Shown here: piece by piece, positions 1-64,000 of the stretch | Layout of the letters: every line of letters starts with the position of its first letter | How positions within the stretch are numbered: the first letter of the stretch is position 1 | Source of the DNA: Bacteroidia bacterium | Lineage (GTDB): Bacteria > Bacteroidota > Bacteroidia > J057 | Length of the DNA stretch: 64,000 nucleotides | Reading direction: 5' to 3' | NCBI GenBank assembly: GCA_030430575.1 | Contig: JAUIKF010000029.1 | Location: 37,329-101,328 of the forward strand | Made by a program: the position numbers and the translations under genes | Notes under the pieces: model-generated | What the model saw: only the letters and a program-made list of their open reading frames with translations | Databases searched by the model: none | What the model was told of the DNA's origin: nothing

Positions 1-60
1 AATCCATTCTTTTCACGAACAATCCAATTCGGATTTGTGAAATGGGCACTCAGATTGTAA
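1..60 (+). CDS. 3' end of a gene cut by the window edge, possibly an outer-membrane beta-barrel protein
   Basis: The first frame is open from base 1 to a TAA at 58-60 and encodes 19 residues ending in RTIQFGFVKWALRL. A short hydrophobic/aromatic end with an IQFG motif resembles the last strand of TonB-dependent or other beta-barrel outer-membrane proteins of Bacteroidota. Such proteins usually end in an aromatic residue, and this one ends in Leu. Nineteen residues are too few for a family call and the frame could be open by chance. Confidence 0.25.
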   Translation, partial: NPFFSRTIQFGFVKWALRL

Positions 61-339
61 TGTATTGAATTCCTGAGAATTACTTCAAACAAATTTAGGA
101 CAGGATATATCGCTTGTGAAAGTCTTAGATTTGCCTTATAAAGCTTTTGAGCCTTGGTTTTAGAGTTTTGACAGGCAACCAAGTACCTGTCAAGTCGCGG
201 TTGTGAAACAAGAAATTCTACATCAGTATACTTCACTTTTGCTTGATTTTAGGGGTGTTTTTGAGTACATTGCGTGCGTTATGCTTAGTAAAGCCTCTTT
301 CCATGCATTGCAGGGGAACGTAACTAAGTCAAAGATACC
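61..339. other. Spacer with no recognisable gene
   Basis: I see no coding frame of useful length, tRNA or clear promoter here. The stretch is moderately AT-rich and ends in the hairpin at 340-373. Confidence 0.5.
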
Positions 340-373
340 AAGGTTCTATGAAGTTTCAATTTCATAGAACCTT
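340..373. terminator. Hairpin terminator downstream of the polyprenyl synthase gene
   Basis: AAGGTTCTATGAA (340-352) pairs perfectly with TTCATAGAACCTT (361-373) around an 8-base loop, and a T-rich stretch follows on the plus strand. It lies 8 bp beyond the stop of the minus-strand gene at 382. It could also stop plus-strand transcription coming from the left edge. Confidence 0.7.
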
Positions 374-381
374 TTCTCTTT

Positions 382-1356
382 CTACTTCTCCCTTTCAATC
401 GCATAGCGCATCAGCTCACACAGCGAGGTCCTCGCAGGAGACTCGGGGAAAGTCTCCAAAATACCCGCAGCCTCATCGATATACTGCTGCATCACCGTTT
501 TGGCGTATTCCAAGCCGTCGTTATCCGTGATATACTGGATCAGGTATTCGACCTTTTTGGGGTCGGTATTGTGGTTTTTGACGATGTTGACGAGCTTTCT
601 CCGCTCGCGCCAGCTCGATTTGTTGAGGACGTGGATGAGGGGTAAAGTCATCTTCTTTTCCTTGATGTCGATCGCCCGTGGCTTGCCGATGTCTGTCACT
701 CCATAGTCGAGCAGGTCGTCTTTGATCTGAAATGCGATGCCCATTTTCTCCCCAAACAGCCGCATACGCGCACGTTCCTCTTCGTCTTCTGTCGCGCTGG
801 CCGCGCCACATTCGCAGCAGGAAGCAAAGAGGGACGCTGTCTTTTGGCGGATGATGTCGAGGTAGACGGCCTCGTCGATGTTGAGGAGGCGCGCTTTTTC
901 CATCTGAAGGAGCTCTCCTTCAGCCATGAGTTTCACCGCTGTAGAAACGATTTTGAGATGAAGAAAGTCATCGTGTTCCAGGGAAAGGAGCAGGCCACGT
1001 GAGAGGAGAAAATCCCCTACCAGGACTGAGATTTTATTTTTCCAAAGGGCATTGATAGAGAAAAATCCCCGACGCTCGTCTGAGTCGTCTACGACATCGT
1101 CGTGGACGAGGGTAGCGGTGTGAAGCAGTTCCACTAGCGCTGCGCCTCTGTAGGTGGAAGGCGTGATGCCACCACACAGTCGTGCGCTCAGCAAGACGAG
1201 CATGGGACGGAGTTGCTTGCCCTTCCGCTTGAGGAGGTAGCGGGTGATTTTGTCCAGGAGGACCGCATCGCTGCGCATGGCCGAGCGGAAATACTTCTCG
1301 AAGTAGCTCAACTCATCTGCGATGGGTGCTTGTATAGTCTGAAGCGCATTGCTCAT
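382..1356 (-). CDS. Polyprenyl (trans-isoprenyl) diphosphate synthase
   Basis: This enzyme of the IspB/HepT type adds isopentenyl diphosphate units to an allylic primer and supplies the side chain of a respiratory quinone, probably menaquinone in this group. The 324-residue protein has GKQLRP near residue 46 (diphosphate binding), the first Asp-rich motif DDVVDD at 86-91 and the second, KDDLLD, near residue 210. Length is normal for the family. The frame stays open 30 codons upstream, but that extension (1357-1446) is a Leu/Asn run encoded by hexamer repeats, so I start at the ATG at 1356. The exact chain length of the product cannot be read from sequence. Confidence 0.9.
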   Translation of the reverse strand: MSNALQTIQAPIADELSYFEKYFRSAMRSDAVLLDKITRYLLKRKGKQLRPMLVLLSARLCGGITPSTYRGAALVELLHTATLVHDDVVDDSDERRGFFSINALWKNKISVLVGDFLLSRGLLLSLEHDDFLHLKIVSTAVKLMAEGELLQMEKARLLNIDEAVYLDIIRQKTASLFASCCECGAASATEDEEERARMRLFGEKMGIAFQIKDDLLDYGVTDIGKPRAIDIKEKKMTLPLIHVLNKSSWRERRKLVNIVKNHNTDPKKVEYLIQYITDNDGLEYAKTVMQQYIDEAAGILETFPESPARTSLCELMRYAIEREK

Positions 1357-1370
1357 GATCATGCAAAGAT

Positions 1371-1450
1371 ACAAATTCAAGTTCAACCTCAAGTTCAAAT
1401 TCAATTGCAAACTCAAGTTCAACCTCAACCTCAAACTCAAGTTCAAACAA
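1371..1450. repeat. Hexamer run of CAANNT type
   Basis: About twelve degenerate hexamers (CAAATT, CAAGTT, CAACCT, CAAACT and similar) follow one another in strict 6-bp register. They lie directly upstream of the minus-strand start at 1356. The same motif family forms inverted arms at 8142-8400 and 26000-26090. In frame the run would encode a meaningless Leu/Asn-rich peptide, which argues that it is not coding. Confidence 0.75.
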
Positions 1451-1532
1451 GATTACATGAACCTTTTCTTTAAAAGTGTCTAATAGGGTAATTAGTTGGG
1501 ATTCTAAAACAATTTAGCCTGTCCAAAGTAAG

Positions 1533-1630
1533 TGCGGCTGGGATGAAACGGGCGTGGGCGGATGGATTGTAGCGTTGGTCTTGGTTGGCCCGTTTCGATT
1601 TTTTGGTTACTTTTTTCTAAAAAAAGTAAC
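1533..1630 (-). repeat. Dispersed intergenic repeat R1, copy 1 (two hairpins)
   Basis: This is an inverted copy of the elements at 29503-29624 and 35086-35207. It has a short palindrome at one end (GTTAC, T-run, A-run, GTAAC) and a second stem, GAAACGGGC at 1545-1553 pairing with GCCCGTTTC at 1588-1596. The other copies have GAAGCGAGC/GCTCGCTTC at the same place, so two base pairs changed on both sides. The outer end reads TGCGGCTGGG, the complement of the CCCAGCCGCA end of the other copies. Confidence 0.75.
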
Positions 1631-1779
1631 AATACAATGGCTATAAACAACTCCAAAAAAGAAATACTCCTTCATAGATCATCTATCCCCATCCCAATGA
1701 CTAGCCAGAATTGACTGATCATGAACAAAGCAGAATGTCCAAACGCAATTTTTTAGCAACTTGGAGCGAGAACGAGAAA

Positions 1780-1813
1780 TCATTAATTACTCAATCTATC
1801 AATTAATAATTCT
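1780..1813. repeat. Single arm of the ATTGATT-type heptamer repeat
   Basis: A run of TCAATCTATCAATTAATAAT type, close to the right arms at 40670-40704 and 43690-43716. No matching left arm is clear in this spacer. Confidence 0.4.
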
Positions 1814-1890
1814 CTTCAAGGCAACAGGCATGGCGAATCTTTTCGTCATTAAGTAAAACTGCAACATAAATGTAAACAGCAGTTCCTATT

Positions 1891-1966
1891 TGAACCATAT
1901 AAGAAATATAAGGGCATATAAGAGAAGCGTAACCTTAAATGAACTTATATGCCTTATATGGTTTAA
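1891..1966. repeat. 80-bp palindromic repeat E, copy 1
   Basis: It starts TTGAACCATATAAG and ends CTTATATGGTTTAA. The arms consist of CATATAAGG-like units. Similar copies lie at 24471-24550 and 41679-41755. All three lie 65 to 90 bp upstream of a plus-strand gene. A longer reading frame for the next gene begins inside this element, so a start there is unlikely. Confidence 0.75.
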
Positions 1967-2052
1967 AAATACAGGCCAGGTTAGGAAAAATCATATATGA
2001 ATTTGCAGTTGAATTTTCCCAAAGACATACCTGTACGCTGATCTCTACGCTG

Positions 2053-5000
2053 ATGAATACCTCCTTTGCTCGAACCTACCTTCATTTTTTGCTGCTGCTC
2101 GGAATCAGTTTCTTAGCTGTTCCAAAGGCACAGGCGACCCATATCGTGGGGGCTGAATTGTACTATTCGTGTCTTGATTCCACGACCTCTACCTATCGCC
2201 TGACCCTCAAGATGTACCGAGATTGCTTTTTGGGGCAAGCTCCCTTTGACAATCCGATTTACCTCTTTGTCTTTGATGGAAATACAGGTGCCCGGTTGCA
2301 AATCATTAGCATTCCGATACCCGCTAATACGCCACAGATTGTTCCCGCCAATTGGGACTCCTGTGTGGCGACGCCTTATACCATTTGTGTTCAGGAAGGG
2401 GTGTATGAAACCACCGCAGTCTTACCCCCGAGGTTTGGAGGATACGATCTCGCCTGGGCGAGGTGCTGTAGGAATTCGGCTATTACCAACCTTAGCAACC
2501 CGTTAGGAGAAGGGGCTACTTTTTTGGCACATATCCCTGATTCTGCCCTGGCACGCTGCAATTCCATGCCCGTCTTTAAGCAGGTACCGCCCATCTTTTT
2601 GTGTGCCAATCAACAGTTTAATTTCGATCATTCGGCACTAGACCTTGATGGAGACTCCCTCGTCTATGCTTTGGTAGATCCTTATACAGGCGTAGATTTA
2701 TTGAATAATGGCGCTGCCAATAACCTGCAAAACCCCGCCAATCCACCGCCAGTCGTCAATGTGACCAATCCCATGGGGCCACCTCCCTATCGGACTGTCG
2801 GTTTTCAAACGGGTTATTCCTTCCCTGATCCCTTTGGTTCGGGCAATTTTGTCATCAACTCCCAAACGGGCTTTTTGAGTGTGACGCCTAACCAGACGGG
2901 AATTTTTGTATTGGCGATTTCTGTGTTTGAATATCGAAATGGGGTATTGTTGAGTGAAAATAGGCGGGACTTCCAGATTCATGTGTTAAACTGTTTACCA
3001 CAAGGCAAACCACCTGTCATCACCCACGACCTTTCCGCCTTGCCACACAGTAACGACACGGTATTTGTCAAGGCTGATGAGCCGTTCTGCTTTCCTGTGA
3101 CTGTCACAGATGTCAACCCCATGGACGTCTTGACGGCTTACACCGTGAGCGCAGCCTTTGGCAATGGGACATTTACCCCCCCTTATGCGACCTTCAACTG
3201 GTCTGGGACCAATCCCATCACAGGCACTATCTGCTGGAAGCCTGCTTGCCAATATGTCAATCAGACAATTCCGCTGATCATCGGCGCCCGAGACACGGGC
3301 GACTGTCCCAATATTGGCGATGTCTTTGATACGGTCTATGTGAATATTAGCCTAGATCCCAACCAAGGCCCAACCATTATTCCAGATCTCAGTGGACTTA
3401 CGACATCAGGCGATACGATTATTATTCAGGCGAAAAATAGCTTTTGCTTTGATTTTGAGGTCACCGATCCCAATTTGAAAGATAGCCTTATCACCTTCCC
3501 ATCAAGCCCCATTTTTAATGACCCCAACGGGCCTTCTTTTACCTGGAGTGGAAAGAATCCGCTTCAAGGAAAGATCTGCTGGCAGCCGAGCTGCGTCTAT
3601 GCGGGGCAGGTAATTCCCCTTACAATTGGTGCTGCTGACTATGCAACCTGCAATCGATCGCTTTCAGCTTCTCGCACCCTGTTTGTAAAGATCAACATTC
3701 CGCCGAATGCGCCCCCTCGCATCGTTCCCAATCTCAGTGGATTGCAAGTGCAAGGGGACACCATTTGTGTGACAGCTACAGATAGCTTTTGCTTCACCTT
3801 TGCGGTGTTAGATGCAAATGGGGGAGATACCCTGACGGCTTCTGGGGTAAGCCCTATTTTCAGTGATCCGAATGGCCCTACCATCACGACCAATGGGATC
3901 AATCCCATCACGGGTACGGTATGTTGGCGGCCTGGCTGCCAGTATGGAGGGCAGGTGATTCCACTCATTTTAGCGGCGCAAGACCAAGGGCAATGCACCA
4001 ATGTAGGCCACGCTCGAGATACCCTTTTTGTCAAAATCATTATTCCCCCTAATGCGCCGCCTACCGCCAATCACGATTTCACCGGCATACCACGGACAAT
4101 TGGTGATACTATCTTTGTTGATGCCAATGAGGCCTTTTGCTACCGTATCAATTTTGATGACATCAATGTCAATGACTCGCTGACGGTGACAGCACTAAGT
4201 ACCGTTTTTTCCACCGCTAGTCCCCCAGCAACGATTTCCTTGATTGGCACCAATCCCGTCATCGCAACGGTTTGCTGGCAACCTGATTGTAGTTTTGAAG
4301 GGCAAACCATCATGTTTGTGGTAGAAGCAAAAGACAATGGAATTTGTAATACACAACTTTCCACAGCTGATACGGTCTGGGTAAAAATCAGCGACCCCGT
4401 AACCTTGCCGCCCATTGTGATCACAGACCTGAGTGGGACTACACACCAAGGCGATACTATTTTTGTCGAGTTAGGAGACAGCGTGTGTTATGACTTCATG
4501 GTGGTGGACCGCACCTTTGGCAATGGCCTCAATGCGACCTATCGCTTTGAGGATTTGGCTGGCAATAACCTGGGGTTGGGATATTATCAACTCACCCATA
4601 GAAAAGACACCATCTTTGGGCGCGTATGTTTCCGTCCTGGATGTACCAATGGAGGTGGATTGTACCGGACTGTGATCACGGGCATTGACGGAGCGACGTG
4701 TCCCCCATTCGATATTGCAGAGGCATTTGTTTTCATTAAAGTAAATACCAAATTCTTGTCCTTTGCCGGAGTGGATGTGAGTTATTGTGAAGGGACGGGA
4801 GGGATTACGTTAAATGGTGGACCTATTGGTGGCAAAGGGCCTTATGCCTATGTATGGACCTGCGACGATCCTGGCAATTGTGGTTTAGGCAATAGAAATG
4901 CGCCCAATCCGCTGGTCAATCCCAATAAGTCTTCGACTTATTACGTCCAGATCACCGACGCCAACGGCTGTACCAGTGAACTCGACTCCGTTGTCGTCAC

Positions 5001-7035
5001 CATCAATGCCAAGCCCATCGTAGATGCGGGGCGAGACGTATTTCTCTGTCAAGGACAACCTGGCGTTTTACTCAATCCCACCATCCTCAATAGCAACAAA
5101 GCCCCAGGGCCTTATACCTATCAGTGGTCGCCTGCCGACGGCCTCAGCGACGCCAAAGCACAGCGACCTTACGCCAACCCAACTCATACAACCATCTATA
5201 CCCTGATTGTCACCTCCGCCAACGGATGTAACAGCTTTACCACCACGCTGGACTCTCTGAGTACGGTAGTGGTCAATCGCGTCTCTACACCGATTGTGGA
5301 TGCAGGGCCAGATGTAGACATCTGTTTTGGGGACTCGGTGCCGATGTTGGGATTTGCAACGGGGTCTCATCCACCATTTCAATACCAATGGTCTCCCGCT
5401 CAAGGCATGACACAACCTCAGTCTCCTTTCACAAAGGCTGCGCCTGAGTTCACGACCACCTATTCGCTTGTGGTATGGTCACATGGCTGTCCCAGCAAGG
5501 CGGATTCTATCACCGTTCGTGTGCACGCACTGCCAACCGCCGAACCAGGCCCTGCCTGGGAAATCTGCCAAGGGGATTCCATCCAATTGCCAGGCATTGC
5601 GGGCGGAGACTTGCTCGTAGATTATACCTACGACTGGATGCCCAGGCATGGGCTGAGTGACCCTTTTGCCCCGCAACCCTATGCTTTTCCCGATACCACA
5701 ACTACCTATACCCTTGTCGCCACCTCTATCCACGGCTGTGGGAGTGTGCCATATGAGACGAAAGTGATCGTTGCCCCTACGCCCGTCGCGGATGCAGGGC
5801 CTGACGGTTATGTCTGTATGGGAGACTCCATTCAGTTAGATGGGAGTTACTCTTTTAAGGGTGCCCAGCCAACTGGCGGGACAGTTTTTTTCACTTGGGC
5901 GCCTGCTGAAGGGCTGAAAAAGCGATTTATCCCAGATCCAATGGTCACGCCTTCCCAAACGACACGCTACCTGCTTCGCACCAATTATCGCGCATGTGCG
6001 ACGGAGGATGAGGTAGAAATAGCCGTCTTTAATTCGCCCAACAATACCCTGATCACTGCAGATACCAATGTAATCTGTCAAGGCGATTCCGTTCAATTAC
6101 ATGCTTTTGCAGGGCTAGGCAGTGCAACTTATAAATGGAGTCCTGCTCAAAGCTTGAGTGATCCACATGCAGCTGCCCCTTGGGCTTTCCCTATGCAAAA
6201 CCAAGTCTATACTGTATTCATAGATGAAGGGAAATGTAGCGCGATGGATAGCATCAAAATACGCGTAAAACCGACGCCCTCAGCAGAATTCTTCCACAGC
6301 CAAGCGACTGGCTGTGCGCCCTTGGAAGTTGCTTTCCATTCCATTGCCACGCAAGCCTTGGCTTATGCGTGGGACTTTGGTGACGGGACAGGCACGAGCA
6401 ATATTCCCGATCCTGTGCATATCTACACAGCGCCTGGAGACTACCAGATTCGCTTCATGACGACAGGTGAAGGGGGGTGTGAAGCCCACAACGACAGCAC
6501 TTGGGTCACAATCCTGCCAGCGGTTGAAGCACTGTTTAGCTCGGATCCGCCTCGAAGCGAACGATTTGTCCTACCAGATGTGCCCATCCAGTTCACAGAT
6601 CTATCTTCGCATGCTGTAAGTTGGCAATGGGACTTTGGCGATGGCGGAAGTGCCATCGAGCAACACCCAGCCCACATCTTCAGGAAACCTGGAAGCTTTC
6701 AAGTGACGCTTACCGTCACTGGCGAGGGAGGCTGTCGCGATACCTTTTCGTTAGGCCCTTACCAAATCCTTTTGCCCAATCTCTACCTCCCCAATGTCTT
6801 CACCCCCAATGAAGACGGCATTAATGATGTATTCGGGATTGAGTACTCGGGCAAAGAACCGTTTACTCTCCAGATCTTTGATCGCTGGGGGAAATTGGCT
6901 CATACTTCAACAGATCCATCTACCCCATGGGACGGCATTCGCATTAATGGATTAGCCGCGGCAGAGGGCGTGTATTATTATGTGCTTCAGGTAGGGGAAA
7001 ACAGCTTTACAGGGAATGTGACGCTGATGCGGTGA
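2053..7035 (+). CDS. Large cell-surface repeat protein with PKD domains and a gliding-type T9SS C-terminal domain
   Basis: The 1,660-residue protein is expected outside the outer membrane. A signal peptide (residues 1-29, ending KAQA) is followed by THIVGAELYYSC, an N-terminus common in large Saprospirales/Cytophagales surface proteins. From about 320 to 950 there are five to six ~115-residue repeats, each with DLSG, GDTI, a CF pair and GT-CW-P-C. Then come about five repeats of the type DAGPDV-C-GDS...YQWSPA-GLS...TTTYTL, two PKD-like domains (WDFGDG) and a final ~85-residue domain starting LPNVFTPNEDGINDVF, the gliding-motility-associated CTD that directs T9SS export. The ATG at 2053 is chosen because it puts the signal peptide at the N-terminus; the upstream frame runs into a repeat. 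Function, adhesion or gliding, is inferred. Confidence 0.85.
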   Translation: MNTSFARTYLHFLLLLGISFLAVPKAQATHIVGAELYYSCLDSTTSTYRLTLKMYRDCFLGQAPFDNPIYLFVFDGNTGARLQIISIPIPANTPQIVPANWDSCVATPYTICVQEGVYETTAVLPPRFGGYDLAWARCCRNSAITNLSNPLGEGATFLAHIPDSALARCNSMPVFKQVPPIFLCANQQFNFDHSALDLDGDSLVYALVDPYTGVDLLNNGAANNLQNPANPPPVVNVTNPMGPPPYRTVGFQTGYSFPDPFGSGNFVINSQTGFLSVTPNQTGIFVLAISVFEYRNGVLLSENRRDFQIHVLNCLPQGKPPVITHDLSALPHSNDTVFVKADEPFCFPVTVTDVNPMDVLTAYTVSAAFGNGTFTPPYATFNWSGTNPITGTICWKPACQYVNQTIPLIIGARDTGDCPNIGDVFDTVYVNISLDPNQGPTIIPDLSGLTTSGDTIIIQAKNSFCFDFEVTDPNLKDSLITFPSSPIFNDPNGPSFTWSGKNPLQGKICWQPSCVYAGQVIPLTIGAADYATCNRSLSASRTLFVKINIPPNAPPRIVPNLSGLQVQGDTICVTATDSFCFTFAVLDANGGDTLTASGVSPIFSDPNGPTITTNGINPITGTVCWRPGCQYGGQVIPLILAAQDQGQCTNVGHARDTLFVKIIIPPNAPPTANHDFTGIPRTIGDTIFVDANEAFCYRINFDDINVNDSLTVTALSTVFSTASPPATISLIGTNPVIATVCWQPDCSFEGQTIMFVVEAKDNGICNTQLSTADTVWVKISDPVTLPPIVITDLSGTTHQGDTIFVELGDSVCYDFMVVDRTFGNGLNATYRFEDLAGNNLGLGYYQLTHRKDTIFGRVCFRPGCTNGGGLYRTVITGIDGATCPPFDIAEAFVFIKVNTKFLSFAGVDVSYCEGTGGITLNGGPIGGKGPYAYVWTCDDPGNCGLGNRNAPNPLVNPNKSSTYYVQITDANGCTSELDSVVVTINAKPIVDAGRDVFLCQGQPGVLLNPTILNSNKAPGPYTYQWSPADGLSDAKAQRPYANPTHTTIYTLIVTSANGCNSFTTTLDSLSTVVVNRVSTPIVDAGPDVDICFGDSVPMLGFATGSHPPFQYQWSPAQGMTQPQSPFTKAAPEFTTTYSLVVWSHGCPSKADSITVRVHALPTAEPGPAWEICQGDSIQLPGIAGGDLLVDYTYDWMPRHGLSDPFAPQPYAFPDTTTTYTLVATSIHGCGSVPYETKVIVAPTPVADAGPDGYVCMGDSIQLDGSYSFKGAQPTGGTVFFTWAPAEGLKKRFIPDPMVTPSQTTRYLLRTNYRACATEDEVEIAVFNSPNNTLITADTNVICQGDSVQLHAFAGLGSATYKWSPAQSLSDPHAAAPWAFPMQNQVYTVFIDEGKCSAMDSIKIRVKPTPSAEFFHSQATGCAPLEVAFHSIATQALAYAWDFGDGTGTSNIPDPVHIYTAPGDYQIRFMTTGEGGCEAHNDSTWVTILPAVEALFSSDPPRSERFVLPDVPIQFTDLSSHAVSWQWDFGDGGSAIEQHPAHIFRKPGSFQVTLTVTGEGGCRDTFSLGPYQILLPNLYLPNVFTPNEDGINDVFGIEYSGKEPFTLQIFDRWGKLAHTSTDPSTPWDGIRINGLAAAEGVYYYVLQVGENSFTGNVTLMR

Positions 7036-7036
7036 T

Positions 7037-7084
7037 TTGTAGAGTCGCGATTAATCGCGACTCTACAAGCCTTGTTCACAAGGC
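7037..7084. terminator. Perfect palindrome (family P, copy 1) followed by a second hairpin
   Basis: A 32-base perfect palindrome at 7037-7068 has the arm TTGTAGAGTCGCGATT. It is followed by GCCTTGT-TCA-ACAAGGC at 7069-7084 and an A-run. It begins 2 bp after the stop at 7035 and probably ends that transcript. The first hairpin belongs to a dispersed family also seen at 8883, 45801, 46695 and 46805. Confidence 0.65.
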
Positions 7085-7122
7085 AAAAAATGGTTATACT
7101 TGTTATATCATATTAATTTTAC

Positions 7123-8136
7123 ATGAAGTTCAATAAGCTTTACTTTCCCCCCCTACTTCTGATCTTCATATTTTCCGCTTCACTTTTCGCCCAAACCAAT
7201 CCTGGTGAAATTGCCTTCGTGGCTTATAACGCAGATGGAACAGATGGCTTTGCCATTGTGACATTCGTGGATATCCCCAATGGAGCAGAAATCATTTTTA
7301 ACGAGAATGAATGGGATGGAACTGTGTTTAATACAGGGGAAGGGGTCATTACCTGGACAAATACAGGAGGAATAATTGCTGAAGGCACAGTGATCGTATT
7401 TGAAAATTTGTCTGGTGGTTCATCCTCGGTTAGTCATGGTTCCATATCCACAAGTGGGTCCTTTAATTTAAATGTAAGCGGTGAAGCGCTTTATGCGCAT
7501 GTAGGAAGCCCTCCAACCTCCTTTTTAGCCGCCATTGCCAATAATGATTTTACTGCTGCAGGCGCTTCTTTGACAGGTACGGGCTTGACCGTTGGTTCTA
7601 CCGCTATTGAGCTTGATGCCGTAGACGCAGATGCAGATGTAGCTGTTTATATTGGAGCGAATTCGGGGCTATCCGCCGCTGGATACCTGGCTTTAATTGG
7701 TACCCCAAGCGCTGCTACTTGGGATACGCAAGATGCTTCAGGCGACCAAAGTCAGGACGCTACTTTCCCCGACTTTCCCGATGATGTGCCTGGGAATTTT
7801 ACCATTTCAAGCGCAGCCGTTCCCACCCTTTCCGAGTGGGGAATGATCATTATGGCATTGCTGATGGGACTCATGGCAATGATGGCAATGCAAGCCCAAA
7901 CTGCTGTCCAGCACACGGGAAATGCATTGAGCCTTGTGCCTGCTATGATTTCTATTTCTAGAAAAACCTTCCTCCCCAAATTAGGCATCACCTATGCTGT
8001 TCTGATTGTGATTTTCCTTATGGCGATGCTATTATTCGGCTATGAATTGACCGCAGCTGATCCTTGGGGTGTACTGATTTCAGGCGGAATCATCGCTTTT
8101 GGATGGACATTGGGGACCAATCAAGATATGTCTTGA
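7123..8136 (+). CDS. Secreted lamin-tail-like protein with an internal IPTL-CTERM-like motif
   Basis: The 337-residue protein has a signal peptide (1-24, ending LFAQ). Its N-terminal half (26-230) resembles lamin-tail-like extracellular domains (NPGEIAFVAYNADG, IPNGAEIIFNENEW, ITWTNTGG). Residues 234-240 read PTLSEWG, followed by a hydrophobic stretch at 241-256. This is the form of an IPTL-CTERM sorting signal, which normally ends a protein. Here about 80 more residues follow, with two further hydrophobic segments (about 288-307 and 314-330). The C-terminus may therefore be a membrane anchor rather than a cleaved signal. No sorting enzyme is seen nearby. Domain calls are by eye. Confidence 0.65.
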   Translation: MKFNKLYFPPLLLIFIFSASLFAQTNPGEIAFVAYNADGTDGFAIVTFVDIPNGAEIIFNENEWDGTVFNTGEGVITWTNTGGIIAEGTVIVFENLSGGSSSVSHGSISTSGSFNLNVSGEALYAHVGSPPTSFLAAIANNDFTAAGASLTGTGLTVGSTAIELDAVDADADVAVYIGANSGLSAAGYLALIGTPSAATWDTQDASGDQSQDATFPDFPDDVPGNFTISSAAVPTLSEWGMIIMALLMGLMAMMAMQAQTAVQHTGNALSLVPAMISISRKTFLPKLGITYAVLIVIFLMAMLLFGYELTAADPWGVLISGGIIAFGWTLGTNQDMS

Positions 8137-8141
8137 GAAAA

Positions 8142-8400
8142 GTACAAACTCAAGTTCAAGTTCAAAAAGAAAACGGTTCTCTGACAATTTTAGTGGAGTG
8201 TCCACTTTGGCATTCACATCTCCTGAACCCTGCAGGCCCCGTCCTCTTCAAAGAGGACTTCCCACAAGCCCTGGTTGGCGCGAAAACCCCTTTGAAGGGG
8301 TGGGGCCTTGTGCGATCGGGGATGTGTTTGTCAGAAGCGACAAGCTTACCACGGAATTTGTCAGAGAACCAAGAAAACTTGAGTTTGACACTTGTACTTT
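8142..8400. repeat. Inverted-repeat spacer with CAAGTT-type hexamer arms
   Basis: The left arm (8142-8194) runs through CAAACT CAAGTT CAAGTT hexamers and GGTTCTCTGACAA. The right arm (8353-8398) is its inverted counterpart, with TTGTCAGAGAACC and ACTTGAGTTTGACACTTGTAC. The ~155-bp middle holds two smaller stems (CCTCTTCAAAGAGG and CCCCTTTGAAGGGG). The element fills the spacer between two convergent genes, from 6 bp after one stop to 5 bp before the other. It may end transcription in both directions. Confidence 0.7.
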
Positions 8401-8404
8401 CTAT

Positions 8405-10771
8405 TTATTCATCCCTCAACGCCTCCACGGGATTGGTACGAGCGGCCTTCCAAGACTGGAAGCTGACCGTCAACCAGGCGATTACTAGAGTGCCTATACC
8501 TGGCAAGAGGAAATACAACGGGTGAAACGTCACCCGATAAGCAAAGCCATCCAGCCAATCATTGAGCATCAGGTAGGCAACTGGAATCGCCAATAGGAAG
8601 GCGAGAAAGACCAGCCAGGTAATGCTTTTATTTAACATCAAAATCATCTCCCATGAGGAAGCACCCAGTACCTTGCGGATGCTAATTTCCTTGCGGCGCT
8701 TCTCTGCAGCATAAGCTGCGAGGCCCAACATCCCCATACAGGCAATGATGATGGCCAGCATGGAAAAGGCAAAGATAATGCTGCTCAGGCGCTCTTCAGC
8801 TTCGTATTGGCGGGCAAAATTGTCGTCGACAAAGAAGTAGTCAAATTCGCGGTTGGGCGCGAGGGTCTTCCAGGAATCTTGCAGAGACGCAATTAATCGC
8901 GTCTCTAAATTGGTGCATTTGATGGAGACAAAATTGTGGACGCCATTGTCTGGAGCGCGGTACATGTGGAGGATCGGCGCCACTTCGTTTTCCAGCGATT
9001 GGAAATTATAATCATCTACCAAGCCTACGACTTGGTAGGTTCTTTCCCCGCGCTGAATGGTATGTCCAGCAATGCTTTCCCAACCAAAGGCTTCCATCGC
9101 AGCCCGATTGATAATCATGCTTGTCTGTCTTTCTTCTTCTGATCCTGAGATGAAATTCCGCCCTTCGAGCACTTTGATGCCATAGGTTTCGAAGAAATGT
9201 TCATCCATGTAGGAAGTCCGTACGCGCATGGGCTGCTCCGCATCCCAGCCATCTGGCGTGGCAAAGGTAAACCATCCATCCCAGCTGCCTGGGATGTGGG
9301 AAGAAGAAGCGACGCTGCTCACATTGGCGAGAGATTTCGCCTCTTCTTTGAAGCGCTCGATCGAGCGGATGGCGGCTTCCCGATCTGGGAAGTCCCTTGC
9401 TTCCACAGGCACAACCACCAGGTTGTTTTGATCAAAATTCAACTCTGCTGACTGCATGAATTCCACTTGACGCCAGATGACAAGGGTTCCTACAATCAAG
9501 GCCATTGACAATCCAAACTGGAGCGTCACCAATACGTGTCGAGAAAATACGCTTCCTCTAGAGGCCCGAATCTTGGTTTTAAAGGTGTCTATGGGGCGGT
9601 AGTTGGAAAAAAGGAATGCAGGATATAGCCCCGCCAATACGCCTATGGAAAGGCCCATCCCTATCCAGAACAGCAACAATTGCTGATCGGCAAAGAGATT
9701 GAGGTCAAATTGAATGTCAAATGCTTCTACAAATAGCGGGCGGCTCACTTCCACCAAAATCACACTCAACAATAGCGCAATCGCACCGATCAGCACTGAT
9801 TCGCCCAGAAACTGGCCAATGATCTGACCACGCCTTGCCCCCAAGACTTTGCGCATGCCTACTTCGCGCGCACGGTCAAGCGTACGTGCCGTAGAGAGAT
9901 TCACAAAATTGATGATAGCAATGAGCAAAATGCCTATGGCGATCATGAGCAGCATGATAGCGTACTGACGACTATCAGTGAGGGCATTGTAGCGTTCCAA
10001 TAAAGGCCGTAGGCCGAGGTTGGTGCGCTGCGCTATTTCTTCATTCCATGTTTTTTGAATGAATGCTGGGAACTGTGCTGTTACCGCTGATGGATCGCTC
10101 CCTGGTTGCAGCATGATATACGTGTCGAGAAAGGCACTGCCCCAATTGTTGATATTGTCTTCATACCCACTGAGTGTACTCATCAGGACCATGAAATCAG
10201 GTCGTATGGTAGCGTTGAGGGGAATTTTGTCTAATACCCCACTTACGGTAAATTCTTGTTCAAAATCGAGGTGGATAATTTTCCCCAATGGATCTTTGCC
10301 CGCAAAATACTTCTCAGCCATTTCCTCAGACAGAATGACACTGTGCTTATTCAAGAATGCTTTCTCGGCATTTCCCTTTTTGAAAGAAAAACTAAATAAC
10401 TCAAAGAACTCAGGGTCAATGTGACTCACGACTTCCTGAAATTGCTCCCCATCTTTCTCAATCCACGATTGCCGGTCAAACACGCGACTGCCCGCTACTA
10501 CAGAATGGAAATCTTCTTCAAGTGCTTCTTTCAAGGGAATCCAGGTATCAGAGCCTATCTGCGTGCCTGTAGGCGTAATACGCTCTTTATATACTTGGTA
10601 GATATCATCTGCCTTTTCATGGAAATGATCATAGGTCAATTCTTGAAGCGCATACGTGCTGATCAGCATCGCAGCGGCCAGACTGATGCCCAATCCCACA
10701 ATATTCAAAGCTGCATAGAAGCGATGCCTACTGAGGGAGCGGAAAGCGACTTTTAGATAGTTTTTGAGCAT
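8405..10771 (-). CDS. ABC transporter permease of the FtsX/MacB type
   Basis: The 788-residue membrane protein starts MLKNYLKVAFRSLSRHRFYA, the usual N-terminus of Bacteroidota FtsX-family permeases. It has two copies of the unit periplasmic MacB-like domain plus FtsX helices: TM1 near residue 22, a three-helix block near 280-400 (RAREVGMRKVLGARRGQIIGQF), and a second half ending with EISIRKVLGAS and a terminal NPVEALRDE. Such permeases work with a separate ATPase, which is not in this window; substrates may be peptides or lipids. The frame extends 33 codons further upstream into a GTCTGA repeat, so the ATG at 10771 is chosen. A palindromic repeat lies in frame at residues 622-630. Confidence 0.85.
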   Translation of the reverse strand: MLKNYLKVAFRSLSRHRFYAALNIVGLGISLAAAMLISTYALQELTYDHFHEKADDIYQVYKERITPTGTQIGSDTWIPLKEALEEDFHSVVAGSRVFDRQSWIEKDGEQFQEVVSHIDPEFFELFSFSFKKGNAEKAFLNKHSVILSEEMAEKYFAGKDPLGKIIHLDFEQEFTVSGVLDKIPLNATIRPDFMVLMSTLSGYEDNINNWGSAFLDTYIMLQPGSDPSAVTAQFPAFIQKTWNEEIAQRTNLGLRPLLERYNALTDSRQYAIMLLMIAIGILLIAIINFVNLSTARTLDRAREVGMRKVLGARRGQIIGQFLGESVLIGAIALLLSVILVEVSRPLFVEAFDIQFDLNLFADQQLLLFWIGMGLSIGVLAGLYPAFLFSNYRPIDTFKTKIRASRGSVFSRHVLVTLQFGLSMALIVGTLVIWRQVEFMQSAELNFDQNNLVVVPVEARDFPDREAAIRSIERFKEEAKSLANVSSVASSSHIPGSWDGWFTFATPDGWDAEQPMRVRTSYMDEHFFETYGIKVLEGRNFISGSEEERQTSMIINRAAMEAFGWESIAGHTIQRGERTYQVVGLVDDYNFQSLENEVAPILHMYRAPDNGVHNFVSIKCTNLETRLIASLQDSWKTLAPNREFDYFFVDDNFARQYEAEERLSSIIFAFSMLAIIIACMGMLGLAAYAAEKRRKEISIRKVLGASSWEMILMLNKSITWLVFLAFLLAIPVAYLMLNDWLDGFAYRVTFHPLYFLLPGIGTLVIAWLTVSFQSWKAARTNPVEALRDE
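8883..8906. repeat. Palindrome family P, copy 2, inside a permease gene
   Basis: AGAGACGC-AATTAATC-GCGTCTCT is a near-perfect palindrome of the same design as 7037-7068, but here it is within coding sequence and translated as ETRLIASL without breaking the frame. It sits in the second periplasmic domain of the permease. Confidence 0.65.
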
Positions 10772-10788
10772 AACGGAAGAAAGTTTAA

Positions 10789-10906
10789 ACGTCTGATTGT
10801 CTGAGCGTCTGAACGGAAAACTGTCTGAATGGCCGCAAGTCTGAGCGGGAAGATGGCTAAGCGCATTCAACGTTCAGACATTCAGACCTAAGACGATCAG
10901 ACGTCT
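10789..10906. repeat. Octamer inverted-repeat spacer of GTCTGA type
   Basis: From 10791 to 10862 there are nine consecutive 8-bp units in register, beginning GTCTGATT, GTCTGAGC, GTCTGAAC; five of the nine carry GTCTGA. From about 10872 the complement appears (GTTCAGAC, ATTCAGAC, GATCAGAC). The two arms can fold on each other. The element joins the start of the permease at 10771 to the stop of the next permease at 10912. Confidence 0.8.
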
Positions 10907-10911
10907 TTTAT

Positions 10912-13350
10912 TTATTCGTCTTTGAGCGCCTTTACAGGATTCGCCACGGCTGCTTTGATGGACTGAAAACTCACGGTGAGCCAGGCGATCACGAGGGCGA
11001 TCACACCAGAAAGAACATAGGGCAATGGCTGTTTCCAGGGCAAAATATCGATGCGATAGGCAAACGCTTCCAGCCAGTTGTTTCCCAGGACATAAATGAT
11101 GGGAATCGCGACAACGACCGAGATGATCACCAATAGCGTGAAATGCTTGGACAGCAATACCACAATGTTGCCAACAGATGCGCCCAACACTTTGCGAATG
11201 CCAATTTCCTTGGTTCTGGCCTGAGTCATGAAGGCCGACAGGCCAAATAGACCGATACAGGCAATCAGGACTGCCAAGCCCGAAAATACCGTTGAGATGC
11301 GGCGTACGCGCATTTCGCTTACATAAAGCGCATCGAGCTTTTCGTCAAAAAAGCGGTAGTTGAATGGCTGTTCGGGATTAAAAGTGCGCCATTGATCGGC
11401 GATGAAATCGACGGCTTCTGATGTGTTTCCAGCCTTCAGGCGGATAGCGAGGAATGGCATATTGCCGTTTTGGCCTTCGTGGCTGAGCATGACGACGGGG
11501 CTGATTTTCTGGTGCAATGACTGAAAGTGATAGTCTTTGACGACGCCCACAATGGTGTAGCGCACCAGTTCATTATTGGCGCCGCCATTTCCTTGGCTAT
11601 ATATCGGCTTGCCGATAGGGTCGTCGATGCCCAATTCGCGCACAGCCGTTTCATTCATCAGGATAGAAAGGCTATCGTTAAAGGCGCGGTCAAAGGGACG
11701 ACCGTCCACAATTTCCATCCCCAAGGTCTCGATATAGTCTTCATCCATGACCATGGCACTGGTCGTGACAGGCTCCGTGCCTGGGCTCGTTTGTACAAAA
11801 AATCCGAAGTAATAATCTCCCGGTAATGCATTGGTCCCTGAAGCCTGAGTGATCTGCGGATTTTGAAGCAATGCCTCTTTGAAGGCTTCAGTCTTCTCTT
11901 GAAGGGTGCCAAAGCGCTCTACAATGAGCGTCTGGTCCTTATTAAATCCAAGGTTCTTATTTTGCATAAACTCCATCTGCCGATAGATCACCAGGGTAGC
12001 AGCGATGAGGACGATAGAGATAAAAAATTGGAATACAACCAGTCCATTTCGGAGGAATGTACCTTGGCGACTTGATTTAAAATTGCCCTTTAACACCACT
12101 ACGGGCCTGAAAGAAGACAAGACAAATGCAGGATACAGCCCCGCCAGCAACCCTACCACAATGGCAAAGCTCAACAACGCAGGAATCAGCCAGCCCGGTT
12201 GAGCGATATTTAGCTCAAGGCTTTTCTCTGCCAATTCATTAAAATAGGGTAACGCCAACCTCACCAACCCTATACCTACAAACAAGCTGATCAGGCTGAC
12301 GGTAACTGACTCCACCAAAAATTGTCCTACCAATTGCTTTCTGAGGGACCCAAGCACTTTTCGCACGCCTACTTCACGTGCCCGCTCAGCAGACCGCGCC
12401 GTGGCGAGGTTCATGAAGTTAATACAGGCCAACAATAGGATAAAGAAGGCAATGCCGATAAACATGTACACATAAGTGATATTGCCATTGGCGCGGGCTT
12501 CGCTTTCGAGTTGGGATTCGAGGTGAATACGCTTAAGCGGCTGAAGGAAATAGCGGTAGCCATTGCCCGCTGCGGTGTAGGACTTATAGTCCATATTGAG
12601 TTGTGCCTGAATCTGGCCAGCGGCATATTGCTCCACGAGCTTGGGGAATTTTGATTCCACATGATCTGGGTCAGCCGAGGGATCCAATAGCAGATAGGTC
12701 AGGGCAGAAAAAGAGATATAATTAGGGCGACGGAGGAAACCAAGGCTGCCAGAGGAGAGGAGCAGGTCAAAGGTGAAATGGCTGTTCTCAGGCACGTCTT
12801 CGGCGATGGCCGTTACGATCAGGTCGCCAAAGTCTGACTCCAACTGCTGGCCCATGGCCTTTTCCTTTCCAAAGAAGCGCTCCGCAGTAGAGGCTGTCAA
12901 GATGACGCTATTGGGCTTATTGAGGGCGGTATTGGGATCGCCTTCGACAAGGGGCAAGGTGAAAATGTCAAAAACATTGGAGTCCGCAAACATCACTTCC
13001 TTTTCCTCGTAGATGTCATCCTCTTTTTGGAATACGACCCCATTGCCAAAGGCTGTAAACAGGCGTGTCGCCTTTTCCACTTCGGGAAAGTCTTTGGCGA
13101 CAACCTCGGAGAAGCCGCCTGGAATGATGGCGTAGAGCCGTGTATGTTCGGGATAAATGCGCTCTAGCGCCATGCGGTAGATGCGGTCGCCCTGCGCATG
13201 CTGTGCATCATAAGAGAACTCATCTGCGACGTGCAGCAGGATCAAGGTACAACAGGCGATGCCAATGCCAAGCCCCATGATATTGATCAGAGAGTAGCCT
13301 TTGTGGCGCCAGAGGTTGCGAAAGCCGATTTTTAAGTAATTCTTAAGCAT
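10912..13350 (-). CDS. ABC transporter permease of the FtsX/MacB type
   Basis: The 812-residue protein has the same architecture as its downstream neighbour: MLKNYLKIGFRNLWRHKGYS at the start, a first periplasmic domain, three helices with RAREVGVRKVLGS, a second periplasmic domain, and a last block with EIGIRKVLGASVGNI and the end NPVKALKDE. The ATG at 13350 fits the family N-terminus; a start nine codons upstream is possible but adds nothing recognisable. No ATPase gene is adjacent. The gene is read in the same direction as 8405-10771 but is separated from it by a hairpin-forming octamer repeat, so co-transcription is uncertain. Confidence 0.85.
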   Translation of the reverse strand: MLKNYLKIGFRNLWRHKGYSLINIMGLGIGIACCTLILLHVADEFSYDAQHAQGDRIYRMALERIYPEHTRLYAIIPGGFSEVVAKDFPEVEKATRLFTAFGNGVVFQKEDDIYEEKEVMFADSNVFDIFTLPLVEGDPNTALNKPNSVILTASTAERFFGKEKAMGQQLESDFGDLIVTAIAEDVPENSHFTFDLLLSSGSLGFLRRPNYISFSALTYLLLDPSADPDHVESKFPKLVEQYAAGQIQAQLNMDYKSYTAAGNGYRYFLQPLKRIHLESQLESEARANGNITYVYMFIGIAFFILLLACINFMNLATARSAERAREVGVRKVLGSLRKQLVGQFLVESVTVSLISLFVGIGLVRLALPYFNELAEKSLELNIAQPGWLIPALLSFAIVVGLLAGLYPAFVLSSFRPVVVLKGNFKSSRQGTFLRNGLVVFQFFISIVLIAATLVIYRQMEFMQNKNLGFNKDQTLIVERFGTLQEKTEAFKEALLQNPQITQASGTNALPGDYYFGFFVQTSPGTEPVTTSAMVMDEDYIETLGMEIVDGRPFDRAFNDSLSILMNETAVRELGIDDPIGKPIYSQGNGGANNELVRYTIVGVVKDYHFQSLHQKISPVVMLSHEGQNGNMPFLAIRLKAGNTSEAVDFIADQWRTFNPEQPFNYRFFDEKLDALYVSEMRVRRISTVFSGLAVLIACIGLFGLSAFMTQARTKEIGIRKVLGASVGNIVVLLSKHFTLLVIISVVVAIPIIYVLGNNWLEAFAYRIDILPWKQPLPYVLSGVIALVIAWLTVSFQSIKAAVANPVKALKDE

Positions 13351-13516
13351 AAAAATAAATTGTTCCCAAAGCGTCACAATTTATTTTTATATGATGCTTT
13401 GTGGTTATCATGTAAAACTTTGTTGCTAGGGCTGTTTATTCATTTTTTGGGGGAAATTCGGTATCCTTCATAAGTTGTTGACACTTAGCTAGGGTCAATT
13501 TTTCCTACAGCATAGC

Positions 13517-13647
13517 TGTCATTTCGACCATCGGGAGAAATCTAACACTGCGGTCTAGTAGCCTATTCTAAACCCGTGGAAAAGGGACGTGTAGCCAGAA
13601 TAAAAGAGCGTGTTGGATTTCTCCTCGAAGACTCGTCGAAATGACAC
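13517..13647. repeat. Inverted repeat of the TGTCATTTCGAC...GAAATCTAACAC type
   Basis: The left arm TGTCATTTCGAC...GAGAAATCTAACAC (13517-13548) pairs with GTGTTGGATTTCTC...GTCGAAATGACA (13610-13647). Similar 'GTCATTCCGA..GAGGAATCT' elements are widely dispersed in Bacteroidota genomes. Another member lies at 26985-27073. Confidence 0.75.
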
Positions 13648-13740
13648 TTCTATCAGCTAATATTCCAAGAAATATTCCACTCATCACAATACACTGATAA
13701 CCAGAAACTTACACTGATTTTTTCTTTGAAAAAATCATTT

Positions 13741-13794
13741 AGCTGTTCCGCATTGAAACATTTTCTTGTTTCAGTTTGGAACAAAAAAACAGCT
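13741..13794. promoter_or_regulatory. Nested inverted repeat just upstream of the htpG promoter
   Basis: AGCTGTT / AACAGCT form the outer arms and GTTCC-N4-TGAAACA / TGTTTCA-N4-GGAAC the inner ones. The element ends 12 bp before the promoter's -33 box. It could be an operator for heat-shock control of htpG or an upstream terminator. It is not the CIRCE sequence. Confidence 0.4.
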
Positions 13795-13806
13795 CACGGG
13801 TAATCC

Positions 13807-13837
13807 TTGCCTAATCATTTGATAATCCTTAATTTTG
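13807..13837 (+). promoter_or_regulatory. Bacteroidota-type promoter of htpG
   Basis: TTG at 13807-13809, 20 bp, then TAATTTTG at 13830-13837 match the Bacteroidota consensus TTTG-N19-21-TAnnTTTG. The htpG start codon is 44 bp downstream. Confidence 0.7.
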
Positions 13838-13880
13838 CACCGCATTTTCGCCTACCAAACATTTAATTCATAATCGAAAT

Positions 13881-15797
13881 ATGGCAGAAGTAAAAGATCA
13901 AGCACAAAACATGGAAACGGGGAGTATCTCGGTCAGCACAGAAGACATATTTCCCATTATCAAGCGCTCCTTGTATTCGGAGCAGGAAATCTTCCTTCGC
14001 GAGTTGGTTTCCAATGCAGTGGATGCTACGCAGAAGTTGAAGTTTCTCTCTACGCGTGGAGAGTTTGAAGGGGAATTGGGAGCGCTAGACATTCATGTCA
14101 AGATCGACAAAGAGGCCAAGACCCTTACGATCAGTGATGCGGGGATCGGCATGAATGCCGACGAAGTCAAGAAATACATCAATCAAGTAGCTTTTTCAGG
14201 TGCAGAAGAGTTTGTCAAAAAATTCAAAGACGCCGATAAAAGTGAAGATATCATCGGTAAATTTGGGTTGGGTTTTTACTCGGCCTTTATGGTTTCAAAA
14301 GAGGTAGAAGTCGTCTCTCGCTCCTACCGAGACGACGAAAAGGCCGTCCGCTGGACCTGTGATGGCACCACGACCTATACGATCTCAGAAGCAGAAAAAG
14401 AAAACCGCGGAACGGATATTATCCTTCATCTCGATGAGGATTCTCTCAACTACCTGGAGGACGAGCGCATCAAGACAATCTTGAACAAGTATTGCAAGTT
14501 CTTGCCCGTCCCCATTCAGTTCAATGAGGAACAAGTCAACAACCCTGAGCCGCTCTGGCGCAAGACGCCAGCTGACCTCAAGGACGAGGACTATACCGCC
14601 TTCTTCAAGGAATTGTATCCTTTTGCCGAAGAACCCCTATTCTGGATCCACCTCAACGTGGACTACCCCTTCAACCTAACGGGTGTCCTCTTTTTCCCAA
14701 AAATCAAAAAGGACATTGATCCCCGCAAAAACCAGATCCAGCTCTACTCTCGCCAAGTCTTCATCACCGATGAAGTCACCGACATCGTGCCTGACTACCT
14801 CATGCTCTTGCAAGGGGTGATCGACTCACCAGATATTCCATTGAATGTCTCTCGTTCTTACCTGCAAGGCGATCCCAACGTCAAGAAAATCAGCAACTAC
14901 ATCACCAAGAAAGTGGCGGATAAGTTGAAGGAACTGTACAAAGAAGATGCGACGAAGTATGAGGAAAAATGGGATGACATCTCTGTGTTTGTGAAGTATG
15001 GGATGCTCACCGATGAGAAGTTTTATGAGCGCGCAGAAGATATTTGCTTATTGCAAAATGTGGAAGGTGCTTATTTTACCTTAGACACTTATAAAGAAAA
15101 GGTCACAACCCTTCAAACAGACAAAGACGGCAAAGTTGTTTTCCTATATACTTCTGACAAGGACGGCCAAGATATCTATGTCAAAGCAGCTACCACAAAA
15201 GGTTATGATGTCCTCAACATGGACGGCGCCATTGATTCTCATTTTATTGGCTTACTAGAGCGCAAGCAAGATACGACCCGCTGGGCACGTGTAGATGCGG
15301 AGACCATCGACAAACTGATCCCAAAAGAGGACGAAGCCCCTAAAGAGGAAGAACTCCTCCTCACCGAGGACCAGCGCAATAAGATCAAAGAAGCCTTTGA
15401 GAAAGCGGCAGCCAATGACCACATGACGATCGACTTGCAGGACCTCGGTGCTGAGCAATTGCCGGTCATGCTGACGCGCAATGAGTTCATGCGCAGGATG
15501 CGCGAGCAGGCGGCGATGGGCGGTGGCGGAATGGCCATGTTTGGCGATATGCCTGACTCCATGAATGCCGTGGTGAATACCAGCCACACCCTCGTCCAAG
15601 GCATGCTCGACCGCGAGGATAATGAACCCCTTGCGAAGCAATTGCTTGACCTCGCACTGCTCTCCCAAAATATGCTGACGGGCGAGAAGCTCACTTCCTT
15701 CATCAATCGCAGCGTAGAGATGATTGGCAAGGAGTTTAAGCCTAAAGCGAAGCGCAAGGCTAAGAAGAAGGCGGAGCCGAAAAAGACGGAAGAGTAG
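13881..15797 (+). CDS. htpG: Chaperone protein HtpG (Hsp90)
   Basis: This is a cytosolic ATP-dependent chaperone. The 638-residue protein has the GHKL ATPase domain first: EIFLRELVSNAVDA (near 40-50), DAGIGMNADEV, and GKFGLGFYSAFMV. The middle domain contains SRQVFI and the conserved PLNVSRSYLQGDP. The C-terminal dimerisation domain ends in a lysine-rich tail (KPKAKRKAKKKAEPKKTEE) that makes it slightly longer than usual. The start at 13881 places SISVSTEDIFPII at residue 16; Met11 is an alternative. It has its own promoter and terminator, so it is probably a single-gene transcript. Confidence 0.97.
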   Translation: MAEVKDQAQNMETGSISVSTEDIFPIIKRSLYSEQEIFLRELVSNAVDATQKLKFLSTRGEFEGELGALDIHVKIDKEAKTLTISDAGIGMNADEVKKYINQVAFSGAEEFVKKFKDADKSEDIIGKFGLGFYSAFMVSKEVEVVSRSYRDDEKAVRWTCDGTTTYTISEAEKENRGTDIILHLDEDSLNYLEDERIKTILNKYCKFLPVPIQFNEEQVNNPEPLWRKTPADLKDEDYTAFFKELYPFAEEPLFWIHLNVDYPFNLTGVLFFPKIKKDIDPRKNQIQLYSRQVFITDEVTDIVPDYLMLLQGVIDSPDIPLNVSRSYLQGDPNVKKISNYITKKVADKLKELYKEDATKYEEKWDDISVFVKYGMLTDEKFYERAEDICLLQNVEGAYFTLDTYKEKVTTLQTDKDGKVVFLYTSDKDGQDIYVKAATTKGYDVLNMDGAIDSHFIGLLERKQDTTRWARVDAETIDKLIPKEDEAPKEEELLLTEDQRNKIKEAFEKAAANDHMTIDLQDLGAEQLPVMLTRNEFMRRMREQAAMGGGGMAMFGDMPDSMNAVVNTSHTLVQGMLDREDNEPLAKQLLDLALLSQNMLTGEKLTSFINRSVEMIGKEFKPKAKRKAKKKAEPKKTEE

Positions 15798-15821
15798 GGA
15801 ACCCTTCCTCTTAAAATAATT

Positions 15822-15859
15822 AGACCCCGTAGGTTTTTGAAACCTACGGGGTCTTTTTT
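15822..15859. terminator. Bidirectional terminator between htpG and the thioredoxin-like gene
   Basis: AGACCCCGTAGGTTT pairs with AAACCTACGGGGTCT around a 3-base loop and is followed by a T-run. It lies in a convergent spacer. A near copy is at 56281-56316. Confidence 0.85.
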
Positions 15860-15878
15860 CATCCCAATTGATTGATAA

Positions 15879-17081
15879 TCAATTCAGCTTCGCTCGAATC
15901 TGCTCTAGCAGCGTCTCGGTGCCTTCATAGCTCTCTTCGTTGAGCTGGGCGATGCTGATGGCCTTATTGGCGATGCGCATGGCTTCCTGGTAATTTCCTA
16001 CTTTGTAGAGCAGGGAGGCGTAGGTGTCATTATTGTAATAATGATTTTCAAGGGCGACCGACTGACGGGCCCAAGCAAGGGCGCGCTTGAGGTATTCGCG
16101 GTTGTCGACATGTAGGAAGAAATTATGCGCAATATTGTTGAGCGCATAAGCATCTGTCAGATTGTATTGGTCAAAAAAATCGATGGTCGAACGTGCGTAC
16201 AAGTCCCAATTCTTTTTAGTCTCCGCATAGGTCATCTTGATGCGAGCGGCCATTTTCCCCTTGTCCTTGACCTTCTCTTGTGCCATTGTGACTAGCTCAC
16301 TATAAGCAGCATCGTTGCCGGAAACCGCCGCTTTTACCACATTTTTCTTAAAGACATCAGCAATTTTTGCCTCTACAGCCGCAGGTCCAGCATATTTTTT
16401 CATGAACTTCTTGCGCTTCTTTAGCAGCAACTGAAATTCACGTGCTTTCACATCAGAGCTGAGGGTGTTGATGGCTTCCCATCCCGCTTTGGAACAAAGC
16501 TCTTTGTCCGTACGTGAGGCAAAATACTTATTGGCGGCTTCCCGATAATCTTTTCCTTCGGTTTTCATCTTGACGGCATAGGTGTACAGCTCATCTCCAT
16601 CAAGGGCATTGTCTTTATAGGAAAGGTCCAAATTTGCTTCATTGTTTTCGGGGCGCATAGCTACCTGACCCGCGCTGAGGAATTTGTCGGGTGGCAAGTA
16701 GCCGACGTGCTTATGCACGATTTCGCCTTTATAGTTGATATAATAAAGGGAGGGATAGGCACGGACCTGATACTTGGCTGCCCATTGGGGACCTTCGCCC
16801 TTCTCCATGTCAAACTTATAGTTGACAAAATTCTTATTGTAGTATTTGCCGACGGCTTCATCGGTGAAGGTATTGCGTGACATCATCTTACAAGGTCCAC
16901 ACCACACGGTGTAAGCATCGACAAAGATGAGCTTACGCTCTTTTTTGGCCTCTACGAGGACTTCCTCCCAGGTACCATGGAAGAATTCCATGCCGCTGTC
17001 TTGTGCCCATGCCGGCTGGGCCATAAGGCTCAGCCAGAGGACGAGCACAAAGATTCCTGTTGTTTTTTTAATCGTATTCAT
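15879..17081 (-). CDS. Secreted thioredoxin-family protein with helical repeat C-terminus
   Basis: The 400-residue protein has a signal peptide (1-26, ending AWAQ) and is probably periplasmic. Residues ~30-150 form a thioredoxin-like domain with the redox motif WCGPCK and the cis-Pro segment VRAYPSLYYI. The rest is a helical region with a TPR-like end (ALAWARQSVALENHYYNN, YQEAMRIANKAISIA). DUF255/thioredoxin_7-like proteins of this kind are common in Bacteroidota and are thought to act in periplasmic thiol-disulfide chemistry; the substrate is unknown. The start codon is followed upstream by an ATTGATT-type repeat. Confidence 0.8.
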   Translation of the reverse strand: MNTIKKTTGIFVLVLWLSLMAQPAWAQDSGMEFFHGTWEEVLVEAKKERKLIFVDAYTVWCGPCKMMSRNTFTDEAVGKYYNKNFVNYKFDMEKGEGPQWAAKYQVRAYPSLYYINYKGEIVHKHVGYLPPDKFLSAGQVAMRPENNEANLDLSYKDNALDGDELYTYAVKMKTEGKDYREAANKYFASRTDKELCSKAGWEAINTLSSDVKAREFQLLLKKRKKFMKKYAGPAAVEAKIADVFKKNVVKAAVSGNDAAYSELVTMAQEKVKDKGKMAARIKMTYAETKKNWDLYARSTIDFFDQYNLTDAYALNNIAHNFFLHVDNREYLKRALAWARQSVALENHYYNNDTYASLLYKVGNYQEAMRIANKAISIAQLNEESYEGTETLLEQIRAKLN

Positions 17082-17084
17082 GAT

Positions 17085-17116
17085 CGAGAATTATTGATTA
17101 TTGATTGACTGATTAT
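17085..17116. repeat. Single arm of the ATTGATT-type heptamer repeat
   Basis: AATTATTGATTATTGATTGA and the following units begin 7 bp upstream of the minus-strand start at 17081. The inverted partner arm is not visible in this short spacer. Confidence 0.55.
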
Positions 17117-17182
17117 TAAAAGAGCCTAAGAAAAACACCGATATTGCATCTTTCCCCTAAAATTAATGATAATTTTGGTCCC

Positions 17183-18331
17183 ATGAAGCTCATGGTGTTC
17201 ACATCGCGATTTCCCTACCCCATCGAACGGGGGGATAAATTGCGAATTTATCACCAGATCCGGGAACTCTCCCAGCATCATGAAGTAGTCCTTGTGACTT
17301 TGCATGACCATGCCATTCCAGAAAAAGACATGACGGAGATGAAGCAATACTGCCAACGTATCTACCCGTTTCGCCTCACAAAGTTTAGCATTATTTGGCA
17401 CCTCGCTTTATCCCTACTCAATCAACGGCCCGCCCAGCTTGCCTATTTCTTTCGCCCCAAATGGAAACGAAAAATCCGCGAGATCATCGAAAAAGAGCAG
17501 CCTGACCATCTCTACTGCCAACTCCTGCGCATAGCTGCCTACGTTCGTGACGTGCCGATGCCCAAAACCTTGGACTTCATGGATGCGCTTTCTGTGGGCA
17601 TGCAACGACGGGCCGACCAGTCTCCCTGGTGGTTGCGCCCTATCTTCCGACGTGAAGCCAAGCTACTTGCACGGTATGAACGGGCCTTACTGGCTGATTT
17701 TGACCATTTTACGATTATCTCAACGCAGGATCGGGACCATATTCATCCGGGGAAATCTTCTGACATTCAAGTCATTTCCAATGGGGTAGACACCTCTTTT
17801 TTTGCCCCACAAACGAAGCTCCCCATTGTGGACCTGGTCTTTGTGGGAAATTTGGGGTATTTCCCCAATGTAGAGGCGGCAAAGTACCTTGCACAAAAAG
17901 TAATGCCTTTGCTGGGCAAGGATATACGCTTGAGCCTTGCAGGGGCCAGGCCTACGTCTGAGGTATTGGCACTCACCTCTGACCGTGTAAGTGTTTCTGG
18001 ATGGGTAGAAGACATACGAGACGCCTATGCCAGTGCCAAAGTGATGGTCGCTCCCCTATTTGCTGGCAGCGGCCAGCAAAACAAGATCCTGGAAGCCATG
18101 GCGATGGGATTGCCCTGCGTCACGACGCCTTTGGTGAATCGCGCCATCGGCGCATTGGAAGGCGACGCCATCTTATTGGCAGAAAGTCCGGAGGACTTTG
18201 CGAGGCATATCAATCGCCTGTTGACGGACGATGCAGAAGCCACACGAATCGGTCAAGCGGGGCTGCAATTTGTACAAAAAATGTATAGCTGGGAGGGGAC
18301 AGTCAAAGAATTGATGGGAGTGTGGAAATAA
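17183..18331 (+). CDS. Glycosyltransferase family 4 (stp1-like sugar transferase)
   Basis: The 382-residue GT-B enzyme transfers a sugar from a nucleotide donor, probably for envelope polysaccharide. The N-terminus FPYPIERGDKLRIYHQIREL matches the form of sugar transferases linked to PEP-CTERM/exopolysaccharide systems. The C-terminal half has VFVGNLGYFPNVEAAKYLA, APLFAGSGQQNKILEAMAMGLPCVTT (E-x7-E region) and the terminal helix. The ATG at 17183 gives the normal N-terminus; an ATG 13 codons upstream is less likely. TAATTTTG, a promoter-like box, lies only 5 bp before this start, so a leaderless transcript is possible. The acceptor is unknown. Confidence 0.85.
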   Translation: MKLMVFTSRFPYPIERGDKLRIYHQIRELSQHHEVVLVTLHDHAIPEKDMTEMKQYCQRIYPFRLTKFSIIWHLALSLLNQRPAQLAYFFRPKWKRKIREIIEKEQPDHLYCQLLRIAAYVRDVPMPKTLDFMDALSVGMQRRADQSPWWLRPIFRREAKLLARYERALLADFDHFTIISTQDRDHIHPGKSSDIQVISNGVDTSFFAPQTKLPIVDLVFVGNLGYFPNVEAAKYLAQKVMPLLGKDIRLSLAGARPTSEVLALTSDRVSVSGWVEDIRDAYASAKVMVAPLFAGSGQQNKILEAMAMGLPCVTTPLVNRAIGALEGDAILLAESPEDFARHINRLLTDDAEATRIGQAGLQFVQKMYSWEGTVKELMGVWK

Positions 18332-18462
18332 AAAACGAGACAACTCTAAGTTGCCCCGTTTGAACATCTAAAAACACACAAATTCTTTAATTAATATCTT
18401 TTTATTTTCTAACGCACTTCCTTCTAAAAGGTAGCCTAGGGGAAAAATTTAATCCAATTTCT

Positions 18463-18509
18463 ATTTTTTCAGTAGGGTCAGGACATGCCCTGACCCTACT
18501 GAAAAAATG
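18463..18509. terminator. Long perfect hairpin terminator
   Basis: ATTTTTTCAGTAGGGTCAGG pairs with its exact complement ending at 18509 around a ~6-base loop. The A/T runs at both ends make it a bidirectional intrinsic terminator between the glycosyltransferase and the PadR operon. A weaker hairpin (AAACG...CGTTT) directly follows the glycosyltransferase stop at about 18332-18361. Confidence 0.8.
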
Positions 18510-18531
18510 TGTAAGGTTTGCAGCGGACCAA

Positions 18532-18595
18532 TTTTTCCTACAAAAAGGAATAATATATTTTTCTGTTTCTTTATTTTTCCTACATTTAGGAAAAA
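18532..18595. promoter_or_regulatory. Candidate PadR operator (two related dyads)
   Basis: TTTTTCCTA-CATT-TAGGAAAAA at 18574-18595 is a perfect dyad ending 9 bp before the padR start. A second site, TTTTTCCTA-CAAA-AAGGAATAA, starts 42 bp upstream at 18532. Two spaced copies of one dyad before an autoregulated PadR gene suggest repressor binding sites. Confidence 0.55.
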
Positions 18596-18604
18596 TATAA
18601 ATCA

Positions 18605-18931
18605 ATGAGTCAACAATACCTGGGGTCATTTGAAGAAATCGTCTTGCTCACGGTAGGCATCCTCCACGATAAAGCTTATGGCGTAGCGATCAAAGAGGAG
18701 ATTGAAAAACGCCTCAGCCGCACCGTACGATTGGGAGCCTTGCATGCGACCTTGGTACGTCTGGAGAATAAAGGCTACCTCAGCTCAGCATACGGAGAAC
18801 CCACCAAAAAGCGTGGGGGGAAGCGCAAACGGTATTTTACAGTGACCACCTATGGCCAAAAAGCCCTTAAAAGTACTATGCAAACACGCCAGCAATTGTG
18901 GGAATCCATTCCTGGTTTTGCTTTTGAGTAA
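18605..18931 (+). CDS. PadR-family transcriptional regulator
   Basis: The 108-residue protein is a winged-helix PadR repressor of the short subfamily: FEEIVLLTVGILHDKAYGVAIKEEIE (first helices), LGALHATLVRLENKGYL (recognition helix) and the wing GGKRKRYFTVTTYGQKAL. PadR proteins typically repress their own gene and adjacent transporters in response to a ligand. It lies 18 bp upstream of a permease gene on the same strand, an arrangement frequent in Bacteroidota. Dyads that could be its operator lie at 18532-18595. The inducing signal is unknown. Confidence 0.9.
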   Translation: MSQQYLGSFEEIVLLTVGILHDKAYGVAIKEEIEKRLSRTVRLGALHATLVRLENKGYLSSAYGEPTKKRGGKRKRYFTVTTYGQKALKSTMQTRQQLWESIPGFAFE

Positions 18932-18949
18932 TGCCCTTAATCGACCATT

Positions 18950-21580
18950 ATGCCAAAATCCCTTCCGCCTCCTCCCCGCGTGGCTCAACGCCTGCTCAAG
19001 TGGTTTTGCCACCCAGATCTATACGAACAGGTCGATGGCGATCTGAATGAATTGTATGCCAAATGGCAAGAAGATGACAAGATGAAATACCCGCGCTGGG
19101 CGTATGCCCGCGAAGTATTGGGGCTGATGCGTCCCCGCTTGATACGCACTATCCCTCGCTTTTCCATTCACCTTCACCCCCGAGACATGTACAAAAATTA
19201 TCTCAAACTCGCTTTTCGGAATATCTGGCGAAATAAGGCTTTTTCATCCATCAACCTCTTTGGACTGGCTATCAGTATGTCGGTGTGCCTCTTGCTCATT
19301 CTTATCATCAATGACCAATATGGCTATGACAGTGAGTTTGAGAAAAAAGATCGCATCTGTCGCATTGTGTCTGAGCGCACATCCAAGGAAGAAGGAAAGG
19401 TCACCAAACTGGCAACGGCTCCTATGCCATTGGCGCAGGTATTGAAAGAGAATTGCCCTTTTGTGGAGGAGGTCGTGCGCATCAAGCGGCGATTTGGGGG
19501 AGAAGCCGTTTTTCAGGGAAAAACTGTTCCGCTAAAAGGCATATATGCCGATCAGTCCTTCCTCGACGTCTTTGACGTCATCTGGGTAGCTGGCGATGCG
19601 ACGGATGCCCTCACTACGCCCAACACCGTAGTACTGACCGAGACGGGCGCCCGTCGGTTATTTGGGGAGCAAGAGGCCGTAGGACAAGTAATTGAGGTAA
19701 CAGGGACAGGGACCTTTTTGGTGAAAGGCGTTGTGAAGGATCACCCCACCAGGACGCATATCAAATATGAGGCGTTAGCTTCAGTCAGCACATTGGCTGC
19801 CTTAGAAAAAGAAGAACGCATCTATGCTTCCCTAGACAATTGGCATAACCTCAATGATAATTATCTCTATTTACTTTTGAAACCAGGCAGCAAGCATAAA
19901 GCCCTCAATCCCATACTAGAGCAGATCGTCGATCAGCAATATGATGAGGAAGACCAATCTACTTACGCCTACCATTCCCAGGCCTTGCTTGACATCACCC
20001 CAGGTCCCAGTTTCAGCAATCAGTTGGGCACTGTCATCCCAGAAATCATGCTGTATTTCCTCATGCTCTTGGGATTTATCGTCATTTTATCAGCGGGTTT
20101 CAATTATGCCAACCTTTCCATCGCACGCTCCCTAGATCGCGCCAAAGAAGTAGGCATACGCAAGGTCTCTGGTGCATTCAAATCTCATTTGACAACTCAG
20201 TTTCTGATAGAATCTACGGTTTTTGCCATAATCGCCTTGGGAATAGCATGCCTCTTTCTGGAATTTCTGATTCCTGCTTTCCTGCAATTGGACCCCAATA
20301 TCTCAAGGGTATTTGCCCTCCAGCGGACACCAGGTGTCTATTTGAGTTTCTTAGGCTTTAGTCTATTGGTTGGCGGAATTTCGGGCTTACTGCCGGCCTT
20401 GCACCTTGCAGCTTTTAACCCTGTAAAGGTGCTCAAAGGTGTGGGTAACATTCGTGTTTTCTCAAGACTCACGGCGCGGAAGGCGCTGATTGTCGCTCAG
20501 TTTGTCTTCTCCATGGTCTTTGTGATATCCGTTTTTTTAGCCCAACAACAATTGACCCTTTCTCTCAATACTGACTTGGGATTCACGACCGAGGGTATCG
20601 TCAATGTAGATTTACAAGGTAATGACTATGAGGTTGTGGCCCAGGCGCTGGCGGCGAACAGTGACATCTTAGCGATATCGGGTTCATCGAATCTTCCCGC
20701 TACGGGTTCTGAAGATCGAAACCCTTTCAAGAACCTCGAAACAGGTGAGTCCATTAGCATAACTAATTTTGCCGTGAACCGCGCTTTTATTCCAAATCTC
20801 GAAATCGACCTCATTGCTGGTGAGAACTTCCCTGAAAATGCCAGCAAAGAACAAGAGCAGTATGTGATTCTCAACGAACAGGCCGTAGACCTGCTGCAAC
20901 TGACGTCGCCTGAAGCTGCCATTGGGCAACTTCTTCAGTATAATGATGGCCCTACCCTCAAAGTCATTGGCATACTTGGCAAGTTCCACTATCGCGAAGC
21001 CTCCGAGACGCTTGGGCCATTTGCCTTGCGATATGCCCCTAGTCGATTGACCTATGCAAATGTCAAACTCTCTAGTCAAAATGTGCACCGCGCATTGACA
21101 GGCTTGGAGGCTAGCTGGAAAGAAGTTGACGCTATCCATGACCTCAGCTATCGCTTTTTTGATGAAGACATCAAAGAGCAATACACGGGTCTATTGATCA
21201 CCATGAAGATCATTGGTTTCCTGTCTTTACTCGTCTGTTCCATCGCATGCTTGGGCTTGCTCGGCATGGCGATTTACCATACCAAATCGAAAGAAAAGGA
21301 AGTTGGGATTCGCAAAGTGATGGGGGCTACAAGCTCACAGTTGATGGTTTTGCTGTCCAAAGGATTTGTAAAACTGATCCTTCTGGCTGCGGTCATTGCC
21401 CTGCCTATCGCCTTCTTTGTCAACCAATTGTGGCTTGAAACCTTTGCTATAAAGGTCTCCTTGGTAGGAGGATTGATCAGTGGATTTGGGTTAATGCTTT
21501 TTTTAGGCCTACTGACCATCATTTCCCAAACCTTCAAGGCAGCGATCGCGAATCCGATTGATGCGTTGAGAGATGAATAG
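18950..21580 (+). CDS. FtsX/MacB-type permease with an N-terminal permease-prefix domain
   Basis: The 876-residue protein carries ~75 extra residues before the usual FtsX start: PPPRVAQRLLKWFCHPDLYEQVDGDLNELY is the form of the 'permease prefix domain 2' that marks PadR-linked permeases. Then comes MYKNYLKLAFRNIWRNKAFS and the standard TM1/periplasmic domain/three-helix/periplasmic domain/three-helix order (RAKEVGIRKVSGA, EVGIRKVMGAT, NPIDALRDE at the end). It is co-directional with padR (18-bp gap), so the two probably form an operon. No ATPase is next to it. Confidence 0.88.
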   Translation: MPKSLPPPPRVAQRLLKWFCHPDLYEQVDGDLNELYAKWQEDDKMKYPRWAYAREVLGLMRPRLIRTIPRFSIHLHPRDMYKNYLKLAFRNIWRNKAFSSINLFGLAISMSVCLLLILIINDQYGYDSEFEKKDRICRIVSERTSKEEGKVTKLATAPMPLAQVLKENCPFVEEVVRIKRRFGGEAVFQGKTVPLKGIYADQSFLDVFDVIWVAGDATDALTTPNTVVLTETGARRLFGEQEAVGQVIEVTGTGTFLVKGVVKDHPTRTHIKYEALASVSTLAALEKEERIYASLDNWHNLNDNYLYLLLKPGSKHKALNPILEQIVDQQYDEEDQSTYAYHSQALLDITPGPSFSNQLGTVIPEIMLYFLMLLGFIVILSAGFNYANLSIARSLDRAKEVGIRKVSGAFKSHLTTQFLIESTVFAIIALGIACLFLEFLIPAFLQLDPNISRVFALQRTPGVYLSFLGFSLLVGGISGLLPALHLAAFNPVKVLKGVGNIRVFSRLTARKALIVAQFVFSMVFVISVFLAQQQLTLSLNTDLGFTTEGIVNVDLQGNDYEVVAQALAANSDILAISGSSNLPATGSEDRNPFKNLETGESISITNFAVNRAFIPNLEIDLIAGENFPENASKEQEQYVILNEQAVDLLQLTSPEAAIGQLLQYNDGPTLKVIGILGKFHYREASETLGPFALRYAPSRLTYANVKLSSQNVHRALTGLEASWKEVDAIHDLSYRFFDEDIKEQYTGLLITMKIIGFLSLLVCSIACLGLLGMAIYHTKSKEKEVGIRKVMGATSSQLMVLLSKGFVKLILLAAVIALPIAFFVNQLWLETFAIKVSLVGGLISGFGLMLFLGLLTIISQTFKAAIANPIDALRDE

Positions 21581-21582
21581 GG

Positions 21583-21726
21583 GAAATGAGTAAATGAATA
21601 AATGAGAAGATGATTAAATGATCGAAGGTTTGATCTTCCGACATTTTATCATTCTATCATCTACTCATATAACCATTCTCTTCCCCTTCTCTCATTCTAT
21701 CATCCACTCATTCTATCATTCTCTTC
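21583..21726. repeat. Octamer inverted-repeat spacer of GANTAAAT type, copy 1
   Basis: After the TAG at 21578-21580 the units GAGTAAAT, GAATAAAT, GAGAAGAT, GATTAAAT follow in exact 8-bp register. The right side (21643-21725) repeats ATTTTATC, ATTCTATC, ATCTACTC, ATTCTCTT in the same period, inverted. It fills a convergent spacer between two permeases and ends 2 bp before the second stop. Confidence 0.8.
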
Positions 21727-21727
21727 C

Positions 21728-24121
21728 CTACTCCACCCTTAAGATCTCCACGGGATTGGTTTGGGCCGCCTTATAGGAGCGATAACTGACCGTCAGCAAG
21801 GCCACAGCCAGAGCGAGGAGGCCTGCTGCTACAAAGGGCCCAGGGTGAAGTGTCGTCTGATACGCAAAATTCTCCAGCCATTTTTTCATCAAAAAATAGG
21901 CTATCGGACTTGCCAGGACAAAGGCGACTAGCACCTGAATAGCAAAGTGACGAGACAGCAGTAGCAGCAAATTTTGGGTCGTAGCGCCCAGAATCTTGCG
22001 AATGCCGATCTCGCGCGTCCGTCGCTCCACCGTATAAGACGCCAACCCAAATAGCCCCATACAGGCAATAATGATCGTCAGTAAGGCCCCGATCCCAAAG
22101 ACATTTCCCATTTTTTCTTCTTGTTCATAGAAGAGGGCGATTTTGTCGTCGAGGAAATTGTATTCGATGGGGGTGTTTTTATCAAATTGTTCGTGGACAG
22201 ATTTGATGTGGTTAATGGTTTGGGGAATGTTATTGGGACTAATTTGTAAGGTGAAATAATCGATCGCCCGGACAGGATTGCGCCAATAGCCCATGATCAG
22301 GGGACCGATGGGTTCATGAAGCGATTTGAAGTGAAAGTCTTTCACCACGCCTACGACTTTCGGCTGGAAGTCTCTCCTCGGAATGCGAATTCGCTTGCCG
22401 ATGGGGTCATCCCAGCCCAGTAACCGCGCCGCCGTTTCATTGATCAAAACCCCCAGGCTATCTGAAACCTGCCCTCGAAAATTTTCCCCTTTCACCATCT
22501 CCATTTCAAATACATCGATGGCATCTTTGTCAAAACAAAAGAAATGCGAGGTCATCGAATCTATCGCGCCGCCTTCCATTGGCAGGACATTGATCTGGGT
22601 GATGCCTTTCCATTCGCCTGGTACGCGTGAAGTTGCCGAAACACGCTGAACGTCAGGTGATTGGAGGAATGCTTCTTTCATCGCCTGAAAGTTGCTACGC
22701 ACACTTCCATCATTGATGTCGACCACGACCATGAGCGACTTGCGAAATCCCAACTCCTTGGACTGGATGTAATCCATTTGCTGGAAGACGATGAGCGTCG
22801 CGCTGATCATGATGATGGAAAGGACAAATTGGGTGATGACCAATCCTTGGCGGAGGCGATTGCCTTTCAAGCCAGTAAGCAATTGACGCTTTAGTACATC
22901 GACGGGCTGGAAGCCCGAGATCACCCAAGCAGGAATGCTTCCTGCCAACATCCCAATCAGGACGGCAGCGCCCAGCAAAGCAGGCAATATCTGCCCCACA
23001 ATGGCAAAATTGGAACTAAAATTCCTTCCACTAATCTCATTAAATGCAGGCAAAGCGAGGTCAAAGAGAATAATCGAAACGATAAATGCCACCAAAGCGA
23101 TCGCAACAGATTCGCCTAGCAATTGCGTCACCAACTGCAGACGACTAGCGCCTACTACTTTGCGCAAACCGATTTCTTTGGCGCGCTGTAAGGCGCGGGC
23201 CGTGGCTAAGTTCATGTAGTTGATCGCTGCGATCAACAGAAGAAATAGGCCAATAGCTATGAAAATATACAGCGTACTTAAAGAGCCTTGTTGCTCGTCC
23301 AGGCCATTCGAGATTCCCTTGGAATGCAAACGCACATCGTGCATGGGTTGGAAGAAGAAATTCACATCGTCCTGGTTTTCACCACGATGTTTGGCTATCA
23401 ATGCCGGTATTTGAGCGGAAATGCCCGCAATATCAGTTCCTTCTTTCAGCACCATATATCCAAAAGCCGCCCAGACATCCCACCGACTAAGATGTGCTTG
23501 CCAGTTGTCGGGAAGTGATGCATAGGCAATCAGCATACTAAACTGGATGTGGCTATGAGGGGGTGGATCGGCTATGATGCCTGTCACCAAGACCTCTTCA
23601 AAACGATTGATCCATATGGTCTTGCCCAATCCCTCTTCCTCTCCAAACAATCGCTTGGCGGTTGTCTCTGTCAAGACCACGGTCTTGGGTGATTTGAGGG
23701 CGGTAGCGGTGTCACCCGCTATCATGTGAAAGTCGAAGACCTGGAAGAAGCCAGGTGTCACGATCAACCAATCACGATCGTTGAAGCGCTTGTCATCATA
23801 GCGCACCACCGACTGTCCAAACCTGAACATGGAAACCTGTTCTTCCACTTCTGGGAAGTCCTCTCCCAAGGTGCGACAAAGCGACATGGGCACACTGCCA
23901 AACCGTGTGAGGCCATCCATCGGGTCGTTAGACTCAGCGCCGAGGCGATACATGCGTTCGCTTTTTTCATGGAAGCGGTCGAAGCGCATTTCGTGCTGGA
24001 AGTAGAGGTAGAATAAAGAAAAGCACGCCAGTGCGATGGCTAGGCCTAATACATTGATTAGGGTGTAGGTGGTGTGGCGGGTGAGGTTTCGCCAGGTGGT
24101 TTTTAGGTAGTTTCGAAGCAT
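21728..24121 (-). CDS. ABC transporter permease of the FtsX/MacB type
   Basis: The 797-residue protein begins MLRNYLKTTWRNLTRHTTYT. It has TM1 near residue 25, a MacB-like periplasmic domain to about 275, a helix block with RAKEIGLRKVVGASRLQL, a second periplasmic domain, and a final block with TREIGIRKILGATTQNL and the end NPVEILRVE. It is the fourth permease of this family in the window and, like the others, has no adjacent ATPase. The upstream side carries a GGTTCAG-type heptamer run. Confidence 0.87.
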   Translation of the reverse strand: MLRNYLKTTWRNLTRHTTYTLINVLGLAIALACFSLFYLYFQHEMRFDRFHEKSERMYRLGAESNDPMDGLTRFGSVPMSLCRTLGEDFPEVEEQVSMFRFGQSVVRYDDKRFNDRDWLIVTPGFFQVFDFHMIAGDTATALKSPKTVVLTETTAKRLFGEEEGLGKTIWINRFEEVLVTGIIADPPPHSHIQFSMLIAYASLPDNWQAHLSRWDVWAAFGYMVLKEGTDIAGISAQIPALIAKHRGENQDDVNFFFQPMHDVRLHSKGISNGLDEQQGSLSTLYIFIAIGLFLLLIAAINYMNLATARALQRAKEIGLRKVVGASRLQLVTQLLGESVAIALVAFIVSIILFDLALPAFNEISGRNFSSNFAIVGQILPALLGAAVLIGMLAGSIPAWVISGFQPVDVLKRQLLTGLKGNRLRQGLVITQFVLSIIMISATLIVFQQMDYIQSKELGFRKSLMVVVDINDGSVRSNFQAMKEAFLQSPDVQRVSATSRVPGEWKGITQINVLPMEGGAIDSMTSHFFCFDKDAIDVFEMEMVKGENFRGQVSDSLGVLINETAARLLGWDDPIGKRIRIPRRDFQPKVVGVVKDFHFKSLHEPIGPLIMGYWRNPVRAIDYFTLQISPNNIPQTINHIKSVHEQFDKNTPIEYNFLDDKIALFYEQEEKMGNVFGIGALLTIIIACMGLFGLASYTVERRTREIGIRKILGATTQNLLLLLSRHFAIQVLVAFVLASPIAYFLMKKWLENFAYQTTLHPGPFVAAGLLALAVALLTVSYRSYKAAQTNPVEILRVE

Positions 24122-24357
24122 GGGAAGGAAGTTCTAGGGTTCAGGGTTCGATAGTTCGAGCGTTGGGTTTCACTATACTCATAACAACAAAGTTGTCATA
24201 AGTAACGGAGTGAAGGATCTTGCTATCATTCAAGATAACACATTACACCCAAACCCTTTCAATCCAAATGCCACAAACATAATACCCTGATAATGAACCT
24301 GTTACACGCTATTTTCTCAAAAACCATCTTCCTATTGTCCGCCCCTCGACATCTGAC

Positions 24358-24373
24358 TGTCCAGATCTGGACA
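24358..24373. promoter_or_regulatory. Perfect 16-bp palindrome TGTCCAGA/TCTGGACA
   Basis: A compact perfect dyad 244 bp upstream of the response-regulator start. Its size fits a dimeric regulator site, but no second copy was found in this spacer and the role is unproven. Confidence 0.3.
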
Positions 24374-24470
24374 TTTATGAAATCATTTTCGATTTCTCTA
24401 ACTTCAACTCCAGTCCTAATTCTGACTCTAAACCTGATGGATTGTCTGTTTAGGTCCACGATCATGTTTT

Positions 24471-24550
24471 GAACCATATAAGACATTTAAGGGCATTTAA
24501 GGTTAAAAAAGGCAATTTTCTTATATGATCTTATATTCCTTATATGGTTC
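24471..24550. repeat. 80-bp palindromic repeat E, copy 2
   Basis: GAACCATATAAG at the left end and CTTATATGGTTC at the right end pair exactly; inside are CATTTAAGGG-like units. Downstream, a stretch of about 45 bp (starting near CAGTCTAAAATAT and running into TCAATCAATAAT) is shared with copy 3 at 41679. Confidence 0.75.
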
Positions 24551-24584
24551 AATTGACACGGTTTTTCGCACAGTCTAAAATATC

Positions 24585-24613
24585 ATAATCAGTCAATCAA
24601 TAATCAATAATTC
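24585..24613. repeat. Single arm of the ATTGATT-type heptamer repeat
   Basis: TAATCAGTCAATCAATAATC and following units end 3 bp before the ATG at 24617, so the arm overlaps the expected ribosome-binding region. Confidence 0.55.
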
Positions 24614-24616
24614 TTC

Positions 24617-25987
24617 ATGATCCTGCCTCATCATATCTTGCTGATTGACGACGACGAATACGTGCGGCTGAGTGGGGAGGTATTGCTCTCCCAACATTTT
24701 TCTAAGGTCGAGTGCCTGGACGATCCAGCAAAGGTAGCGGAAGCCTTGAAACGTGAGATCTACGACGTTGTCCTTCTTGACATGAATTTCCAGCCGGGCC
24801 ATACCGACGGGACGCAGGGGCAAGAAGTATTGCAGCAAATACGGACCCTTGATCCCGCGATAAGCGTCGTGCTGATCACCGCTTTTGGGGATATCTCTTT
24901 GGCAGTCGAGACCGTCAAAAATGGCGCTTTTGACTTTATCCTGAAACCCTGGCAAAATGAAAAGCTCCTCAGCACCATCCGCGCCGCTGCTCAATATAGC
25001 CGTTCCCAACGCAAAATCCTCCAACTCCAGTCCCAGCAGAACTTGCTACAAGCAGACCTAGACCAGCCCCACCTGGAATTGATTGGGCATTCTTCAGCGA
25101 TGAAAGCCGTTTTTTCAAGCATTCAGAAAGTAGGGAAGACTGATGCAGATGTGTTGATTTTAGGGGAAAATGGAACGGGCAAAGAGCTGGTTGCCAGGGC
25201 TTTACACCGCGCCTCCAATAGAGCGAAACAGCTCTTTATCAATGTCGACTTAGGATCTATTTCCGAATCGCTTTTTGAAAGTGAAATGTTTGGGCACGTC
25301 AAAGGCGCCTTCACCGATGCCCGAGAAGACCGTGCTGGGCGTTTTGAGGCGGCGTCTGGCGGGACCATTTTGTTAGACGAAATTGGCAACCTCTCCCTTC
25401 CCCTTCAGGCCAAACTCCTGACCGTCTTGCAACGCCGTGAGGTCCTGCGCGTGGGCAGTCACCGCCCCATTTCCATTGATATCCGCCTGATCTCTGCTAC
25501 CAATAAACCCATTAAGCAAATGGTGCAGGAAGGTACATTTCGCCAAGATCTCCTTTACCGCATCAATACGGTTGAAATTGTGCTACCGCCCCTTCGAGAA
25601 CGGTTGGAAGACATCCCCTTATTGGCCCATTTTTTCCTCCGAAAATACGCCCACAAATACCAGAAGACGAGCCTTTCCCTCCCCGACTACGTCACCCGAA
25701 AGCTGCAAAAGCACCATTGGCCGGGCAATGTGCGTGAGCTCCAGCACGCCGTAGAGCGGGCCGTCATCATGAGCGAAGCGAATGTGCTGCATTCAAGAGA
25801 CTTTGCCTTCCTCGCCGAGGGAGGCCCCGAGCCTGACATCGCCCCCACTTTCAATATCGCCGACCTTGAAAAATGGGCCATCCAACAAGCCCTGCGCAAG
25901 CATCAGGGCAATGTGAGCAAGGTGGCAGAGGAGGTGGGGCTGACCAGGGGGACGCTGTATCGGCGGATGGCGAAGTATGGGTTGTGA
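24617..25987 (+). CDS. Sigma-54-dependent response regulator (NtrC family)
   Basis: This 456-residue activator has a receiver domain (1-120; acidic pocket IDDDEY, phosphoacceptor Asp55 in VVLLDMNF, Lys in FILKPW). An AAA+ domain follows (about 145-375) with GENGTGKE as Walker A, GAFTDA as the sigma-54 contact loop, and GGTILLDEIG as Walker B. The C-terminal Fis-type helix-turn-helix is NVSKVAEEVGLTRGTLYRRM. It would activate sigma-54 promoters after phosphorylation. No histidine kinase gene is adjacent, so it is an orphan here. GAFTDA in place of GAFTGA is a known natural variant. Target genes are unknown. Confidence 0.93.
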   Translation: MILPHHILLIDDDEYVRLSGEVLLSQHFSKVECLDDPAKVAEALKREIYDVVLLDMNFQPGHTDGTQGQEVLQQIRTLDPAISVVLITAFGDISLAVETVKNGAFDFILKPWQNEKLLSTIRAAAQYSRSQRKILQLQSQQNLLQADLDQPHLELIGHSSAMKAVFSSIQKVGKTDADVLILGENGTGKELVARALHRASNRAKQLFINVDLGSISESLFESEMFGHVKGAFTDAREDRAGRFEAASGGTILLDEIGNLSLPLQAKLLTVLQRREVLRVGSHRPISIDIRLISATNKPIKQMVQEGTFRQDLLYRINTVEIVLPPLRERLEDIPLLAHFFLRKYAHKYQKTSLSLPDYVTRKLQKHHWPGNVRELQHAVERAVIMSEANVLHSRDFAFLAEGGPEPDIAPTFNIADLEKWAIQQALRKHQGNVSKVAEEVGLTRGTLYRRMAKYGL

Positions 25988-25999
25988 GAAGAGGAAGAA

Positions 26000-26090
26000 A
26001 AGTTCAAACTCAAGTACAAGCTCAAACTCAAAAAGAATGTCAACGTTTCTCCTTGAACTTGAATTTGCGCTTGAGTTTGATCTTTTTCTG
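26000..26090. repeat. Inverted-repeat spacer with CAAGTT-type hexamer arms, second spacer
   Basis: The left arm (26000-26036) consists of hexamers CAAACT CAAGTA CAAGCT CAAACT. The right arm (26052-26090) is the inverted form (CTTGAACTTGAATTTGCG, CTTGAGTTTGATC). It lies between convergent genes. The same motif is used at 1371-1450 and 8142-8400. Confidence 0.75.
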
Positions 26091-26101
26091 CGATTTTTTT
26101 T

Positions 26102-26872
26102 TCAAAATCCCCCCACCAACAGCCCTCGCGCTCCGCGCATCCCACACTTCTGATACTTGTGATAAGCTGCTGCGGCAGCTTCTCGAATCGCTCCGCGATC
26201 CGCGCCGAGCACCCATTGGTGAAGCGCTGCTTCTAGCGTATACGCCTCTGGCGCCATGAGACCCGTCGTCCAGACGAGGGGAAAGGCACCCGCCTGGCGG
26301 ATGGCTGGCGTGAAATAATCACGTGTGATGCATCCAAGCATGATAACTTCGCGACAGGTGCTGTCGGTCGCTTGGGGATAGGTGGTCATGGAGAAGTCCA
26401 TGAGGCCGTTGTGGCCGACGTAAACGGCGAGGGAGGCATCCGTAACCACCTGACTGTCAATGACAATGGTGTCTTGGATGCCAGCGGCTGCGCCTAGGAA
26501 ATCCTCTGTCGTGGCACGGATGTGCACGCCGTCATAGGCGTCTGCGACCAAGTAGACATCTTGGTCGCGGTGCTTAAAGATGCAGCGTTCCAAGACCTTG
26601 GGTTTGGGGTTGCTGATCGTTTCGATCAGGGTCCAATGGCTATTTTTTTTGAAATGGGTTTTCACCCCATATAGGGCACCCCAATAGAGGTTGCTCTTGG
26701 GATTTTGCCCATTGCCGAGGCTGGCGGGTACAGGCACGATGCCTTGATTCACATTGTCGCAAAGGGCGACATAGGCGCGGATGACGCGGGGCGTCTGGGC
26801 TTGGTTTTCCGAAGCGGAAAACCAAGTGAGGATGAGGGTTACAGCAAGGAAACTCTTTATAAAAGAAGTCAT
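26102..26872 (-). CDS. Conserved secreted protein of unknown function with a possible His/Cys dyad
   Basis: I do not recognise a named family. The 256-residue protein has an N-terminal signal sequence (cleavage near ENQAQ) and so is probably periplasmic or secreted. The middle contains DQDVYLVADAYDG. The C-terminal part has AVYVGHNGLMDF (His) and, about 35 residues later, EVIMLGCITRDYF (Cys), followed by TTGLMAPEAYTLEAAL. The His-Gly and Cys placing recalls clan CD peptidases (caspase/gingipain fold), but this is only a visual analogy. It could equally be a non-enzymatic domain. The gene is convergent with the response regulator. Confidence 0.55.
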   Translation of the reverse strand: MTSFIKSFLAVTLILTWFSASENQAQTPRVIRAYVALCDNVNQGIVPVPASLGNGQNPKSNLYWGALYGVKTHFKKNSHWTLIETISNPKPKVLERCIFKHRDQDVYLVADAYDGVHIRATTEDFLGAAAGIQDTIVIDSQVVTDASLAVYVGHNGLMDFSMTTYPQATDSTCREVIMLGCITRDYFTPAIRQAGAFPLVWTTGLMAPEAYTLEAALHQWVLGADRGAIREAAAAAYHKYQKCGMRGARGLLVGGF

Positions 26873-26984
26873 AGTAGAATTATCGTAAGATCGATTTTAT
26901 ACTTCGTTGATTCTCAACAAAGTATTAACGACTGCTATGCCCTAGAACTGATGTCTGATCTTCTTTTACATTTAACATCGAAGA

Positions 26985-27073
26985 TGTCATTCCGAATGAA
27001 ATGAGGAATCTAACTACCTCTTAAATAGCTGATTGTGAGCATAGTAAGATTCTTCGCGGGGCTCAGAATGACA
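26985..27073. repeat. Inverted repeat of the TGTCATTCCGA...GAGGAATCT type
   Basis: TGTCATTCCGAATGAAATGA followed by GGAATCTAAC pairs with AGATTCTTCGCG...CAGAATGACA. It is a second member of the family at 13517-13647, in the spacer between the secreted protein and the GH20 gene. Confidence 0.75.
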
Positions 27074-27141
27074 ACTTTGTTGTTGGTATGTGAAGGCTTC
27101 TTAAACCAATTATTTACACAAAAAAGGTATCAATCTCCTAC

Positions 27142-29424
27142 TTACTCCACGATGATCTCATCTACAAAAATCCACACTTTACCCCCTGCACTCATGTGCC
27201 AGGCGGGCAACTGGCCGACAGTCTTGGCCAAGGCTTTGACGTAGCGTGCGTCTGTAGGGGAAATTTCTTGAGAAATTCGTTTGACCACCGTGCCACTTTC
27301 TTTGGGTGAAACGCCTGTCGTCAGGCTAGCGACTTCTTGCCAGTTCTGATTGTCAGTCGAAAGCGAAAATGTCACCGACGCTGGCATGAGAATCCAAGAG
27401 CTGGTCTCTTGGAGAAAACCCGCGCCTAATTTCGAAATCGCCGTATTTTCTCCCAAATCAATGACTATTTCCATGTCCTCACCTTCCCACGCCTGCCAAA
27501 GGCCGTCGCGGTATTTTGTGCTGCCAAAGCGCCCGTCGACCAGGGCACCGTCGCCAGAAGCTGGGTATTTTGCGCTGTACTTTTGGGTGAATTGTTGGGA
27601 TTTGCCTAACGCTTTGTGGAAGCTAAAGGCCTGATGTGTGACTTCGCCATACGCCTTGCCCTTGCGGAAGGCTTGCACTTTAAGCGTCGCACTTTTGTCC
27701 AATACAATGCTGTCCGAATACGCCATTGAACTTGCGGTCGGTGCACTCCCATCTAAGGTATATCGATGGGAAAGGCCACGCATGCCCGCTTCTACGGCTA
27801 CCTTGTACTGCCGCTTCGCCGCATCAAATCGCGCTGTCAAATAAGCGGGGCGGTCCTCAGGCCCATAATTGACGCCCATGGCTTCCAATCGCTCGTAATG
27901 GCGATCTACCCGCTTGCTGAAGTCTTCGTAGTCCTTTTCCCCCCCTGTCCATAAGACTTCACTGATCGCCAACAAGCGTGGAAAGACCATCGTATCCACT
28001 CGCTGTTGAGGAATTCGCTCCGTCCAAACATTCACTTCCCCCCCTAAGATATGGTGGGCAGCTTCGGCAGGAAGACTTTCTGGAATAGGGTTAAAAGCAT
28101 AGACTTGGCGCAGTGGAGTCGTCTCGACAGAGTAGTCGAGGTAGCAGTGAGAAGTAGGCGAAACAATGGCATCATTGCCCTTTTCGGCGGCTTCGACCGC
28201 CCAGTCCATATTGCGCCAGGCTTGGATCGTGGCATTGGAGCGGGAGCCATCGGGTTTTTCGTCGAGGAGGCCACCTTCGAGGATCTCGTCCCAGCCAATG
28301 AGGCGTTTGCCGCGTGCGTTGAGCATCTGCTCGACGCGCTGGATGAAATAAGCTTGTAGCTCAAATTCATCTTTGAGTCCCAATTTTTGGATGCGCTCCT
28401 GGCAGATGGCACTGGCCTTCCAGCGGTCTTTGGGCGCTTCATCGCCTCCGATATGGAAATAGGGACCAGGAAACAGTCCTGTCACTTCTTCCAGCACATT
28501 TTCTACAAATTCATAGACCTCTTCTTTGCCCACGCATAAAACGTCCTTATGCACGCCCCACTGGTTAGCGACTTCAAATGGGCCTTCAGTGCACGCAAAC
28601 TCAGGATATGCTGCGAGAACTGCCTTGGTATGGCCCGGCATGTCGATTTCGGGAACGATGGTGACATGGTGTGCCTCGGCATAAGCGACGATTTCACGGA
28701 TGTCTTCCTGGGTGTAGAAACCGCCATAGCGTGAGCCATCGGCCTCTGTACGCCAAGCACCTATTTCGGTGAGTTTGGGGTATTTTTTGACTTCTATGCG
28801 CCAGCCTTGGTCTTCGGTGAGGTGCCAATGCAGGCGGTTCATTTTGTGGTAGGCAAGCAGACGGATATAGCGCTTGACAAATTCCTTTTCCATGAAGTGG
28901 CGCCCACAGTCGAGCAGCATACCCCTCCATTGAAAGGCGGGGACATCCCTGATTTCGAGGAGGGGCAGCATGAGCTGGCCTTTCGATAACGCTGACGCTG
29001 TAGGGTCAGGGGCCAGGAGTTGTTTCAGGGTTTGGAGAGCGTAGAAGAAGCCAGCGGTATGGGTTGCGGAGATGCGGATTTTATTGGTGGAAATGGCCAT
29101 CTGGTAGCCTTCGTCGCCAAGGGTTGAGTCGCTGCTTGTTCGGAAATGAATCCCATTTAATTTGCTTGATAGCCCTTCACTTTTTTCTAGCCTAAATTCT
29201 ATTCCTAAATGTGCCGCAGCTTCCTCTTTAAATGAGGTAGCCAGGTCGTAGGCTACCGGATCAGCATAAATATGGGGATGCTCATTGAGGGTAAAGGAGC
29301 CTTCTTTCACCGTCATTTCGGTGGGTTTGGGGACCAGTTGGGGGGTGGGGGCTTTTGGTGCTTGGTCGGAGCACGCGGAGAGGAGGGTTGCGATGAAAAT
29401 GAGGGAGAGGAAATGTTTTAGCAT
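27142..29424 (-). CDS. Beta-N-acetylhexosaminidase (GH20), lipoprotein
   Basis: The 760-residue enzyme removes terminal N-acetylglucosamine or N-acetylgalactosamine residues, here probably from chitin fragments. A lipoprotein signal (LLSAC, Cys18) anchors it in the envelope. The GH20b domain is at ~30-155. The catalytic (beta/alpha)8 domain starts near FQWRGMLLDCGRHF, and contains HLTEDQGWRIEVKKYP, EIDMPGH and the catalytic pair Asp328-Glu329 in HIGGDEAPK. After a chitobiase-like C-terminal segment (HRYTLDGSAPTASS) there is an F5/8 type C/CBM32-like domain (DMEIVIDLGENTAISKLGAGF). It lies upstream, in the same direction, of no close partner, but the GH18 gene follows to the right on the same strand. 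Confidence 0.93.
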   Translation of the reverse strand: MLKHFLSLIFIATLLSACSDQAPKAPTPQLVPKPTEMTVKEGSFTLNEHPHIYADPVAYDLATSFKEEAAAHLGIEFRLEKSEGLSSKLNGIHFRTSSDSTLGDEGYQMAISTNKIRISATHTAGFFYALQTLKQLLAPDPTASALSKGQLMLPLLEIRDVPAFQWRGMLLDCGRHFMEKEFVKRYIRLLAYHKMNRLHWHLTEDQGWRIEVKKYPKLTEIGAWRTEADGSRYGGFYTQEDIREIVAYAEAHHVTIVPEIDMPGHTKAVLAAYPEFACTEGPFEVANQWGVHKDVLCVGKEEVYEFVENVLEEVTGLFPGPYFHIGGDEAPKDRWKASAICQERIQKLGLKDEFELQAYFIQRVEQMLNARGKRLIGWDEILEGGLLDEKPDGSRSNATIQAWRNMDWAVEAAEKGNDAIVSPTSHCYLDYSVETTPLRQVYAFNPIPESLPAEAAHHILGGEVNVWTERIPQQRVDTMVFPRLLAISEVLWTGGEKDYEDFSKRVDRHYERLEAMGVNYGPEDRPAYLTARFDAAKRQYKVAVEAGMRGLSHRYTLDGSAPTASSMAYSDSIVLDKSATLKVQAFRKGKAYGEVTHQAFSFHKALGKSQQFTQKYSAKYPASGDGALVDGRFGSTKYRDGLWQAWEGEDMEIVIDLGENTAISKLGAGFLQETSSWILMPASVTFSLSTDNQNWQEVASLTTGVSPKESGTVVKRISQEISPTDARYVKALAKTVGQLPAWHMSAGGKVWIFVDEIIVE

Positions 29425-29502
29425 GGAGAATGATGGATTTGGAGATGGGGTAATATGTGGGTCTTAGATATGTATTTTAAAGGATATTCTTACCACTGTG
29501 TT

Positions 29503-29624
29503 GTTACTTTTTTTAGAAAAAAGTAACCAAAAAATCGAAGCGAGCCAACCAAAGCCCTCCCTTCTATCCATCCCTTCGGCAAAGCTCAGGGCAGGCCGCG
29601 CACGCTCGCTTCACCCCAGCCGCA
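29503..29624 (+). repeat. Dispersed intergenic repeat R1, copy 2
   Basis: Begins with the GTTAC/T-run/A-run/GTAAC palindrome, then AACCAAAAAATC. The stem GAAGCGAGC (29537-29545) pairs with GCTCGCTTC (29604-29612) and the end is ACCCCAGCCGCA. It is about 80-90% identical to copy 3 at 35086. Confidence 0.85.
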
Positions 29625-29651
29625 CAAACTTTTAATAACGTGGCTATTCCT

Positions 29652-30872
29652 TTACTCAAATAACTCATCAGCCAGTACCTTCAATAGTGCTCCCGTCGTA
29701 TCACTGCTGTATTCCCAGAACATCGCCCCGGCAAGGCGATTTTCATGAATAAACTGCGCTTTTTTCTGAAGGGAAACGGGATCGTCATAGGTGATAAAAG
29801 TTCCGTTGGGGTGCCAAAGGTAAGGCGCGTTGGCGGCCTCATCCCACATACGTTGGAAGTCGTTTTTGCCTTCGTATTGAGCGACTATGCGATGATAAGG
29901 TAGAGAAAAGGCTGATTCATTGGCGGGGTTTTGCAAAGGCGTTTCCGAAGGCAGGCTACGCCAGCCTCGGCCATAGAAGGCGACGCCTAGGACCAATTTC
30001 TCCACTGGAATACCTGCAGCCACATGGTCACGCACCGCTTTCTCTGCACTTCTGGCGGTCACGCCAGAAGCATTCGGCGAATGAAGGTTGGCGTGGTGCC
30101 AGACCGTATCCGACCAGCCACCTACAAAGTCGTAGGTCATGATGTTGATGAAGTCGAGGGATTGGTGAGCGATGCCCAGTTCGGTGTGGGCAAGGTATGC
30201 CTCGCTGGCTGCCGAGGCGATGGTCAGAAGGAAATGCGTACCGTAGGCAGCACCTGCTGTGTCCAGTTGGGCACGGAGGGCTTGAAGCATGAGGGTAAAA
30301 TTCTCTTTGTCTTCGGGCCTGTGGGGATTGTTGTCGCCTGGGAGGCCAGGATATTCCCAATCGATGTCCAGGCCATCGAGATGATACCGCTCAAGGTAGT
30401 TGACAGCCGATTTGGCAAATCGCTGGCGGGACGCTGCTGTGAGGGCCGCATCGGAGAAGCCTTTGGAGCGCGCCCAGCCGCCGATGGAAACCAAAATTTT
30501 CAGGTTGGGATTGACAGTTTTGAGGGCGTTGAGTTGAGCAAAATTAGCGGAATCATTGCCCATATAGTTCACCACTTCCCCGTCTACCACATCTGCAAAG
30601 GCATAATTGATATGGGTGATTTTGGAAATGTTTTTTTCAATGTTCACCCACTTGCGGGTGCCCATCACATAAGCTACGATATGCTTATTTTCAAAGGTAA
30701 ATACCTCATTATCACCCGCTTTAGGTTGCTCTTGGCAACTCAATAGGGTACATGTTATGGCAAAAAGCACTAAATGGTTAGCCGTAATGCTGAGGCGCGG
30801 ATTACCCACAAGCCTAGCCTTCAAAGCCGAAATCCGCGCCAGCTTGCTAAAGCAAGTATGAAAAAAGCCCAT
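29652..30872 (-). CDS. Chitinase-like glycoside hydrolase family 18, lipoprotein
   Basis: The catalytic signature LDGLDIDWEYPG (catalytic Glu in DxxDxDxE) is at about residue 166-176 of the chosen 406-residue form. NYAFADV, SIGGWARSKGFSD, MTYDF and the terminal AGAMFWEYSSD complete a GH18 barrel. A lipobox (LLSCQ) lies at residue 46, preceded by a hydrophobic stretch. The start is unsure: the region before the lipobox is made of two palindromic repeats (30794-30930) that are translated in frame. The ATG at 30872 is the nearest clear one, but a non-ATG start closer to the lipobox is possible. With the GH20 gene it suggests chitin breakdown. Confidence 0.88.
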   Translation of the reverse strand: MGFFHTCFSKLARISALKARLVGNPRLSITANHLVLFAITCTLLSCQEQPKAGDNEVFTFENKHIVAYVMGTRKWVNIEKNISKITHINYAFADVVDGEVVNYMGNDSANFAQLNALKTVNPNLKILVSIGGWARSKGFSDAALTAASRQRFAKSAVNYLERYHLDGLDIDWEYPGLPGDNNPHRPEDKENFTLMLQALRAQLDTAGAAYGTHFLLTIASAASEAYLAHTELGIAHQSLDFINIMTYDFVGGWSDTVWHHANLHSPNASGVTARSAEKAVRDHVAAGIPVEKLVLGVAFYGRGWRSLPSETPLQNPANESAFSLPYHRIVAQYEGKNDFQRMWDEAANAPYLWHPNGTFITYDDPVSLQKKAQFIHENRLAGAMFWEYSSDTTGALLKVLADELFE

Positions 30873-30930
30873 TTTTATGCGCTGGGCCGGATTTCTGGAT
30901 TGGGTGTTGGTTCTTTGCGTAATCCGGCCC
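30794..30930. repeat. Pair of inverted palindromic repeats (R2) at the 5' end of the GH18 gene
   Basis: GGCGCGGATT (30794-30803) pairs with AATCCGCGCC (30831-30840). GGGCCGGATT (30884-30893) pairs with AATCCGGCCC (30921-30930). The two units are related in opposite orientation and differ by matched changes in the stem. GCTTGC/GCAAG lies between them. Confidence 0.75.
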
Positions 30931-30982
30931 CGTGTCAGAAAGACGAGTTGAAGGTTCATCCTTCAAGTTAGGAAAAAATCCC

Positions 30983-32857
30983 TTACTCGGTCGTGTCTGA
31001 GGTCCGCTGGACTTCCATGGGCGGCGTAGGTTCAGGCTCCGCTTTGGGTTTAGGTTTGCGCGATTCTTTGTCAGGCAAAGGCTGATAGTACAACTGCATT
31101 TCGCGGTAGTGGGCGATATTGGGTTGGGTAATGCGGAAGCCTCCTTGCAAACCCAATTGAGGGCGGCGCAGTTCTATGCCCGTTTCGGGAAACGGAGTAC
31201 AGGGGAGGGGACTGTTCCAGCACTGGTCGTTGTTGGTGGCCTTGTAAAGCTTCAGTCCTGAAGGGGTCTCGTGGCTGGCCTCTGCCAATGCAGGAGGTGT
31301 CCCTGGATGAATCAGACAAGGTTCGCCTGCCTTTACGAGGTACATATATTCGGTGACACCGATCTGAACAGGGCGCAGATAGAACAGCGCAATCAAGCCC
31401 ATAAATCCCAACATCGTTAAGCGATTGTAGCGCCCATTATTCAACATTTTCACTACAAAATAACTCAGGGATATCAGGTAAAGGGCTACCGTAAAGGCAT
31501 AACCAAAACGAAAATCAGGGGCTTTAAAGAACCAAAAAGCCATGCCTGCGAAGAGGGTCAAGAACAGTAAAATTTGGCCTTCTCGCTGCTGAAGATAGCT
31601 TTTGCCTTTTTTGATTAACCCCATAAAAAATAGGCTTAAATGTCCTGCTGTCAATATCATAACCAAGGCCAATATGCCCTTATTGGAGGTACGAAGACTG
31701 CTCAGCCATGTCGGGAACCATTCAGAGAATCCCATCTCGTTGACTTCTGGATAAGGGAGGAAAGCATTGATGGCAAATGCTTCAATATAGGAAGCCTCTT
31801 CCATGGCAAGGGCTTGTGGCACTTTCCAGTCAAAGGCGAAGAGGTCGAGTTGGTAAAAGGGGAAAAAGAGATAGCCTGAAAGGACCAAATTGCGTGCGAG
31901 CCAAGGCAAAGCGATCAATAAAGCAAAAATAGCACTGAACGCTACGTGATTCCATTTTCCTTTAAAGAGTTCCTTGAAAGTGAGGTAGATGGGAATAATG
32001 GCAATGGCAAAGGCAGATAGTTTGGCTGTGCAGACATAGGTGCATAGCGCCACAATCACCAAAGAGTAGCGGTCAAACTGCCCTAGCGTAGAGCGCTCTA
32101 TTTTCCGTAATAACATCACAAATGCTACCCATATAAAATATACCACAACGACATCCGCTGAGGGTGCATTGAAATACCCCACAATGAGGTGGGTAGGGAT
32201 GATAAGCGATGCCTGAAGGGCGTTAGAGACAGTGTATTCTTTATTTATCAACCCTTTTAATCCATCAAATGCGAAAATGACAATCAACAGGTGAAGCAGG
32301 CCATTGAGGTCTGAGAATGTCCCTTCCCCCAAGAACGACATGCTAAAAGTCGCTGACAGTAGGTGCCAATTCGAGTTGAAGGCGAGGCGTGGATGCAGAT
32401 TGCCAAGTCCAGGGACGATGGCGTACTCATTCATCCACTTGATAAACTGCCAATAGTATAATCCATCATCATAATAAGCGGGAGGGGAAGCAGAAAAGAT
32501 AAGCGCCACCAATAGAGCCAGTCCAAGGCCGATGGTGAAGTAAATATAGCGAGGACCTATTTTGAGGCTTTGTACATAGTAGCGAATGTCTTGCCCTAAG
32601 GATTTTCGTTGCCATATCGCATAAAGACTTGCGATCCCCAAGAGGGTCAGGTTCGTCCCCAGTCCCAAATGATCAAAATGATAGTACAGAGAAGAAAGGC
32701 TAGTCAGCAGGCAAAAGCCCATCAAGATGACGGGCACCGCGTGTAATGGTGCACGGCTATCAGCCTTGAGTAGCCAGTCGCCTAGGCGAACCAGCATGTG
32801 ACCATACATAAATGAGAGCAAGAGCACGTAAGTCCATAGAACGAGTGTTAAAACCAT
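30983..32857 (-). CDS. Polytopic membrane protein of the exopolysaccharide block, GT-C-like
   Basis: The 624-residue protein has about twelve hydrophobic segments. After the third or fourth helix it has PPAYYDDGLYYWQFIKWMNEY (Asp130-Asp131) followed by LGNLHPRLAFNSNWHLLSATF. Acidic residues in the first outer loop are typical of GT-C glycosyltransferases that use lipid-linked sugars. The C-terminus is soluble and ends in a Pro/Lys/Glu-rich tail. I cannot assign a substrate; it could be a sugar transferase or a polymer-handling membrane protein. It is last in a run of minus-strand polysaccharide genes. Confidence 0.6.
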   Translation of the reverse strand: MVLTLVLWTYVLLLSFMYGHMLVRLGDWLLKADSRAPLHAVPVILMGFCLLTSLSSLYYHFDHLGLGTNLTLLGIASLYAIWQRKSLGQDIRYYVQSLKIGPRYIYFTIGLGLALLVALIFSASPPAYYDDGLYYWQFIKWMNEYAIVPGLGNLHPRLAFNSNWHLLSATFSMSFLGEGTFSDLNGLLHLLIVIFAFDGLKGLINKEYTVSNALQASLIIPTHLIVGYFNAPSADVVVVYFIWVAFVMLLRKIERSTLGQFDRYSLVIVALCTYVCTAKLSAFAIAIIPIYLTFKELFKGKWNHVAFSAIFALLIALPWLARNLVLSGYLFFPFYQLDLFAFDWKVPQALAMEEASYIEAFAINAFLPYPEVNEMGFSEWFPTWLSSLRTSNKGILALVMILTAGHLSLFFMGLIKKGKSYLQQREGQILLFLTLFAGMAFWFFKAPDFRFGYAFTVALYLISLSYFVVKMLNNGRYNRLTMLGFMGLIALFYLRPVQIGVTEYMYLVKAGEPCLIHPGTPPALAEASHETPSGLKLYKATNNDQCWNSPLPCTPFPETGIELRRPQLGLQGGFRITQPNIAHYREMQLYYQPLPDKESRKPKPKAEPEPTPPMEVQRTSDTTE

Positions 32858-32868
32858 GGTGATTTTAA

Positions 32869-32977
32869 GAAATGATAGAATGAGGCTATAAATGAGTAAA
32901 TGAATAGATGATAAAATGATTAAATAGTCTTTCTCCCCATTTTATCATTTACTCATCCTATCATTTTATCATTCTCT
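32869..32977. repeat. Octamer inverted-repeat spacer of GANTAAAT type, copy 2
   Basis: GATAGAAT, GAGTAAAT, GAATAGAT, GATAAAAT, GATTAAAT follow in 8-bp register (one 12-bp unit). The right arm has ATTTTATC, ATTTACTC, ATCCTATC, ATTTTATC, ATTCTCT. It uses the same motif as 21583-21726 but joins two co-directional genes. Confidence 0.8.
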
Positions 32978-32979
32978 GC

Positions 32980-33762
32980 TTACTCCGCTGACTGGGCCAT
33001 TTCGGCCATGGTAGAGGAATAGGTCTCTACGGCTGCCTGTTTCTTGGCAAACAGGTTGTACTTGAGGATGCAATAGATGGCGCGGAATCCGTCCCGCCAG
33101 CCGATCTTTTTTCCTTCTTCGAAGGTCCTTCCATAGTAGGAGATGCCTACTTCATAGATGCGAATGCGTGGAATACGCGCTACTTTCGCAGTGACTTCTG
33201 GTTCAAATCCAAAGCGGTTTTCCTTCAGCGTCAGGCTCTGAATGACCTTTGTGTCAAAGAGTTTATAGCAGGTCTCCATGTCCGTGAGGTTCAGGTTGGT
33301 GAACATATTGGACAGAAAGGTGAGGAACTTGTTTCCGATAGAGTGCCAGAAGAAGAGGATACGGTGGGCATTTCCGCCCATGAAGCGAGAGCCATAGACG
33401 ACGTCTGCCTGGCCGTCCAGAACGGGTTGGAGGAGAATGTTGAACTCCTCTGGGTCATACTCGAGGTCTGCATCCTGAATGATGGTATATTCTCCAGTCG
33501 CCTTAGAGATGCCTGTATGGAGCGCCGCGCCTTTTCCCTTATTCACCTCATGGCTAAAATACTGAATATTCAGATCGGGATTGGCATTGATATAGGCGTA
33601 AATAGCTTCTTCTGTTTTGTCTGTAGAGCAATCATTTACGATAATCACCTCCTTCGCAATATTATTGGTCAACCGTACCGCCTTGACCTTATTGAGGATG
33701 AGGTGGATGGTATTTCCTTCGTTGTAAGCAGGGATGACAATAGAGAGTTTATGTACAATCAT
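32980..33762 (-). CDS. Glycosyltransferase family 2 (dolichyl-phosphate-mannose synthase type)
   Basis: The 260-residue GT-A enzyme has [13 protein letters not shown] at the N-terminus (nucleotide binding), [14 protein letters not shown], and the metal-binding [11 protein letters not shown]. It likely transfers a hexose to a polyprenyl phosphate carrier or another envelope acceptor. There is no C-terminal membrane helix. It stands between the polytopic protein and a family-4 glycosyltransferase on the same strand, and could supply the lipid-linked sugar that a GT-C enzyme uses; that link is inferred. Confidence 0.88.
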
Positions 33763-33842
33763 GTAGGAGGTAAATGAAAATAAAAGTCAAAATTAATAGG
33801 AAATTAAAAACCAACAAATGTGCCAAAGGCGGGAAGAATTAT

Positions 33843-33876
33843 AAATTAGCAATTGATTAATTATTGATTGAAATAT
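33843..33876. repeat. Single arm of the ATTGATT-type heptamer repeat
   Basis: AGCAATTGATTAATTATTGATTG and following bases end 8 bp before the stop of the glycosyltransferase gene at 33884. Confidence 0.4.
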
Positions 33877-33883
33877 TCTTTTA

Positions 33884-35035
33884 TTAAACCATTCTTAGTT
33901 CTGAGTTGGCTAGTACCTCGTGGTAAAGTGTCCGAACTTCTTCTGCCATTTTTCGCCAGCTGAAGTCTTTGACCCGTTCATACCCCATCGAAATCTTTTC
34001 TTGCCGTAATGCCTCGTCCATCATATACTGTTGAATGGCCTGGGCTATGGCTTCGGGCTTGGTAGGATCTACCAAAAGGGCTGCATCCCCAGCCACCTCT
34101 GGCATAGACGAAGTATCCGCAGTGATGACAGGCGTGCCACAAGCGAATGCCTCTAAAATAGGCAAGCCAAATCCCTCTCGTAACGAAGGATACATATAGA
34201 CCGTTGCGAGGCTGTAAAGCGCTGGCAGGTAAGCTTTGGGGGCGAATCCGGGCAAAATTATTTTGCTAATAAGGCGCTGACGCCCCAATTTTTCTAAAAT
34301 CGCATCGATGACAGGTCGGTCGATGGCTGTGACCACCAGGCAGGCTTTGTCGTCGGTATCAGCGTATTGGCCAAAGGCTTCGAGGGCGCCTTCCATATTC
34401 TTCTTGGGATCTTGATTGCCAAGGAACAGGACAAAGCGCTCAGGAAGGCCGTAGGCCATTTTCACTTCAGTGAGGAAGTCTTCATCTGTGATGGGATGAT
34501 ATTCTGGCCCTACGCCATTGTATATGGCGTGGACACGCTCTTTTGGCAGGCGAAATCGGTTAAGGATTCTGTCCTTTTCTTGGCGGGAAACCGTAATGAT
34601 ACGCTTGCATTTATGGACGATCTGAGGCACGAGGTATTTGCGGTAAATTTTCCCCATGCGTTGGTACATGGTGCCTTTCCCCTTAATCCCCAAATTCTCC
34701 AAAAAGATGATGTCGTGAAGGGTCAATACAAGTGGGACGGGACAGAAAAAGGGCGCTGTATTGCTGGTGCAATGTAGCAGGTCCACGCCTTCGGCTTTCA
34801 CGGCTTGGGGCAGGCTACGCTGCTCCCAAGTCATATAATTGCCGCCTGGCACCTCTACAATCTTGAAGTTATGGCTCTCACGCAGACAATCTCTATCCTC
34901 ATCGGGCTTTACAAAAACAACGTATTCATTCTCCCGATCCAACGCTTGCAGGTTGTGAATCAGCTCCAAGGCGACAATGTCCATGCCTGCCTTTTTTCTC
35001 CGAAATAGTCGTTGTCCTTCTATGCCGATCTTCAT
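33884..35035 (-). CDS. Glycosyltransferase family 4
   Basis: The 383-residue GT-B enzyme starts MKIGIEGQRLFRRKKAGMDIVALELI (donor/acceptor loop). It has LTLHDIIFLEN and ITVSRQEKDRI in the N-terminal half. In the donor domain are FVLFLGNQDPKKNMEGALEAF and PSLREGFGLPILEAFACGTPVI, the E-x7-E motif, then EVAGDAALLVDP. It is predicted to add a sugar during exopolysaccharide assembly. It is preceded (in its reading direction) by repeat R1 copy 3, which separates it from the next polysaccharide gene. Confidence 0.9.
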   Translation of the reverse strand: MKIGIEGQRLFRRKKAGMDIVALELIHNLQALDRENEYVVFVKPDEDRDCLRESHNFKIVEVPGGNYMTWEQRSLPQAVKAEGVDLLHCTSNTAPFFCPVPLVLTLHDIIFLENLGIKGKGTMYQRMGKIYRKYLVPQIVHKCKRIITVSRQEKDRILNRFRLPKERVHAIYNGVGPEYHPITDEDFLTEVKMAYGLPERFVLFLGNQDPKKNMEGALEAFGQYADTDDKACLVVTAIDRPVIDAILEKLGRQRLISKIILPGFAPKAYLPALYSLATVYMYPSLREGFGLPILEAFACGTPVITADTSSMPEVAGDAALLVDPTKPEAIAQAIQQYMMDEALRQEKISMGYERVKDFSWRKMAEEVRTLYHEVLANSELRMV

Positions 35036-35085
35036 TGGGGGAGGTTGAATGATTATTTCTTAAAGGTATTTTTCTTTCAAGTTAT

Positions 35086-35207
35086 GTTACTTTTTTTAGA
35101 AAAAAGTAACCAAAAAATCGAAGCGAGCCAACCAAAGCCAACCCTCCTATCCGTCCCTTCGACTCCGCTCAGGGCAGGCCGCGCACGCTCGCTTCACCCC
35201 AGCCGCA
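35086..35207 (+). repeat. Dispersed intergenic repeat R1, copy 3
   Basis: Same layout as copy 2: GTTAC palindrome, then GAAGCGAGC (35120-35128) pairing with GCTCGCTTC (35187-35195), ending CCCCAGCCGCA. It lies between the promoter side of the GT4 gene and the GT2 gene at 35387. Confidence 0.85.
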
Positions 35208-35343
35208 CTCTCTTAAATACAAAACTGACGGATATTCAAAAGGGGGATTCATTTCAAAAAAAATCTTCGTGAATACCGAATGATTTCAGGAAAAATGAAG
35301 GAATAAATGGATAGCAATTCAATTATCAAATATTGATGGCCTA

Positions 35344-35384
35344 TTCATATTTTCATTTTTACTTTCATTTTAATTTTGATTTAC
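35344..35384. repeat. TTCATTTT-type short-period run
   Basis: TTCATATTTTCATTTTTACT and following TTTCATTTT/TTTTGATTT units end 2 bp before the stop of the minus-strand gene at 35387. No inverted partner is evident in this spacer. Confidence 0.45.
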
Positions 35385-35386
35385 CC

Positions 35387-36595
35387 TCACTCCAAGTCCT
35401 CGATCTTCACGGTCTTGGAGTGGGTTGTCACGAGGAAGTCTTTATTGGATTGGCGGATTTTGAATAAAGCTTTGACCTGGCGTAGGATGAATGCGGGGAT
35501 CCCCCATAGTGATCGCCAAATCTCTTTGGGTGCGCCTGCAATTTTTAATACCCATAAAAAATTGATGATGAACAAAATGCCTGCGCTTCCAATCGCTATC
35601 AATAGCTTCAGGAAAGCTACATTTCCCGAAATCCCATATCCGATCAAATCTATCAACCCCAAGGAAGTCGTCGCTCCCACCAATAAAAACATCGGCAGGT
35701 AGGCGATGAACAGGCCAAAAATGAATTGGTTGTAATTGAATCGTGAGAGGCCACGCCAAACCAAACCCAATGCAGAAGGTAAATGCTGGAAGTAGCTATT
35801 GATCCAGCGCGTGCGCTGGCGCTCGATCTGGTAGCCGGAGGTCACTTTCTCGTCATAAAGGACCGCCTTTTTTGCATAAGCTATCCGCGTTTTTCTTCTG
35901 AGTAAATCTATTTGCAAAATCTTGTCTTCTGCCACGATGACCGCATGCTTCTCGGTGTCCATGAGGTCAATTTTGAGATACGATTTGAACAAATTGGCTT
36001 CGATGGCCATGCCCGATCCTGAGATCGTGGAAGAGGCTCCCATGCGCCACGGCACGTAGCGAACGCTATAGTTATAGTATAGTTCGCCTGTCGCATCGAG
36101 ACAAGCGTAGAGGGTATCCAGATTCTTGGCGGCGCGAACGCCTTGTACGGCAAGATAGCCTGCCTGGGTATACGTATTCAACTCCCCTAAGAAATTTGAG
36201 GGAGCGAGGTTGTCTGGGTCAAAAATGACGATATAATCGTGGGAATGGGTGAAATGCTGAATTGCATGCTGGATGGATCGGACCTTGGAGCCGAGCTTTT
36301 TGGGCGGGCGTAACAACGTTACCCTTTCCTCATCAAAGGAAATCCCTTCCACATCGCAGGCATCTGCGACAAGGTAGACGTGATGACGTTGGTGCTTTTG
36401 TTTCAGCAAAGAATCTACCAACGGCAGCGCGATGTCAACTTGCTGGTATGCTGTGATGATACAGGCGAAGTCAGTCTCCCCTTCAGCCGAAGGCATGATC
36501 TCTTCCTTTCTCATACCTGCCAAGACTACCGTCAGCAGTGGAAACAACAGCACCGAAATCAAGACAAGGTGAAGAAGGGTTAAAACAATAATCAC
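35387..36595 (-). CDS. Membrane glycosyltransferase family 2 (processive type)
   Basis: The 402-residue protein has an N-terminal membrane helix, a GT-A catalytic domain (FACIITAYQQVDIALPLV; YIVIFDPDNLAPSNFL with the DxD), VAEDKILQIDLLRRK, and the acceptor motif QRTRW (residues near 250-255, Q/RxxRW type). Two to three further helices follow around 290-350. This is the form of processive or lipid-linked polysaccharide synthases. It follows the BY-kinase-like gene in transcription order and belongs to the same polysaccharide block. Confidence 0.85.
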   Translation of the reverse strand: MIIVLTLLHLVLISVLLFPLLTVVLAGMRKEEIMPSAEGETDFACIITAYQQVDIALPLVDSLLKQKHQRHHVYLVADACDVEGISFDEERVTLLRPPKKLGSKVRSIQHAIQHFTHSHDYIVIFDPDNLAPSNFLGELNTYTQAGYLAVQGVRAAKNLDTLYACLDATGELYYNYSVRYVPWRMGASSTISGSGMAIEANLFKSYLKIDLMDTEKHAVIVAEDKILQIDLLRRKTRIAYAKKAVLYDEKVTSGYQIERQRTRWINSYFQHLPSALGLVWRGLSRFNYNQFIFGLFIAYLPMFLLVGATTSLGLIDLIGYGISGNVAFLKLLIAIGSAGILFIINFLWVLKIAGAPKEIWRSLWGIPAFILRQVKALFKIRQSNKDFLVTTHSKTVKIEDLE

Positions 36596-36599
36596 AGGT

Positions 36600-36709
36600 G
36601 GAAATTATTGATTACTGATTGACTGATTATTAATTGAAAGACCAAACATTAATCTTTGAATACCTTTCAACTATATCAAATCAATCAGTAATCACTCAAT
36701 AATTAATTT
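36600..36709. repeat. Inverted-repeat spacer with ATTGATT-type arms
   Basis: The left arm (TTATTGATTACTGATTGACT and on) begins 5 bp upstream of the start at 36595. The right arm (AATCAATCAGTAATCACTCA and on) touches the stop codon at 36710. The arms pair through most of their length. Confidence 0.75.
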
Positions 36710-38863
36710 TTAAAGTTCGAGGTTTTGGTTCTCTACATCGTTGAGGATGGCTCCTAGGAACTGATCATCCAGATCTTGTAGATAGGAAATCGTCTCTTTA
36801 TCTGTCTGACGTAAGATAGACTTGGCAGAGAAGACAGCAATTACTTTTTCAGAAAAATCGACTAGTTCCTTAGCGTCTGCATAGTCGTTGAGCGAAGCCC
36901 CTTCCATGAAGATATAGTCATAGTCATGGCTCAGGGTGCCGAGAACTTCCTTGAATTTTTCGTCATATAACGCCTCTGCTGGCGAGTGATCCCCTCCTTG
37001 ACACCCTATCACGTCAATGCCGTTAAATTCTGAGCGAGAAATGACCTCTCCAAGGCTCAAATCTTTGGAGATCCAGTCTTCCAGCTTCGGCGTCGCCTGA
37101 AGCATGCTGGTGAGCGTTGGGTTTTTGAAGTTGGTGTCGATCAAGAGGATCTTCTTTCCGTTGAGGCTCAAGGAATAAGCCAGTGAGATCAGCGCCAGCG
37201 TCTTACCCTCACCAGGCTTCGCACTGGTGATAAGGAAGGACTGGGCGCCAGAGTTGGCGACTTCATAGCGCAGCTTGCGCAGGAGTTGTTTGAATTTCTC
37301 CAAACTGGGGTTATTGCTCCGTTCGCTGAAAAGTGATTCCAGCTTCAGGCTTGGCGTCACCAAGTGATTCAGAGAGCCCATCAGCGGCAGGCCTGCCTGA
37401 CGGAGGAAATTGGAAGGAGACTTGATACTCAAGTCTACATATTCAAAGAGAAACAGCAATACCACACAGAGTGAAAGGCTGGCTAATCCAGAAAATGTGA
37501 TCAACAAAGGAGCCTTGGAAGGCTGAGGATCACTGGCTGGACGGCCGAGTTCATATAGTTTGAGATTGCTACCAATCTCACTCTTGATGTCTTTTGCGTC
37601 ATTGTAGCGGCTGAGGGCTTCTTGAAAGTCTTTTTCTGCTTCTTCAGACTCAGACATGGCCTTGGACAATTCTCCACTGCCAGCCACCAAGCGATTCGTT
37701 TTATAATATACTTTACCCAACTGATCAGTGATAGAATTAAGTCGCTCACGTGCATTGGCGAGTTGGAGTTCCACATCTACCTTTCGGTTAACCAACCTGT
37801 CTCGGGTATTGCTTGAATTCCCACTGCCCATATCCTCACTGATCAACTCATTACGACGCCTTTTAAGGGTTTCGATAGAATCTTTTAAGGCCTCGTTACT
37901 GCTTCCTGAAACGAGGTAACGCGTTTCCATAGATGTAATCTGCGTGCGCAGGGTAACCATTTCTGCACGGCGGCTTCTGGAAGGATCATATACTTTGTTG
38001 AAATCTTCCCCTAGCTTGTCTTTCAATTCAACAAGCTCTGCATCCAGGGCTGCTATCTTCTGTTTTTCGGCGTCTCTTTTACGCTCATATTCATACTTCT
38101 GCTGAATCAGGCTTGAACTCTCCCTACCTTCAATAGAAATTCCACTTTTCCGCTGAAGGTCATTTAAAGCTTGACTTTTCTGATCCCGGATTTCGCGCTT
38201 TTCCTCCAGAGCAGTTTTAAAAATGTCCAATTTGGCATTTGTTCCAGCCCCCCTTTGTTCTTTATAGTAACGAATAAATTCTTCTGAAAAATTGTTGACC
38301 ACAAAAGCAGAAAGACGCGGATTATCGGAGGTAAAATTCACCTCGATGAAGTCGGATTCGCCTCGTCGCTTGATTTCCAGGCGCTTGATCAGCGTCTCGT
38401 AGTCATAGCCTGCTTTTTTAAGGATTTCAAGCGGGACCTGGTCATTTTTGCTGGTAGCATAGAGGGTTTCTATCTTTTCATATTTGCTCTGATAAGCGAC
38501 ATTGGCCCTGCGCAGGTCATCCTTGGCATAATAACTCTTGATCGCTGCTAGGTCGCGAAACGGTTCAGGCGTGTTCAAGTCATGCTGAATCAGCTTATAA
38601 GAAAGCAGGCTCACGGCTTGGCGAGAGATCATCGCCTGGGTCAGGTTGTTAAAGTCATTCTGGATTTTTTCCCACTGAACCCACTCAGCATTATTGTCAA
38701 GCTTTACCTTATCGGTAATGCCTGTAGAAAGCTGAGCAGTTGACTTGTACATTTTAGGAGAACCTCTGGTGATCAAAAAAGTCGTGATCACAGCCAGTGC
38801 TGTAACCCCTAAAATGATCCAAATACGTCGAGCAAGTACTCGCAAAAAGTTAATAAGGTCCAT
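36710..38863 (-). CDS. Wzz/GumC-type chain-length protein fused to a degenerate tyrosine-kinase-like domain
   Basis: The 717-residue inner-membrane protein controls polysaccharide export or chain length. TM1 is at ~15-32, a long periplasmic coiled-coil region spans ~40-450, and TM2 lies near 465-485. The cytosolic domain has Walker A AKPGEGKT (548-555) and ILLIDTNF (572-579). At the Walker B position it reads YDYIFMEG, with Glu where BY-kinases have IIDTPP. The tail (ending DVENQNLEL) lacks the tyrosine cluster that BY-kinases autophosphorylate. So kinase activity is doubtful. It is first in the polysaccharide block. Confidence 0.85.
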   Translation of the reverse strand: MDLINFLRVLARRIWIILGVTALAVITTFLITRGSPKMYKSTAQLSTGITDKVKLDNNAEWVQWEKIQNDFNNLTQAMISRQAVSLLSYKLIQHDLNTPEPFRDLAAIKSYYAKDDLRRANVAYQSKYEKIETLYATSKNDQVPLEILKKAGYDYETLIKRLEIKRRGESDFIEVNFTSDNPRLSAFVVNNFSEEFIRYYKEQRGAGTNAKLDIFKTALEEKREIRDQKSQALNDLQRKSGISIEGRESSSLIQQKYEYERKRDAEKQKIAALDAELVELKDKLGEDFNKVYDPSRSRRAEMVTLRTQITSMETRYLVSGSSNEALKDSIETLKRRRNELISEDMGSGNSSNTRDRLVNRKVDVELQLANARERLNSITDQLGKVYYKTNRLVAGSGELSKAMSESEEAEKDFQEALSRYNDAKDIKSEIGSNLKLYELGRPASDPQPSKAPLLITFSGLASLSLCVVLLFLFEYVDLSIKSPSNFLRQAGLPLMGSLNHLVTPSLKLESLFSERSNNPSLEKFKQLLRKLRYEVANSGAQSFLITSAKPGEGKTLALISLAYSLSLNGKKILLIDTNFKNPTLTSMLQATPKLEDWISKDLSLGEVISRSEFNGIDVIGCQGGDHSPAEALYDEKFKEVLGTLSHDYDYIFMEGASLNDYADAKELVDFSEKVIAVFSAKSILRQTDKETISYLQDLDDQFLGAILNDVENQNLEL

Positions 38864-39413
38864 ACTAAGTATTAAATAGGAGTAAAGGAGTGTAGTCTGT
38901 GGTTTGTAGTTTGTGGTCTGTTGTTTACCAGTGCGTTAATTTCAGCTAGCTTAAAGATTTGAAATACAAAAAGTGATGCTATGAAAAATAACAAATAGAA
39001 TGCCATTCATCTTAGGATGGTTTAGGCAAAATTGAGACAATAAGACTAGAAAGGAAATACAAGGAGTTTGTTAGGGACTCAAATATAGAATTTTTCCCTT
39101 TAAAAAACATGAACAGGAGATGAAAAAAACTAGCTAATTTGCGAATAAAGCCTTTTTTCGCCCTTAACTTACCCCCTAAAGATTTTCGTGAAAAATACAC
39201 ATTTTACCACTTACCGTAAAATACGTAACACTTGTAGGATATTTAATACCACAAAACCCTTATCTACAATTTCTTTGGCAAGGCGTATCCCTTTCTGGCC
39301 GCTGTTTTTTATCCAGACACTTCACTATACAAATTGCTTCCTATCTGATGCCAAAAATTCATTCGAGCCTAAGCCGATTTCATAAGGAATTATAAATTGA
39401 TAAATTGGGGAAT
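38864..39413. other. Divergent spacer between the polysaccharide block and the PNP gene
   Basis: A GT-rich heptamer run lies at 38892-38926. The remaining ~490 bp is AT-rich with no convincing gene; the best frame on the minus strand (39012-39200) has no recognisable features and I treat it as chance. Confidence 0.5.
38892..38926. repeat. Heptamer run GTAGTCT/GTGGTTT
   Basis: Five units (GTAGTCT, GTGGTTT, GTAGTTT, GTGGTCT, GTTGTTT) follow in exact 7-bp register 29 bp upstream of the start at 38863. No partner arm was found. Confidence 0.65.
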
Positions 39414-40229
39414 ATGAATCATATAGATGAAGCAAGAACAATCGTTCAGGATGCAGCGCGGCATATTTCCGAGCAGACCCATGATTTCACCCCTGAAATT
39501 GGGATTATCCTGGGTTCAGGTTTGGGGCATCTTGCTGACAGTGTCAAAGACCCGTTTATCCTTCCCTATTCACAGATTCCTGGTTTTCCGGATACGACGG
39601 TCTTTGGTCATGCAGGCAGATTGGTATTAGGTGTGCTAAACGGGCGAAAGGTCATTCTCATGCAAGGTCGTTTCCATGCTTATGAGGGGCATTCTATGGC
39701 CGTTTTGAGGCGGCCCGTGGAGGTGATGGATGTACTGGGCGTAAAAAAAATGATCGTAACAGCTGCAACTGGCAGTGCAAATCTCTCACTAGAAGCAGGC
39801 GACCTGCTAGCCGTGACAGACCACCTCAATTTGAGTCATAACAGCCCCTTGCGTGGCTTACACCCTACCCAATACCAAGGCCCTATTTATTCTCCCAGGC
39901 TGACTCAGCGGGCCATAGAGGTAGCTGCTAAGATTGGCATCCCCCTCAAAAAAGGCGTCTACGGCTATGTATCTGGCCCCAATTTCGAGACGCCCGCCGA
40001 AGTGCGGATGATCCGCAAATTGGGCGGAGACGTCGTCGGCATGTCCACCGTCCCAGAAGCACTAACTGCTGTCTATCGAGGCATAGAAGTCTTGGGCATC
40101 ACCTATGTGTCTAATCTTGGCTCTGGCCTTTCCCCTACCCCTTTGACACACGATGACATCGACAAAACCATGAGCATCATCAAGCCCAAAGTTGTCAGGC
40201 TGCTTACGGAGATCGTCGGTATCCTGTAA
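39414..40229 (+). CDS. Purine nucleoside phosphorylase (PNP-I, trimeric type)
   Basis: The enzyme cleaves inosine or guanosine with phosphate in purine salvage. The 271-residue protein has IILGSGLGHLAD (phosphate-binding Ser), FGHAGRLVLG, QGRFHAYEGHSM, GPNFETPAEVRMIRKLG (Phe-Glu of the base pocket), VGMST (Met) and the Asn in YVSNLGSG. The segment usually read as TNAAGGLN is TAATGSAN here, which leaves the pocket Ala but changes its neighbours. I use the ATG at 39414; a TTG three codons upstream is the only nearby alternative. Confidence 0.9.
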   Translation: MNHIDEARTIVQDAARHISEQTHDFTPEIGIILGSGLGHLADSVKDPFILPYSQIPGFPDTTVFGHAGRLVLGVLNGRKVILMQGRFHAYEGHSMAVLRRPVEVMDVLGVKKMIVTAATGSANLSLEAGDLLAVTDHLNLSHNSPLRGLHPTQYQGPIYSPRLTQRAIEVAAKIGIPLKKGVYGYVSGPNFETPAEVRMIRKLGGDVVGMSTVPEALTAVYRGIEVLGITYVSNLGSGLSPTPLTHDDIDKTMSIIKPKVVRLLTEIVGIL

Positions 40230-40322
40230 GTGGTGGACGATTAGCAGTGGCTGATTGGCCTATTTTGACTATATTGTACTATTCCTATATAACCCATTTC
40301 TTTCATTTAACATTAATTCCTT

Positions 40323-40589
40323 ATGCTTATTTGGTTACTTATCGGACTCGCTGCTGGTGCCCTCGCCAAAATGATCACCCCTCAAAACGAAAAAGGCGGG
40401 TGGATTTCTTCCCTTGCCGTTGGACTCATCGGCTCCATGGTTGGCGGATGGCTGACGGGCATTATTGGCCTTAAAGGGCTGTTTGGTAGCACCTTGGTCG
40501 GCGAATTGCTGATGGCTACAGGAGGCGCACTGCTTGTGCTATTTATCTATCATAAGTATTTGAAGGATAAGTTAAACTTGCCACTGTAG
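40323..40589 (+). CDS. GlsB/YeaQ/YmgE-family membrane protein
   Basis: The 88-residue protein has three hydrophobic segments rich in glycine (LIGLAAGALAKMITP, AVGLIGSMVGGWLTGIIGL, LMATGGALLVLFIYH). This matches the transglycosylase-associated/GlsB stress-protein family, small inner-membrane proteins of unknown biochemical role that are often stress induced. The stop is followed at once by an ATTGATT-type inverted repeat. Confidence 0.88.
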   Translation: MLIWLLIGLAAGALAKMITPQNEKGGWISSLAVGLIGSMVGGWLTGIIGLKGLFGSTLVGELLMATGGALLVLFIYHKYLKDKLNLPL

Positions 40590-40704
40590 AAATGATTAAT
40601 TATTGAATTGACTGATTATTAATTGAAGAATAAAGCATTAGCTATTGATTATCAGTCATTTACAATAAATCAATCAATAATCTATCAATTAATAATTCTT
40701 TATA
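40590..40704. repeat. Inverted-repeat spacer with ATTGATT-type arms
   Basis: The left arm starts one base after the TAG at 40587-40589 (GATTAATTATTGAATTGACT and on). The right arm (AATCAATCAATAATCTATCA and on) ends at 40704. A smaller internal unit (CTATTGATTATCAGTC) sits between. Confidence 0.75.
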
Positions 40705-40714
40705 GGGGGTTGTC

Positions 40715-40747
40715 TTTGCACAAACCCCCAATTTCTTCTTATCTTTG
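40715..40747 (+). promoter_or_regulatory. Promoter of tRNA-Ser
   Basis: TTTG at 40715-40718, 21 bp, then TATCTTTG at 40740-40747, the exact Bacteroidota -7 box. The tRNA begins 13 bp later. A GGGGGTT/AACCCCC hairpin (about 40705-40730) overlaps it. Confidence 0.75.
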
Positions 40748-40760
40748 CCAGCCGAATTAC

Positions 40761-40848
40761 AGAGAGTTGCCGGAGCGGTCGAACGGGTTCGCCTGGAAAG
40801 CGGATGTACCTCAAAAGGGTACCGGGGGTTCGAATCCCCCACTCTCTG
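40761..40848 (+). tRNA. tRNA-Ser (GGA)
   Basis: The acceptor arm AGAGAGT pairs with ACTCTCT. The anticodon loop is CTGGAAA with anticodon GGA, a long variable arm is present as expected for a serine tRNA, and the T arm has GGTTCGAATCC. The discriminator is G and the CCA end is encoded (40849-40851). Confidence 0.95.
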
Positions 40849-40855
40849 CCAACAC

Positions 40856-40893
40856 AAATTCCCCTGCTTGCTGATGCTTGCAGGGGAATTTTG
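40856..40893 (+). terminator. Terminator after tRNA-Ser
   Basis: AAATTCCCCTGC pairs with GCAGGGGAATTTT around a ~12-base loop and starts 5 bp after the tRNA CCA. Confidence 0.8.
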
Positions 40894-41033
40894 TATTAAA
40901 AATCTCTGTATCCCAAGGATGGAGTCTTATCGTCATTCTGGAAACATACCCAAAATCTCGCTTCGCCGTGAAATTCCCCCTCCAATTGACACGCAATCAA
41001 TCAATAGCTATCTTGCTATTAGGCCTCACATAA

Positions 41034-41603
41034 ATGCACCCCCGCATGTCAGCATATCAACATCAGCTCACCGCACTGAAAAATCACGACAATTCTTTTA
41101 TCCAGCAGGTCTATCAAGACTGCTCTCCGTCGATCAAGCAATTGATCCTCAGCAATGGAGGTTCAATTAGTGACGCAAAGGAAATGTTCCAAAAGGCCTT
41201 GATAGATACCTATGAAAAAGCGTTGAAGGATACCTTCACCCTCCGCGTGCCGATTTGCAATTACCTCTATCGCGTATGCAAAAATATGTGGCTGAATGAG
41301 CTGCGGAAGAAGGGGAAACATGTGACAATTTCCGATGTTGAGGGATATAAAGATGACGGGACAGGCGATGTCATGGTTCAGCAGGAAGAGGCTGCAGCTG
41401 AGGAGAAGCGCGTGGCATTGATGATGCGCCATTTCCATCGCCTGGGAAAGCAGTGCCAACAGATTTTGAAGATGCGGTGGTTTGAAAAAAAGAGCTACCA
41501 GGTTGTTGCCGAGCATCTTGATATCAGTTATGGCTACGCCAGACGAAGGGGGTCGGAATGCATGCAGCAATGGAGACGTTTGATTGAAGAAATTATTGAT
41601 TGA
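41034..41603 (+). CDS. RNA polymerase sigma factor, ECF-like (module A)
   Basis: The 189-residue protein has a sigma region 2 (SISDAKEMFQKALIDTYEKAL, NYLYRVCKNMWLNELRKK) and a region 4 helix-turn-helix (CQQILKMRWFEKKSYQVVAEHLDISYGYARRRGSECMQQWRRL). Met5 (41046) is an alternative start. The next gene encodes a membrane TPR protein likely to control it. The same pair occurs as module B at 47111-48557. The last codons (EEIID, stop) lie inside an ATTGATT-type repeat arm. Target promoters are unknown. Confidence 0.88.
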   Translation: MHPRMSAYQHQLTALKNHDNSFIQQVYQDCSPSIKQLILSNGGSISDAKEMFQKALIDTYEKALKDTFTLRVPICNYLYRVCKNMWLNELRKKGKHVTISDVEGYKDDGTGDVMVQQEEAAAEEKRVALMMRHFHRLGKQCQQILKMRWFEKKSYQVVAEHLDISYGYARRRGSECMQQWRRLIEEIID

Positions 41604-41812
41604 TTCATTATTGATTCAGCCCTACCAATTATACTTTAAACCTGATAGAAAGTCCGTTTTGACTTTTAGTCGCTTTTTGAACCATATAAGGCATTTAAGG
41701 GCATATAAGGGCAAAAAGCGGTTTTCTTAAATGTTCTTATATGCCTTATATGGTTTTATTCACAGGACATTTCACCCAGTCTAAAGTATAATAATCACTC
41801 AATCAATAATGA
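41583..41812. repeat. Nested inverted repeats between sigma factor and TPR gene
   Basis: Outer arms of ATTGATT type (41588-41615 and 41785-41812) are followed inwards by TATACTTTAAAC / GTCTAAAGTATA, and then by repeat E copy 3 (41679-41755). The left outer arm overlaps the sigma-factor stop codon. The whole ~230-bp spacer could fold into one large compound hairpin. Confidence 0.75.
41679..41755. repeat. 80-bp palindromic repeat E, copy 3
   Basis: GAACCATATAAGGCATTTAA at the left end and GCCTTATATGGTT at the right. Same design as 1891-1966 and 24471-24550. Confidence 0.75.
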
Positions 41813-41834
41813 ATAATCCTATGACTTACCCAAC

Positions 41835-42611
41835 ATGAGCGATTTTTACCCACAAATAGAAGCCTACCTAGGAGATGAGCTATCGCCAGAGGCACGAGCG
41901 GAATTTGAAGCGCGACTTCAGACGGATGAAGCCTTGCAGGCAGAGGTAGTCTCCTATCAGGAGATGATCGATGCGCTGAGAGCAGATGCTTCTCAGAAAG
42001 AAGCTGTTGCGGCGTTTCGCCAAATGATTGAACCGTTTGGTGAACAGTATTTTGCCGAGGAGCCTTCGGCAGAGGTGAAGGAGGTCGCGTGGAAGCCGCC
42101 TCAGTATCTGTGGATGGTGGCCGCAGCGGCGGTCTTACTCCTGGCCGTTTTTGTCCTTCTTCCCAAAAATATTGCTGACCCATCGAGGTCTGTTTCTGAG
42201 ATTGCCCTGGCCGAAATGCCGCCTCATGACAAGCTGGAAATGTTCATGGGAAATGGCGACAGCACGGAACTCGCAGCTGCTAAACTATTGTTTAACGCTG
42301 AAAAATATGCCGAAGCTTATGCGCCTTTAAACACATTTCTCCAACAAAACCCTACCAATAGAAACATCAAGCTTGCCGTGGGAATTTGTCTTTTAGAGAC
42401 AGAGAAATTCGCTGAGGCACTGGCCAAATTCCAGGAATTGGAAACGGAAGGGCATCGGTTTTTTAAGCAAAAAGGGGCGTGGTATACGGCCATGACCTTG
42501 CTTATCAGCGGCCAAGAAACCGAAGGCATTCAACGCTTGGAACAAATATCGGATACCGAAGGCCTCTATCAAGCCCAAGCGAAAACCTTGCTCAAGTTGC
42601 TGAGGAAGTAA
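41835..42611 (+). CDS. Membrane TPR protein, probable anti-sigma factor of module A
   Basis: The 258-residue protein has an N-terminal cytosolic part (IEAYLGDELSPEARAEFEARLQTDEALQAEV) of the form seen in anti-sigma factors without zinc. One membrane helix follows (about 95-117), then an outside region with TPR-like helices (AAAKLLFNAEKYAEAYAPLNTFLQQNPTN, KLAVGICLLETEKFAEALAKFQELE). Its paralogue at 47111-47881 has the same design and is also just downstream of a sigma factor. The proposal is that it holds the sigma factor at the membrane; this is inferred from order and architecture. Confidence 0.7.
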   Translation: MSDFYPQIEAYLGDELSPEARAEFEARLQTDEALQAEVVSYQEMIDALRADASQKEAVAAFRQMIEPFGEQYFAEEPSAEVKEVAWKPPQYLWMVAAAAVLLLAVFVLLPKNIADPSRSVSEIALAEMPPHDKLEMFMGNGDSTELAAAKLLFNAEKYAEAYAPLNTFLQQNPTNRNIKLAVGICLLETEKFAEALAKFQELETEGHRFFKQKGAWYTAMTLLISGQETEGIQRLEQISDTEGLYQAQAKTLLKLLRK

Positions 42612-42623
42612 TATTTCCCTAGT

Positions 42624-43607
42624 CTACTTCTGCTTTTTCAATTCGATAGAAGCGGCCACTTGCGCATGATCTGACTGCCAAAGCTCTACGCGCTCGTCAC
42701 TGAGGGTCTCGTCGATGAGGTGGTCGTTGAATACCGACACAAATCCTACCCGACCGATATGGTCTGGATTCTGGGCGACCAGTTCTTGGCTGACCATGAT
42801 ATGGTCGAGGGCTTCGTAGTGGCCATTATGGATATGGGAGTAGTAAAAATCGTGGAAACTCTGTCGGGCCTGGATGTCTTTGACGTGATAAAGGAGAATG
42901 TCCCATAACTCTTTGCGGACATGCATGGGCATATTGCGGAAGGGCGGATCGCCGGAGATGATGCGGGTTGTCACGGCAAGCCCAGAATCATTGACATCTC
43001 CTAGCAGGATGACAGGGTGATCCCGTCCTTTGAGGTCCTCTAGCAAAATGTCCCGCACGGCGGTGGCTTCTGCCGCACGGCGGATCAAGCTACGCGCCTG
43101 GCCTTTGGCCTTTTCGACAGGATCAAACCGATCCACTTCCTTGTCTTCAGGAAACTGAGGTCGCTTGGACTTCAGGTGTACGACGTATACGCTGACTTCT
43201 ATATCATTAGGGAGGCGAATCAACGCCCGGATGACTGGACGAGAAAAAGATCGAATGGGAACTTCTAGCCCGTCGATGTCAAGGACTTCTTTAAAGTCCT
43301 CTATCACCTCATGAGAGATGATAGGATAGCGCGACATCAAGCCTACCACAGGGCGTTCGCCTGTGGCATTGGCGACAATCACCTCGGTGTCTTTGAAGCT
43401 GCTGTTTTTGTTGATGGCATCGCGAAGTGCTTCTTCATGGAAGACCTCCTGAAACCCCACAATGTCACATTCCATCCGCCCCAACTGACGAGCGACCCAG
43501 CTTGTCTTTTTCTCATAGACATGCTTAGAATACACCCGATTGCCATAATACTTCACCTCAGGAGAAACGAGGTTAAACAGGTTAAAACTTCCAATTTTCA
43601 CTTCCAT
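42624..43607 (-). CDS. Endonuclease/exonuclease/phosphatase (EEP) family protein
   Basis: The 327-residue protein has the EEP catalytic set: IGSFNLFNL (Asn), FQEVFHEEAL (metal-binding Glu), VYVVHLKSKRP, LLGDVNDSG (Asp/Asn) and WQSDHAQVAASI (Asp-His). EEP enzymes cut phosphodiester or phosphoester bonds in nucleic acids, lipids or inositol phosphates. No signal peptide is seen, so a cytosolic nuclease or phosphatase is possible. It converges with the TPR gene with only 12 bp between stops and has no clear functional link to its neighbours. Confidence 0.85.
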   Translation of the reverse strand: MEVKIGSFNLFNLVSPEVKYYGNRVYSKHVYEKKTSWVARQLGRMECDIVGFQEVFHEEALRDAINKNSSFKDTEVIVANATGERPVVGLMSRYPIISHEVIEDFKEVLDIDGLEVPIRSFSRPVIRALIRLPNDIEVSVYVVHLKSKRPQFPEDKEVDRFDPVEKAKGQARSLIRRAAEATAVRDILLEDLKGRDHPVILLGDVNDSGLAVTTRIISGDPPFRNMPMHVRKELWDILLYHVKDIQARQSFHDFYYSHIHNGHYEALDHIMVSQELVAQNPDHIGRVGFVSVFNDHLIDETLSDERVELWQSDHAQVAASIELKKQK

Positions 43608-43614
43608 CTGGGGG

Positions 43615-43716
43615 AATTATTAATTGATAGATTATTGATTAATGATTTATAAGTGATTGATAGTCAGAAGGTAAAAGCTTTTAGTAATTAATAATCAGTC
43701 AATCAATAATCATTAA
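43615..43716. repeat. Inverted-repeat spacer with ATTGATT-type arms
   Basis: The left arm (GAATTATTAATTGATAGATT and on) starts 8 bp upstream of the EEP start codon. The right arm (AGTAATTAATAATCAGTCAA and on) ends 4 bp before the amidase stop at 43720. Confidence 0.75.
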
Positions 43717-43719
43717 TCT

Positions 43720-44940
43720 CTACCGATACTTCTTCTTATCTCTCAAAATGCCTTCTAGCAACCAATTGGCAACAAGTTGGCGATTTCCTTCTATGACCAG
43801 GCGTGCCTGGTCGTTGCGGTTGCGGATGTTGCCCAGTTCTATGAAAGCCGTAGGCATCAGGGTCTCGCGGAGCATCCACAGATCGCGTACAGAGACCGTC
43901 CCATCGTAGCCACGGCCTTTGCGATAGACCTCGTATTTTTCTTTGATCATCTGCTGGAGTGTCGTTGCAAACACTTTACTAGTAGGGTCTGATAGTCGAT
44001 GGTAAAAAAACATATCGACCCGTTCGTTCCGAGCTTCTGAATCCACGTGGATGACTACCATTCGCTGATAGGTGACCCCATTTTTTTTATTTTTCAAATA
44101 GAGCTTATTCACCGTCTCCGCTCGCTGCCCTAGTCTTGCCTTTTGACCGATTGGAATCGCTTTATTTCCCCAACATACCTCATCTTTATCACACGCCAAA
44201 ATTTCCCCCGATCGAATCCCATCATCAGGATCTCGGATGACGACATAGGCCGTAGCCCCATGTTCCAATAGGCCTTTGGCCAGGCGGAGGGCCACATCAT
44301 AAGCATACTCATCTTCACATAAGCTCTTGCTGTAATATTTACCCACAGCCCCTGGATCAGGCCCACCATGCCCACTCACGATGTAAAATACACAACCCGC
44401 CAGTTCATTGCCCTGCAAATAGACATTTTTATGCTTCTCACCAAAAATATCATACGTCCCACGCAGGCCGGGCTTGGCGGTGGTCGTACTCTCTTCTCCA
44501 CCGATCTCTACGATCGCTGTGGGGCCGCTCAGATCGAGCTTCTCCGTCGGACAACTCAGATAATTTGAGGGCACCCATAGGTCTAGTTCTATGCGGTAAT
44601 CTCCCACCATATAGCCCGCCTTGAGCATGTACTCGTTATAGGCTTGAATGCGCTCTGCCAACGGGCGATCCTGGACGCCTATGGTCGTGCGAATGCTCTT
44701 TTCATCATACTCATACACATAAATAGGGAGCTTATAAGTTTTATTTAACTTAAGCCCCGATTTGGAGGTGAGCTTATTGAGTTTATAAAAAAGGGACAGG
44801 TTACAGGGCGTGTTGACGCGATACTGACGGAGAAGGGAATAGACCCCGTCACCGGACCGAGCCTTTACTTCCAGGTAACTGCGCTCCTGCGCAAATGCAA
44901 GTAATGGCAACATCCATACGACGGCTAGGAGTTGTTTCAT
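43720..44940 (-). CDS. N-acetylmuramoyl-L-alanine amidase (Amidase_3)
   Basis: The enzyme cuts the amide bond between muramic acid and the peptide of peptidoglycan. The 406-residue protein has a signal peptide (1-17), a LysM-like segment at ~20-70 (VKARSGDGVYSLLRQYRV, LKLNKTYKLPIYVY) and the zinc amidase domain: YIVSGHGGPDPGAVG (zinc His), CEDEYAYDVALRLAKGLL (Glu), VIHVDSEARNERVDMFFYH (second His) and TAFIELGNIRNRNDQARL (catalytic Glu). It is a periplasmic cell-wall hydrolase, probably in cell separation or remodelling. It is divergent from the T9SS cargo gene; the two starts are 18 bp apart. Confidence 0.9.
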   Translation of the reverse strand: MKQLLAVVWMLPLLAFAQERSYLEVKARSGDGVYSLLRQYRVNTPCNLSLFYKLNKLTSKSGLKLNKTYKLPIYVYEYDEKSIRTTIGVQDRPLAERIQAYNEYMLKAGYMVGDYRIELDLWVPSNYLSCPTEKLDLSGPTAIVEIGGEESTTTAKPGLRGTYDIFGEKHKNVYLQGNELAGCVFYIVSGHGGPDPGAVGKYYSKSLCEDEYAYDVALRLAKGLLEHGATAYVVIRDPDDGIRSGEILACDKDEVCWGNKAIPIGQKARLGQRAETVNKLYLKNKKNGVTYQRMVVIHVDSEARNERVDMFFYHRLSDPTSKVFATTLQQMIKEKYEVYRKGRGYDGTVSVRDLWMLRETLMPTAFIELGNIRNRNDQARLVIEGNRQLVANWLLEGILRDKKKYR

Positions 44941-44958
44941 GGGACTAAATTAAGAAAA

Positions 44959-45804
44959 ATGATGAACAAGCGAATCGGCTTTCTCTGTTTGTTAATGATG
45001 GTGTTAATAGGGGAAGGTCACGCCCAGCTACTGAGTTTCTGTGTGGATCACCACAAAGGGCCTTGGGGCACGGATACGGCCTTGCTGTATGTGCGGAGCA
45101 CTTCTGATACTATGATAGGGATACGTGCCGTGAACTTCTCCTTCGCTTTTCACGATAGCTGTGCAGATTTTATTGCTATAGACAGCAGTGTCTTCCAAGG
45201 GGCGTGGGGCTTTTTCTTTGAAAGGACCGTCGTGACGGATTCGCATAGCCTCGTCTATGATGGCGTCACCTATACCTCTAGGGTACAATATGGCAATTCA
45301 GATCCAGGGATCGGCGGAGACACGGCCATCTGGTCGCCACCAGACACCGCCGAGCGCATGCTGGTCATGAAACTCGTATTTGGAGGCAGTTGTGTCAAAA
45401 ACATCTACATGGAGTCAGAGGCTGAAAACTTCATCAACCAAATCGGAGATGTGCAGTTTTTCCCCATTCCTTATGACATCGTTTCATGCAAGCCTCCACC
45501 GGATACAATGCCTATCGATACGATGCCTCCTATGGCATTGGATCAGGTGAATGGGAATTTTCCCATTCAAGTCTTCCCTCAACCGACACGTGATTTTCTC
45601 ACCATCCAATGGCCAGACGCACATGGACTTTCTGCTGACATCTTGCTCTATTCTCTTCAGGGAAAATTGATTCTGAAGGAAAAGGCATTTAGGGGTAAAG
45701 GGGTAATTAACATGAACGACTTGCCTGCAGGGATGTATCTGCTGGGGGTTAAGGGAAGTCGAATGGGAAGGATTGAGTGGAAGCGGGTGGTGAAAGGCTT
45801 GTAG
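44959..45804 (+). CDS. Secreted protein with type A T9SS sorting domain
   Basis: The 281-residue protein has a signal peptide (ending GEGHAQ) and an N-terminal beta-rich region (SFCVDHHKGPWGTDTALLYVR, AVNFSFAFHDSCADF) of a cohesin-like kind. After a Pro/Asp/Thr-rich linker (PPDTMPIDTMPP) comes the C-terminal domain FPQPTRDFLTIQW...ILLYSLQGKLILKEKAF...DLPAGMYLLGVKG, which marks type A cargo of the type IX secretion system. Its function outside the cell is not known. The stop codon lies within a palindrome of family P. I start at the ATG at 44959; the next codon is also ATG. Confidence 0.78.
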   Translation: MMNKRIGFLCLLMMVLIGEGHAQLLSFCVDHHKGPWGTDTALLYVRSTSDTMIGIRAVNFSFAFHDSCADFIAIDSSVFQGAWGFFFERTVVTDSHSLVYDGVTYTSRVQYGNSDPGIGGDTAIWSPPDTAERMLVMKLVFGGSCVKNIYMESEAENFINQIGDVQFFPIPYDIVSCKPPPDTMPIDTMPPMALDQVNGNFPIQVFPQPTRDFLTIQWPDAHGLSADILLYSLQGKLILKEKAFRGKGVINMNDLPAGMYLLGVKGSRMGRIEWKRVVKGL

Positions 45805-45829
45805 GGGCGTTGGATTCCAACGCCCCTAC
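45801..45829. repeat. Palindrome family P, copy 3
   Basis: GTAGGGGCGTTGGA-T-TCCAACGCCCCTAC is a perfect palindrome of 29 bases that contains the TAG stop of the T9SS cargo gene (45802-45804). It lies in the convergent spacer and may also act as a terminator. Confidence 0.75.
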
Positions 45830-45836
45830 GACCCTT

Positions 45837-46790
45837 TCACAGAAACACCCGCTCTCCTTGCTCCGCAATACCATATCCAGCCTGAATCACCTGGCGATAC
45901 GCCTCACTTTCTGGATCAAGCAAGGGATTGGTATGGTTAAAGTGGATGAAACGAATATACTTACGTTTCCCTTCTGGCAAAGTGCGAAAGCGATGCATGC
46001 TCTCCTCCACAAACGGATGCGGAATCTCTGCCATATCCCGCCCAGGAATCTCTCCATTTTGAAAAAAAGTCCCATCGAGGTAAGCGACATTTACCGACTT
46101 AATCTGGGATTCGATGCTTTTATCCCACTTCTCCCATTTATCAATGTCTGGAATAAATAGGACAGCCCGTTCGGGGCTTTCAATGCGAAACCCTACCGTC
46201 TCGCTGAACTCATCGCGATGAGGTACGCGCAGCGGGGTAATCGCAATATTCCGCGAAAGCTGAATGCTGGAATCAGCCTCTATTGGCTGAATATCTATAT
46301 TTCCCAACTCCACCAGTTGGCTCCAAGGACCACTTTCTGAAAGAAATTGCGCCATGCGCGGCATCGCGTACACAGGGACCCCGTCAGTGCCCATCACCTC
46401 TCTCCCCAAATGGATCAGTCCACTGTAATGCCCAATATGGGCATGCGTGAGAAAAATGCCTGCGGGCAAGCGAGGCATCGTTTCAGGGAGTGTCTCTTGC
46501 AACTGACGCAATTGGTTTCGGAAATCTGGCGTCGCCTCGATCAGCCAGTACTGATTGCTGGCAGGGTCAACGATGACCAGACAGGCTACGTCGCGTTGGT
46601 TATGGGGCTGCCCCCAGGCACGCTCACAACATGCCTTCTGGCAGTTGGCTTGGGGGTAGCCTGCGTCCTGGGCGACGCCCAGGACTTGGATGTAGGCAGT
46701 AGAGTCGTTGGAATCCAACGACTCTACTGCCTCTTGACAGGAAATAAAGACGAGGAAAAACCAACAACAATATCGTAACAGATGATTCAT
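45837..46790 (-). CDS. Metallo-beta-lactamase-fold hydrolase, lipoprotein (PqqB-like)
   Basis: The 317-residue protein has a lipoprotein signal (VFISCQ, Cys18). The fold is recognised from VLGVAQDAGYPQANCQKACC at the N-terminus of the mature protein, IFLTHAHIGHYSGLIHLGREVM (HxHxGH in place of the usual HxHxDH), PHRDEFSETVGFRIESP, LDGTFF and HFNHTNPLLD. This matches PqqB-related hydrolases, but no other PQQ biosynthesis gene is near, so the substrate is unknown. A family-P palindrome is inserted in frame just after the lipobox (46695-46731), coding for residues about 20-31. The ATG at 46790 is chosen because it gives the lipoprotein signal. Confidence 0.85.
   Translation of the reverse strand: MNHLLRYCCWFFLVFISCQEAVESLDSNDSTAYIQVLGVAQDAGYPQANCQKACCERAWGQPHNQRDVACLVIVDPASNQYWLIEATPDFRNQLRQLQETLPETMPRLPAGIFLTHAHIGHYSGLIHLGREVMGTDGVPVYAMPRMAQFLSESGPWSQLVELGNIDIQPIEADSSIQLSRNIAITPLRVPHRDEFSETVGFRIESPERAVLFIPDIDKWEKWDKSIESQIKSVNVAYLDGTFFQNGEIPGRDMAEIPHPFVEESMHRFRTLPEGKRKYIRFIHFNHTNPLLDPESEAYRQVIQAGYGIAEQGERVFL
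46695..46731. repeat. Palindrome family P, copy 4, inside the metallo-hydrolase gene
   Basis: Arms of 18 bases beginning GGCAGTAGAGTCGTTGG pair around a single central base. It is translated in frame (AVESLDSNDSTAY region), in the linker behind the lipid-anchored cysteine, a place that would tolerate extra residues. Confidence 0.75.
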
Positions 46791-46804
46791 AGGAAATGAA
46801 TTTT

Positions 46805-46855
46805 TGACGTGATCTGTAGAGGCGTTGGATTCCAACGCCTCTACAGATCACGTCA
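46805..46855. repeat. Palindrome family P, copy 5
   Basis: A perfect 51-base palindrome: arms of 25 bases starting TGACGTGATCTGTAGAGGCG around one central T. The core is the GTAGAGGCGTTGGA version of the family; the flanks TGACGTGATC extend the pairing beyond the other copies. It lies upstream of the metallo-hydrolase start. Confidence 0.8.
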
Positions 46856-46936
46856 TTTACCGGAAAACGCTATTCCCTACAAGGTACTAGCTTTATCCTA
46901 TGCAATCCAGCATTTTCATTTATCAATAAAAGCATC

Positions 46937-47013
46937 TATCTTAGCCGTAAGTTAAACTTCTAAACTCCTTGCACTACCGGCGAGCGCTTCCGAGCACTTG
47001 CCGGTTTGTTTTT
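46937..47013 (+). ncRNA. Candidate small RNA with intrinsic terminator
   Basis: TATCTTAG (46937-46944) is close to the TAnnTTTG -7 box. About 30 bp later a hairpin forms (ACCGGC at 46976-46981 with GCCGGT at 47000-47005) followed by TTGTTTTT. No coding frame uses this terminator; the genes on both sides are on the minus strand. A transcript of about 60 nt is possible. Support is limited to promoter-like and terminator-like sequences. Confidence 0.3.
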
Positions 47014-47110
47014 ATGCCTATCAGCGGATTGGGATTGACAAAGGCGGGCGACCGCTAGAGATCAGTGCGCGGAGTAGCACAGTGTTGGTGTGATGAGCAG
47101 CGACATTTAC

Positions 47111-47881
47111 CTAATCACATTCCTTCAACTTTTTCCACTTTTTCAATAACGCTGACGCCTCCGCCTGTCTGTCATGGGCTGGTTGCTGAGAAATATCTTC
47201 CAAGATGGGTTTCGCTTTGTCGATTTGGCCGAGGGCCAAATGGCAGAGGGCTATGTACCACTGGCTGAGCTGTACGGCGGGGCCATCAGTCACGCCTGCC
47301 AAACTGGTGAGGGCAGCCGTATAATCTCCTTGTTGCATCAAGCTTTGGCCTAGAAAAAATCGCGCTTCAATTTGCAGCTCCGGACTAAGAGTACCCATCG
47401 CCAAGGCTTGTTGATAGCTGGCAGCAGCTTCGACAGGTTTTGCCTCATTGAAGCGGGTGTGCCCACTTCTCAGGAGCTGCGTCGCATCTTGAGCCTGTCC
47501 GGCATATTGGGGGGCATCTCGGGGGATAAATACCTCGGCATACAGTTCTTCAGGGCAATAGCGGCCCGTGTTGGGAAGTACCCAGAAGACGGCGATCAAG
47601 ATCGCCAATACCGCTGCGATAACAAGGCTATAGGGGAGGAGGCGAAAGGGACGGGCAGATTGTTTTTTATCAAATTGGCGATAAAGGTCAGTGAGATCTG
47701 TTTTTTGCTGTTTATGAGCGGGGTAGCCGTGCAACACGTCTTCGAATGATCGATGTCTGGCAAGCGCCTCAGCGACCACAGGGTCCGTCTGAAGCCTTTG
47801 TTCAAAGGCTTCTTTCTCTGACGCTGTCAGTTCCTCTGCCAGGTAGGCGATTATTTCATCATCGATTGTATCCCAAGCCAT
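47111..47881 (-). CDS. Membrane TPR protein, probable anti-sigma factor of module B
   Basis: The 256-residue protein is a paralogue of 41835-42611. Its N-terminal cytosolic part (IDDEIIAYLAEELTASEKEAFEQRLQTDPVVAEALARH) has the anti-sigma form, one membrane helix lies near 83-103, and the outside part holds TPR helices (ATQLLRSGHTRFNEAKPVEAAASYQQAL, ARFFLGQSLMQQGDYTAALTSL, YIALCHLALGQIDKAKPILEDI). It follows the sigma factor at 47985-48557 with a 103-bp gap on the same strand. It probably restrains that sigma factor until an envelope signal is sensed through its TPRs. Confidence 0.72.
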   Translation of the reverse strand: MAWDTIDDEIIAYLAEELTASEKEAFEQRLQTDPVVAEALARHRSFEDVLHGYPAHKQQKTDLTDLYRQFDKKQSARPFRLLPYSLVIAAVLAILIAVFWVLPNTGRYCPEELYAEVFIPRDAPQYAGQAQDATQLLRSGHTRFNEAKPVEAAASYQQALAMGTLSPELQIEARFFLGQSLMQQGDYTAALTSLAGVTDGPAVQLSQWYIALCHLALGQIDKAKPILEDISQQPAHDRQAEASALLKKWKKLKECD

Positions 47882-47984
47882 GTTTTATTTTTTAAAAAAT
47901 AAATGGAACCGCTTGAATTTATAAATACCTGATTTTCAGCCTTTTATTAAAAAACTAACCATTCATTCAAAATTATTTCCTTCT

Positions 47985-48557
47985 CTAAGCTCCCATGCAT
48001 TGTCGAAGCCTCCTCATACACCTACCGCCTTGATTTCTGGCGGATTGTTCGACATAGCCTAAGCGCTTCGCGATGTCCGTCCACTGTACTTGTGGCTCAT
48101 CAAAATACCGCCATTTGATGATTTTTTGGCACTTCTCGTCTAATTTTTTCAAACAATCTTCAAGCTTACTATACATTGAGTTTTGTTCCTCAGCCTGAGA
48201 AATCATCTCCTCAATGCTTTCATCGAGATCGGCGATATCTTCCTCAAACTCTCCCAAAAGCAGTTCTTTGCTGCTTTGCCCGCCCGTTCCCATATTAAAA
48301 ACAATCCCTTTAAAATAAGCGACTAAGCAGCTATCTGTTTGATAACGTAGCTTTTTCCCTTTATCGAAAAAAACATACAGGGCTTCCGTCGCTCCAGTGA
48401 CCAAGTCCTCAAGGTCTTCTTTGTTTCCCTTATTTTTCTGTACTACACGCCGATTTGCCTTGTGGGTCAGCCGCCATAGTTCAAGCGTCGCCCTTCCACG
48501 CGCCGCGCCTCCTGCCAAAATCATGTTGAGTAGACGGTCTTCTGTTGAACGGCTCAT
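47985..48557 (-). CDS. RNA polymerase sigma factor, ECF-like (module B)
   Basis: The 190-residue protein has a divergent region 2 (NKEDLEDLVTGATEALYVFFDKGKKL, YQTDSCLVAYFKGIVFNMG) and a clear region 4 (DEKCQKIIKWRYFDEPQVQWTDIAKRLGYVEQSARNQGGRCMRRLRQCM), close in form to module A. It is divergent from the subtilase gene at 48700 (142-bp spacer) and heads a two-gene unit with the TPR membrane protein. The position suggests that it controls the secreted protease locus to its right, but no target promoter can be read. Confidence 0.85.
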   Translation of the reverse strand: MSRSTEDRLLNMILAGGAARGRATLELWRLTHKANRRVVQKNKGNKEDLEDLVTGATEALYVFFDKGKKLRYQTDSCLVAYFKGIVFNMGTGGQSSKELLLGEFEEDIADLDESIEEMISQAEEQNSMYSKLEDCLKKLDEKCQKIIKWRYFDEPQVQWTDIAKRLGYVEQSARNQGGRCMRRLRQCMGA

Positions 48558-48699
48558 TTAACTAGTGTAACAATTACCCAAAACATACCCCAAGGTATTG
48601 AAAAAATACGATGGCAAAAAAATTTGGTAAAAAGGTGAGTACAGATGGAGGGTTCTGGATACTGGTTAACTATCAACCATAAAACCATTTAACTCCTTA

Positions 48700-51075
48700 A
48701 TGATGAAACCAACTATTTATCTATCAATGATCCTGTGCCTTTGGATAGGCATTACCAGTATCCCTGTTTCTGCCCAGACCTTTCCTTTCCGAAAGGATAC
48801 GGAGATGTTCACGCCCTTGGAATGGCAGCCCAAACTCAGGAATTTTCCCTCGGATGCAAACAACAATTATGTAACAGATAGCCTGGAGAATATCCCGACT
48901 GGAGCTGCTGATGTATTGGTATATTTAAACAAAACCCCACGTGCAAGCACCCTAACGAGCCTAAGGGCTTACGGTGTATTGGGTTTTCGGGCAAAATATA
49001 TCAGCATCGTCAAATTGCGAAAAGTTCCTGTAGACTCTCTCCTAGCGCTCGGCCAACATCCCGATGTCGCGATGGTAGATGTCGACTGGCCCGTGTATCC
49101 CACCTTGGATGTCAGCACCAAGGCCATGAAGGTGTATTCTAGTACGGAGTATGCTAATAATCTCGAAGACAAATGTCCTGGCTCTGACGGTACAGGTGTA
49201 GGCATTGCCATCATCGATACGGGCGTAGATGACGGGCAGCATGAGAGTTTGCCCGGAAGTAAGTTTGTCGGCGGATATAATGTCTTTACCCAACTAGAAG
49301 GCAATCCTGACGATGACATTGGCCATGGAACCCATGTGGCGAGCACGGCATTGGGCATCGGCAATGGCACCACGAATAAGGGCGTAGCGCCAGGGGCTAA
49401 CTTGATTGACATCAAGGTATTCAGTGCGACGCAAAATCCTACGACTTCTCAAATCATTGATGGGGTAGAGAAATGTATCCAGCGTAGATATGATTGGGGT
49501 ATTAAGGTAATCAATATGAGTTTAGGGCAAGGGTGTAGTCCGACAACTTGCTGGTCAGGAAATGGAGATGATGCCCTTTCTTATGTTGTCAATCGAGCCG
49601 TATATTATGGGATGAATGTAGTCGTAAGTGCAGGCAATTGTGGGGCTACACCATCTAGTGTCATTTGTGGAAATGGACCGGCTAATAGAGTGGGAATCCC
49701 TGGGACAGCACGTGATGCCATCACGGTAGCCAATGCCGATGATATGGGTACGGTAAGTCGTGCAGACGATGATATCTTCCCAACCTCTGCCATTGGCATT
49801 TTACTCAATGGCGACCCCAAGCTAGACGTAGCAGCCTACGGCACCAATATTCTTGCAGCGCAGCATAATACGGTTTCTGGCTATCTCAATGCCACAGGCA
49901 CTTCCATGGCAGCTCCCCACGTCGCTGGCCTTGCGGCCATCATCCATCAGGCAACGCCGGGTGTCACCCCGTCGGGTGTCAAGCAACTGCTGATCCAGAC
50001 GGTTGAAGACAGAGGTGCTACGGGTTGGGACAATCGCTGGGGGCACGGACTAGTAGATGCCTATGCGACAATGGATGCGCTCAAAAACACTTCAGGCACC
50101 GACCTGAAGTTCAATGTCTACTGTGGCCAGTCTGGCAACCCTACCTGGTGGGATTCTCCGGACCTCTATCCCGCGAATCCCGCTATTCAAGACGGCGTCC
50201 CCAATACGATTCATGCTGAAATCACCAATTGTGGCACACAAGATGCCCACAATTTTTCGGTCAGAATTGGTATCTACAATTTCAGCAATTCGGATCCCGA
50301 TTACTTCATTTGTCAGGTGCCTGTCAGCTTCCTAGCTGCGGGCAATACGATAACTGTGATGTGCAACTGGACTCCATCGATCAGCACCGTGGGCACTGTT
50401 CACGCCTGTCTGAAAAGTGAAATCGTCTACGCGCACGACACCGATTTCTCCAACAACTGTGCGCAGCACAATGTCGATATCACAAGGACAGTCAACAACA
50501 TTGCGGACTTCCAGTTTGAGGTGCGCAACAACCAAGCGCAGCCCATTCAGGTCATCATTGACCCGATCCTCCAAGCAGGCCTAGACAGGGAGTGGAATTT
50601 CAAATTTTCAAAGCTGAACTTCTTCATGGAAGAAGGTGTCCCTCCTGAAATCGTGACTGTTCAAGCCACCAAACTGCCTGCCTCAACTGCGAACTTTGAC
50701 ACAGCGACGGTTCATGTCCCGATTATAGCTGTGTTGACCCAGGCCGTAGGAAACTTCTCCGAAGGCGATACGGTGAATATCGGCGGTGTGACGCTGCAAG
50801 CAGTCGATGGCACCACAGGACTGGAGGACAAATGGCCCTTGTCTGATGCACTGAAAATAGCTCCTACAGGCGATGCGGGCATGTACTTCGTGACCCATGA
50901 CTTCGAAGACTTCGGAGTGCATGCGGTGAAGGTCCTTGACCTTCAAGGGCGTGTCGTGAAGACCTTTGGTGTTCGGGGTGAGGGAAGCTACCTCCTCGAT
51001 GCTTCAGCGTTCGCTGATGGGCTGTATCTGTTGCAAACAGATGGGAGTCGTGGGGTGAAGTTTGTGAAGTGGTAG
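48700..51075 (+). CDS. Secreted subtilisin-like serine peptidase (S8) with type A T9SS sorting domain
   Basis: The 791-residue protein has a signal peptide (ending PVSAQ), a propeptide-like region (27-150) and an S8 domain with the complete triad: Asp173 (IAIIDTGVD), His209 (GHGTHVAS), Ser402 (GTSMAAPHVAG), and oxyanion Asn313 (SAGNCG). Beta domains follow, and the end (VKVLDLQGRVVKTFGVRG...DASAFADGLYLLQTD) is a type A T9SS domain. It should be released or attached at the cell surface. It lies divergent from a sigma factor and upstream of a receptor-like and a CHAT protein. Its substrate is unknown. A second ATG directly follows the first. Confidence 0.93.
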   Translation: MMKPTIYLSMILCLWIGITSIPVSAQTFPFRKDTEMFTPLEWQPKLRNFPSDANNNYVTDSLENIPTGAADVLVYLNKTPRASTLTSLRAYGVLGFRAKYISIVKLRKVPVDSLLALGQHPDVAMVDVDWPVYPTLDVSTKAMKVYSSTEYANNLEDKCPGSDGTGVGIAIIDTGVDDGQHESLPGSKFVGGYNVFTQLEGNPDDDIGHGTHVASTALGIGNGTTNKGVAPGANLIDIKVFSATQNPTTSQIIDGVEKCIQRRYDWGIKVINMSLGQGCSPTTCWSGNGDDALSYVVNRAVYYGMNVVVSAGNCGATPSSVICGNGPANRVGIPGTARDAITVANADDMGTVSRADDDIFPTSAIGILLNGDPKLDVAAYGTNILAAQHNTVSGYLNATGTSMAAPHVAGLAAIIHQATPGVTPSGVKQLLIQTVEDRGATGWDNRWGHGLVDAYATMDALKNTSGTDLKFNVYCGQSGNPTWWDSPDLYPANPAIQDGVPNTIHAEITNCGTQDAHNFSVRIGIYNFSNSDPDYFICQVPVSFLAAGNTITVMCNWTPSISTVGTVHACLKSEIVYAHDTDFSNNCAQHNVDITRTVNNIADFQFEVRNNQAQPIQVIIDPILQAGLDREWNFKFSKLNFFMEEGVPPEIVTVQATKLPASTANFDTATVHVPIIAVLTQAVGNFSEGDTVNIGGVTLQAVDGTTGLEDKWPLSDALKIAPTGDAGMYFVTHDFEDFGVHAVKVLDLQGRVVKTFGVRGEGSYLLDASAFADGLYLLQTDGSRGVKFVKW

Positions 51076-51085
51076 GGGGGAGCCT

Positions 51086-51221
51086 AGTGCCTTCTATCCT
51101 TAGTTTTTAACTTTCGAACACGTGTTAGGTCTACCCACCACAATGCTGATAGACCTAACACGTGTTCTCGGGAAAACCCCTCCTAGCATACTACTAATTA
51201 CTAAGGGCAGAAGGTACTAGT
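51086..51221. terminator. Nested inverted repeat after the subtilase gene
   Basis: Outer arms AGTGCCTTCTATCCTTAGT / ACTAAGGGCAGAAGGTACT enclose an inner stem CGAACACGTGTTAGGTCTA / TAGACCTAACACGTGTTCTCG (51115-51170). The inner hairpin has a near copy at 62504-62560, with a homologous loop in opposite orientation. It begins 11 bp after the stop. Confidence 0.7.
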
Positions 51222-51350
51222 TCATTCAAAGGCAGCTTTAACATTAGGCAGCCTTTGATTTTTATAAAAATAGGATTTTACAATAAGCAAGAGTATATTT
51301 ATTTCCCTAGATAAAATTTTCCATTCCATTTAATATCAAAAATACACATT

Positions 51351-53414
51351 ATGAATTTCTCCCACACCCTTTTTCAGCTAAATCCTTTGCGTATTGGCGC
51401 TCATCAAAAAATATTATCAATCGTTCTGTTAGCCTTCTTTTTGTTGGTATGTTGGGGCAAGGGGCATGCACAGTATTATCTATCTGATCCTGCTTGTGAT
51501 CTTATTTCTGGGGATGATTTCAGCAGTTATACTTGTACACCTCCTCCTTCTGACTGCACCTCTGGCGCCCCGTTTTTTTATGATGGGACAACCTTTTGTA
51601 TTTGTGAAATCCCTGAAGATCCTTTTTTCCCAGAGGCTAGTGGAGGCTTAGACCTCACTTGTTATCAGTTTTTCTGGGATTTTGGGGATGGGAATCACGG
51701 GTGTGGGGTATCTCCTACTCATACTTACGAATTTCCAGGCAGCTACCCTGTGAACCTGATTATTACCAAAAAATATACAGATGACGACGATGGTGGGCCT
51801 GGTACCAATAGCTGTGTAGGAGGTACCGCAGCAGGCGTGATAAAGCAAGCCGTTTTTGCACTCCCTACCACCTCAATTGTGGTTAATTCGGCAGATGCCG
51901 CTAATACACAACTCCCTTATTGGGGAGATAACTTCACGAGTTGTTTGGTCCAACCCATCCAACGGCCGCATTTTGGAGAAGATGTATGGGTCATGGTATC
52001 GTTACCTCCTACAACCAATGGCACTTTCACCTTTACCTTTGATGACATATTATTTTCTTTTGGGGGGAGTAATGATGACTATATCTGGAGTCACCCTGAT
52101 CCTTCTCCAAATGGCACTTACACTGAACATTCTTTTGACCCTCATACATCAGGAGAAGTAGAATTTGAACTTACAGCCACAGAATCGAGCTTCTTTCTTT
52201 TCAAATTGACGGTTACAAGTGATGATGAGCTGGAGAATCTTGATTATTCTTTTTCAGTGGATTTAGTTCCCAATCCTGATGCCCCTAATGGTTCTGGGTG
52301 TAGTAAAACGTATGTGTCTACGGAAGGAATTGGTCCCAAAGATCCTAATGATAAGACTGTTGACAAGCGGTTTATTTATTCAGATCAAGTGGAGACATTG
52401 GTGTATGAGATTGAGTTTTATAATATTGGGACAGGCCCCGCACAGATAATCACTGTCAGTGATCAATTGGATATTAATAAGCTTAATCAAGGGACATTTC
52501 AGATGCAGTGGGTGAAATTAAATGATGTTGTATATCCTGGAAATTCTCAGGCCACTATTGGTTGTGATAATTATTTGATGATTAATGGATTTAACCCAAC
52601 AGTTTCTTCAACAGGACTTATTCAATGGAAATTTGACCCAAGTTCAATTTCCATGAATTCTAATTGTGATCCATTGGAGGTTGGCCTGAATGGAACTGCT
52701 CAAAATGGATTTGGGTTTTCTTTACCAGCATATCAACTTGCTCTTGTTGGCTCTTCTGGAAGCCCCGGCGGGTCTAGTTCAGTCATTGGTAATATCATAA
52801 ACCCAGGCCCAAGCACTGCAGGAGTTCAGGATTTTCGGACAAAAATAACCCTTTCTTTCTATATCCAAACCATTCCCGATTCAATACCCTGCGGCGAAAC
52901 CATCGAGAACAAAGCTTCAATTCAATTTGAGGAATTGGAATGGTTTACCACTTCCACTGCCAAGACAACCAAGGTCTGCTGCCAACAATCCACCTGTAAT
53001 GAGATCGTTGATGTTAACAATATATTTAAGCAAGAACTACAGGGAGTAGATTGGGTAAATGACAGCGTCAAAGTGGTTTCTACTATTGGAGGGGAGCTAA
53101 GAGAACTCCCAAATACTTGGCAGATGCAGTACGATCCTGCCTACTCAGGCGCTGATATTATCACCATTCAAGTCTGTAACCAAAATGGCTGTGAGACCTA
53201 TCAGAAAACAATTTGTGTAAATATTGATCCCCAAGACCCAAAATTTGCTTGCGATTCGCCATGTCCAGTGGATTGTGAACCCAAGGATAGCAGGGTACCC
53301 ATTGGAGAGATTCTCATAGCTATTGTCGTCATCGCTGGATTGTGGTATGTGGGTCCTAAGCTATGGCGAGGTTTTGTCAGGTGGCGAAATATGCTCAAAG
53401 AAAGAATGGGTTAA
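51351..53414 (+). CDS. Receptor-like single-pass membrane protein with a PKD domain
   Basis: The 687-residue protein has a signal peptide (cleavage near GKGHAQ), a cysteine-containing N-terminal region, a PKD-like domain (CYQFFWDFGDGNHGCGVSPTHTYEFPGSYPVNL, about 100-140) and a DPNDK-type domain common in T9SS-linked proteins (GPKDPNDKTVDKRFIYSDQVETLVYEI). After a Cys-rich segment (FACDSPCPVDCEPKD) a single membrane helix at about 652-672 leads to a basic cytosolic tail (RGFVRWRNMLKERMG). So most of it faces outside. It lies 49 bp upstream of the CHAT gene and may be co-transcribed. TATATTTA at 51294-51301 is a possible -7 box. Function is not known. Confidence 0.65.
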   Translation: MNFSHTLFQLNPLRIGAHQKILSIVLLAFFLLVCWGKGHAQYYLSDPACDLISGDDFSSYTCTPPPSDCTSGAPFFYDGTTFCICEIPEDPFFPEASGGLDLTCYQFFWDFGDGNHGCGVSPTHTYEFPGSYPVNLIITKKYTDDDDGGPGTNSCVGGTAAGVIKQAVFALPTTSIVVNSADAANTQLPYWGDNFTSCLVQPIQRPHFGEDVWVMVSLPPTTNGTFTFTFDDILFSFGGSNDDYIWSHPDPSPNGTYTEHSFDPHTSGEVEFELTATESSFFLFKLTVTSDDELENLDYSFSVDLVPNPDAPNGSGCSKTYVSTEGIGPKDPNDKTVDKRFIYSDQVETLVYEIEFYNIGTGPAQIITVSDQLDINKLNQGTFQMQWVKLNDVVYPGNSQATIGCDNYLMINGFNPTVSSTGLIQWKFDPSSISMNSNCDPLEVGLNGTAQNGFGFSLPAYQLALVGSSGSPGGSSSVIGNIINPGPSTAGVQDFRTKITLSFYIQTIPDSIPCGETIENKASIQFEELEWFTTSTAKTTKVCCQQSTCNEIVDVNNIFKQELQGVDWVNDSVKVVSTIGGELRELPNTWQMQYDPAYSGADIITIQVCNQNGCETYQKTICVNIDPQDPKFACDSPCPVDCEPKDSRVPIGEILIAIVVIAGLWYVGPKLWRGFVRWRNMLKERMG

Positions 53415-53463
53415 ACATTCAGGTTTTTTGTTGTACATTGAATGCAACTAAAGACCTTGCTCA

Positions 53464-56259
53464 ATGCATCTCAAACTCTGGTTTGTCCTTATTTTGACAT
53501 CTCTATGCCTTCAAGCACAGGCTTTCGATCCTCCGGAAGCCTGGCGGCAATTTATTTCTAAAGCTGTCAATATGTTGGAGGAAGGCCAGCAGGATAGTGC
53601 AAATGCATATATCGCAAAAGCATTGGAGCAAACAGATAATCGATCTGATTCCGTTCGATGTTATTCAACGCTTGGGTATTATTGTTACAAAGAAGGGCTA
53701 TATCAAGAGGCTATTCCGATTTTTGAAAACGCTATTGAATTTCATCTCGATACGTTAGAAGAAACCTTAACAGCCCATTACTATCGCGCCAGGTCTCTAT
53801 TCCTCCTTGGCGAAACTCCTAAAAAGACCCTTGATGCGTATAGGCAATCCATCAGGATTGCGGATAAGGTAAAAACACCTTATACCGAATATCAAAAAGG
53901 GAATAGCCTCATAAAAGTTGGACAATACTATGCAAAAATAGGAGAAGTAGAACGAGCGAAAGTTTGCTATCTACAAGCCCTTGAGATAGGGCAAAGAAAA
54001 GAACATCAGCATAAGTCTCTAGCAGAAAGGTGCTTTATTGAACTAGGAATCATTTATTGGGTGGAATTAGATTTTTCAGCTGCCATAACACATTATCATA
54101 AAGCCTTATCCATAGACCATATCAAACCAACCCATCGGGCGCATACCTACGACCGTCTAGGAGAGACGTATACCTCCTTAAAAAAATATGAAGAAGCGCT
54201 CTTACATCTTGAGAAAGCCATAAGCATCTACCAGGCCTCGGAGGAAGAAGAAGAGATGCTAAAAGTCCAAGCCAGTCAAGCAGAAGTCCTATTAAAAATG
54301 GGGCGCTACGCAGAAGCGGAAAGCCTCCTTGTAGAAGTCTTCACAGCATGGCGCAATCTCGAAAGCGATGAAAACACCCGCGAATTTGCCAAAATGCAAC
54401 TCGTGGCGGGAGAGACCTATTTAGCACAAAAAAAATACGACCAAGCCCTCAGCCATTACCAAAAAGCCCTACAAGCGGTCGTCAAAGACTCCTTAGGCCT
54501 ATCTGCCGACCCAAGAGTGCACCCTACCCATGAAATGATCTATGCAGAGAATGTCTTTCAGGATGGGCTGAATGGGAAGGGAAAGGCCTTTTTGGCCAGA
54601 TACCAGGCTGAAAAAGACGTCCAAGACCTACAGACTGCTTTTTCTGCTTTTACCTTGGCCATGGCAGTTGACGATACTTTGCGGAAGGAATTCAGTGCGA
54701 CCTCTTCCAAGTCTATCCTCGCTACAGAAACCCACTGGCGTACCGGATTTGCCCTAGAAACTGTGAAGTTATTGGAAAAAGAAACGGGCGATTCTATGGT
54801 GGATACAGTCTTCACCTTGCTAGAGCACAGCCGTGCCATGGACTTGTATGGGACGCTAATAGAGGCACAGGCCAGCATCGAAGAAGGTATTCCTCCTGAA
54901 TTGCGCACCTTGCGAGCAGAAATGAGAATGGCCTTATCGGCTTGTAAATCTCGTTGGGCGGAGAATGATGCCGTGTTTATCGATTCAGCCTGTGCGCTAG
55001 TCCGCCACCAACTTGACTCCTTGGATCAAGCATTGGAGAAAGACTTTCCTACGTACCATCTGAAGAAGTTTCAGTTTGACATGAAGCGGTTAGCGGTTAT
55101 TCAAGAAAAACTGAAGGAGGACCAGGCACTGATTGAATATTTTTGGGGGAAAGAAACGCTTATTGGACTGATCGTGACTAAATCACGCGCAGACTGGAAA
55201 CAGTTGGGAAAAAGCACTGAGGTAGCAGCGCTCTTGGAAAAACTGAACTTTGCCCAATACACCTCTCCTGCCCAAACTGCCCAGCCCCTATATGAACTCT
55301 ACTCCCGATTATTAGCTCCTTTTGGTTCCCTTCCCAAACACCTGATCCTCATTCCCGACGATAGCTTACACCATCTACCTTTCGAAGCATTGCTTACACA
55401 CCCCCCAACAAGGGCGGTCCAGCTAGATGCCGATTTTTGGAAAGGGCAGCGGGTAGATAAAGGGGCCGATTATTTACTCTATCATCACCAGGTCCAGTAT
55501 GCCCACTCAGCTACTTTATTATTTCTCAATAAGAAAAAGGAGACAAAAGGGTCCAATATGGCTGTTTTTGCGCCGACTTATACTGCCACTGACAGTTTTC
55601 AGCATCAACAAATTGAATCTTGGCCTGGAAACGAAGCCCACGCACACAAACTGGCCGAATTGATGAATGCAAAAGCATACGTGGGTCCCCAGGCTGATAG
55701 CACCACTTTTGTCCAACATGCTGCTCAATACGACCTCCTCCACCTGGCCTTGCACGGCTATGCAGATGTGGAGAATCCGCTCTTGGCAGCCTTGGCATTT
55801 AGCTCGGCAGATGGAAGCAAAGGCATCGTAAATGCCGCGACCCTCTATGGCCTTCCACCCATGCAGGCAGAGCTGGTGAGCCTACTCTCTTGCGAGACGG
55901 GCGCGGGGCAGTACGCCCGAGGCGAAGGCATCATGAGCTTGGCACGTGCCTTCCGCTACGCGGGCGCCAATAGCGTCCTGATGAGCCTTTGGCAGGCCGA
56001 GACAGGCCAAGGGGTAAAACTAATGGAAAGCTTTTATCAATACCTGAAAAATGGCATGGATAAGTCTGCCGCCCTCCAACAAGCCAAAATTGATTGGCTC
56101 GCTGATGCCGATGGCATCAGCGCACAACCCGCCCAATGGGCCAGTTTTGTACTGATCGGCAATGCCGATTCTATCGCGCGGAGGCCATCAAGATGGCCTT
56201 ATGTGTTGGGGGGAATTTTGCTGCTGACAGCGTTGCTGCTGTGGTGGAGGCGGGGATAA
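53464..56259 (+). CDS. Exported TPR-CHAT protein (caspase-like peptidase fold)
   Basis: The 931-residue protein has a signal peptide (1-20, LCLQAQA), about eight TPRs up to residue 350 (for example ACVYSTLGYYCYKEGLYQEA-like and YEEALLHLEKAISIYQ units), a helical middle, and a CHAT domain from about 590 to 905. The catalytic residues are present: His764 in LHLALHGYAD and Cys810 in SLLSCETGAG. A membrane helix (913-927) and WWRRG tail end the protein, so the CHAT domain faces away from the cytoplasm. CHAT proteins are peptidases of the caspase clan, often activated through partner binding to TPRs. Its operon partner is probably the receptor-like protein 49 bp upstream. Confidence 0.9.
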   Translation: MHLKLWFVLILTSLCLQAQAFDPPEAWRQFISKAVNMLEEGQQDSANAYIAKALEQTDNRSDSVRCYSTLGYYCYKEGLYQEAIPIFENAIEFHLDTLEETLTAHYYRARSLFLLGETPKKTLDAYRQSIRIADKVKTPYTEYQKGNSLIKVGQYYAKIGEVERAKVCYLQALEIGQRKEHQHKSLAERCFIELGIIYWVELDFSAAITHYHKALSIDHIKPTHRAHTYDRLGETYTSLKKYEEALLHLEKAISIYQASEEEEEMLKVQASQAEVLLKMGRYAEAESLLVEVFTAWRNLESDENTREFAKMQLVAGETYLAQKKYDQALSHYQKALQAVVKDSLGLSADPRVHPTHEMIYAENVFQDGLNGKGKAFLARYQAEKDVQDLQTAFSAFTLAMAVDDTLRKEFSATSSKSILATETHWRTGFALETVKLLEKETGDSMVDTVFTLLEHSRAMDLYGTLIEAQASIEEGIPPELRTLRAEMRMALSACKSRWAENDAVFIDSACALVRHQLDSLDQALEKDFPTYHLKKFQFDMKRLAVIQEKLKEDQALIEYFWGKETLIGLIVTKSRADWKQLGKSTEVAALLEKLNFAQYTSPAQTAQPLYELYSRLLAPFGSLPKHLILIPDDSLHHLPFEALLTHPPTRAVQLDADFWKGQRVDKGADYLLYHHQVQYAHSATLLFLNKKKETKGSNMAVFAPTYTATDSFQHQQIESWPGNEAHAHKLAELMNAKAYVGPQADSTTFVQHAAQYDLLHLALHGYADVENPLLAALAFSSADGSKGIVNAATLYGLPPMQAELVSLLSCETGAGQYARGEGIMSLARAFRYAGANSVLMSLWQAETGQGVKLMESFYQYLKNGMDKSAALQQAKIDWLADADGISAQPAQWASFVLIGNADSIARRPSRWPYVLGGILLLTALLLWWRRG

Positions 56260-56280
56260 TCCCCATTATCCTAGGCATGT

Positions 56281-56316
56281 AGACCCCGTAGGTTTTCGAA
56301 ACCTGCGGGGTCTTTT
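56281..56316. terminator. Terminator after the CHAT gene
   Basis: AGACCCCGTAGGTTT pairs with AAACCTGCGGGGTCT and is followed by TTT. It is a near copy of the htpG terminator at 15822-15859. Confidence 0.8.
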
Positions 56317-56464
56317 ATGCCGTTTTGAAAAAAAATGAGCCCTAAGTGAGTACAGTTTGCGGAATTCCCCTACTAGTAAAGTGTCACCCAACCTGACACG
56401 AGGAAAATGGAAACCGCCGAACCCCCACAAAGGGAGTAAGCACTCATTTTTATCCAAAATCAGT

Positions 56465-57634
56465 ATGAAAACACTTAAAGAAATCCATCCCAAACTGAAC
56501 CAACTTAAGCCTTCTGGAGAAGGCCCAGTTTGTCTCTGTGGACATGAAGGAGAATCAAAAGTAGACTTGATTGTGTTGATCGACTCTTCTGGCTCGATGG
56601 GCAGAACCTCAGCCCATGTCAGTGCTGCGGCCGCAGATGCGATCAAGGCAGCTCAGGAATCGTGTAAGGTAGACCTCCGCACCAAGTGGCTTTGGGTCGA
56701 CCGGACGATGGGCAACGCGGATGCGGCTACCCTCAACCCGTTTCCGGGCGTCTCACACAACTTTGAGGCATCGCACGAAAGGTACCTTCGCTCGATTGGC
56801 TTTTCGGGGCCATTTCCCCAAGAGACGTCTTCTACCATAGGATGGCCTGAAGGCTACAACGCAGAAGAAGGTGGAGATGCGATCCAAGTGCTGAGCCAAA
56901 GGTTTGACTGGCGGAAAGATGCCTGCCGGGCCATCTTTTACATCAGTGACACCAACCTAGACGCTTATAACTACGATGTAGATGACCAAGAAGCCACAGA
57001 CAACGCCATTGCCAGTGCCATCGCAAATGAAGTGAGTATTTTTGCCCACTATGTAGAGCCTCACCAGTATGGCGCCCCACAAACGATTGTCAATTATACC
57101 GACCTCTGTACCAAAACAGGCGGCAAAGCACAGATCGGCCAGCGCCCTTCTGAGAAGCTCTATGTCAAATTGCTTCAAGAAGCTATTTGTGAGGCGTGTA
57201 ACGGCTGCTCGAAGTATGACTTACCCCCTGCCGCTCCATGCATCTCCATCTCATGGGGAGACAGCGACTGCGACTGCCTCGAAACCAATGGCACGGAAAT
57301 CCTCCACATCACCGTCTGTAATTGCTACGCCAATATTGGCTTCTGTGATTTCTCCATAGGGTATATCCTCGCAGAGGATAAAGAAGGCAATCCCGTTGCC
57401 ATCCTTCCTGACGGGAGTCCATCCGTGGAAATCATTCCAACCGGGCCATTCTGTTTCGGAGATATTGGACCTTGTACAGATGGAGAACCTACCTGTATAA
57501 CCAGAGAATTTGTTCTTCGGACACGTGGTGCTGAGGCTGGAACCTACAGCGTCCGCCTTGGCGGGATTTGTTATAAAATAAATCATGAAAGCCACGACGA
57601 CCAGAGGTTTGATGTCAAGCTTTGCAAGGACTGA
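56465..57634 (+). CDS. Von Willebrand factor A domain protein with Cys-rich C-terminus
   Basis: The 389-residue protein has no signal peptide with the start chosen at 56465; an ATG 36 codons upstream adds a basic, unstructured stretch. After CLCGHEGESKVDL comes a vWA domain with the MIDAS motif Asp40-x-Ser42-x-Ser44 in LIVLIDSSGSMG, then AIFYISDTNLDAYNYD. The C-terminal 160 residues are rich in cysteine (CEACNGCS, DCDCL, CNCYANIGFCDF), suggesting metal binding or disulfides, although a cytosolic place would disfavour disulfides. It lies downstream of the CHAT gene but behind a terminator. Its link to the CHAT locus is positional only. Confidence 0.7.
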   Translation: MKTLKEIHPKLNQLKPSGEGPVCLCGHEGESKVDLIVLIDSSGSMGRTSAHVSAAAADAIKAAQESCKVDLRTKWLWVDRTMGNADAATLNPFPGVSHNFEASHERYLRSIGFSGPFPQETSSTIGWPEGYNAEEGGDAIQVLSQRFDWRKDACRAIFYISDTNLDAYNYDVDDQEATDNAIASAIANEVSIFAHYVEPHQYGAPQTIVNYTDLCTKTGGKAQIGQRPSEKLYVKLLQEAICEACNGCSKYDLPPAAPCISISWGDSDCDCLETNGTEILHITVCNCYANIGFCDFSIGYILAEDKEGNPVAILPDGSPSVEIIPTGPFCFGDIGPCTDGEPTCITREFVLRTRGAEAGTYSVRLGGICYKINHESHDDQRFDVKLCKD

Positions 57635-57738
57635 GATAGCATAAAAATAGAGAAGTTAAGGGTTAGAATAACAAAATTCGCCCTCATTCTCCCATATAAA
57701 CCACAAAGCGCTCCGCATAAATTATACGGAGCGCTTTG

Positions 57739-57825
57739 TGCCCAGGAAAGGACTCGAACCTTCACGGCCAAAATACGGCCACTAGCCCCTCAAGCTAGCG
57801 TGTCTACCAATTCCACCACCTGGGC
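57739..57825 (-). tRNA. tRNA-Leu (GAG)
   Basis: The acceptor arm GCCCAGG pairs with CCTGGGC; the anticodon loop is TTGAGGG with anticodon GAG. A long variable arm with GGCCGTATTTTGGCC marks a class II tRNA, and the T arm is GGTTCGAGTCC. The discriminator is A; CCA is not encoded. Confidence 0.95.
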
Positions 57826-57858
57826 AACGGTTCTTTTAGTAAAGAATGAACTTTTTTG

Positions 57859-57931
57859 TGACTCGGCTGGGGTTCGAACCCAGGACCCTCTCCTTAAAAG
57901 GGAGATGCTCTGCCAGCTGAGCTACCGAATC
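57859..57931 (-). tRNA. tRNA-Lys (TTT)
   Basis: The acceptor arm GATTCGG pairs with CCGAGTC (one G-T pair); the anticodon loop CTTTTAA gives anticodon TTT and the T arm has GGTTCGAACCC. CCA is not encoded. It lies 33 bp upstream of tRNA-Leu on the same strand, so the two are probably co-transcribed. Confidence 0.95.
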
Positions 57932-57956
57932 ATCCGCATTTCTCAAAATAGTTGCC

Positions 57957-57964
57957 TATATTTG
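57957..57964 (+). promoter_or_regulatory. Promoter -7 box of the TPR-SH3 gene
   Basis: TATATTTG is an exact TAnnTTTG box 34 bp upstream of the start at 57999. No clear -33 TTTG is seen. A small stem (GCCCT/AGGGC) lies between box and start. Confidence 0.45.
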
Positions 57965-57975
57965 AAAAAGCCCTG

Positions 57976-58006
57976 CAAAGATAAGGGCAGCTTTTTTAAT
58001 GTCAAA
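57976..58006 (-). promoter_or_regulatory. Promoter of the tRNA-Lys/tRNA-Leu unit
   Basis: On the minus strand TTTG (58006-58003), 19 bp, then TATCTTTG (57983-57976) match the Bacteroidota consensus exactly. It is 44 bp upstream of tRNA-Lys. The -33 box overlaps the first codons of the divergent gene at 57999. Confidence 0.75.
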
Positions 58007-58739
58007 TAAATATCCACCTTTTTTAGTGTTTTGTTGGCTAGTTTGTTGCGGAATGTGGGTCATTCCCGTGCAAGCCCAGGTTCCGAGCCATTTGCAGGCC
58101 ACATTTTTATTGGCCGAAGCTCAATTTGAGGAGGGAAATTATGCCGAAGCGATCGAATCCTACGAGACAGTAGTCCAGGCTGGCTACCAAACACCTGCCT
58201 TACAATACAAACTAGCCTTCCTCCACGAGCGCCAGCGCCACTACCCTATGGCCCTCTTTTACCTCCGTCAACTCCAACTCACCCAGTCCGACGAGCGGCT
58301 CACTGCAAAGATCCGTCAATTGCAAAAGGAAATAGGGTATCGCCCTCAAATAGGCGAAGCGCCTTCGGCGTATGAACGCATCGTGAATCGATACCACCTG
58401 TGGGGATTGGCCTTGATGGCCTTATTATTGGCAGGGGCCGTGCTATTTCAGCTAAAAGGAACGGCTGGATGGACCAAGGCGCTTGCAACCCTGTGGGCGG
58501 GCATGGCAGTGGTATTGGGAATTATTTTGCTCCACCATCACTTCCTCCAAACGCCCAGGGCCATCTTGATTCAACCTACGTCATACTACACCGATGCGGG
58601 CTATGCAAGCCCCAAAGTCTCTTTGCCCTTGGCACCTGGCCATACCGTGAAGGTGGAGGAAGTACATGATATTTGGTGTAAAATATCGCTAGGGTCCAGT
58701 GAGGGCTGGGTGCCGCGATTTGTGTTGCGGGAGCTGTAG
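57999..58739 (+). CDS. Membrane protein with TPR and SH3 domains (BatE-like)
   Basis: The 246-residue protein has a signal sequence (ending VQAQ), two to three TPRs (LAEAQFEEGNYAEAIESYETVVQ, YKLAFLHERQRHYPMALFYLRQL), two membrane helices (about 132-150 and 160-180) and a C-terminal bacterial SH3 domain (ILIQPTSYYTDAGYAS, GHTVKVEEVHDIWCKISLGSSEGWVPRFVL). This order is typical of BatE of Bacteroidota Bat (aerotolerance) operons, but no batA-D or MoxR gene is near, so the role is left open. Confidence 0.75.
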   Translation: MSNKYPPFLVFCWLVCCGMWVIPVQAQVPSHLQATFLLAEAQFEEGNYAEAIESYETVVQAGYQTPALQYKLAFLHERQRHYPMALFYLRQLQLTQSDERLTAKIRQLQKEIGYRPQIGEAPSAYERIVNRYHLWGLALMALLLAGAVLFQLKGTAGWTKALATLWAGMAVVLGIILLHHHFLQTPRAILIQPTSYYTDAGYASPKVSLPLAPGHTVKVEEVHDIWCKISLGSSEGWVPRFVLREL

Positions 58740-58746
58740 GGATTTA

Positions 58747-58850
58747 TGAATATCGAACAAGGTCTACGCTGAGTCCCGTCGAAGGGATTGTTGATTTTTG
58801 AAGGGGAAGAGCAATATTTCAAAAATCCTTGTTCATCAATCGATATTCTG
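58747..58850. repeat. Inverted-repeat spacer of GAATATCGA type
   Basis: The left arm GAATATCGAACAAGG pairs with CCTTGTTCATCAATCGATATTC, interrupted by a few extra bases. An inner stem TTTTTGAA/TTCAAAAA lies between. The right arm overlaps the last codons and the stop of the minus-strand gene at 58836, in a convergent spacer. Confidence 0.7.
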
Positions 58851-59612
58851 CAATCTTTCTTCCATTCTCCACTCATACCGAGCCGTCCCTCGATCTGGTA
58901 CATAAGAACGCTCCACAAAGGTCATTTGCCCATCTTTTTGCTTCAGCACAACTGTCGAGCAGCGTGTCCCATAGGTCGGCATTTCTATATACAAAGCAGA
59001 AAGTTTCCGCTCCCATTCTAGGGGCACGCCTGTATCAGGCAAAGCCTCATCAGGTGCGATATGTGGATCGTTCAATGCCTCAAATGCCATTTCGACATCG
59101 ATCTGCGGCGATTGGAGCAGATGGGCAAGCTTCTCCTTGCCTTCCACGACCTTCGGCCACGGCGTATCAAGGACGGCGTTGCTCACCCCGTAAATGCCCG
59201 GAGCGAGCTTCGCAGGCGCCCCTGCCTGATTCGAATAGTGCCACAATTCGTCCCCATCCCCTACCAAAATATTAAAGCCATTATACAATTGGCCCGTGGA
59301 ATGAAGGGCATCCAGGTATGCGCCCGCCGAGGTGGTTCCTTGCACAAAGTCCGTCACCAGCAGGCCTCGCGTAGGCGCATCCGGCAGGATATTGTTAGGG
59401 TCACGATAGTTGGTGAGGCCCGAAAAGCGGCCGTTGCGCCCTACCGCAAGCCAACTCCCGCCTGCGACCAAGTCACGACCTGCCAAGAGATTGGGATCTG
59501 ATTCCCACCAGTCCGCCTGCGTCGTAGGACGCTTATAGAACTCGTCGCGATTGGCAATGACGACGAGGGGATAGTCAGGATGTACTTGGTGTGCAAAGAG
59601 GATGAGACACAT
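58836..59612 (-). CDS. NRDE/TANGO2-family protein
   Basis: The 258-residue protein begins MCLILFAHQVHPDYPLVVIANRDEFYKRPT with the conserved Cys2 and NRDE. It has LLAGRDLVAGGSWLAVGRNGRFSGLTNYRDP and STVVLKQKDG. This is the TANGO2 family, with an Ntn-hydrolase-like fold; some members have been tied to heme traffic, but the biochemical role is unsettled. The final residues LQNID are encoded by the right arm of the repeat at 58747-58850. The upstream side carries a GAAT heptamer run. Confidence 0.9.
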   Translation of the reverse strand: MCLILFAHQVHPDYPLVVIANRDEFYKRPTTQADWWESDPNLLAGRDLVAGGSWLAVGRNGRFSGLTNYRDPNNILPDAPTRGLLVTDFVQGTTSAGAYLDALHSTGQLYNGFNILVGDGDELWHYSNQAGAPAKLAPGIYGVSNAVLDTPWPKVVEGKEKLAHLLQSPQIDVEMAFEALNDPHIAPDEALPDTGVPLEWERKLSALYIEMPTYGTRCSTVVLKQKDGQMTFVERSYVPDRGTARYEWRMEERLQNID

Positions 59613-59622
59613 GGAGGAGGAG

Positions 59623-59669
59623 TTTTGAATGTTGAATTAAGAATGATGAATTTTGAATGGAGAATGAAG
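59623..59669. repeat. GAAT-type heptamer run
   Basis: TTTTGAAT, GTTGAAT, TAAGAAT, GATGAAT, TTTGAAT, GGAGAAT follow in 7-bp register 11 bp upstream of the start at 59612. No inverted partner is present. Confidence 0.65.
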
Positions 59670-59849
59670 TGCTTGTGTATCAGGTAACTAACAAAAGTGA
59701 ATCCTGTTTATCCTGAAAATCATGTATCACCTGTTGAAAAAGAAGGGCCTGGCCTGCAAATGTAGGTTTTCTTATTTGCTTGAAAAATCCTATCTTTACC
59801 AATAATATTAGACACTTACTTTTGAATGCTAATTTTTTGATCATACCTT

Positions 59850-62438
59850 ATGTCAGAAAACGCCCTTAATGGAGACTCTTCTCAAGAACTCAGCGCGACA
59901 ACTCAAGTGTCGGGCATGTACAAAGATTACTTCCTTGATTATGCATCTTATGTGATTCTGGAGCGGGCTGTGCCCACGTTAGACGATGGATTGAAACCTG
60001 TCCAACGCCGTATCCTGCACGCCATGCGTGAGATGCATGACGGCCGCTACCACAAAGTTGCCAATATTATTGGGCAGACGATGCAGTATCACCCCCATGG
60101 CGATGCAGCCATCGGTGACGCCCTCGTCAAAGTAGGTCAGAAAGATCTTATGATCGATTGCCAGGGAAACTGGGGCGACGTCCGTACAGGCGACAATGCC
60201 GCCGCACCGCGTTATATTGAGGCGCGCCTCTCCAAGTTTGCGCTGGACGTAGCCTATAACCCCGCCATCACCAAATGGCAAGCTTCCTATGACGGCCGTA
60301 ACCGCGAACCTGTGGCCTTGCCGATGAAGTTTCCCCTGGTCCTGGCCATGGGCGTAGAAGGGATCGCTGTAGGTCTCTCTACCCGTATTTTGCCCCATAA
60401 TTTCTGCGAACTCATCAAGGCATCTATCAAGGTGCTTCAGGGAAAAAAGGTACAATTGGTACCGGACTTCCCGACAGGGGGACAGGTAGATGCGAGCAAT
60501 TATCAAGGCGGAAAAAGGGGCGGGAAAGTGCGTTGTCGTGCGTTGATTGAAATGGAAGGGAAAAATGTGCTGTTGATCAAAGATATTCCTTATGGAACCA
60601 CGACGACTGGCTTGATAGACTCGATTGTAAAGGCCAATGATAAAGGGAAAATCAAGATCAAACGCGTCGTAGACAATACGGCCAAAGATGTCGAAATCCG
60701 AATTGATCTGCCTTCTGGTGTCTCGCCAGATGTGACGATAGACGCACTCTATGCCTTCACAGACTGCGAAGTCTCCATCTCTCCCAACTGCTGCGTCATT
60801 ATCAATGACAGGCCGCATTTCCTCACAGTAGAGGAAATGCTCCGCATCTCGACCGACCATACACGCGACCTCCTGCGCAGCGAGCTAGAAGTGAAACTGG
60901 CAAATCTGAAGGAGCGCCTGCTCTTTTCCTCACTGGAAAAAATATTTATCGAAAATCGCATCTATCGCGACATAGAGGAATGCGAAACCTGGGAAGCGGT
61001 CTTGGAGACCATTGACAAAGGTTTGGAACCCTTTAAACCGCAATTTTACCGCGAGATCACCCAAGAAGATATTGTCCGTCTTACAGAGATCAAGATCAAG
61101 CGCATCTCCAAATTTGACACCTTCAAAGCCGATGAGCTAATCCGCAAATTGGAGGAAGAGATCGCCGATATTGAGCATAAATTGGCGAATTTGACGGATT
61201 ATGCGGTGACGTATTTTGAGGGCTTATTGGACAAATATGGAAAAGGCCGTGAGCGCAAATCCGAGATTCGTGCCTTCGACGACATCAAGGTCCGCCAGGT
61301 CGCTATCGCCAATGAGAAGCTCTATGCCAATCTCAAAGATGGCTTTATCGGCTATGGCCTCAAAAAAGAGCAGTACATCTGCGACTGCTCGGACATCGAC
61401 AATGTCATCATCTTCCGCAAAGACGGCAAATACCTGGTGACACGGGTCCAGGATAAGGCATTTGTAGGTAAAAATATCTTACACGTAGATGTCTGGCGCA
61501 AAGGCGACGACCGCAAAATCTACCACGCCATTTACCGCGATCCCACTTCTGGAAAGAATTACGCCAAGCGATTTGCGGTGACCGCCACGACCCTTGATCG
61601 AGAGTACGACGTCACCAATGGTGCCAAAGGAGCCAAGCTCCTTTACTTCAACGTTCACCTCAACAGCGAATCTGAGATTGTCAACATCAAGCTCAGTCAA
61701 GGCTGCCGCGCGAAGAAAAAAATCTTCGATTTTGACTTTGCTACCCTGGCCATCAAAGGCCGGACTTCTCAGGGAAATGTCATCACCAAATATCCTGTTC
61801 AGTCCATCAAACAGGTGTCAGTAGGTGCCTCGACGCTTGGCGGCCGCAAAATCTGGTATGACAAGACCGTAGGACGCATCAATGTCGATGAGCGGGGTGA
61901 ATTCCTAGGCGAGTTTGACACGCAAGACCGCATTTTGGTCTTATATAAAAATGGTTCTTATGAGCTGACAGACTTCGAATTGACGAACCGCTACGATTTC
62001 GCCAAAATATTCACGGTCTGTAAATTGACACCCGAAACGGTGATCACAGCTGTACATTATGCAGGTGACAGGAAGGAGTATTTTGTCAAACGCTTCCAAA
62101 TTGAGACAACTTCCCTCAATGAGAAATTCACCTATATCAGCGAAGCTTCTGGGTCCAAAATAGTGGTTCTCTCTATAGACAAAGCCCCCCACATTTCCTT
62201 CACAGAAACGCGTGGCAAAACCAAGCAGAAGGAAGAGGTAGAACTCAATCTCGCTGAATTCATTGATGTAAAAGGCTGGCGTGCCCTCGGCAATAAGCTC
62301 AGTCGCCACGCAGTTTCACGGATCAAGCAGATCGAGGGGCCAAAACCGATCCCTGGCGAGGAGATTCCAGAGAAAGTCTCTGTAGGGGATACGGTAGAGT
62401 GGAACGAGAATGGAAATGGACAGGCCAAGCTGTTTTAG
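59850..62438 (+). CDS. parC: DNA topoisomerase IV subunit A
   Basis: The 862-residue subunit breaks and rejoins DNA in the type IIA topoisomerase that separates daughter chromosomes. Typical segments are DGLKPVQRRILHAM (45-58), HPHGDAAIGDAL (81-92) and the catalytic Tyr122 in AAPRYIEARLS. A coiled-coil gate region follows and a long C-terminal beta-pinwheel-like domain (about 490-830). The GyrA box QRRGGKG is not seen, which favours ParC over GyrA. parE is not next to it. TATCTTTA at 59791-59798 is a likely -7 box. An inverted repeat at 62504-62560 follows the stop. Confidence 0.93.
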   Translation: MSENALNGDSSQELSATTQVSGMYKDYFLDYASYVILERAVPTLDDGLKPVQRRILHAMREMHDGRYHKVANIIGQTMQYHPHGDAAIGDALVKVGQKDLMIDCQGNWGDVRTGDNAAAPRYIEARLSKFALDVAYNPAITKWQASYDGRNREPVALPMKFPLVLAMGVEGIAVGLSTRILPHNFCELIKASIKVLQGKKVQLVPDFPTGGQVDASNYQGGKRGGKVRCRALIEMEGKNVLLIKDIPYGTTTTGLIDSIVKANDKGKIKIKRVVDNTAKDVEIRIDLPSGVSPDVTIDALYAFTDCEVSISPNCCVIINDRPHFLTVEEMLRISTDHTRDLLRSELEVKLANLKERLLFSSLEKIFIENRIYRDIEECETWEAVLETIDKGLEPFKPQFYREITQEDIVRLTEIKIKRISKFDTFKADELIRKLEEEIADIEHKLANLTDYAVTYFEGLLDKYGKGRERKSEIRAFDDIKVRQVAIANEKLYANLKDGFIGYGLKKEQYICDCSDIDNVIIFRKDGKYLVTRVQDKAFVGKNILHVDVWRKGDDRKIYHAIYRDPTSGKNYAKRFAVTATTLDREYDVTNGAKGAKLLYFNVHLNSESEIVNIKLSQGCRAKKKIFDFDFATLAIKGRTSQGNVITKYPVQSIKQVSVGASTLGGRKIWYDKTVGRINVDERGEFLGEFDTQDRILVLYKNGSYELTDFELTNRYDFAKIFTVCKLTPETVITAVHYAGDRKEYFVKRFQIETTSLNEKFTYISEASGSKIVVLSIDKAPHISFTETRGKTKQKEEVELNLAEFIDVKGWRALGNKLSRHAVSRIKQIEGPKPIPGEEIPEKVSVGDTVEWNENGNGQAKLF

Positions 62439-62503
62439 TAGAATTTTGAAGACAACATTCTGCCTGTAGTACTCGGTTTGGTGAGTCCATAAAGGGATTT
62501 CCC

Positions 62504-62560
62504 TTGAAGACGTGTTAGGTCTTTCAGCAGAGTGGTGGGTAGACCTAACACGTCTTCGAA
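62504..62560. terminator. Hairpin after parC
   Basis: TTGAAGACGTGTTAGGTCT pairs with AGACCTAACACGTCTTCGAA around an 18-base loop (TTCAGCAGAGTGGTGGGT). It is a member of the same family as 51115-51170 and lies in a convergent spacer. Confidence 0.75.
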
Positions 62561-62601
62561 GGCCTACCCCACATACTCCTCAAGATTTTGTGCCGAAGCC
62601 A

Positions 62602-63000
62602 CTAGCTAAATAACAAGATAAGGAAAAATAGCACCACGATGATTTGCACAATCACCAATAGGATCAAAAAGGTGCGTGTTACTCGGTCTCGATATGGCCT
62701 TTCTGGTGTCCCTGGAATAAGGCCAAACAGCATGGCCAAAATACCTACCGAAAGTGCCATGAGGAAAGGGCCAATAAGCAACCCTATTACGCTTCCCCCC
62801 AATAGTAATTCATAATTGAATGGCGACTCTTCATAAGCATCTTGCGCCAAATTTCCCATCATCATCAGAAACCAAATCGCCCAAAGCATACCATTCGCAC
62901 GGATGAGTCGGCGTTTTTGACGGGCAAATTCCGTATTTTTTTCACTTGACCTAGCCTCATCAAGCAGTGATTCAAATGGAGATGGGCCTTGATTTTTCAT
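62602..63000 (-). CDS. Small membrane protein, tandem paralogue 1
   Basis: The 132-residue protein has a short soluble head (PSPFESLLDEARSSEKNTEFARQKRRLIRANGML) and four hydrophobic segments. I do not recognise a family. It shares with the next two genes the FESLLEEARSS head, the NAILWAIWFLMM first helix and a similar helix plan. Its start (63000, MKNQGPSP) lies next to the stop of the upstream gene at 63002, so the three are probably one operon formed by gene duplication. Confidence 0.65.
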   Translation of the reverse strand: MKNQGPSPFESLLDEARSSEKNTEFARQKRRLIRANGMLWAIWFLMMMGNLAQDAYEESPFNYELLLGGSVIGLLIGPFLMALSVGILAMLFGLIPGTPERPYRDRVTRTFLILLVIVQIIVVLFFLILLFS

Positions 63001-63001
63001 A

Positions 63002-63400
63002 TCAAAAGTTACCAAAAGATATAGAGACCAAAAAGAGTATTAGTATTGCCTGAACTACTATTGCCAAGATCCAGAATATCCGAACAAACCTGGTCTCAAA
63101 GGTCCACCCTTTTTTTATGGGAATGATGGCAAGCACAGATGCAAAACACCCTACAAAAAGCGCAAGCATAAAGGGGAAAATAATCAGCCCACCAAAAACT
63201 AATAAGGTAAACAGGCCTAGGTCAAAGTCAGCTAAAGAAAGATTTTTGAACCAGACTGCCACCATCATGAGAAACCAAATCGCCCAAAGGATGGCATTGA
63301 CTCGCCTGAGGGTTCGGTTTTGCTTGCTATGCGTGGAACTCATCGTACTTGACCGTGCCTCTTCAAGCAAGGATTCGAATGAAGAATCTTGATTTGGCAT
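63002..63400 (-). CDS. Small membrane protein, tandem paralogue 2
   Basis: The 132-residue protein (MPNQDSSFESLLEEARSSTMSSTHSKQNRTLRRVNAILWAIWFLMMVAVWF) has the same head and four-helix plan as its neighbours. Function unknown. It lies 12 bp downstream of paralogue 3 and directly upstream of paralogue 1. Confidence 0.65.
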   Translation of the reverse strand: MPNQDSSFESLLEEARSSTMSSTHSKQNRTLRRVNAILWAIWFLMMVAVWFKNLSLADFDLGLFTLLVFGGLIIFPFMLALFVGCFASVLAIIPIKKGWTFETRFVRIFWILAIVVQAILILFLVSISFGNF

Positions 63401-63412
63401 ATCAGTATTTCT

Positions 63413-63823
63413 TTACAATAGTTCAGATCCTAATAGAAATACCATGCTCAAAACCATTAAGCTACTCCCAATTGTGAGATTTATATAGAAAAGCCTTACA
63501 CACCGAGATAAAAAATCCCATTCTTTGTAAAAAGGGATAACGACCAAAATAAGGGCAAGAAAACCTGCAAGGCAAGCATTTGCAAGAGGAAAAATGAATA
63601 CGATCGTTACGAATAACCCTAATGCAAAAACCTTATCTAATGGCCCAGTTTCTAATAAGATGATAGCAATAAATCCCAATACCAAGAGAAAACCAATACC
63701 CCATAACACTAAATTCACATTTCTGAATTGACGATTGATCTGAAGGTAACGCTTGCGTTCAAGGATTAGATGAGATTCCTCAAGTAGGGGTTCAAATGTG
63801 GATGAAGTTTGCTTTGTCATCAT
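63413..63823 (-). CDS. Small membrane protein, tandem paralogue 3
   Basis: The 136-residue protein (FEPLLEESHLILERKRYLQINRQFRNVNLVLWGIGFLLVL) is the most divergent of the three and first in transcription order. Four hydrophobic segments. Function unknown. Confidence 0.6.
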   Translation of the reverse strand: MMTKQTSSTFEPLLEESHLILERKRYLQINRQFRNVNLVLWGIGFLLVLGFIAIILLETGPLDKVFALGLFVTIVFIFPLANACLAGFLALILVVIPFYKEWDFLSRCVRLFYINLTIGSSLMVLSMVFLLGSELL

Positions 63824-63895
63824 TCAGGAATTTTGGGCAAAATAGCTATAGATAATTACGCAAAAGACCCCGCAGGTAGGGAGTTCAAAAGAATA
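63824..63895. other. Short spacer with a partial copy of the GACCCCG terminator
   Basis: AGACCCCGCAGGTAGGGAG resembles one arm of the hairpins at 15822 and 56281, but the second arm is missing. Nothing else recognised. Confidence 0.4.
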
Positions 63896-63949
63896 AAAAA
63901 AGACTTCCTACTTTTGTGAGATGTCCAAATCTCAAGCGGAAGTCTTTTT
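63896..63949. terminator. Two-step hairpin with A/T runs at the right edge
   Basis: AAAAAGACTTCC pairs with GGAAGTCTTTTT (63938-63949), and TGAGAT (63917-63922) with ATCTCA (63929-63934) inside it. It could be a bidirectional terminator or the hairpin end of a mobile element. The ATG at 63921 lies within it. Confidence 0.5.
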
Positions 63950-64000
63950 GAAGCAACTCAGGGTTGCCGATGCCAATTTAGCAAAAGAACGGGAGAAAGT
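63921..64000 (+). CDS. Possible 5' end of a gene cut by the window edge
   Basis: An ATG at 63921 opens a frame for 26 complete codons to the window end (MSKSQAEVFLKQLRV, then ADANLAKEREK). The composition looks protein-like. The start lies inside a hairpin, which would hide it from ribosomes if folded, so either the hairpin regulates translation or the frame is not used. No family recognised. Confidence 0.3.
   Translation, partial: MSKSQAEVFLKQLRVADANLAKEREK

Follow-up and report, generated by a model that had tools for sequence, protein, structure and literature searches.

A predicted exported TPR-CHAT protein paired with an ECF-like sigma factor and a predicted transmembrane TPR anti-sigma factor in Bacteroidota

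In regulated proteolysis of the RseA/DegS type, a membrane anti-sigma factor receives its first cut from a shared serine protease, and the regulon concerns the envelope. Type III-E CRISPR contains the TPR-CHAT protease Csx29 and its substrate Csx30, an inhibitor of a sigma factor, CASP-sigma (PMC10028731). In the DdvS/DdvA pair of Myxococcus xanthus, DdvS controls an antiphage island. The ECF54 group, which has a model member from Geodermatophilus, is described as having no anti-sigma factor; subtilase and CHAT genes belong to its conserved neighbourhood (PMC8999054). The EACC2-caspase systems combine a caspase-fold protein with an ECF sigma factor and a DUF1822 TPR protein (PMC8195603).

The locus described here lies in a stretch of 64,000 nucleotides of Bacteroidia DNA, called the window below. 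A sigma and anti-sigma pair is transcribed divergently from the genes of an S8 peptidase, a PKD/DUF7619 protein and a TPR-CHAT protein:

47111-47881, minus strand: predicted anti-sigma factor, a TPR membrane protein of 256 residues (Pfam TPR_16, AlphaFold model)
47985-48557, minus strand: ECF-like sigma factor gene, 5' of the anti-sigma gene with a gap of 103 bp (sigma profiles below cut-off)
48558-48699, no strand: divergent intergenic region between the sigma and S8 genes, holding TGTAACAATT
48700-51075, plus strand: S8 peptidase with a CARDB domain and a weak T9SS sorting tail (PF00082); variable exported partner
51351-53414, plus strand: PKD/DUF7619 protein with a predicted C-terminal membrane helix (PF24595, PKD_4); variable exported partner
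53464-56259, plus strand: predicted exported TPR-CHAT protein (PF12770), starting 49 bp after the PKD gene

Compared with Craspase and CASP-sigma, the CHAT protein of this locus is predicted to be exported and anchored in the membrane, and the part of the inhibitor falls to a TPR protein that is predicted to span the membrane. A type III-E CRISPR system in the source genome was considered and rejected, as the genome has only two RAMP matches, in ordinary-sized frames of 264 and 513 residues, on a contig (C98) with no CHAT or anti-sigma match. Cas7-11, the large fused RAMP protein, is much larger than such frames. A transmembrane anti-sigma factor and an ECF sigma partner are common to DdvA/DdvS and this locus. 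In DdvA, however, the anti-sigma factor and a TPR-CHAT-like part would probably form one chain, whereas here they are separate genes in 88 of 88 triples, a set of loci chosen for having the two as separate genes. The CHAT and subtilase genes are shared with ECF54, but a predicted anti-sigma gene is adjacent here and the phylum is Bacteroidota, which sets the locus apart from that group. The EACC2 systems likewise share with this locus a caspase-fold protein beside an ECF sigma factor and a TPR protein; here, CHAT is encoded by a gene of its own, and its product is predicted to be exported and carries a TPR array. A Pfam search at E<=0.1 matched the window TPR protein to 15 families, none of them DUF1822. 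With RseA/DegS, the locus shares a membrane anti-sigma factor, a proposed first cut outside the cytoplasm and an envelope regulon, but the first protease proposed here is a dedicated, genetically paired enzyme of the caspase clan. A literature search of partial coverage returned no account of a TPR anti-sigma factor paired with CHAT in Bacteroidota.

The original prediction described this locus gene by gene, largely correctly overall and with partial confirmation in detail. It called the sigma factor ECF-like. The protein is one of a family of sigma paralogues in the source genome, of which 22 sequences were aligned; they display region 2 and 4 features and near-invariant L139, C143 and C180. 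Its scores nevertheless stay below the curated cut-offs of three profiles: TIGR02937 (42.3 bits, cut-off 42.9), TIGR02989 (45.0 bits, cut-off 124.55, E 1e-11) and Sigma70_r4 (17.4 bits, cut-off 24.1).

The adjacent protein was expected to be a TPR membrane protein with one helix, and this is what it proves to be. A helical N-terminal part is followed by one membrane helix at about residues 84-101, a juxtamembrane segment and a TPR domain, which matches TPR_16 at 36.9 bits (cut-off 32.7). The AlphaFold model has a pLDDT of 89.2; all matches of a Foldseek search with it are TPR chains, of which none reaches E<=0.001, and the NCBIfam anti-sigma model NF052375 gives 16.6 bits (cut-off 100). The assignment as a membrane anti-sigma factor is based on the adjacent sigma gene, the predicted cytoplasmic N-terminal domain and the single membrane helix. 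The family has 26 members in the source genome (E<=7e-37), and 25 of them adjoin a sigma gene, in one case through our own gene calls. Next to the membrane, these proteins have a conserved stretch, L[FY]AxY[FY]xPY, often followed by R-G. The R-G is conserved at 63% and 55% and is absent from the window copy.

The TPR-CHAT protein consists of a signal-like N-terminus, a TPR array, a CHAT domain and a C-terminal helix with a basic tail. It belongs to the CHAT peptidase family (PF12770, 169 bits, cut-off 24), of which the source genome has 39 matches. The signal-like start is flagged, and the C-terminal helix, which falls under the stricter cut, spans residues 911-930 in the model. The catalytic pair His764/Cys810, named in the original prediction, is intact, and the export it claimed is again predicted. 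The two residues are kept in 51 of 52 CHAT proteins, the sole exception being a fragment at a contig end, and are invariant in an alignment of 37 members, which argues for catalysis. This conservation bears on the possibility that CHAT is a non-cleaving scaffold whose TPR array binds the TPR domain of the anti-sigma factor and alters its grip on the sigma factor; TPR domains on both partners, predicted to be periplasmic, would suit such binding, but in view of the conserved pair we consider it very improbable.

Among structures in the PDB, the model of the window CHAT protein is closest to the Csx29 chains of Craspase, with separase next, in keeping with a TPR-CHAT protein of the Csx29 fold. 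It also matches the transmembrane anti-sigma factor DdvA (8rot, 8rw5) with Z of 21.5-22.4, which is not above the 24.0 of plain TPR chains. The alignment to DdvA places 573 positions in the range of residues 93-899. The helical part of this range can hold approximately 457, and the alignment therefore probably includes part of the CHAT fold. Sequence searches of solved structures with two family profiles gave TPR proteins among the best 60 matches, and with the CHAT domain alone nothing useful.

The exported partners are variable. The S8 peptidase matches PF00082 with 147.5 bits over the entire profile (1-288 of 288), has a CARDB domain (27.6, cut-off 22.7) and carries the complete triad Asp173/His209/Ser402 claimed for it. 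Its proposed export by T9SS is weakly supported, as the C-terminal tail is under the cut-offs of both PF18962 (15.9 of 27 bits) and TIGR04183 (16.8 of 23 bits); the match of this tail to our own tail model proves nothing because the tail served as its seed. The PKD protein matches PF24595 (45.9 bits, cut-off 27) and PKD_4 (42.1 bits, cut-off 27). It had been read as an outward-facing single-pass protein. The C-terminal hydrophobic stretch is present and another follows a long N-terminal lead, but the outward orientation is a prediction and a crude signal-peptide rule does not flag the protein. A PKD-family gene is found in the CHAT run at L041, L049, L125, L135, L163, L169, L170, L172 and L176, and adjoins CHAT at L059 and L122. 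The first divergent gene is exported-like in 61 of 79 runs, but among background genes 931 of 1697 are flagged by the same crude rule. When 740 neighbours drawn from the window and from the collected loci were clustered, no conserved third partner turned up in more than four loci.

A vWA-like gene follows CHAT, more likely starting at ATG 56465 than at TTG 56357. The vWA reading is based on a DSSGS motif, and the best Pfam match is CobT_C (E 0.065). Among the proteins of the window and 38 stretches of the same genome, its product matches only itself, and the 80 named CHAT loci contain no match; its 174 database relatives are mostly nameless among the 120 matches listed. As it has no counterpart at these loci, the gene was rejected as a member of the module and is probably an unrelated neighbour. 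The proposed cascade of exported proteases under sigma control, which included this gene, is accordingly supported in part: the conserved sigma/anti-sigma and CHAT unit stands, and the vWA member falls away. That earlier reading had also overlooked the 26-fold expansion of the anti-sigma family and a possible upstream role of CHAT, on the anti-sigma factor, beyond output.

The conserved unit is borne out by co-location. A strong CHAT match lies within 10 kb of 18 of the 26 own-genome anti-sigma genes, where 2.0 are expected. The pairing recurs in three relatives, where the corresponding counts are 7 of 7 in genome G152 (0.17 expected; best 11 of 13 CHATs), 8 of 13 in G001 (0.83 expected) and at least 3 of 8 in G085 (0.29 expected; best 12 of 13 CHATs). 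Conversely, 8 of the 26 anti-sigma genes are more than 10 kb away from any strong CHAT match, and 11 of 30 strong CHAT genes of the source genome lack an anti-sigma gene within that distance. An anti-sigma gene was found at 48 of 80 named loci picked by their CHAT gene, a count that includes L191, L202, L238, L253 and L259, likely duplicates of G001 loci that were excluded from the 88 triples and from the promoter counts. The original prediction held that conservation of gene order in close strains only would speak against it. The order persists beyond them: CHAT is present at 14 of 20 anti-sigma loci from outside the family, five of the 20 retain the PKD-CHAT order, and five distant loci retain the sigma/anti-sigma pair, the PKD protein and CHAT together. 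The neighbourhood could still be a chance collection of unrelated genes, as the exact window sigma factor matches nothing but itself in 149 genomes of the class (E<=1e-14) and the vWA-like gene is apparently unrelated. The co-location counts and the CHAT-selected and extra-family loci leave this explanation a negligible probability, and it was rejected. Judged from sequence comparison, the window locus is one case of a much larger pairing of anti-sigma and CHAT genes that recurs across Bacteroidota.

The two paired proteins appear to face the same compartment. The N side of the membrane helix is the more positive one in 84 of 88 anti-sigma factors, and the N-terminal domain is predicted to be cytoplasmic and the TPR domain periplasmic. 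A net basic tail is found in 84 of 88 CHAT proteins and a C-terminal helix in 78 of 88; CHAT is predicted to be exported and held in the membrane by this helix. These topologies would place the TPR parts of both proteins together on the outside.

It is possible, if rather unlikely, that CHAT is output only. The sigma factor would then be freed by other means, for example by ordinary site-1 and site-2 proteases. Its regulon would consist of the exported proteins CHAT, S8 and PKD, which would act on foreign or damaged envelope proteins. The gene order speaks in both directions. Of the 88 triples, 39 have CHAT next to sigma, 36 of them divergently, as an output gene might be, but the other 49 have it on the anti-sigma side, where the linkage exceeds a shared divergent promoter. 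The precedent of Csx29, which acts on a sigma inhibitor, is also against an output role alone, as is co-variation in 16 triples of the source genome. CHAT varies there with the anti-sigma factor (r 0.43, p 4e-4; 0.39 given sigma) more strongly than with the sigma factor (0.19, p 0.08). In all 88 triples the sigma-CHAT correlation is 0.63, on a par with the other pairs (0.64 and 0.65), which is the pattern that joint descent would give. The 16 triples also hinted that the inner part of the anti-sigma factor tracks sigma and the outer part CHAT; this was lost in the 88 and was rejected.

A likely sigma promoter, GGTAACA-N17-AT[AC]TA, was obtained from five distant relatives. Its position upstream of the effector genes in all five favors the output role; the regulon of these sigma factors likely includes the effector genes. 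In five of five relatives the motif also occurs within the sigma gene, at a distance of 294 bp from the anti-sigma gene that follows. Both positions equally suit the proposal given below, in which CHAT acts on the anti-sigma factor. In genome G430, sigma, PKD and CHAT are jointly absent, and no promoter site was found. The window contains no complete match to the motif. In its divergent region, TGTAACAATT, oriented to the S8 gene, resembles the -35 of the relatives' promoter, with the -10 absent, and is a weak candidate; the 149 class genomes gave no orthologous locus for footprinting. Comparison of the window's intergenic stretches gave short shared words only. Only in one distant group is the motif strong, and counting it at the loci from which it was derived is partly circular. 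The shorter RGGGTAACAA has 59 sites in five genomes, 15 of them at sigma loci, against 116 for the reversed control, and is thus rarer than the control genome-wide. A family-wide promoter before CHAT operons was too weak to retain, the best of 16 comparisons being 5/34 versus 9/393. L163, L169, L170, L172 and L176 were left out of that test set; the shuffle test, which used 67 of 72 divergent regions, excluded these five and L178.

Outside the locus, the relatives have six intergenic promoter sites, each upstream of a predicted envelope or exported protein; there was no sign of an antiphage island such as DdvS controls. These sites speak against a role in defence, recognition or cell death, in which the exported proteases would kill the cell or an attacker once a phage or rival is recognised. 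Such a role has parallels in DdvS and in the tie between CHAT and CRISPR in Craspase, and it would fit the many fast-diverging copies with their variable exported partners. PADLOC gave no CHAT-specific match for the window proteins and 37 CHATs, with hits to generic TPR or subtilase/IetS only; as the program covers described systems, this negative is weak evidence. We regard a defence role as improbable.

We give an even chance to the proposal that the predicted periplasmic TPR-CHAT protein is a signal-activated protease, which would cut its TPR anti-sigma partner and so free the sigma factor; the cleavage is a step that we infer. Sensing of a surface or periplasmic ligand would fall to the variable exported partners, which in the window are the S8 peptidase and the PKD protein. 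CHAT would become activated and cut the anti-sigma factor outside the membrane, and further proteolysis would release the sigma factor. The freed sigma factor would then drive transcription of the effector operon, of a small number of envelope genes and of its own anti-sigma gene, giving feedback. The many diverged copies would form parallel, insulated channels. With CHAT as the protease of the first cut, we read the module by analogy as possibly doing at the envelope what the CRISPR-linked Csx29/Csx30/sigma switch does. More tentatively, and on balance doubtfully, Bacteroidota might possess dozens of parallel, insulated envelope-sensing channels per cell, and in each of them a dedicated periplasmic caspase would cut the TPR anti-sigma factor of that channel near the membrane. 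The L[FY]AxY[FY]xPY stretch, often with R-G, would be the candidate zone, and Csx29/Csx30/CASP-sigma a cytoplasmic offshoot of an older logic.

The promoter motif and the catalytic residues provide handles for testing single channels. If the proposal is true, the pairing would account for a large share of the very many CHAT matches in the source genome, and the isolated Craspase sigma switch would acquire a large family of relatives that use the same logic. Caspase-clan proteases would then routinely switch on transcription from across the bacterial envelope, beyond cell death or CRISPR immunity.

The window locus is composed of the following genes.

Genes of the window locus
47985-48557, minus strand: sigma gene, divergent from the S8 peptidase gene
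47111-47881, minus strand: gene for a single-pass TPR protein (predicted anti-sigma), downstream of the sigma gene
48700-51075, plus strand: S8 peptidase, triad Asp173/His209/Ser402
51351-53414, plus strand: PKD/DUF7619 protein
53464-56259, plus strand: TPR-CHAT protein (CHAT), His764 and Cys810 present

The sigma protein scores slightly under the general ECF cut-off. For the S8 peptidase, the match to a T9SS tail stays under two curated cut-offs, and export via T9SS is therefore only suggested. The next gene (56465-57634, plus strand) encodes a vWA-like protein with a DSSGS motif, for which no family model scores above its cut-off. It has 174 database relatives, with identity of up to 70%; few of them are named, among these Psychrobacter, Saprospiraceae and Allosphingosinicella, and the protein represents a widespread uncharacterised family. 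The window contains another sigma/anti-sigma pair from this family (41034-42611, plus strand; sigma 41034-41603, anti-sigma 41835-42611). It has no CHAT of its own, the nearest strong CHAT match being the 53464-56259 protein, 12.7 kb away. The sigma family alignment contains two near-invariant cysteines in the region-4 half, C143 and C180 in window numbering, a possible redox or metal switch.

CHAT is matched 39 times in the 8.16 Mb genome at E≤1e-3, and 30 of these matches reach E≤1e-20. A profile of the TPR membrane protein retrieves 26 members at E≤7e-37 and then nothing until a match at 5e-15. A sigma match adjoins 24 of these 26 anti-sigmas and, by our own gene calls, one more (L056); the remaining one sits at the end of a contig. 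Strong CHAT matches are found within 10 kb of 18 of the 26 (2.0 expected) and within 5 kb of 13 (1.0 expected), while the remaining eight have none within 10 kb. In three relatives the 10 kb count is 7/7 (G152), 8/13 (G001) and 3/8 (G085, where one further CHAT adjoins the anti-sigma at locus L135). In 149 genomes of the class, including its own, the exact window sigma matches only itself at E≤1e-14: copies diverge or turn over fast. At one locus (L076:8010-14881) a sigma/anti-sigma pair adjoins an nSTAND1 NTPase gene, which is another kind of partner for CHAT, and a gene that matches CHAT weakly (39.8 bits). At another (L044:4596-6691, on contig C64 of genome G000) the membrane protein paired with the sigma gene seems to carry a formylglycine-type domain instead of TPR in its C-terminal part, possibly a sensor swap within the same anti-sigma family.

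The TPR parts of the anti-sigma and of CHAT are both likely to face the periplasm, as predicted from the following features. Among 88 anti-sigmas, 84 carry more positive charge ahead of the membrane helix than behind it. Simple hydropathy assigns a signal-peptide-like start to 43 of 52 CHATs and a C-terminal membrane helix to 45; in the CHATs of 88 sigma/anti-sigma/CHAT triples this helix is present in 78 at a looser cut, and a net positive tail lies behind it in 84. The helix of the window CHAT is under the stricter hydropathy cut, and its structure model ends in a helix at 911-930. The anti-sigma model consists of an N-terminal helical part, the membrane helix and the TPR (pLDDT 89). The catalytic His and Cys are retained in 51 of the 52 CHATs; the remaining one is a fragment at the end of a contig. 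A rival, less likely reading takes CHAT as a non-cleaving scaffold. If CHAT does cut the anti-sigma, a candidate cut zone lies between membrane helix and TPR, where a conserved L[FY]AxY[FY]xPY stretch is followed by an R-G (63% and 55% of 88); this assignment is weak because the window anti-sigma is without the R-G.

In the 16 triples from this genome, co-variation links the anti-sigma to both sigma (r 0.44, p 2e-4) and CHAT (r 0.43, p 4e-4; 0.39 given sigma), whereas sigma and CHAT co-vary only weakly (r 0.19, p 0.08). The CHAT TPR part correlates at 0.43 with the outer part of the anti-sigma and at 0.30 with the inner part, which hints at the outer part. Over all 88 triples no outer-versus-inner difference was found, and the three pairwise correlations are alike (0.64, 0.65 and 0.63), as joint descent would give. 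Of the 88 triples, 49 have CHAT on the anti-sigma side and 39 on the sigma side; CHAT is directly adjacent in 35. In a rival reading CHAT is an output only; as the proposed activator of sigma release, it would act on the anti-sigma itself.

The anti-sigma occurs in at least 30 of 296 phylum genomes, its own included (E≤1e-30), a lower bound with nine candidates scored per genome. CHAT is present in 14 of 20 anti-sigma loci outside the window's family, drawn from 16 of these genomes. Conversely, the anti-sigma is present in 48 of 80 named loci selected by CHAT alone, including loci of Fulvivirga, Aquimarina, Tenacibaculum, Gelidibacter, Mucilaginibacter, Pedobacter, Ferruginibacter, Flavisolibacter and Flavilitoribacter; both Saprospira grandis loci of this set are without it. 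At five of the 20 loci outside the family (L163, L169, L170, L172 and L176; the five distant loci below) the sigma/anti-sigma pair is divergent from a gene run with a PKD-DUF7619-family protein, preceded by a 253-328-aa gene, and CHAT; the PKD protein of L172 ends in DUF7849, not a membrane helix. When 740 neighbours were clustered, no other family was found in more than four loci, and neighbours other than sigma, anti-sigma and CHAT vary between loci. A rival, less likely reading is that such loci form a defence or recognition system.

Lipoprotein-like genes directly before CHAT in L221, L226, L235 and L240 share a C-terminal RPPCI[IF][VI][VL] tail (four of the sequences inspected); their products are possible CHAT ligands or substrates. 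A 145-aa gene follows CHAT in L163, L169, L172 and L176 and is retained in L178, where CHAT is missing. The two starts inspected (L163 and L178) contain an ILDTGASNTC stretch reminiscent of retropepsin-like aspartic proteases.

GGTAACA sites precede the divergent genes in the five distant loci, and in all five the sigma gene itself also contains one, 294 bp ahead of the anti-sigma. At the spacing of these loci, the five genomes contain 25 copies of GGTAACA-N17-AT[AC]TA (reversed control, 8). Fourteen sites are at sigma loci (3/7, 3/6, 4/5, 2/3 and 2/4 per genome), a partly circular count, these loci being the source of the motif. The other 11 comprise five inside genes and six intergenic sites, all six 27-126 bp upstream of genes whose products are predicted to be exported or to belong to the envelope: two lipoproteins related to each other, a protein of 264 aa that begins with a signal-like segment, a CarboxypepD-domain protein that weakly matches a barrel, a YkuD L,D-transpeptidase and a FadL/TodX-type protein. 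All five sigma genes have the same GTA-ACA-ATT codons, versus codon identity at only 21 of 87 invariant residues, and A-T[AC]T-A is kept even where residues differ. The intergenic sites and the in-gene conservation further support the motif as a putative promoter element. Genome G430 jointly lacks sigma, lipoprotein, PKD and CHAT, retaining the anti-sigma and flanking genes, and no site was found. Outside the five loci the signal is weaker. GTAACC, the best of 7356 words, occurs in 19 of 101 regions upstream of sigma when read toward the effector side, versus 36 of 854 controls; [GT]GTAAC[CA] is found in 15 of 67 divergent regions versus 3.2 in shuffles (toward sigma, 8 versus 2.9). There is little signal upstream of CHAT operons elsewhere, and the only promoter-like match in the window is TGTAACAATT.

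Sigma, CHAT and subtilase have been noted together for ECF54, and EACC2 systems combine sigma, a TPR protein and a caspase. What differs here is the split, exported, multi-copy Bacteroidota form, of which no description was found in the literature searched. In the proposed mechanism, a signal would activate the periplasmic CHAT, which would then cut the TPR anti-sigma outside the membrane, causing sigma to be released. The released sigma would transcribe the effector operon, envelope genes and, as feedback, the anti-sigma.
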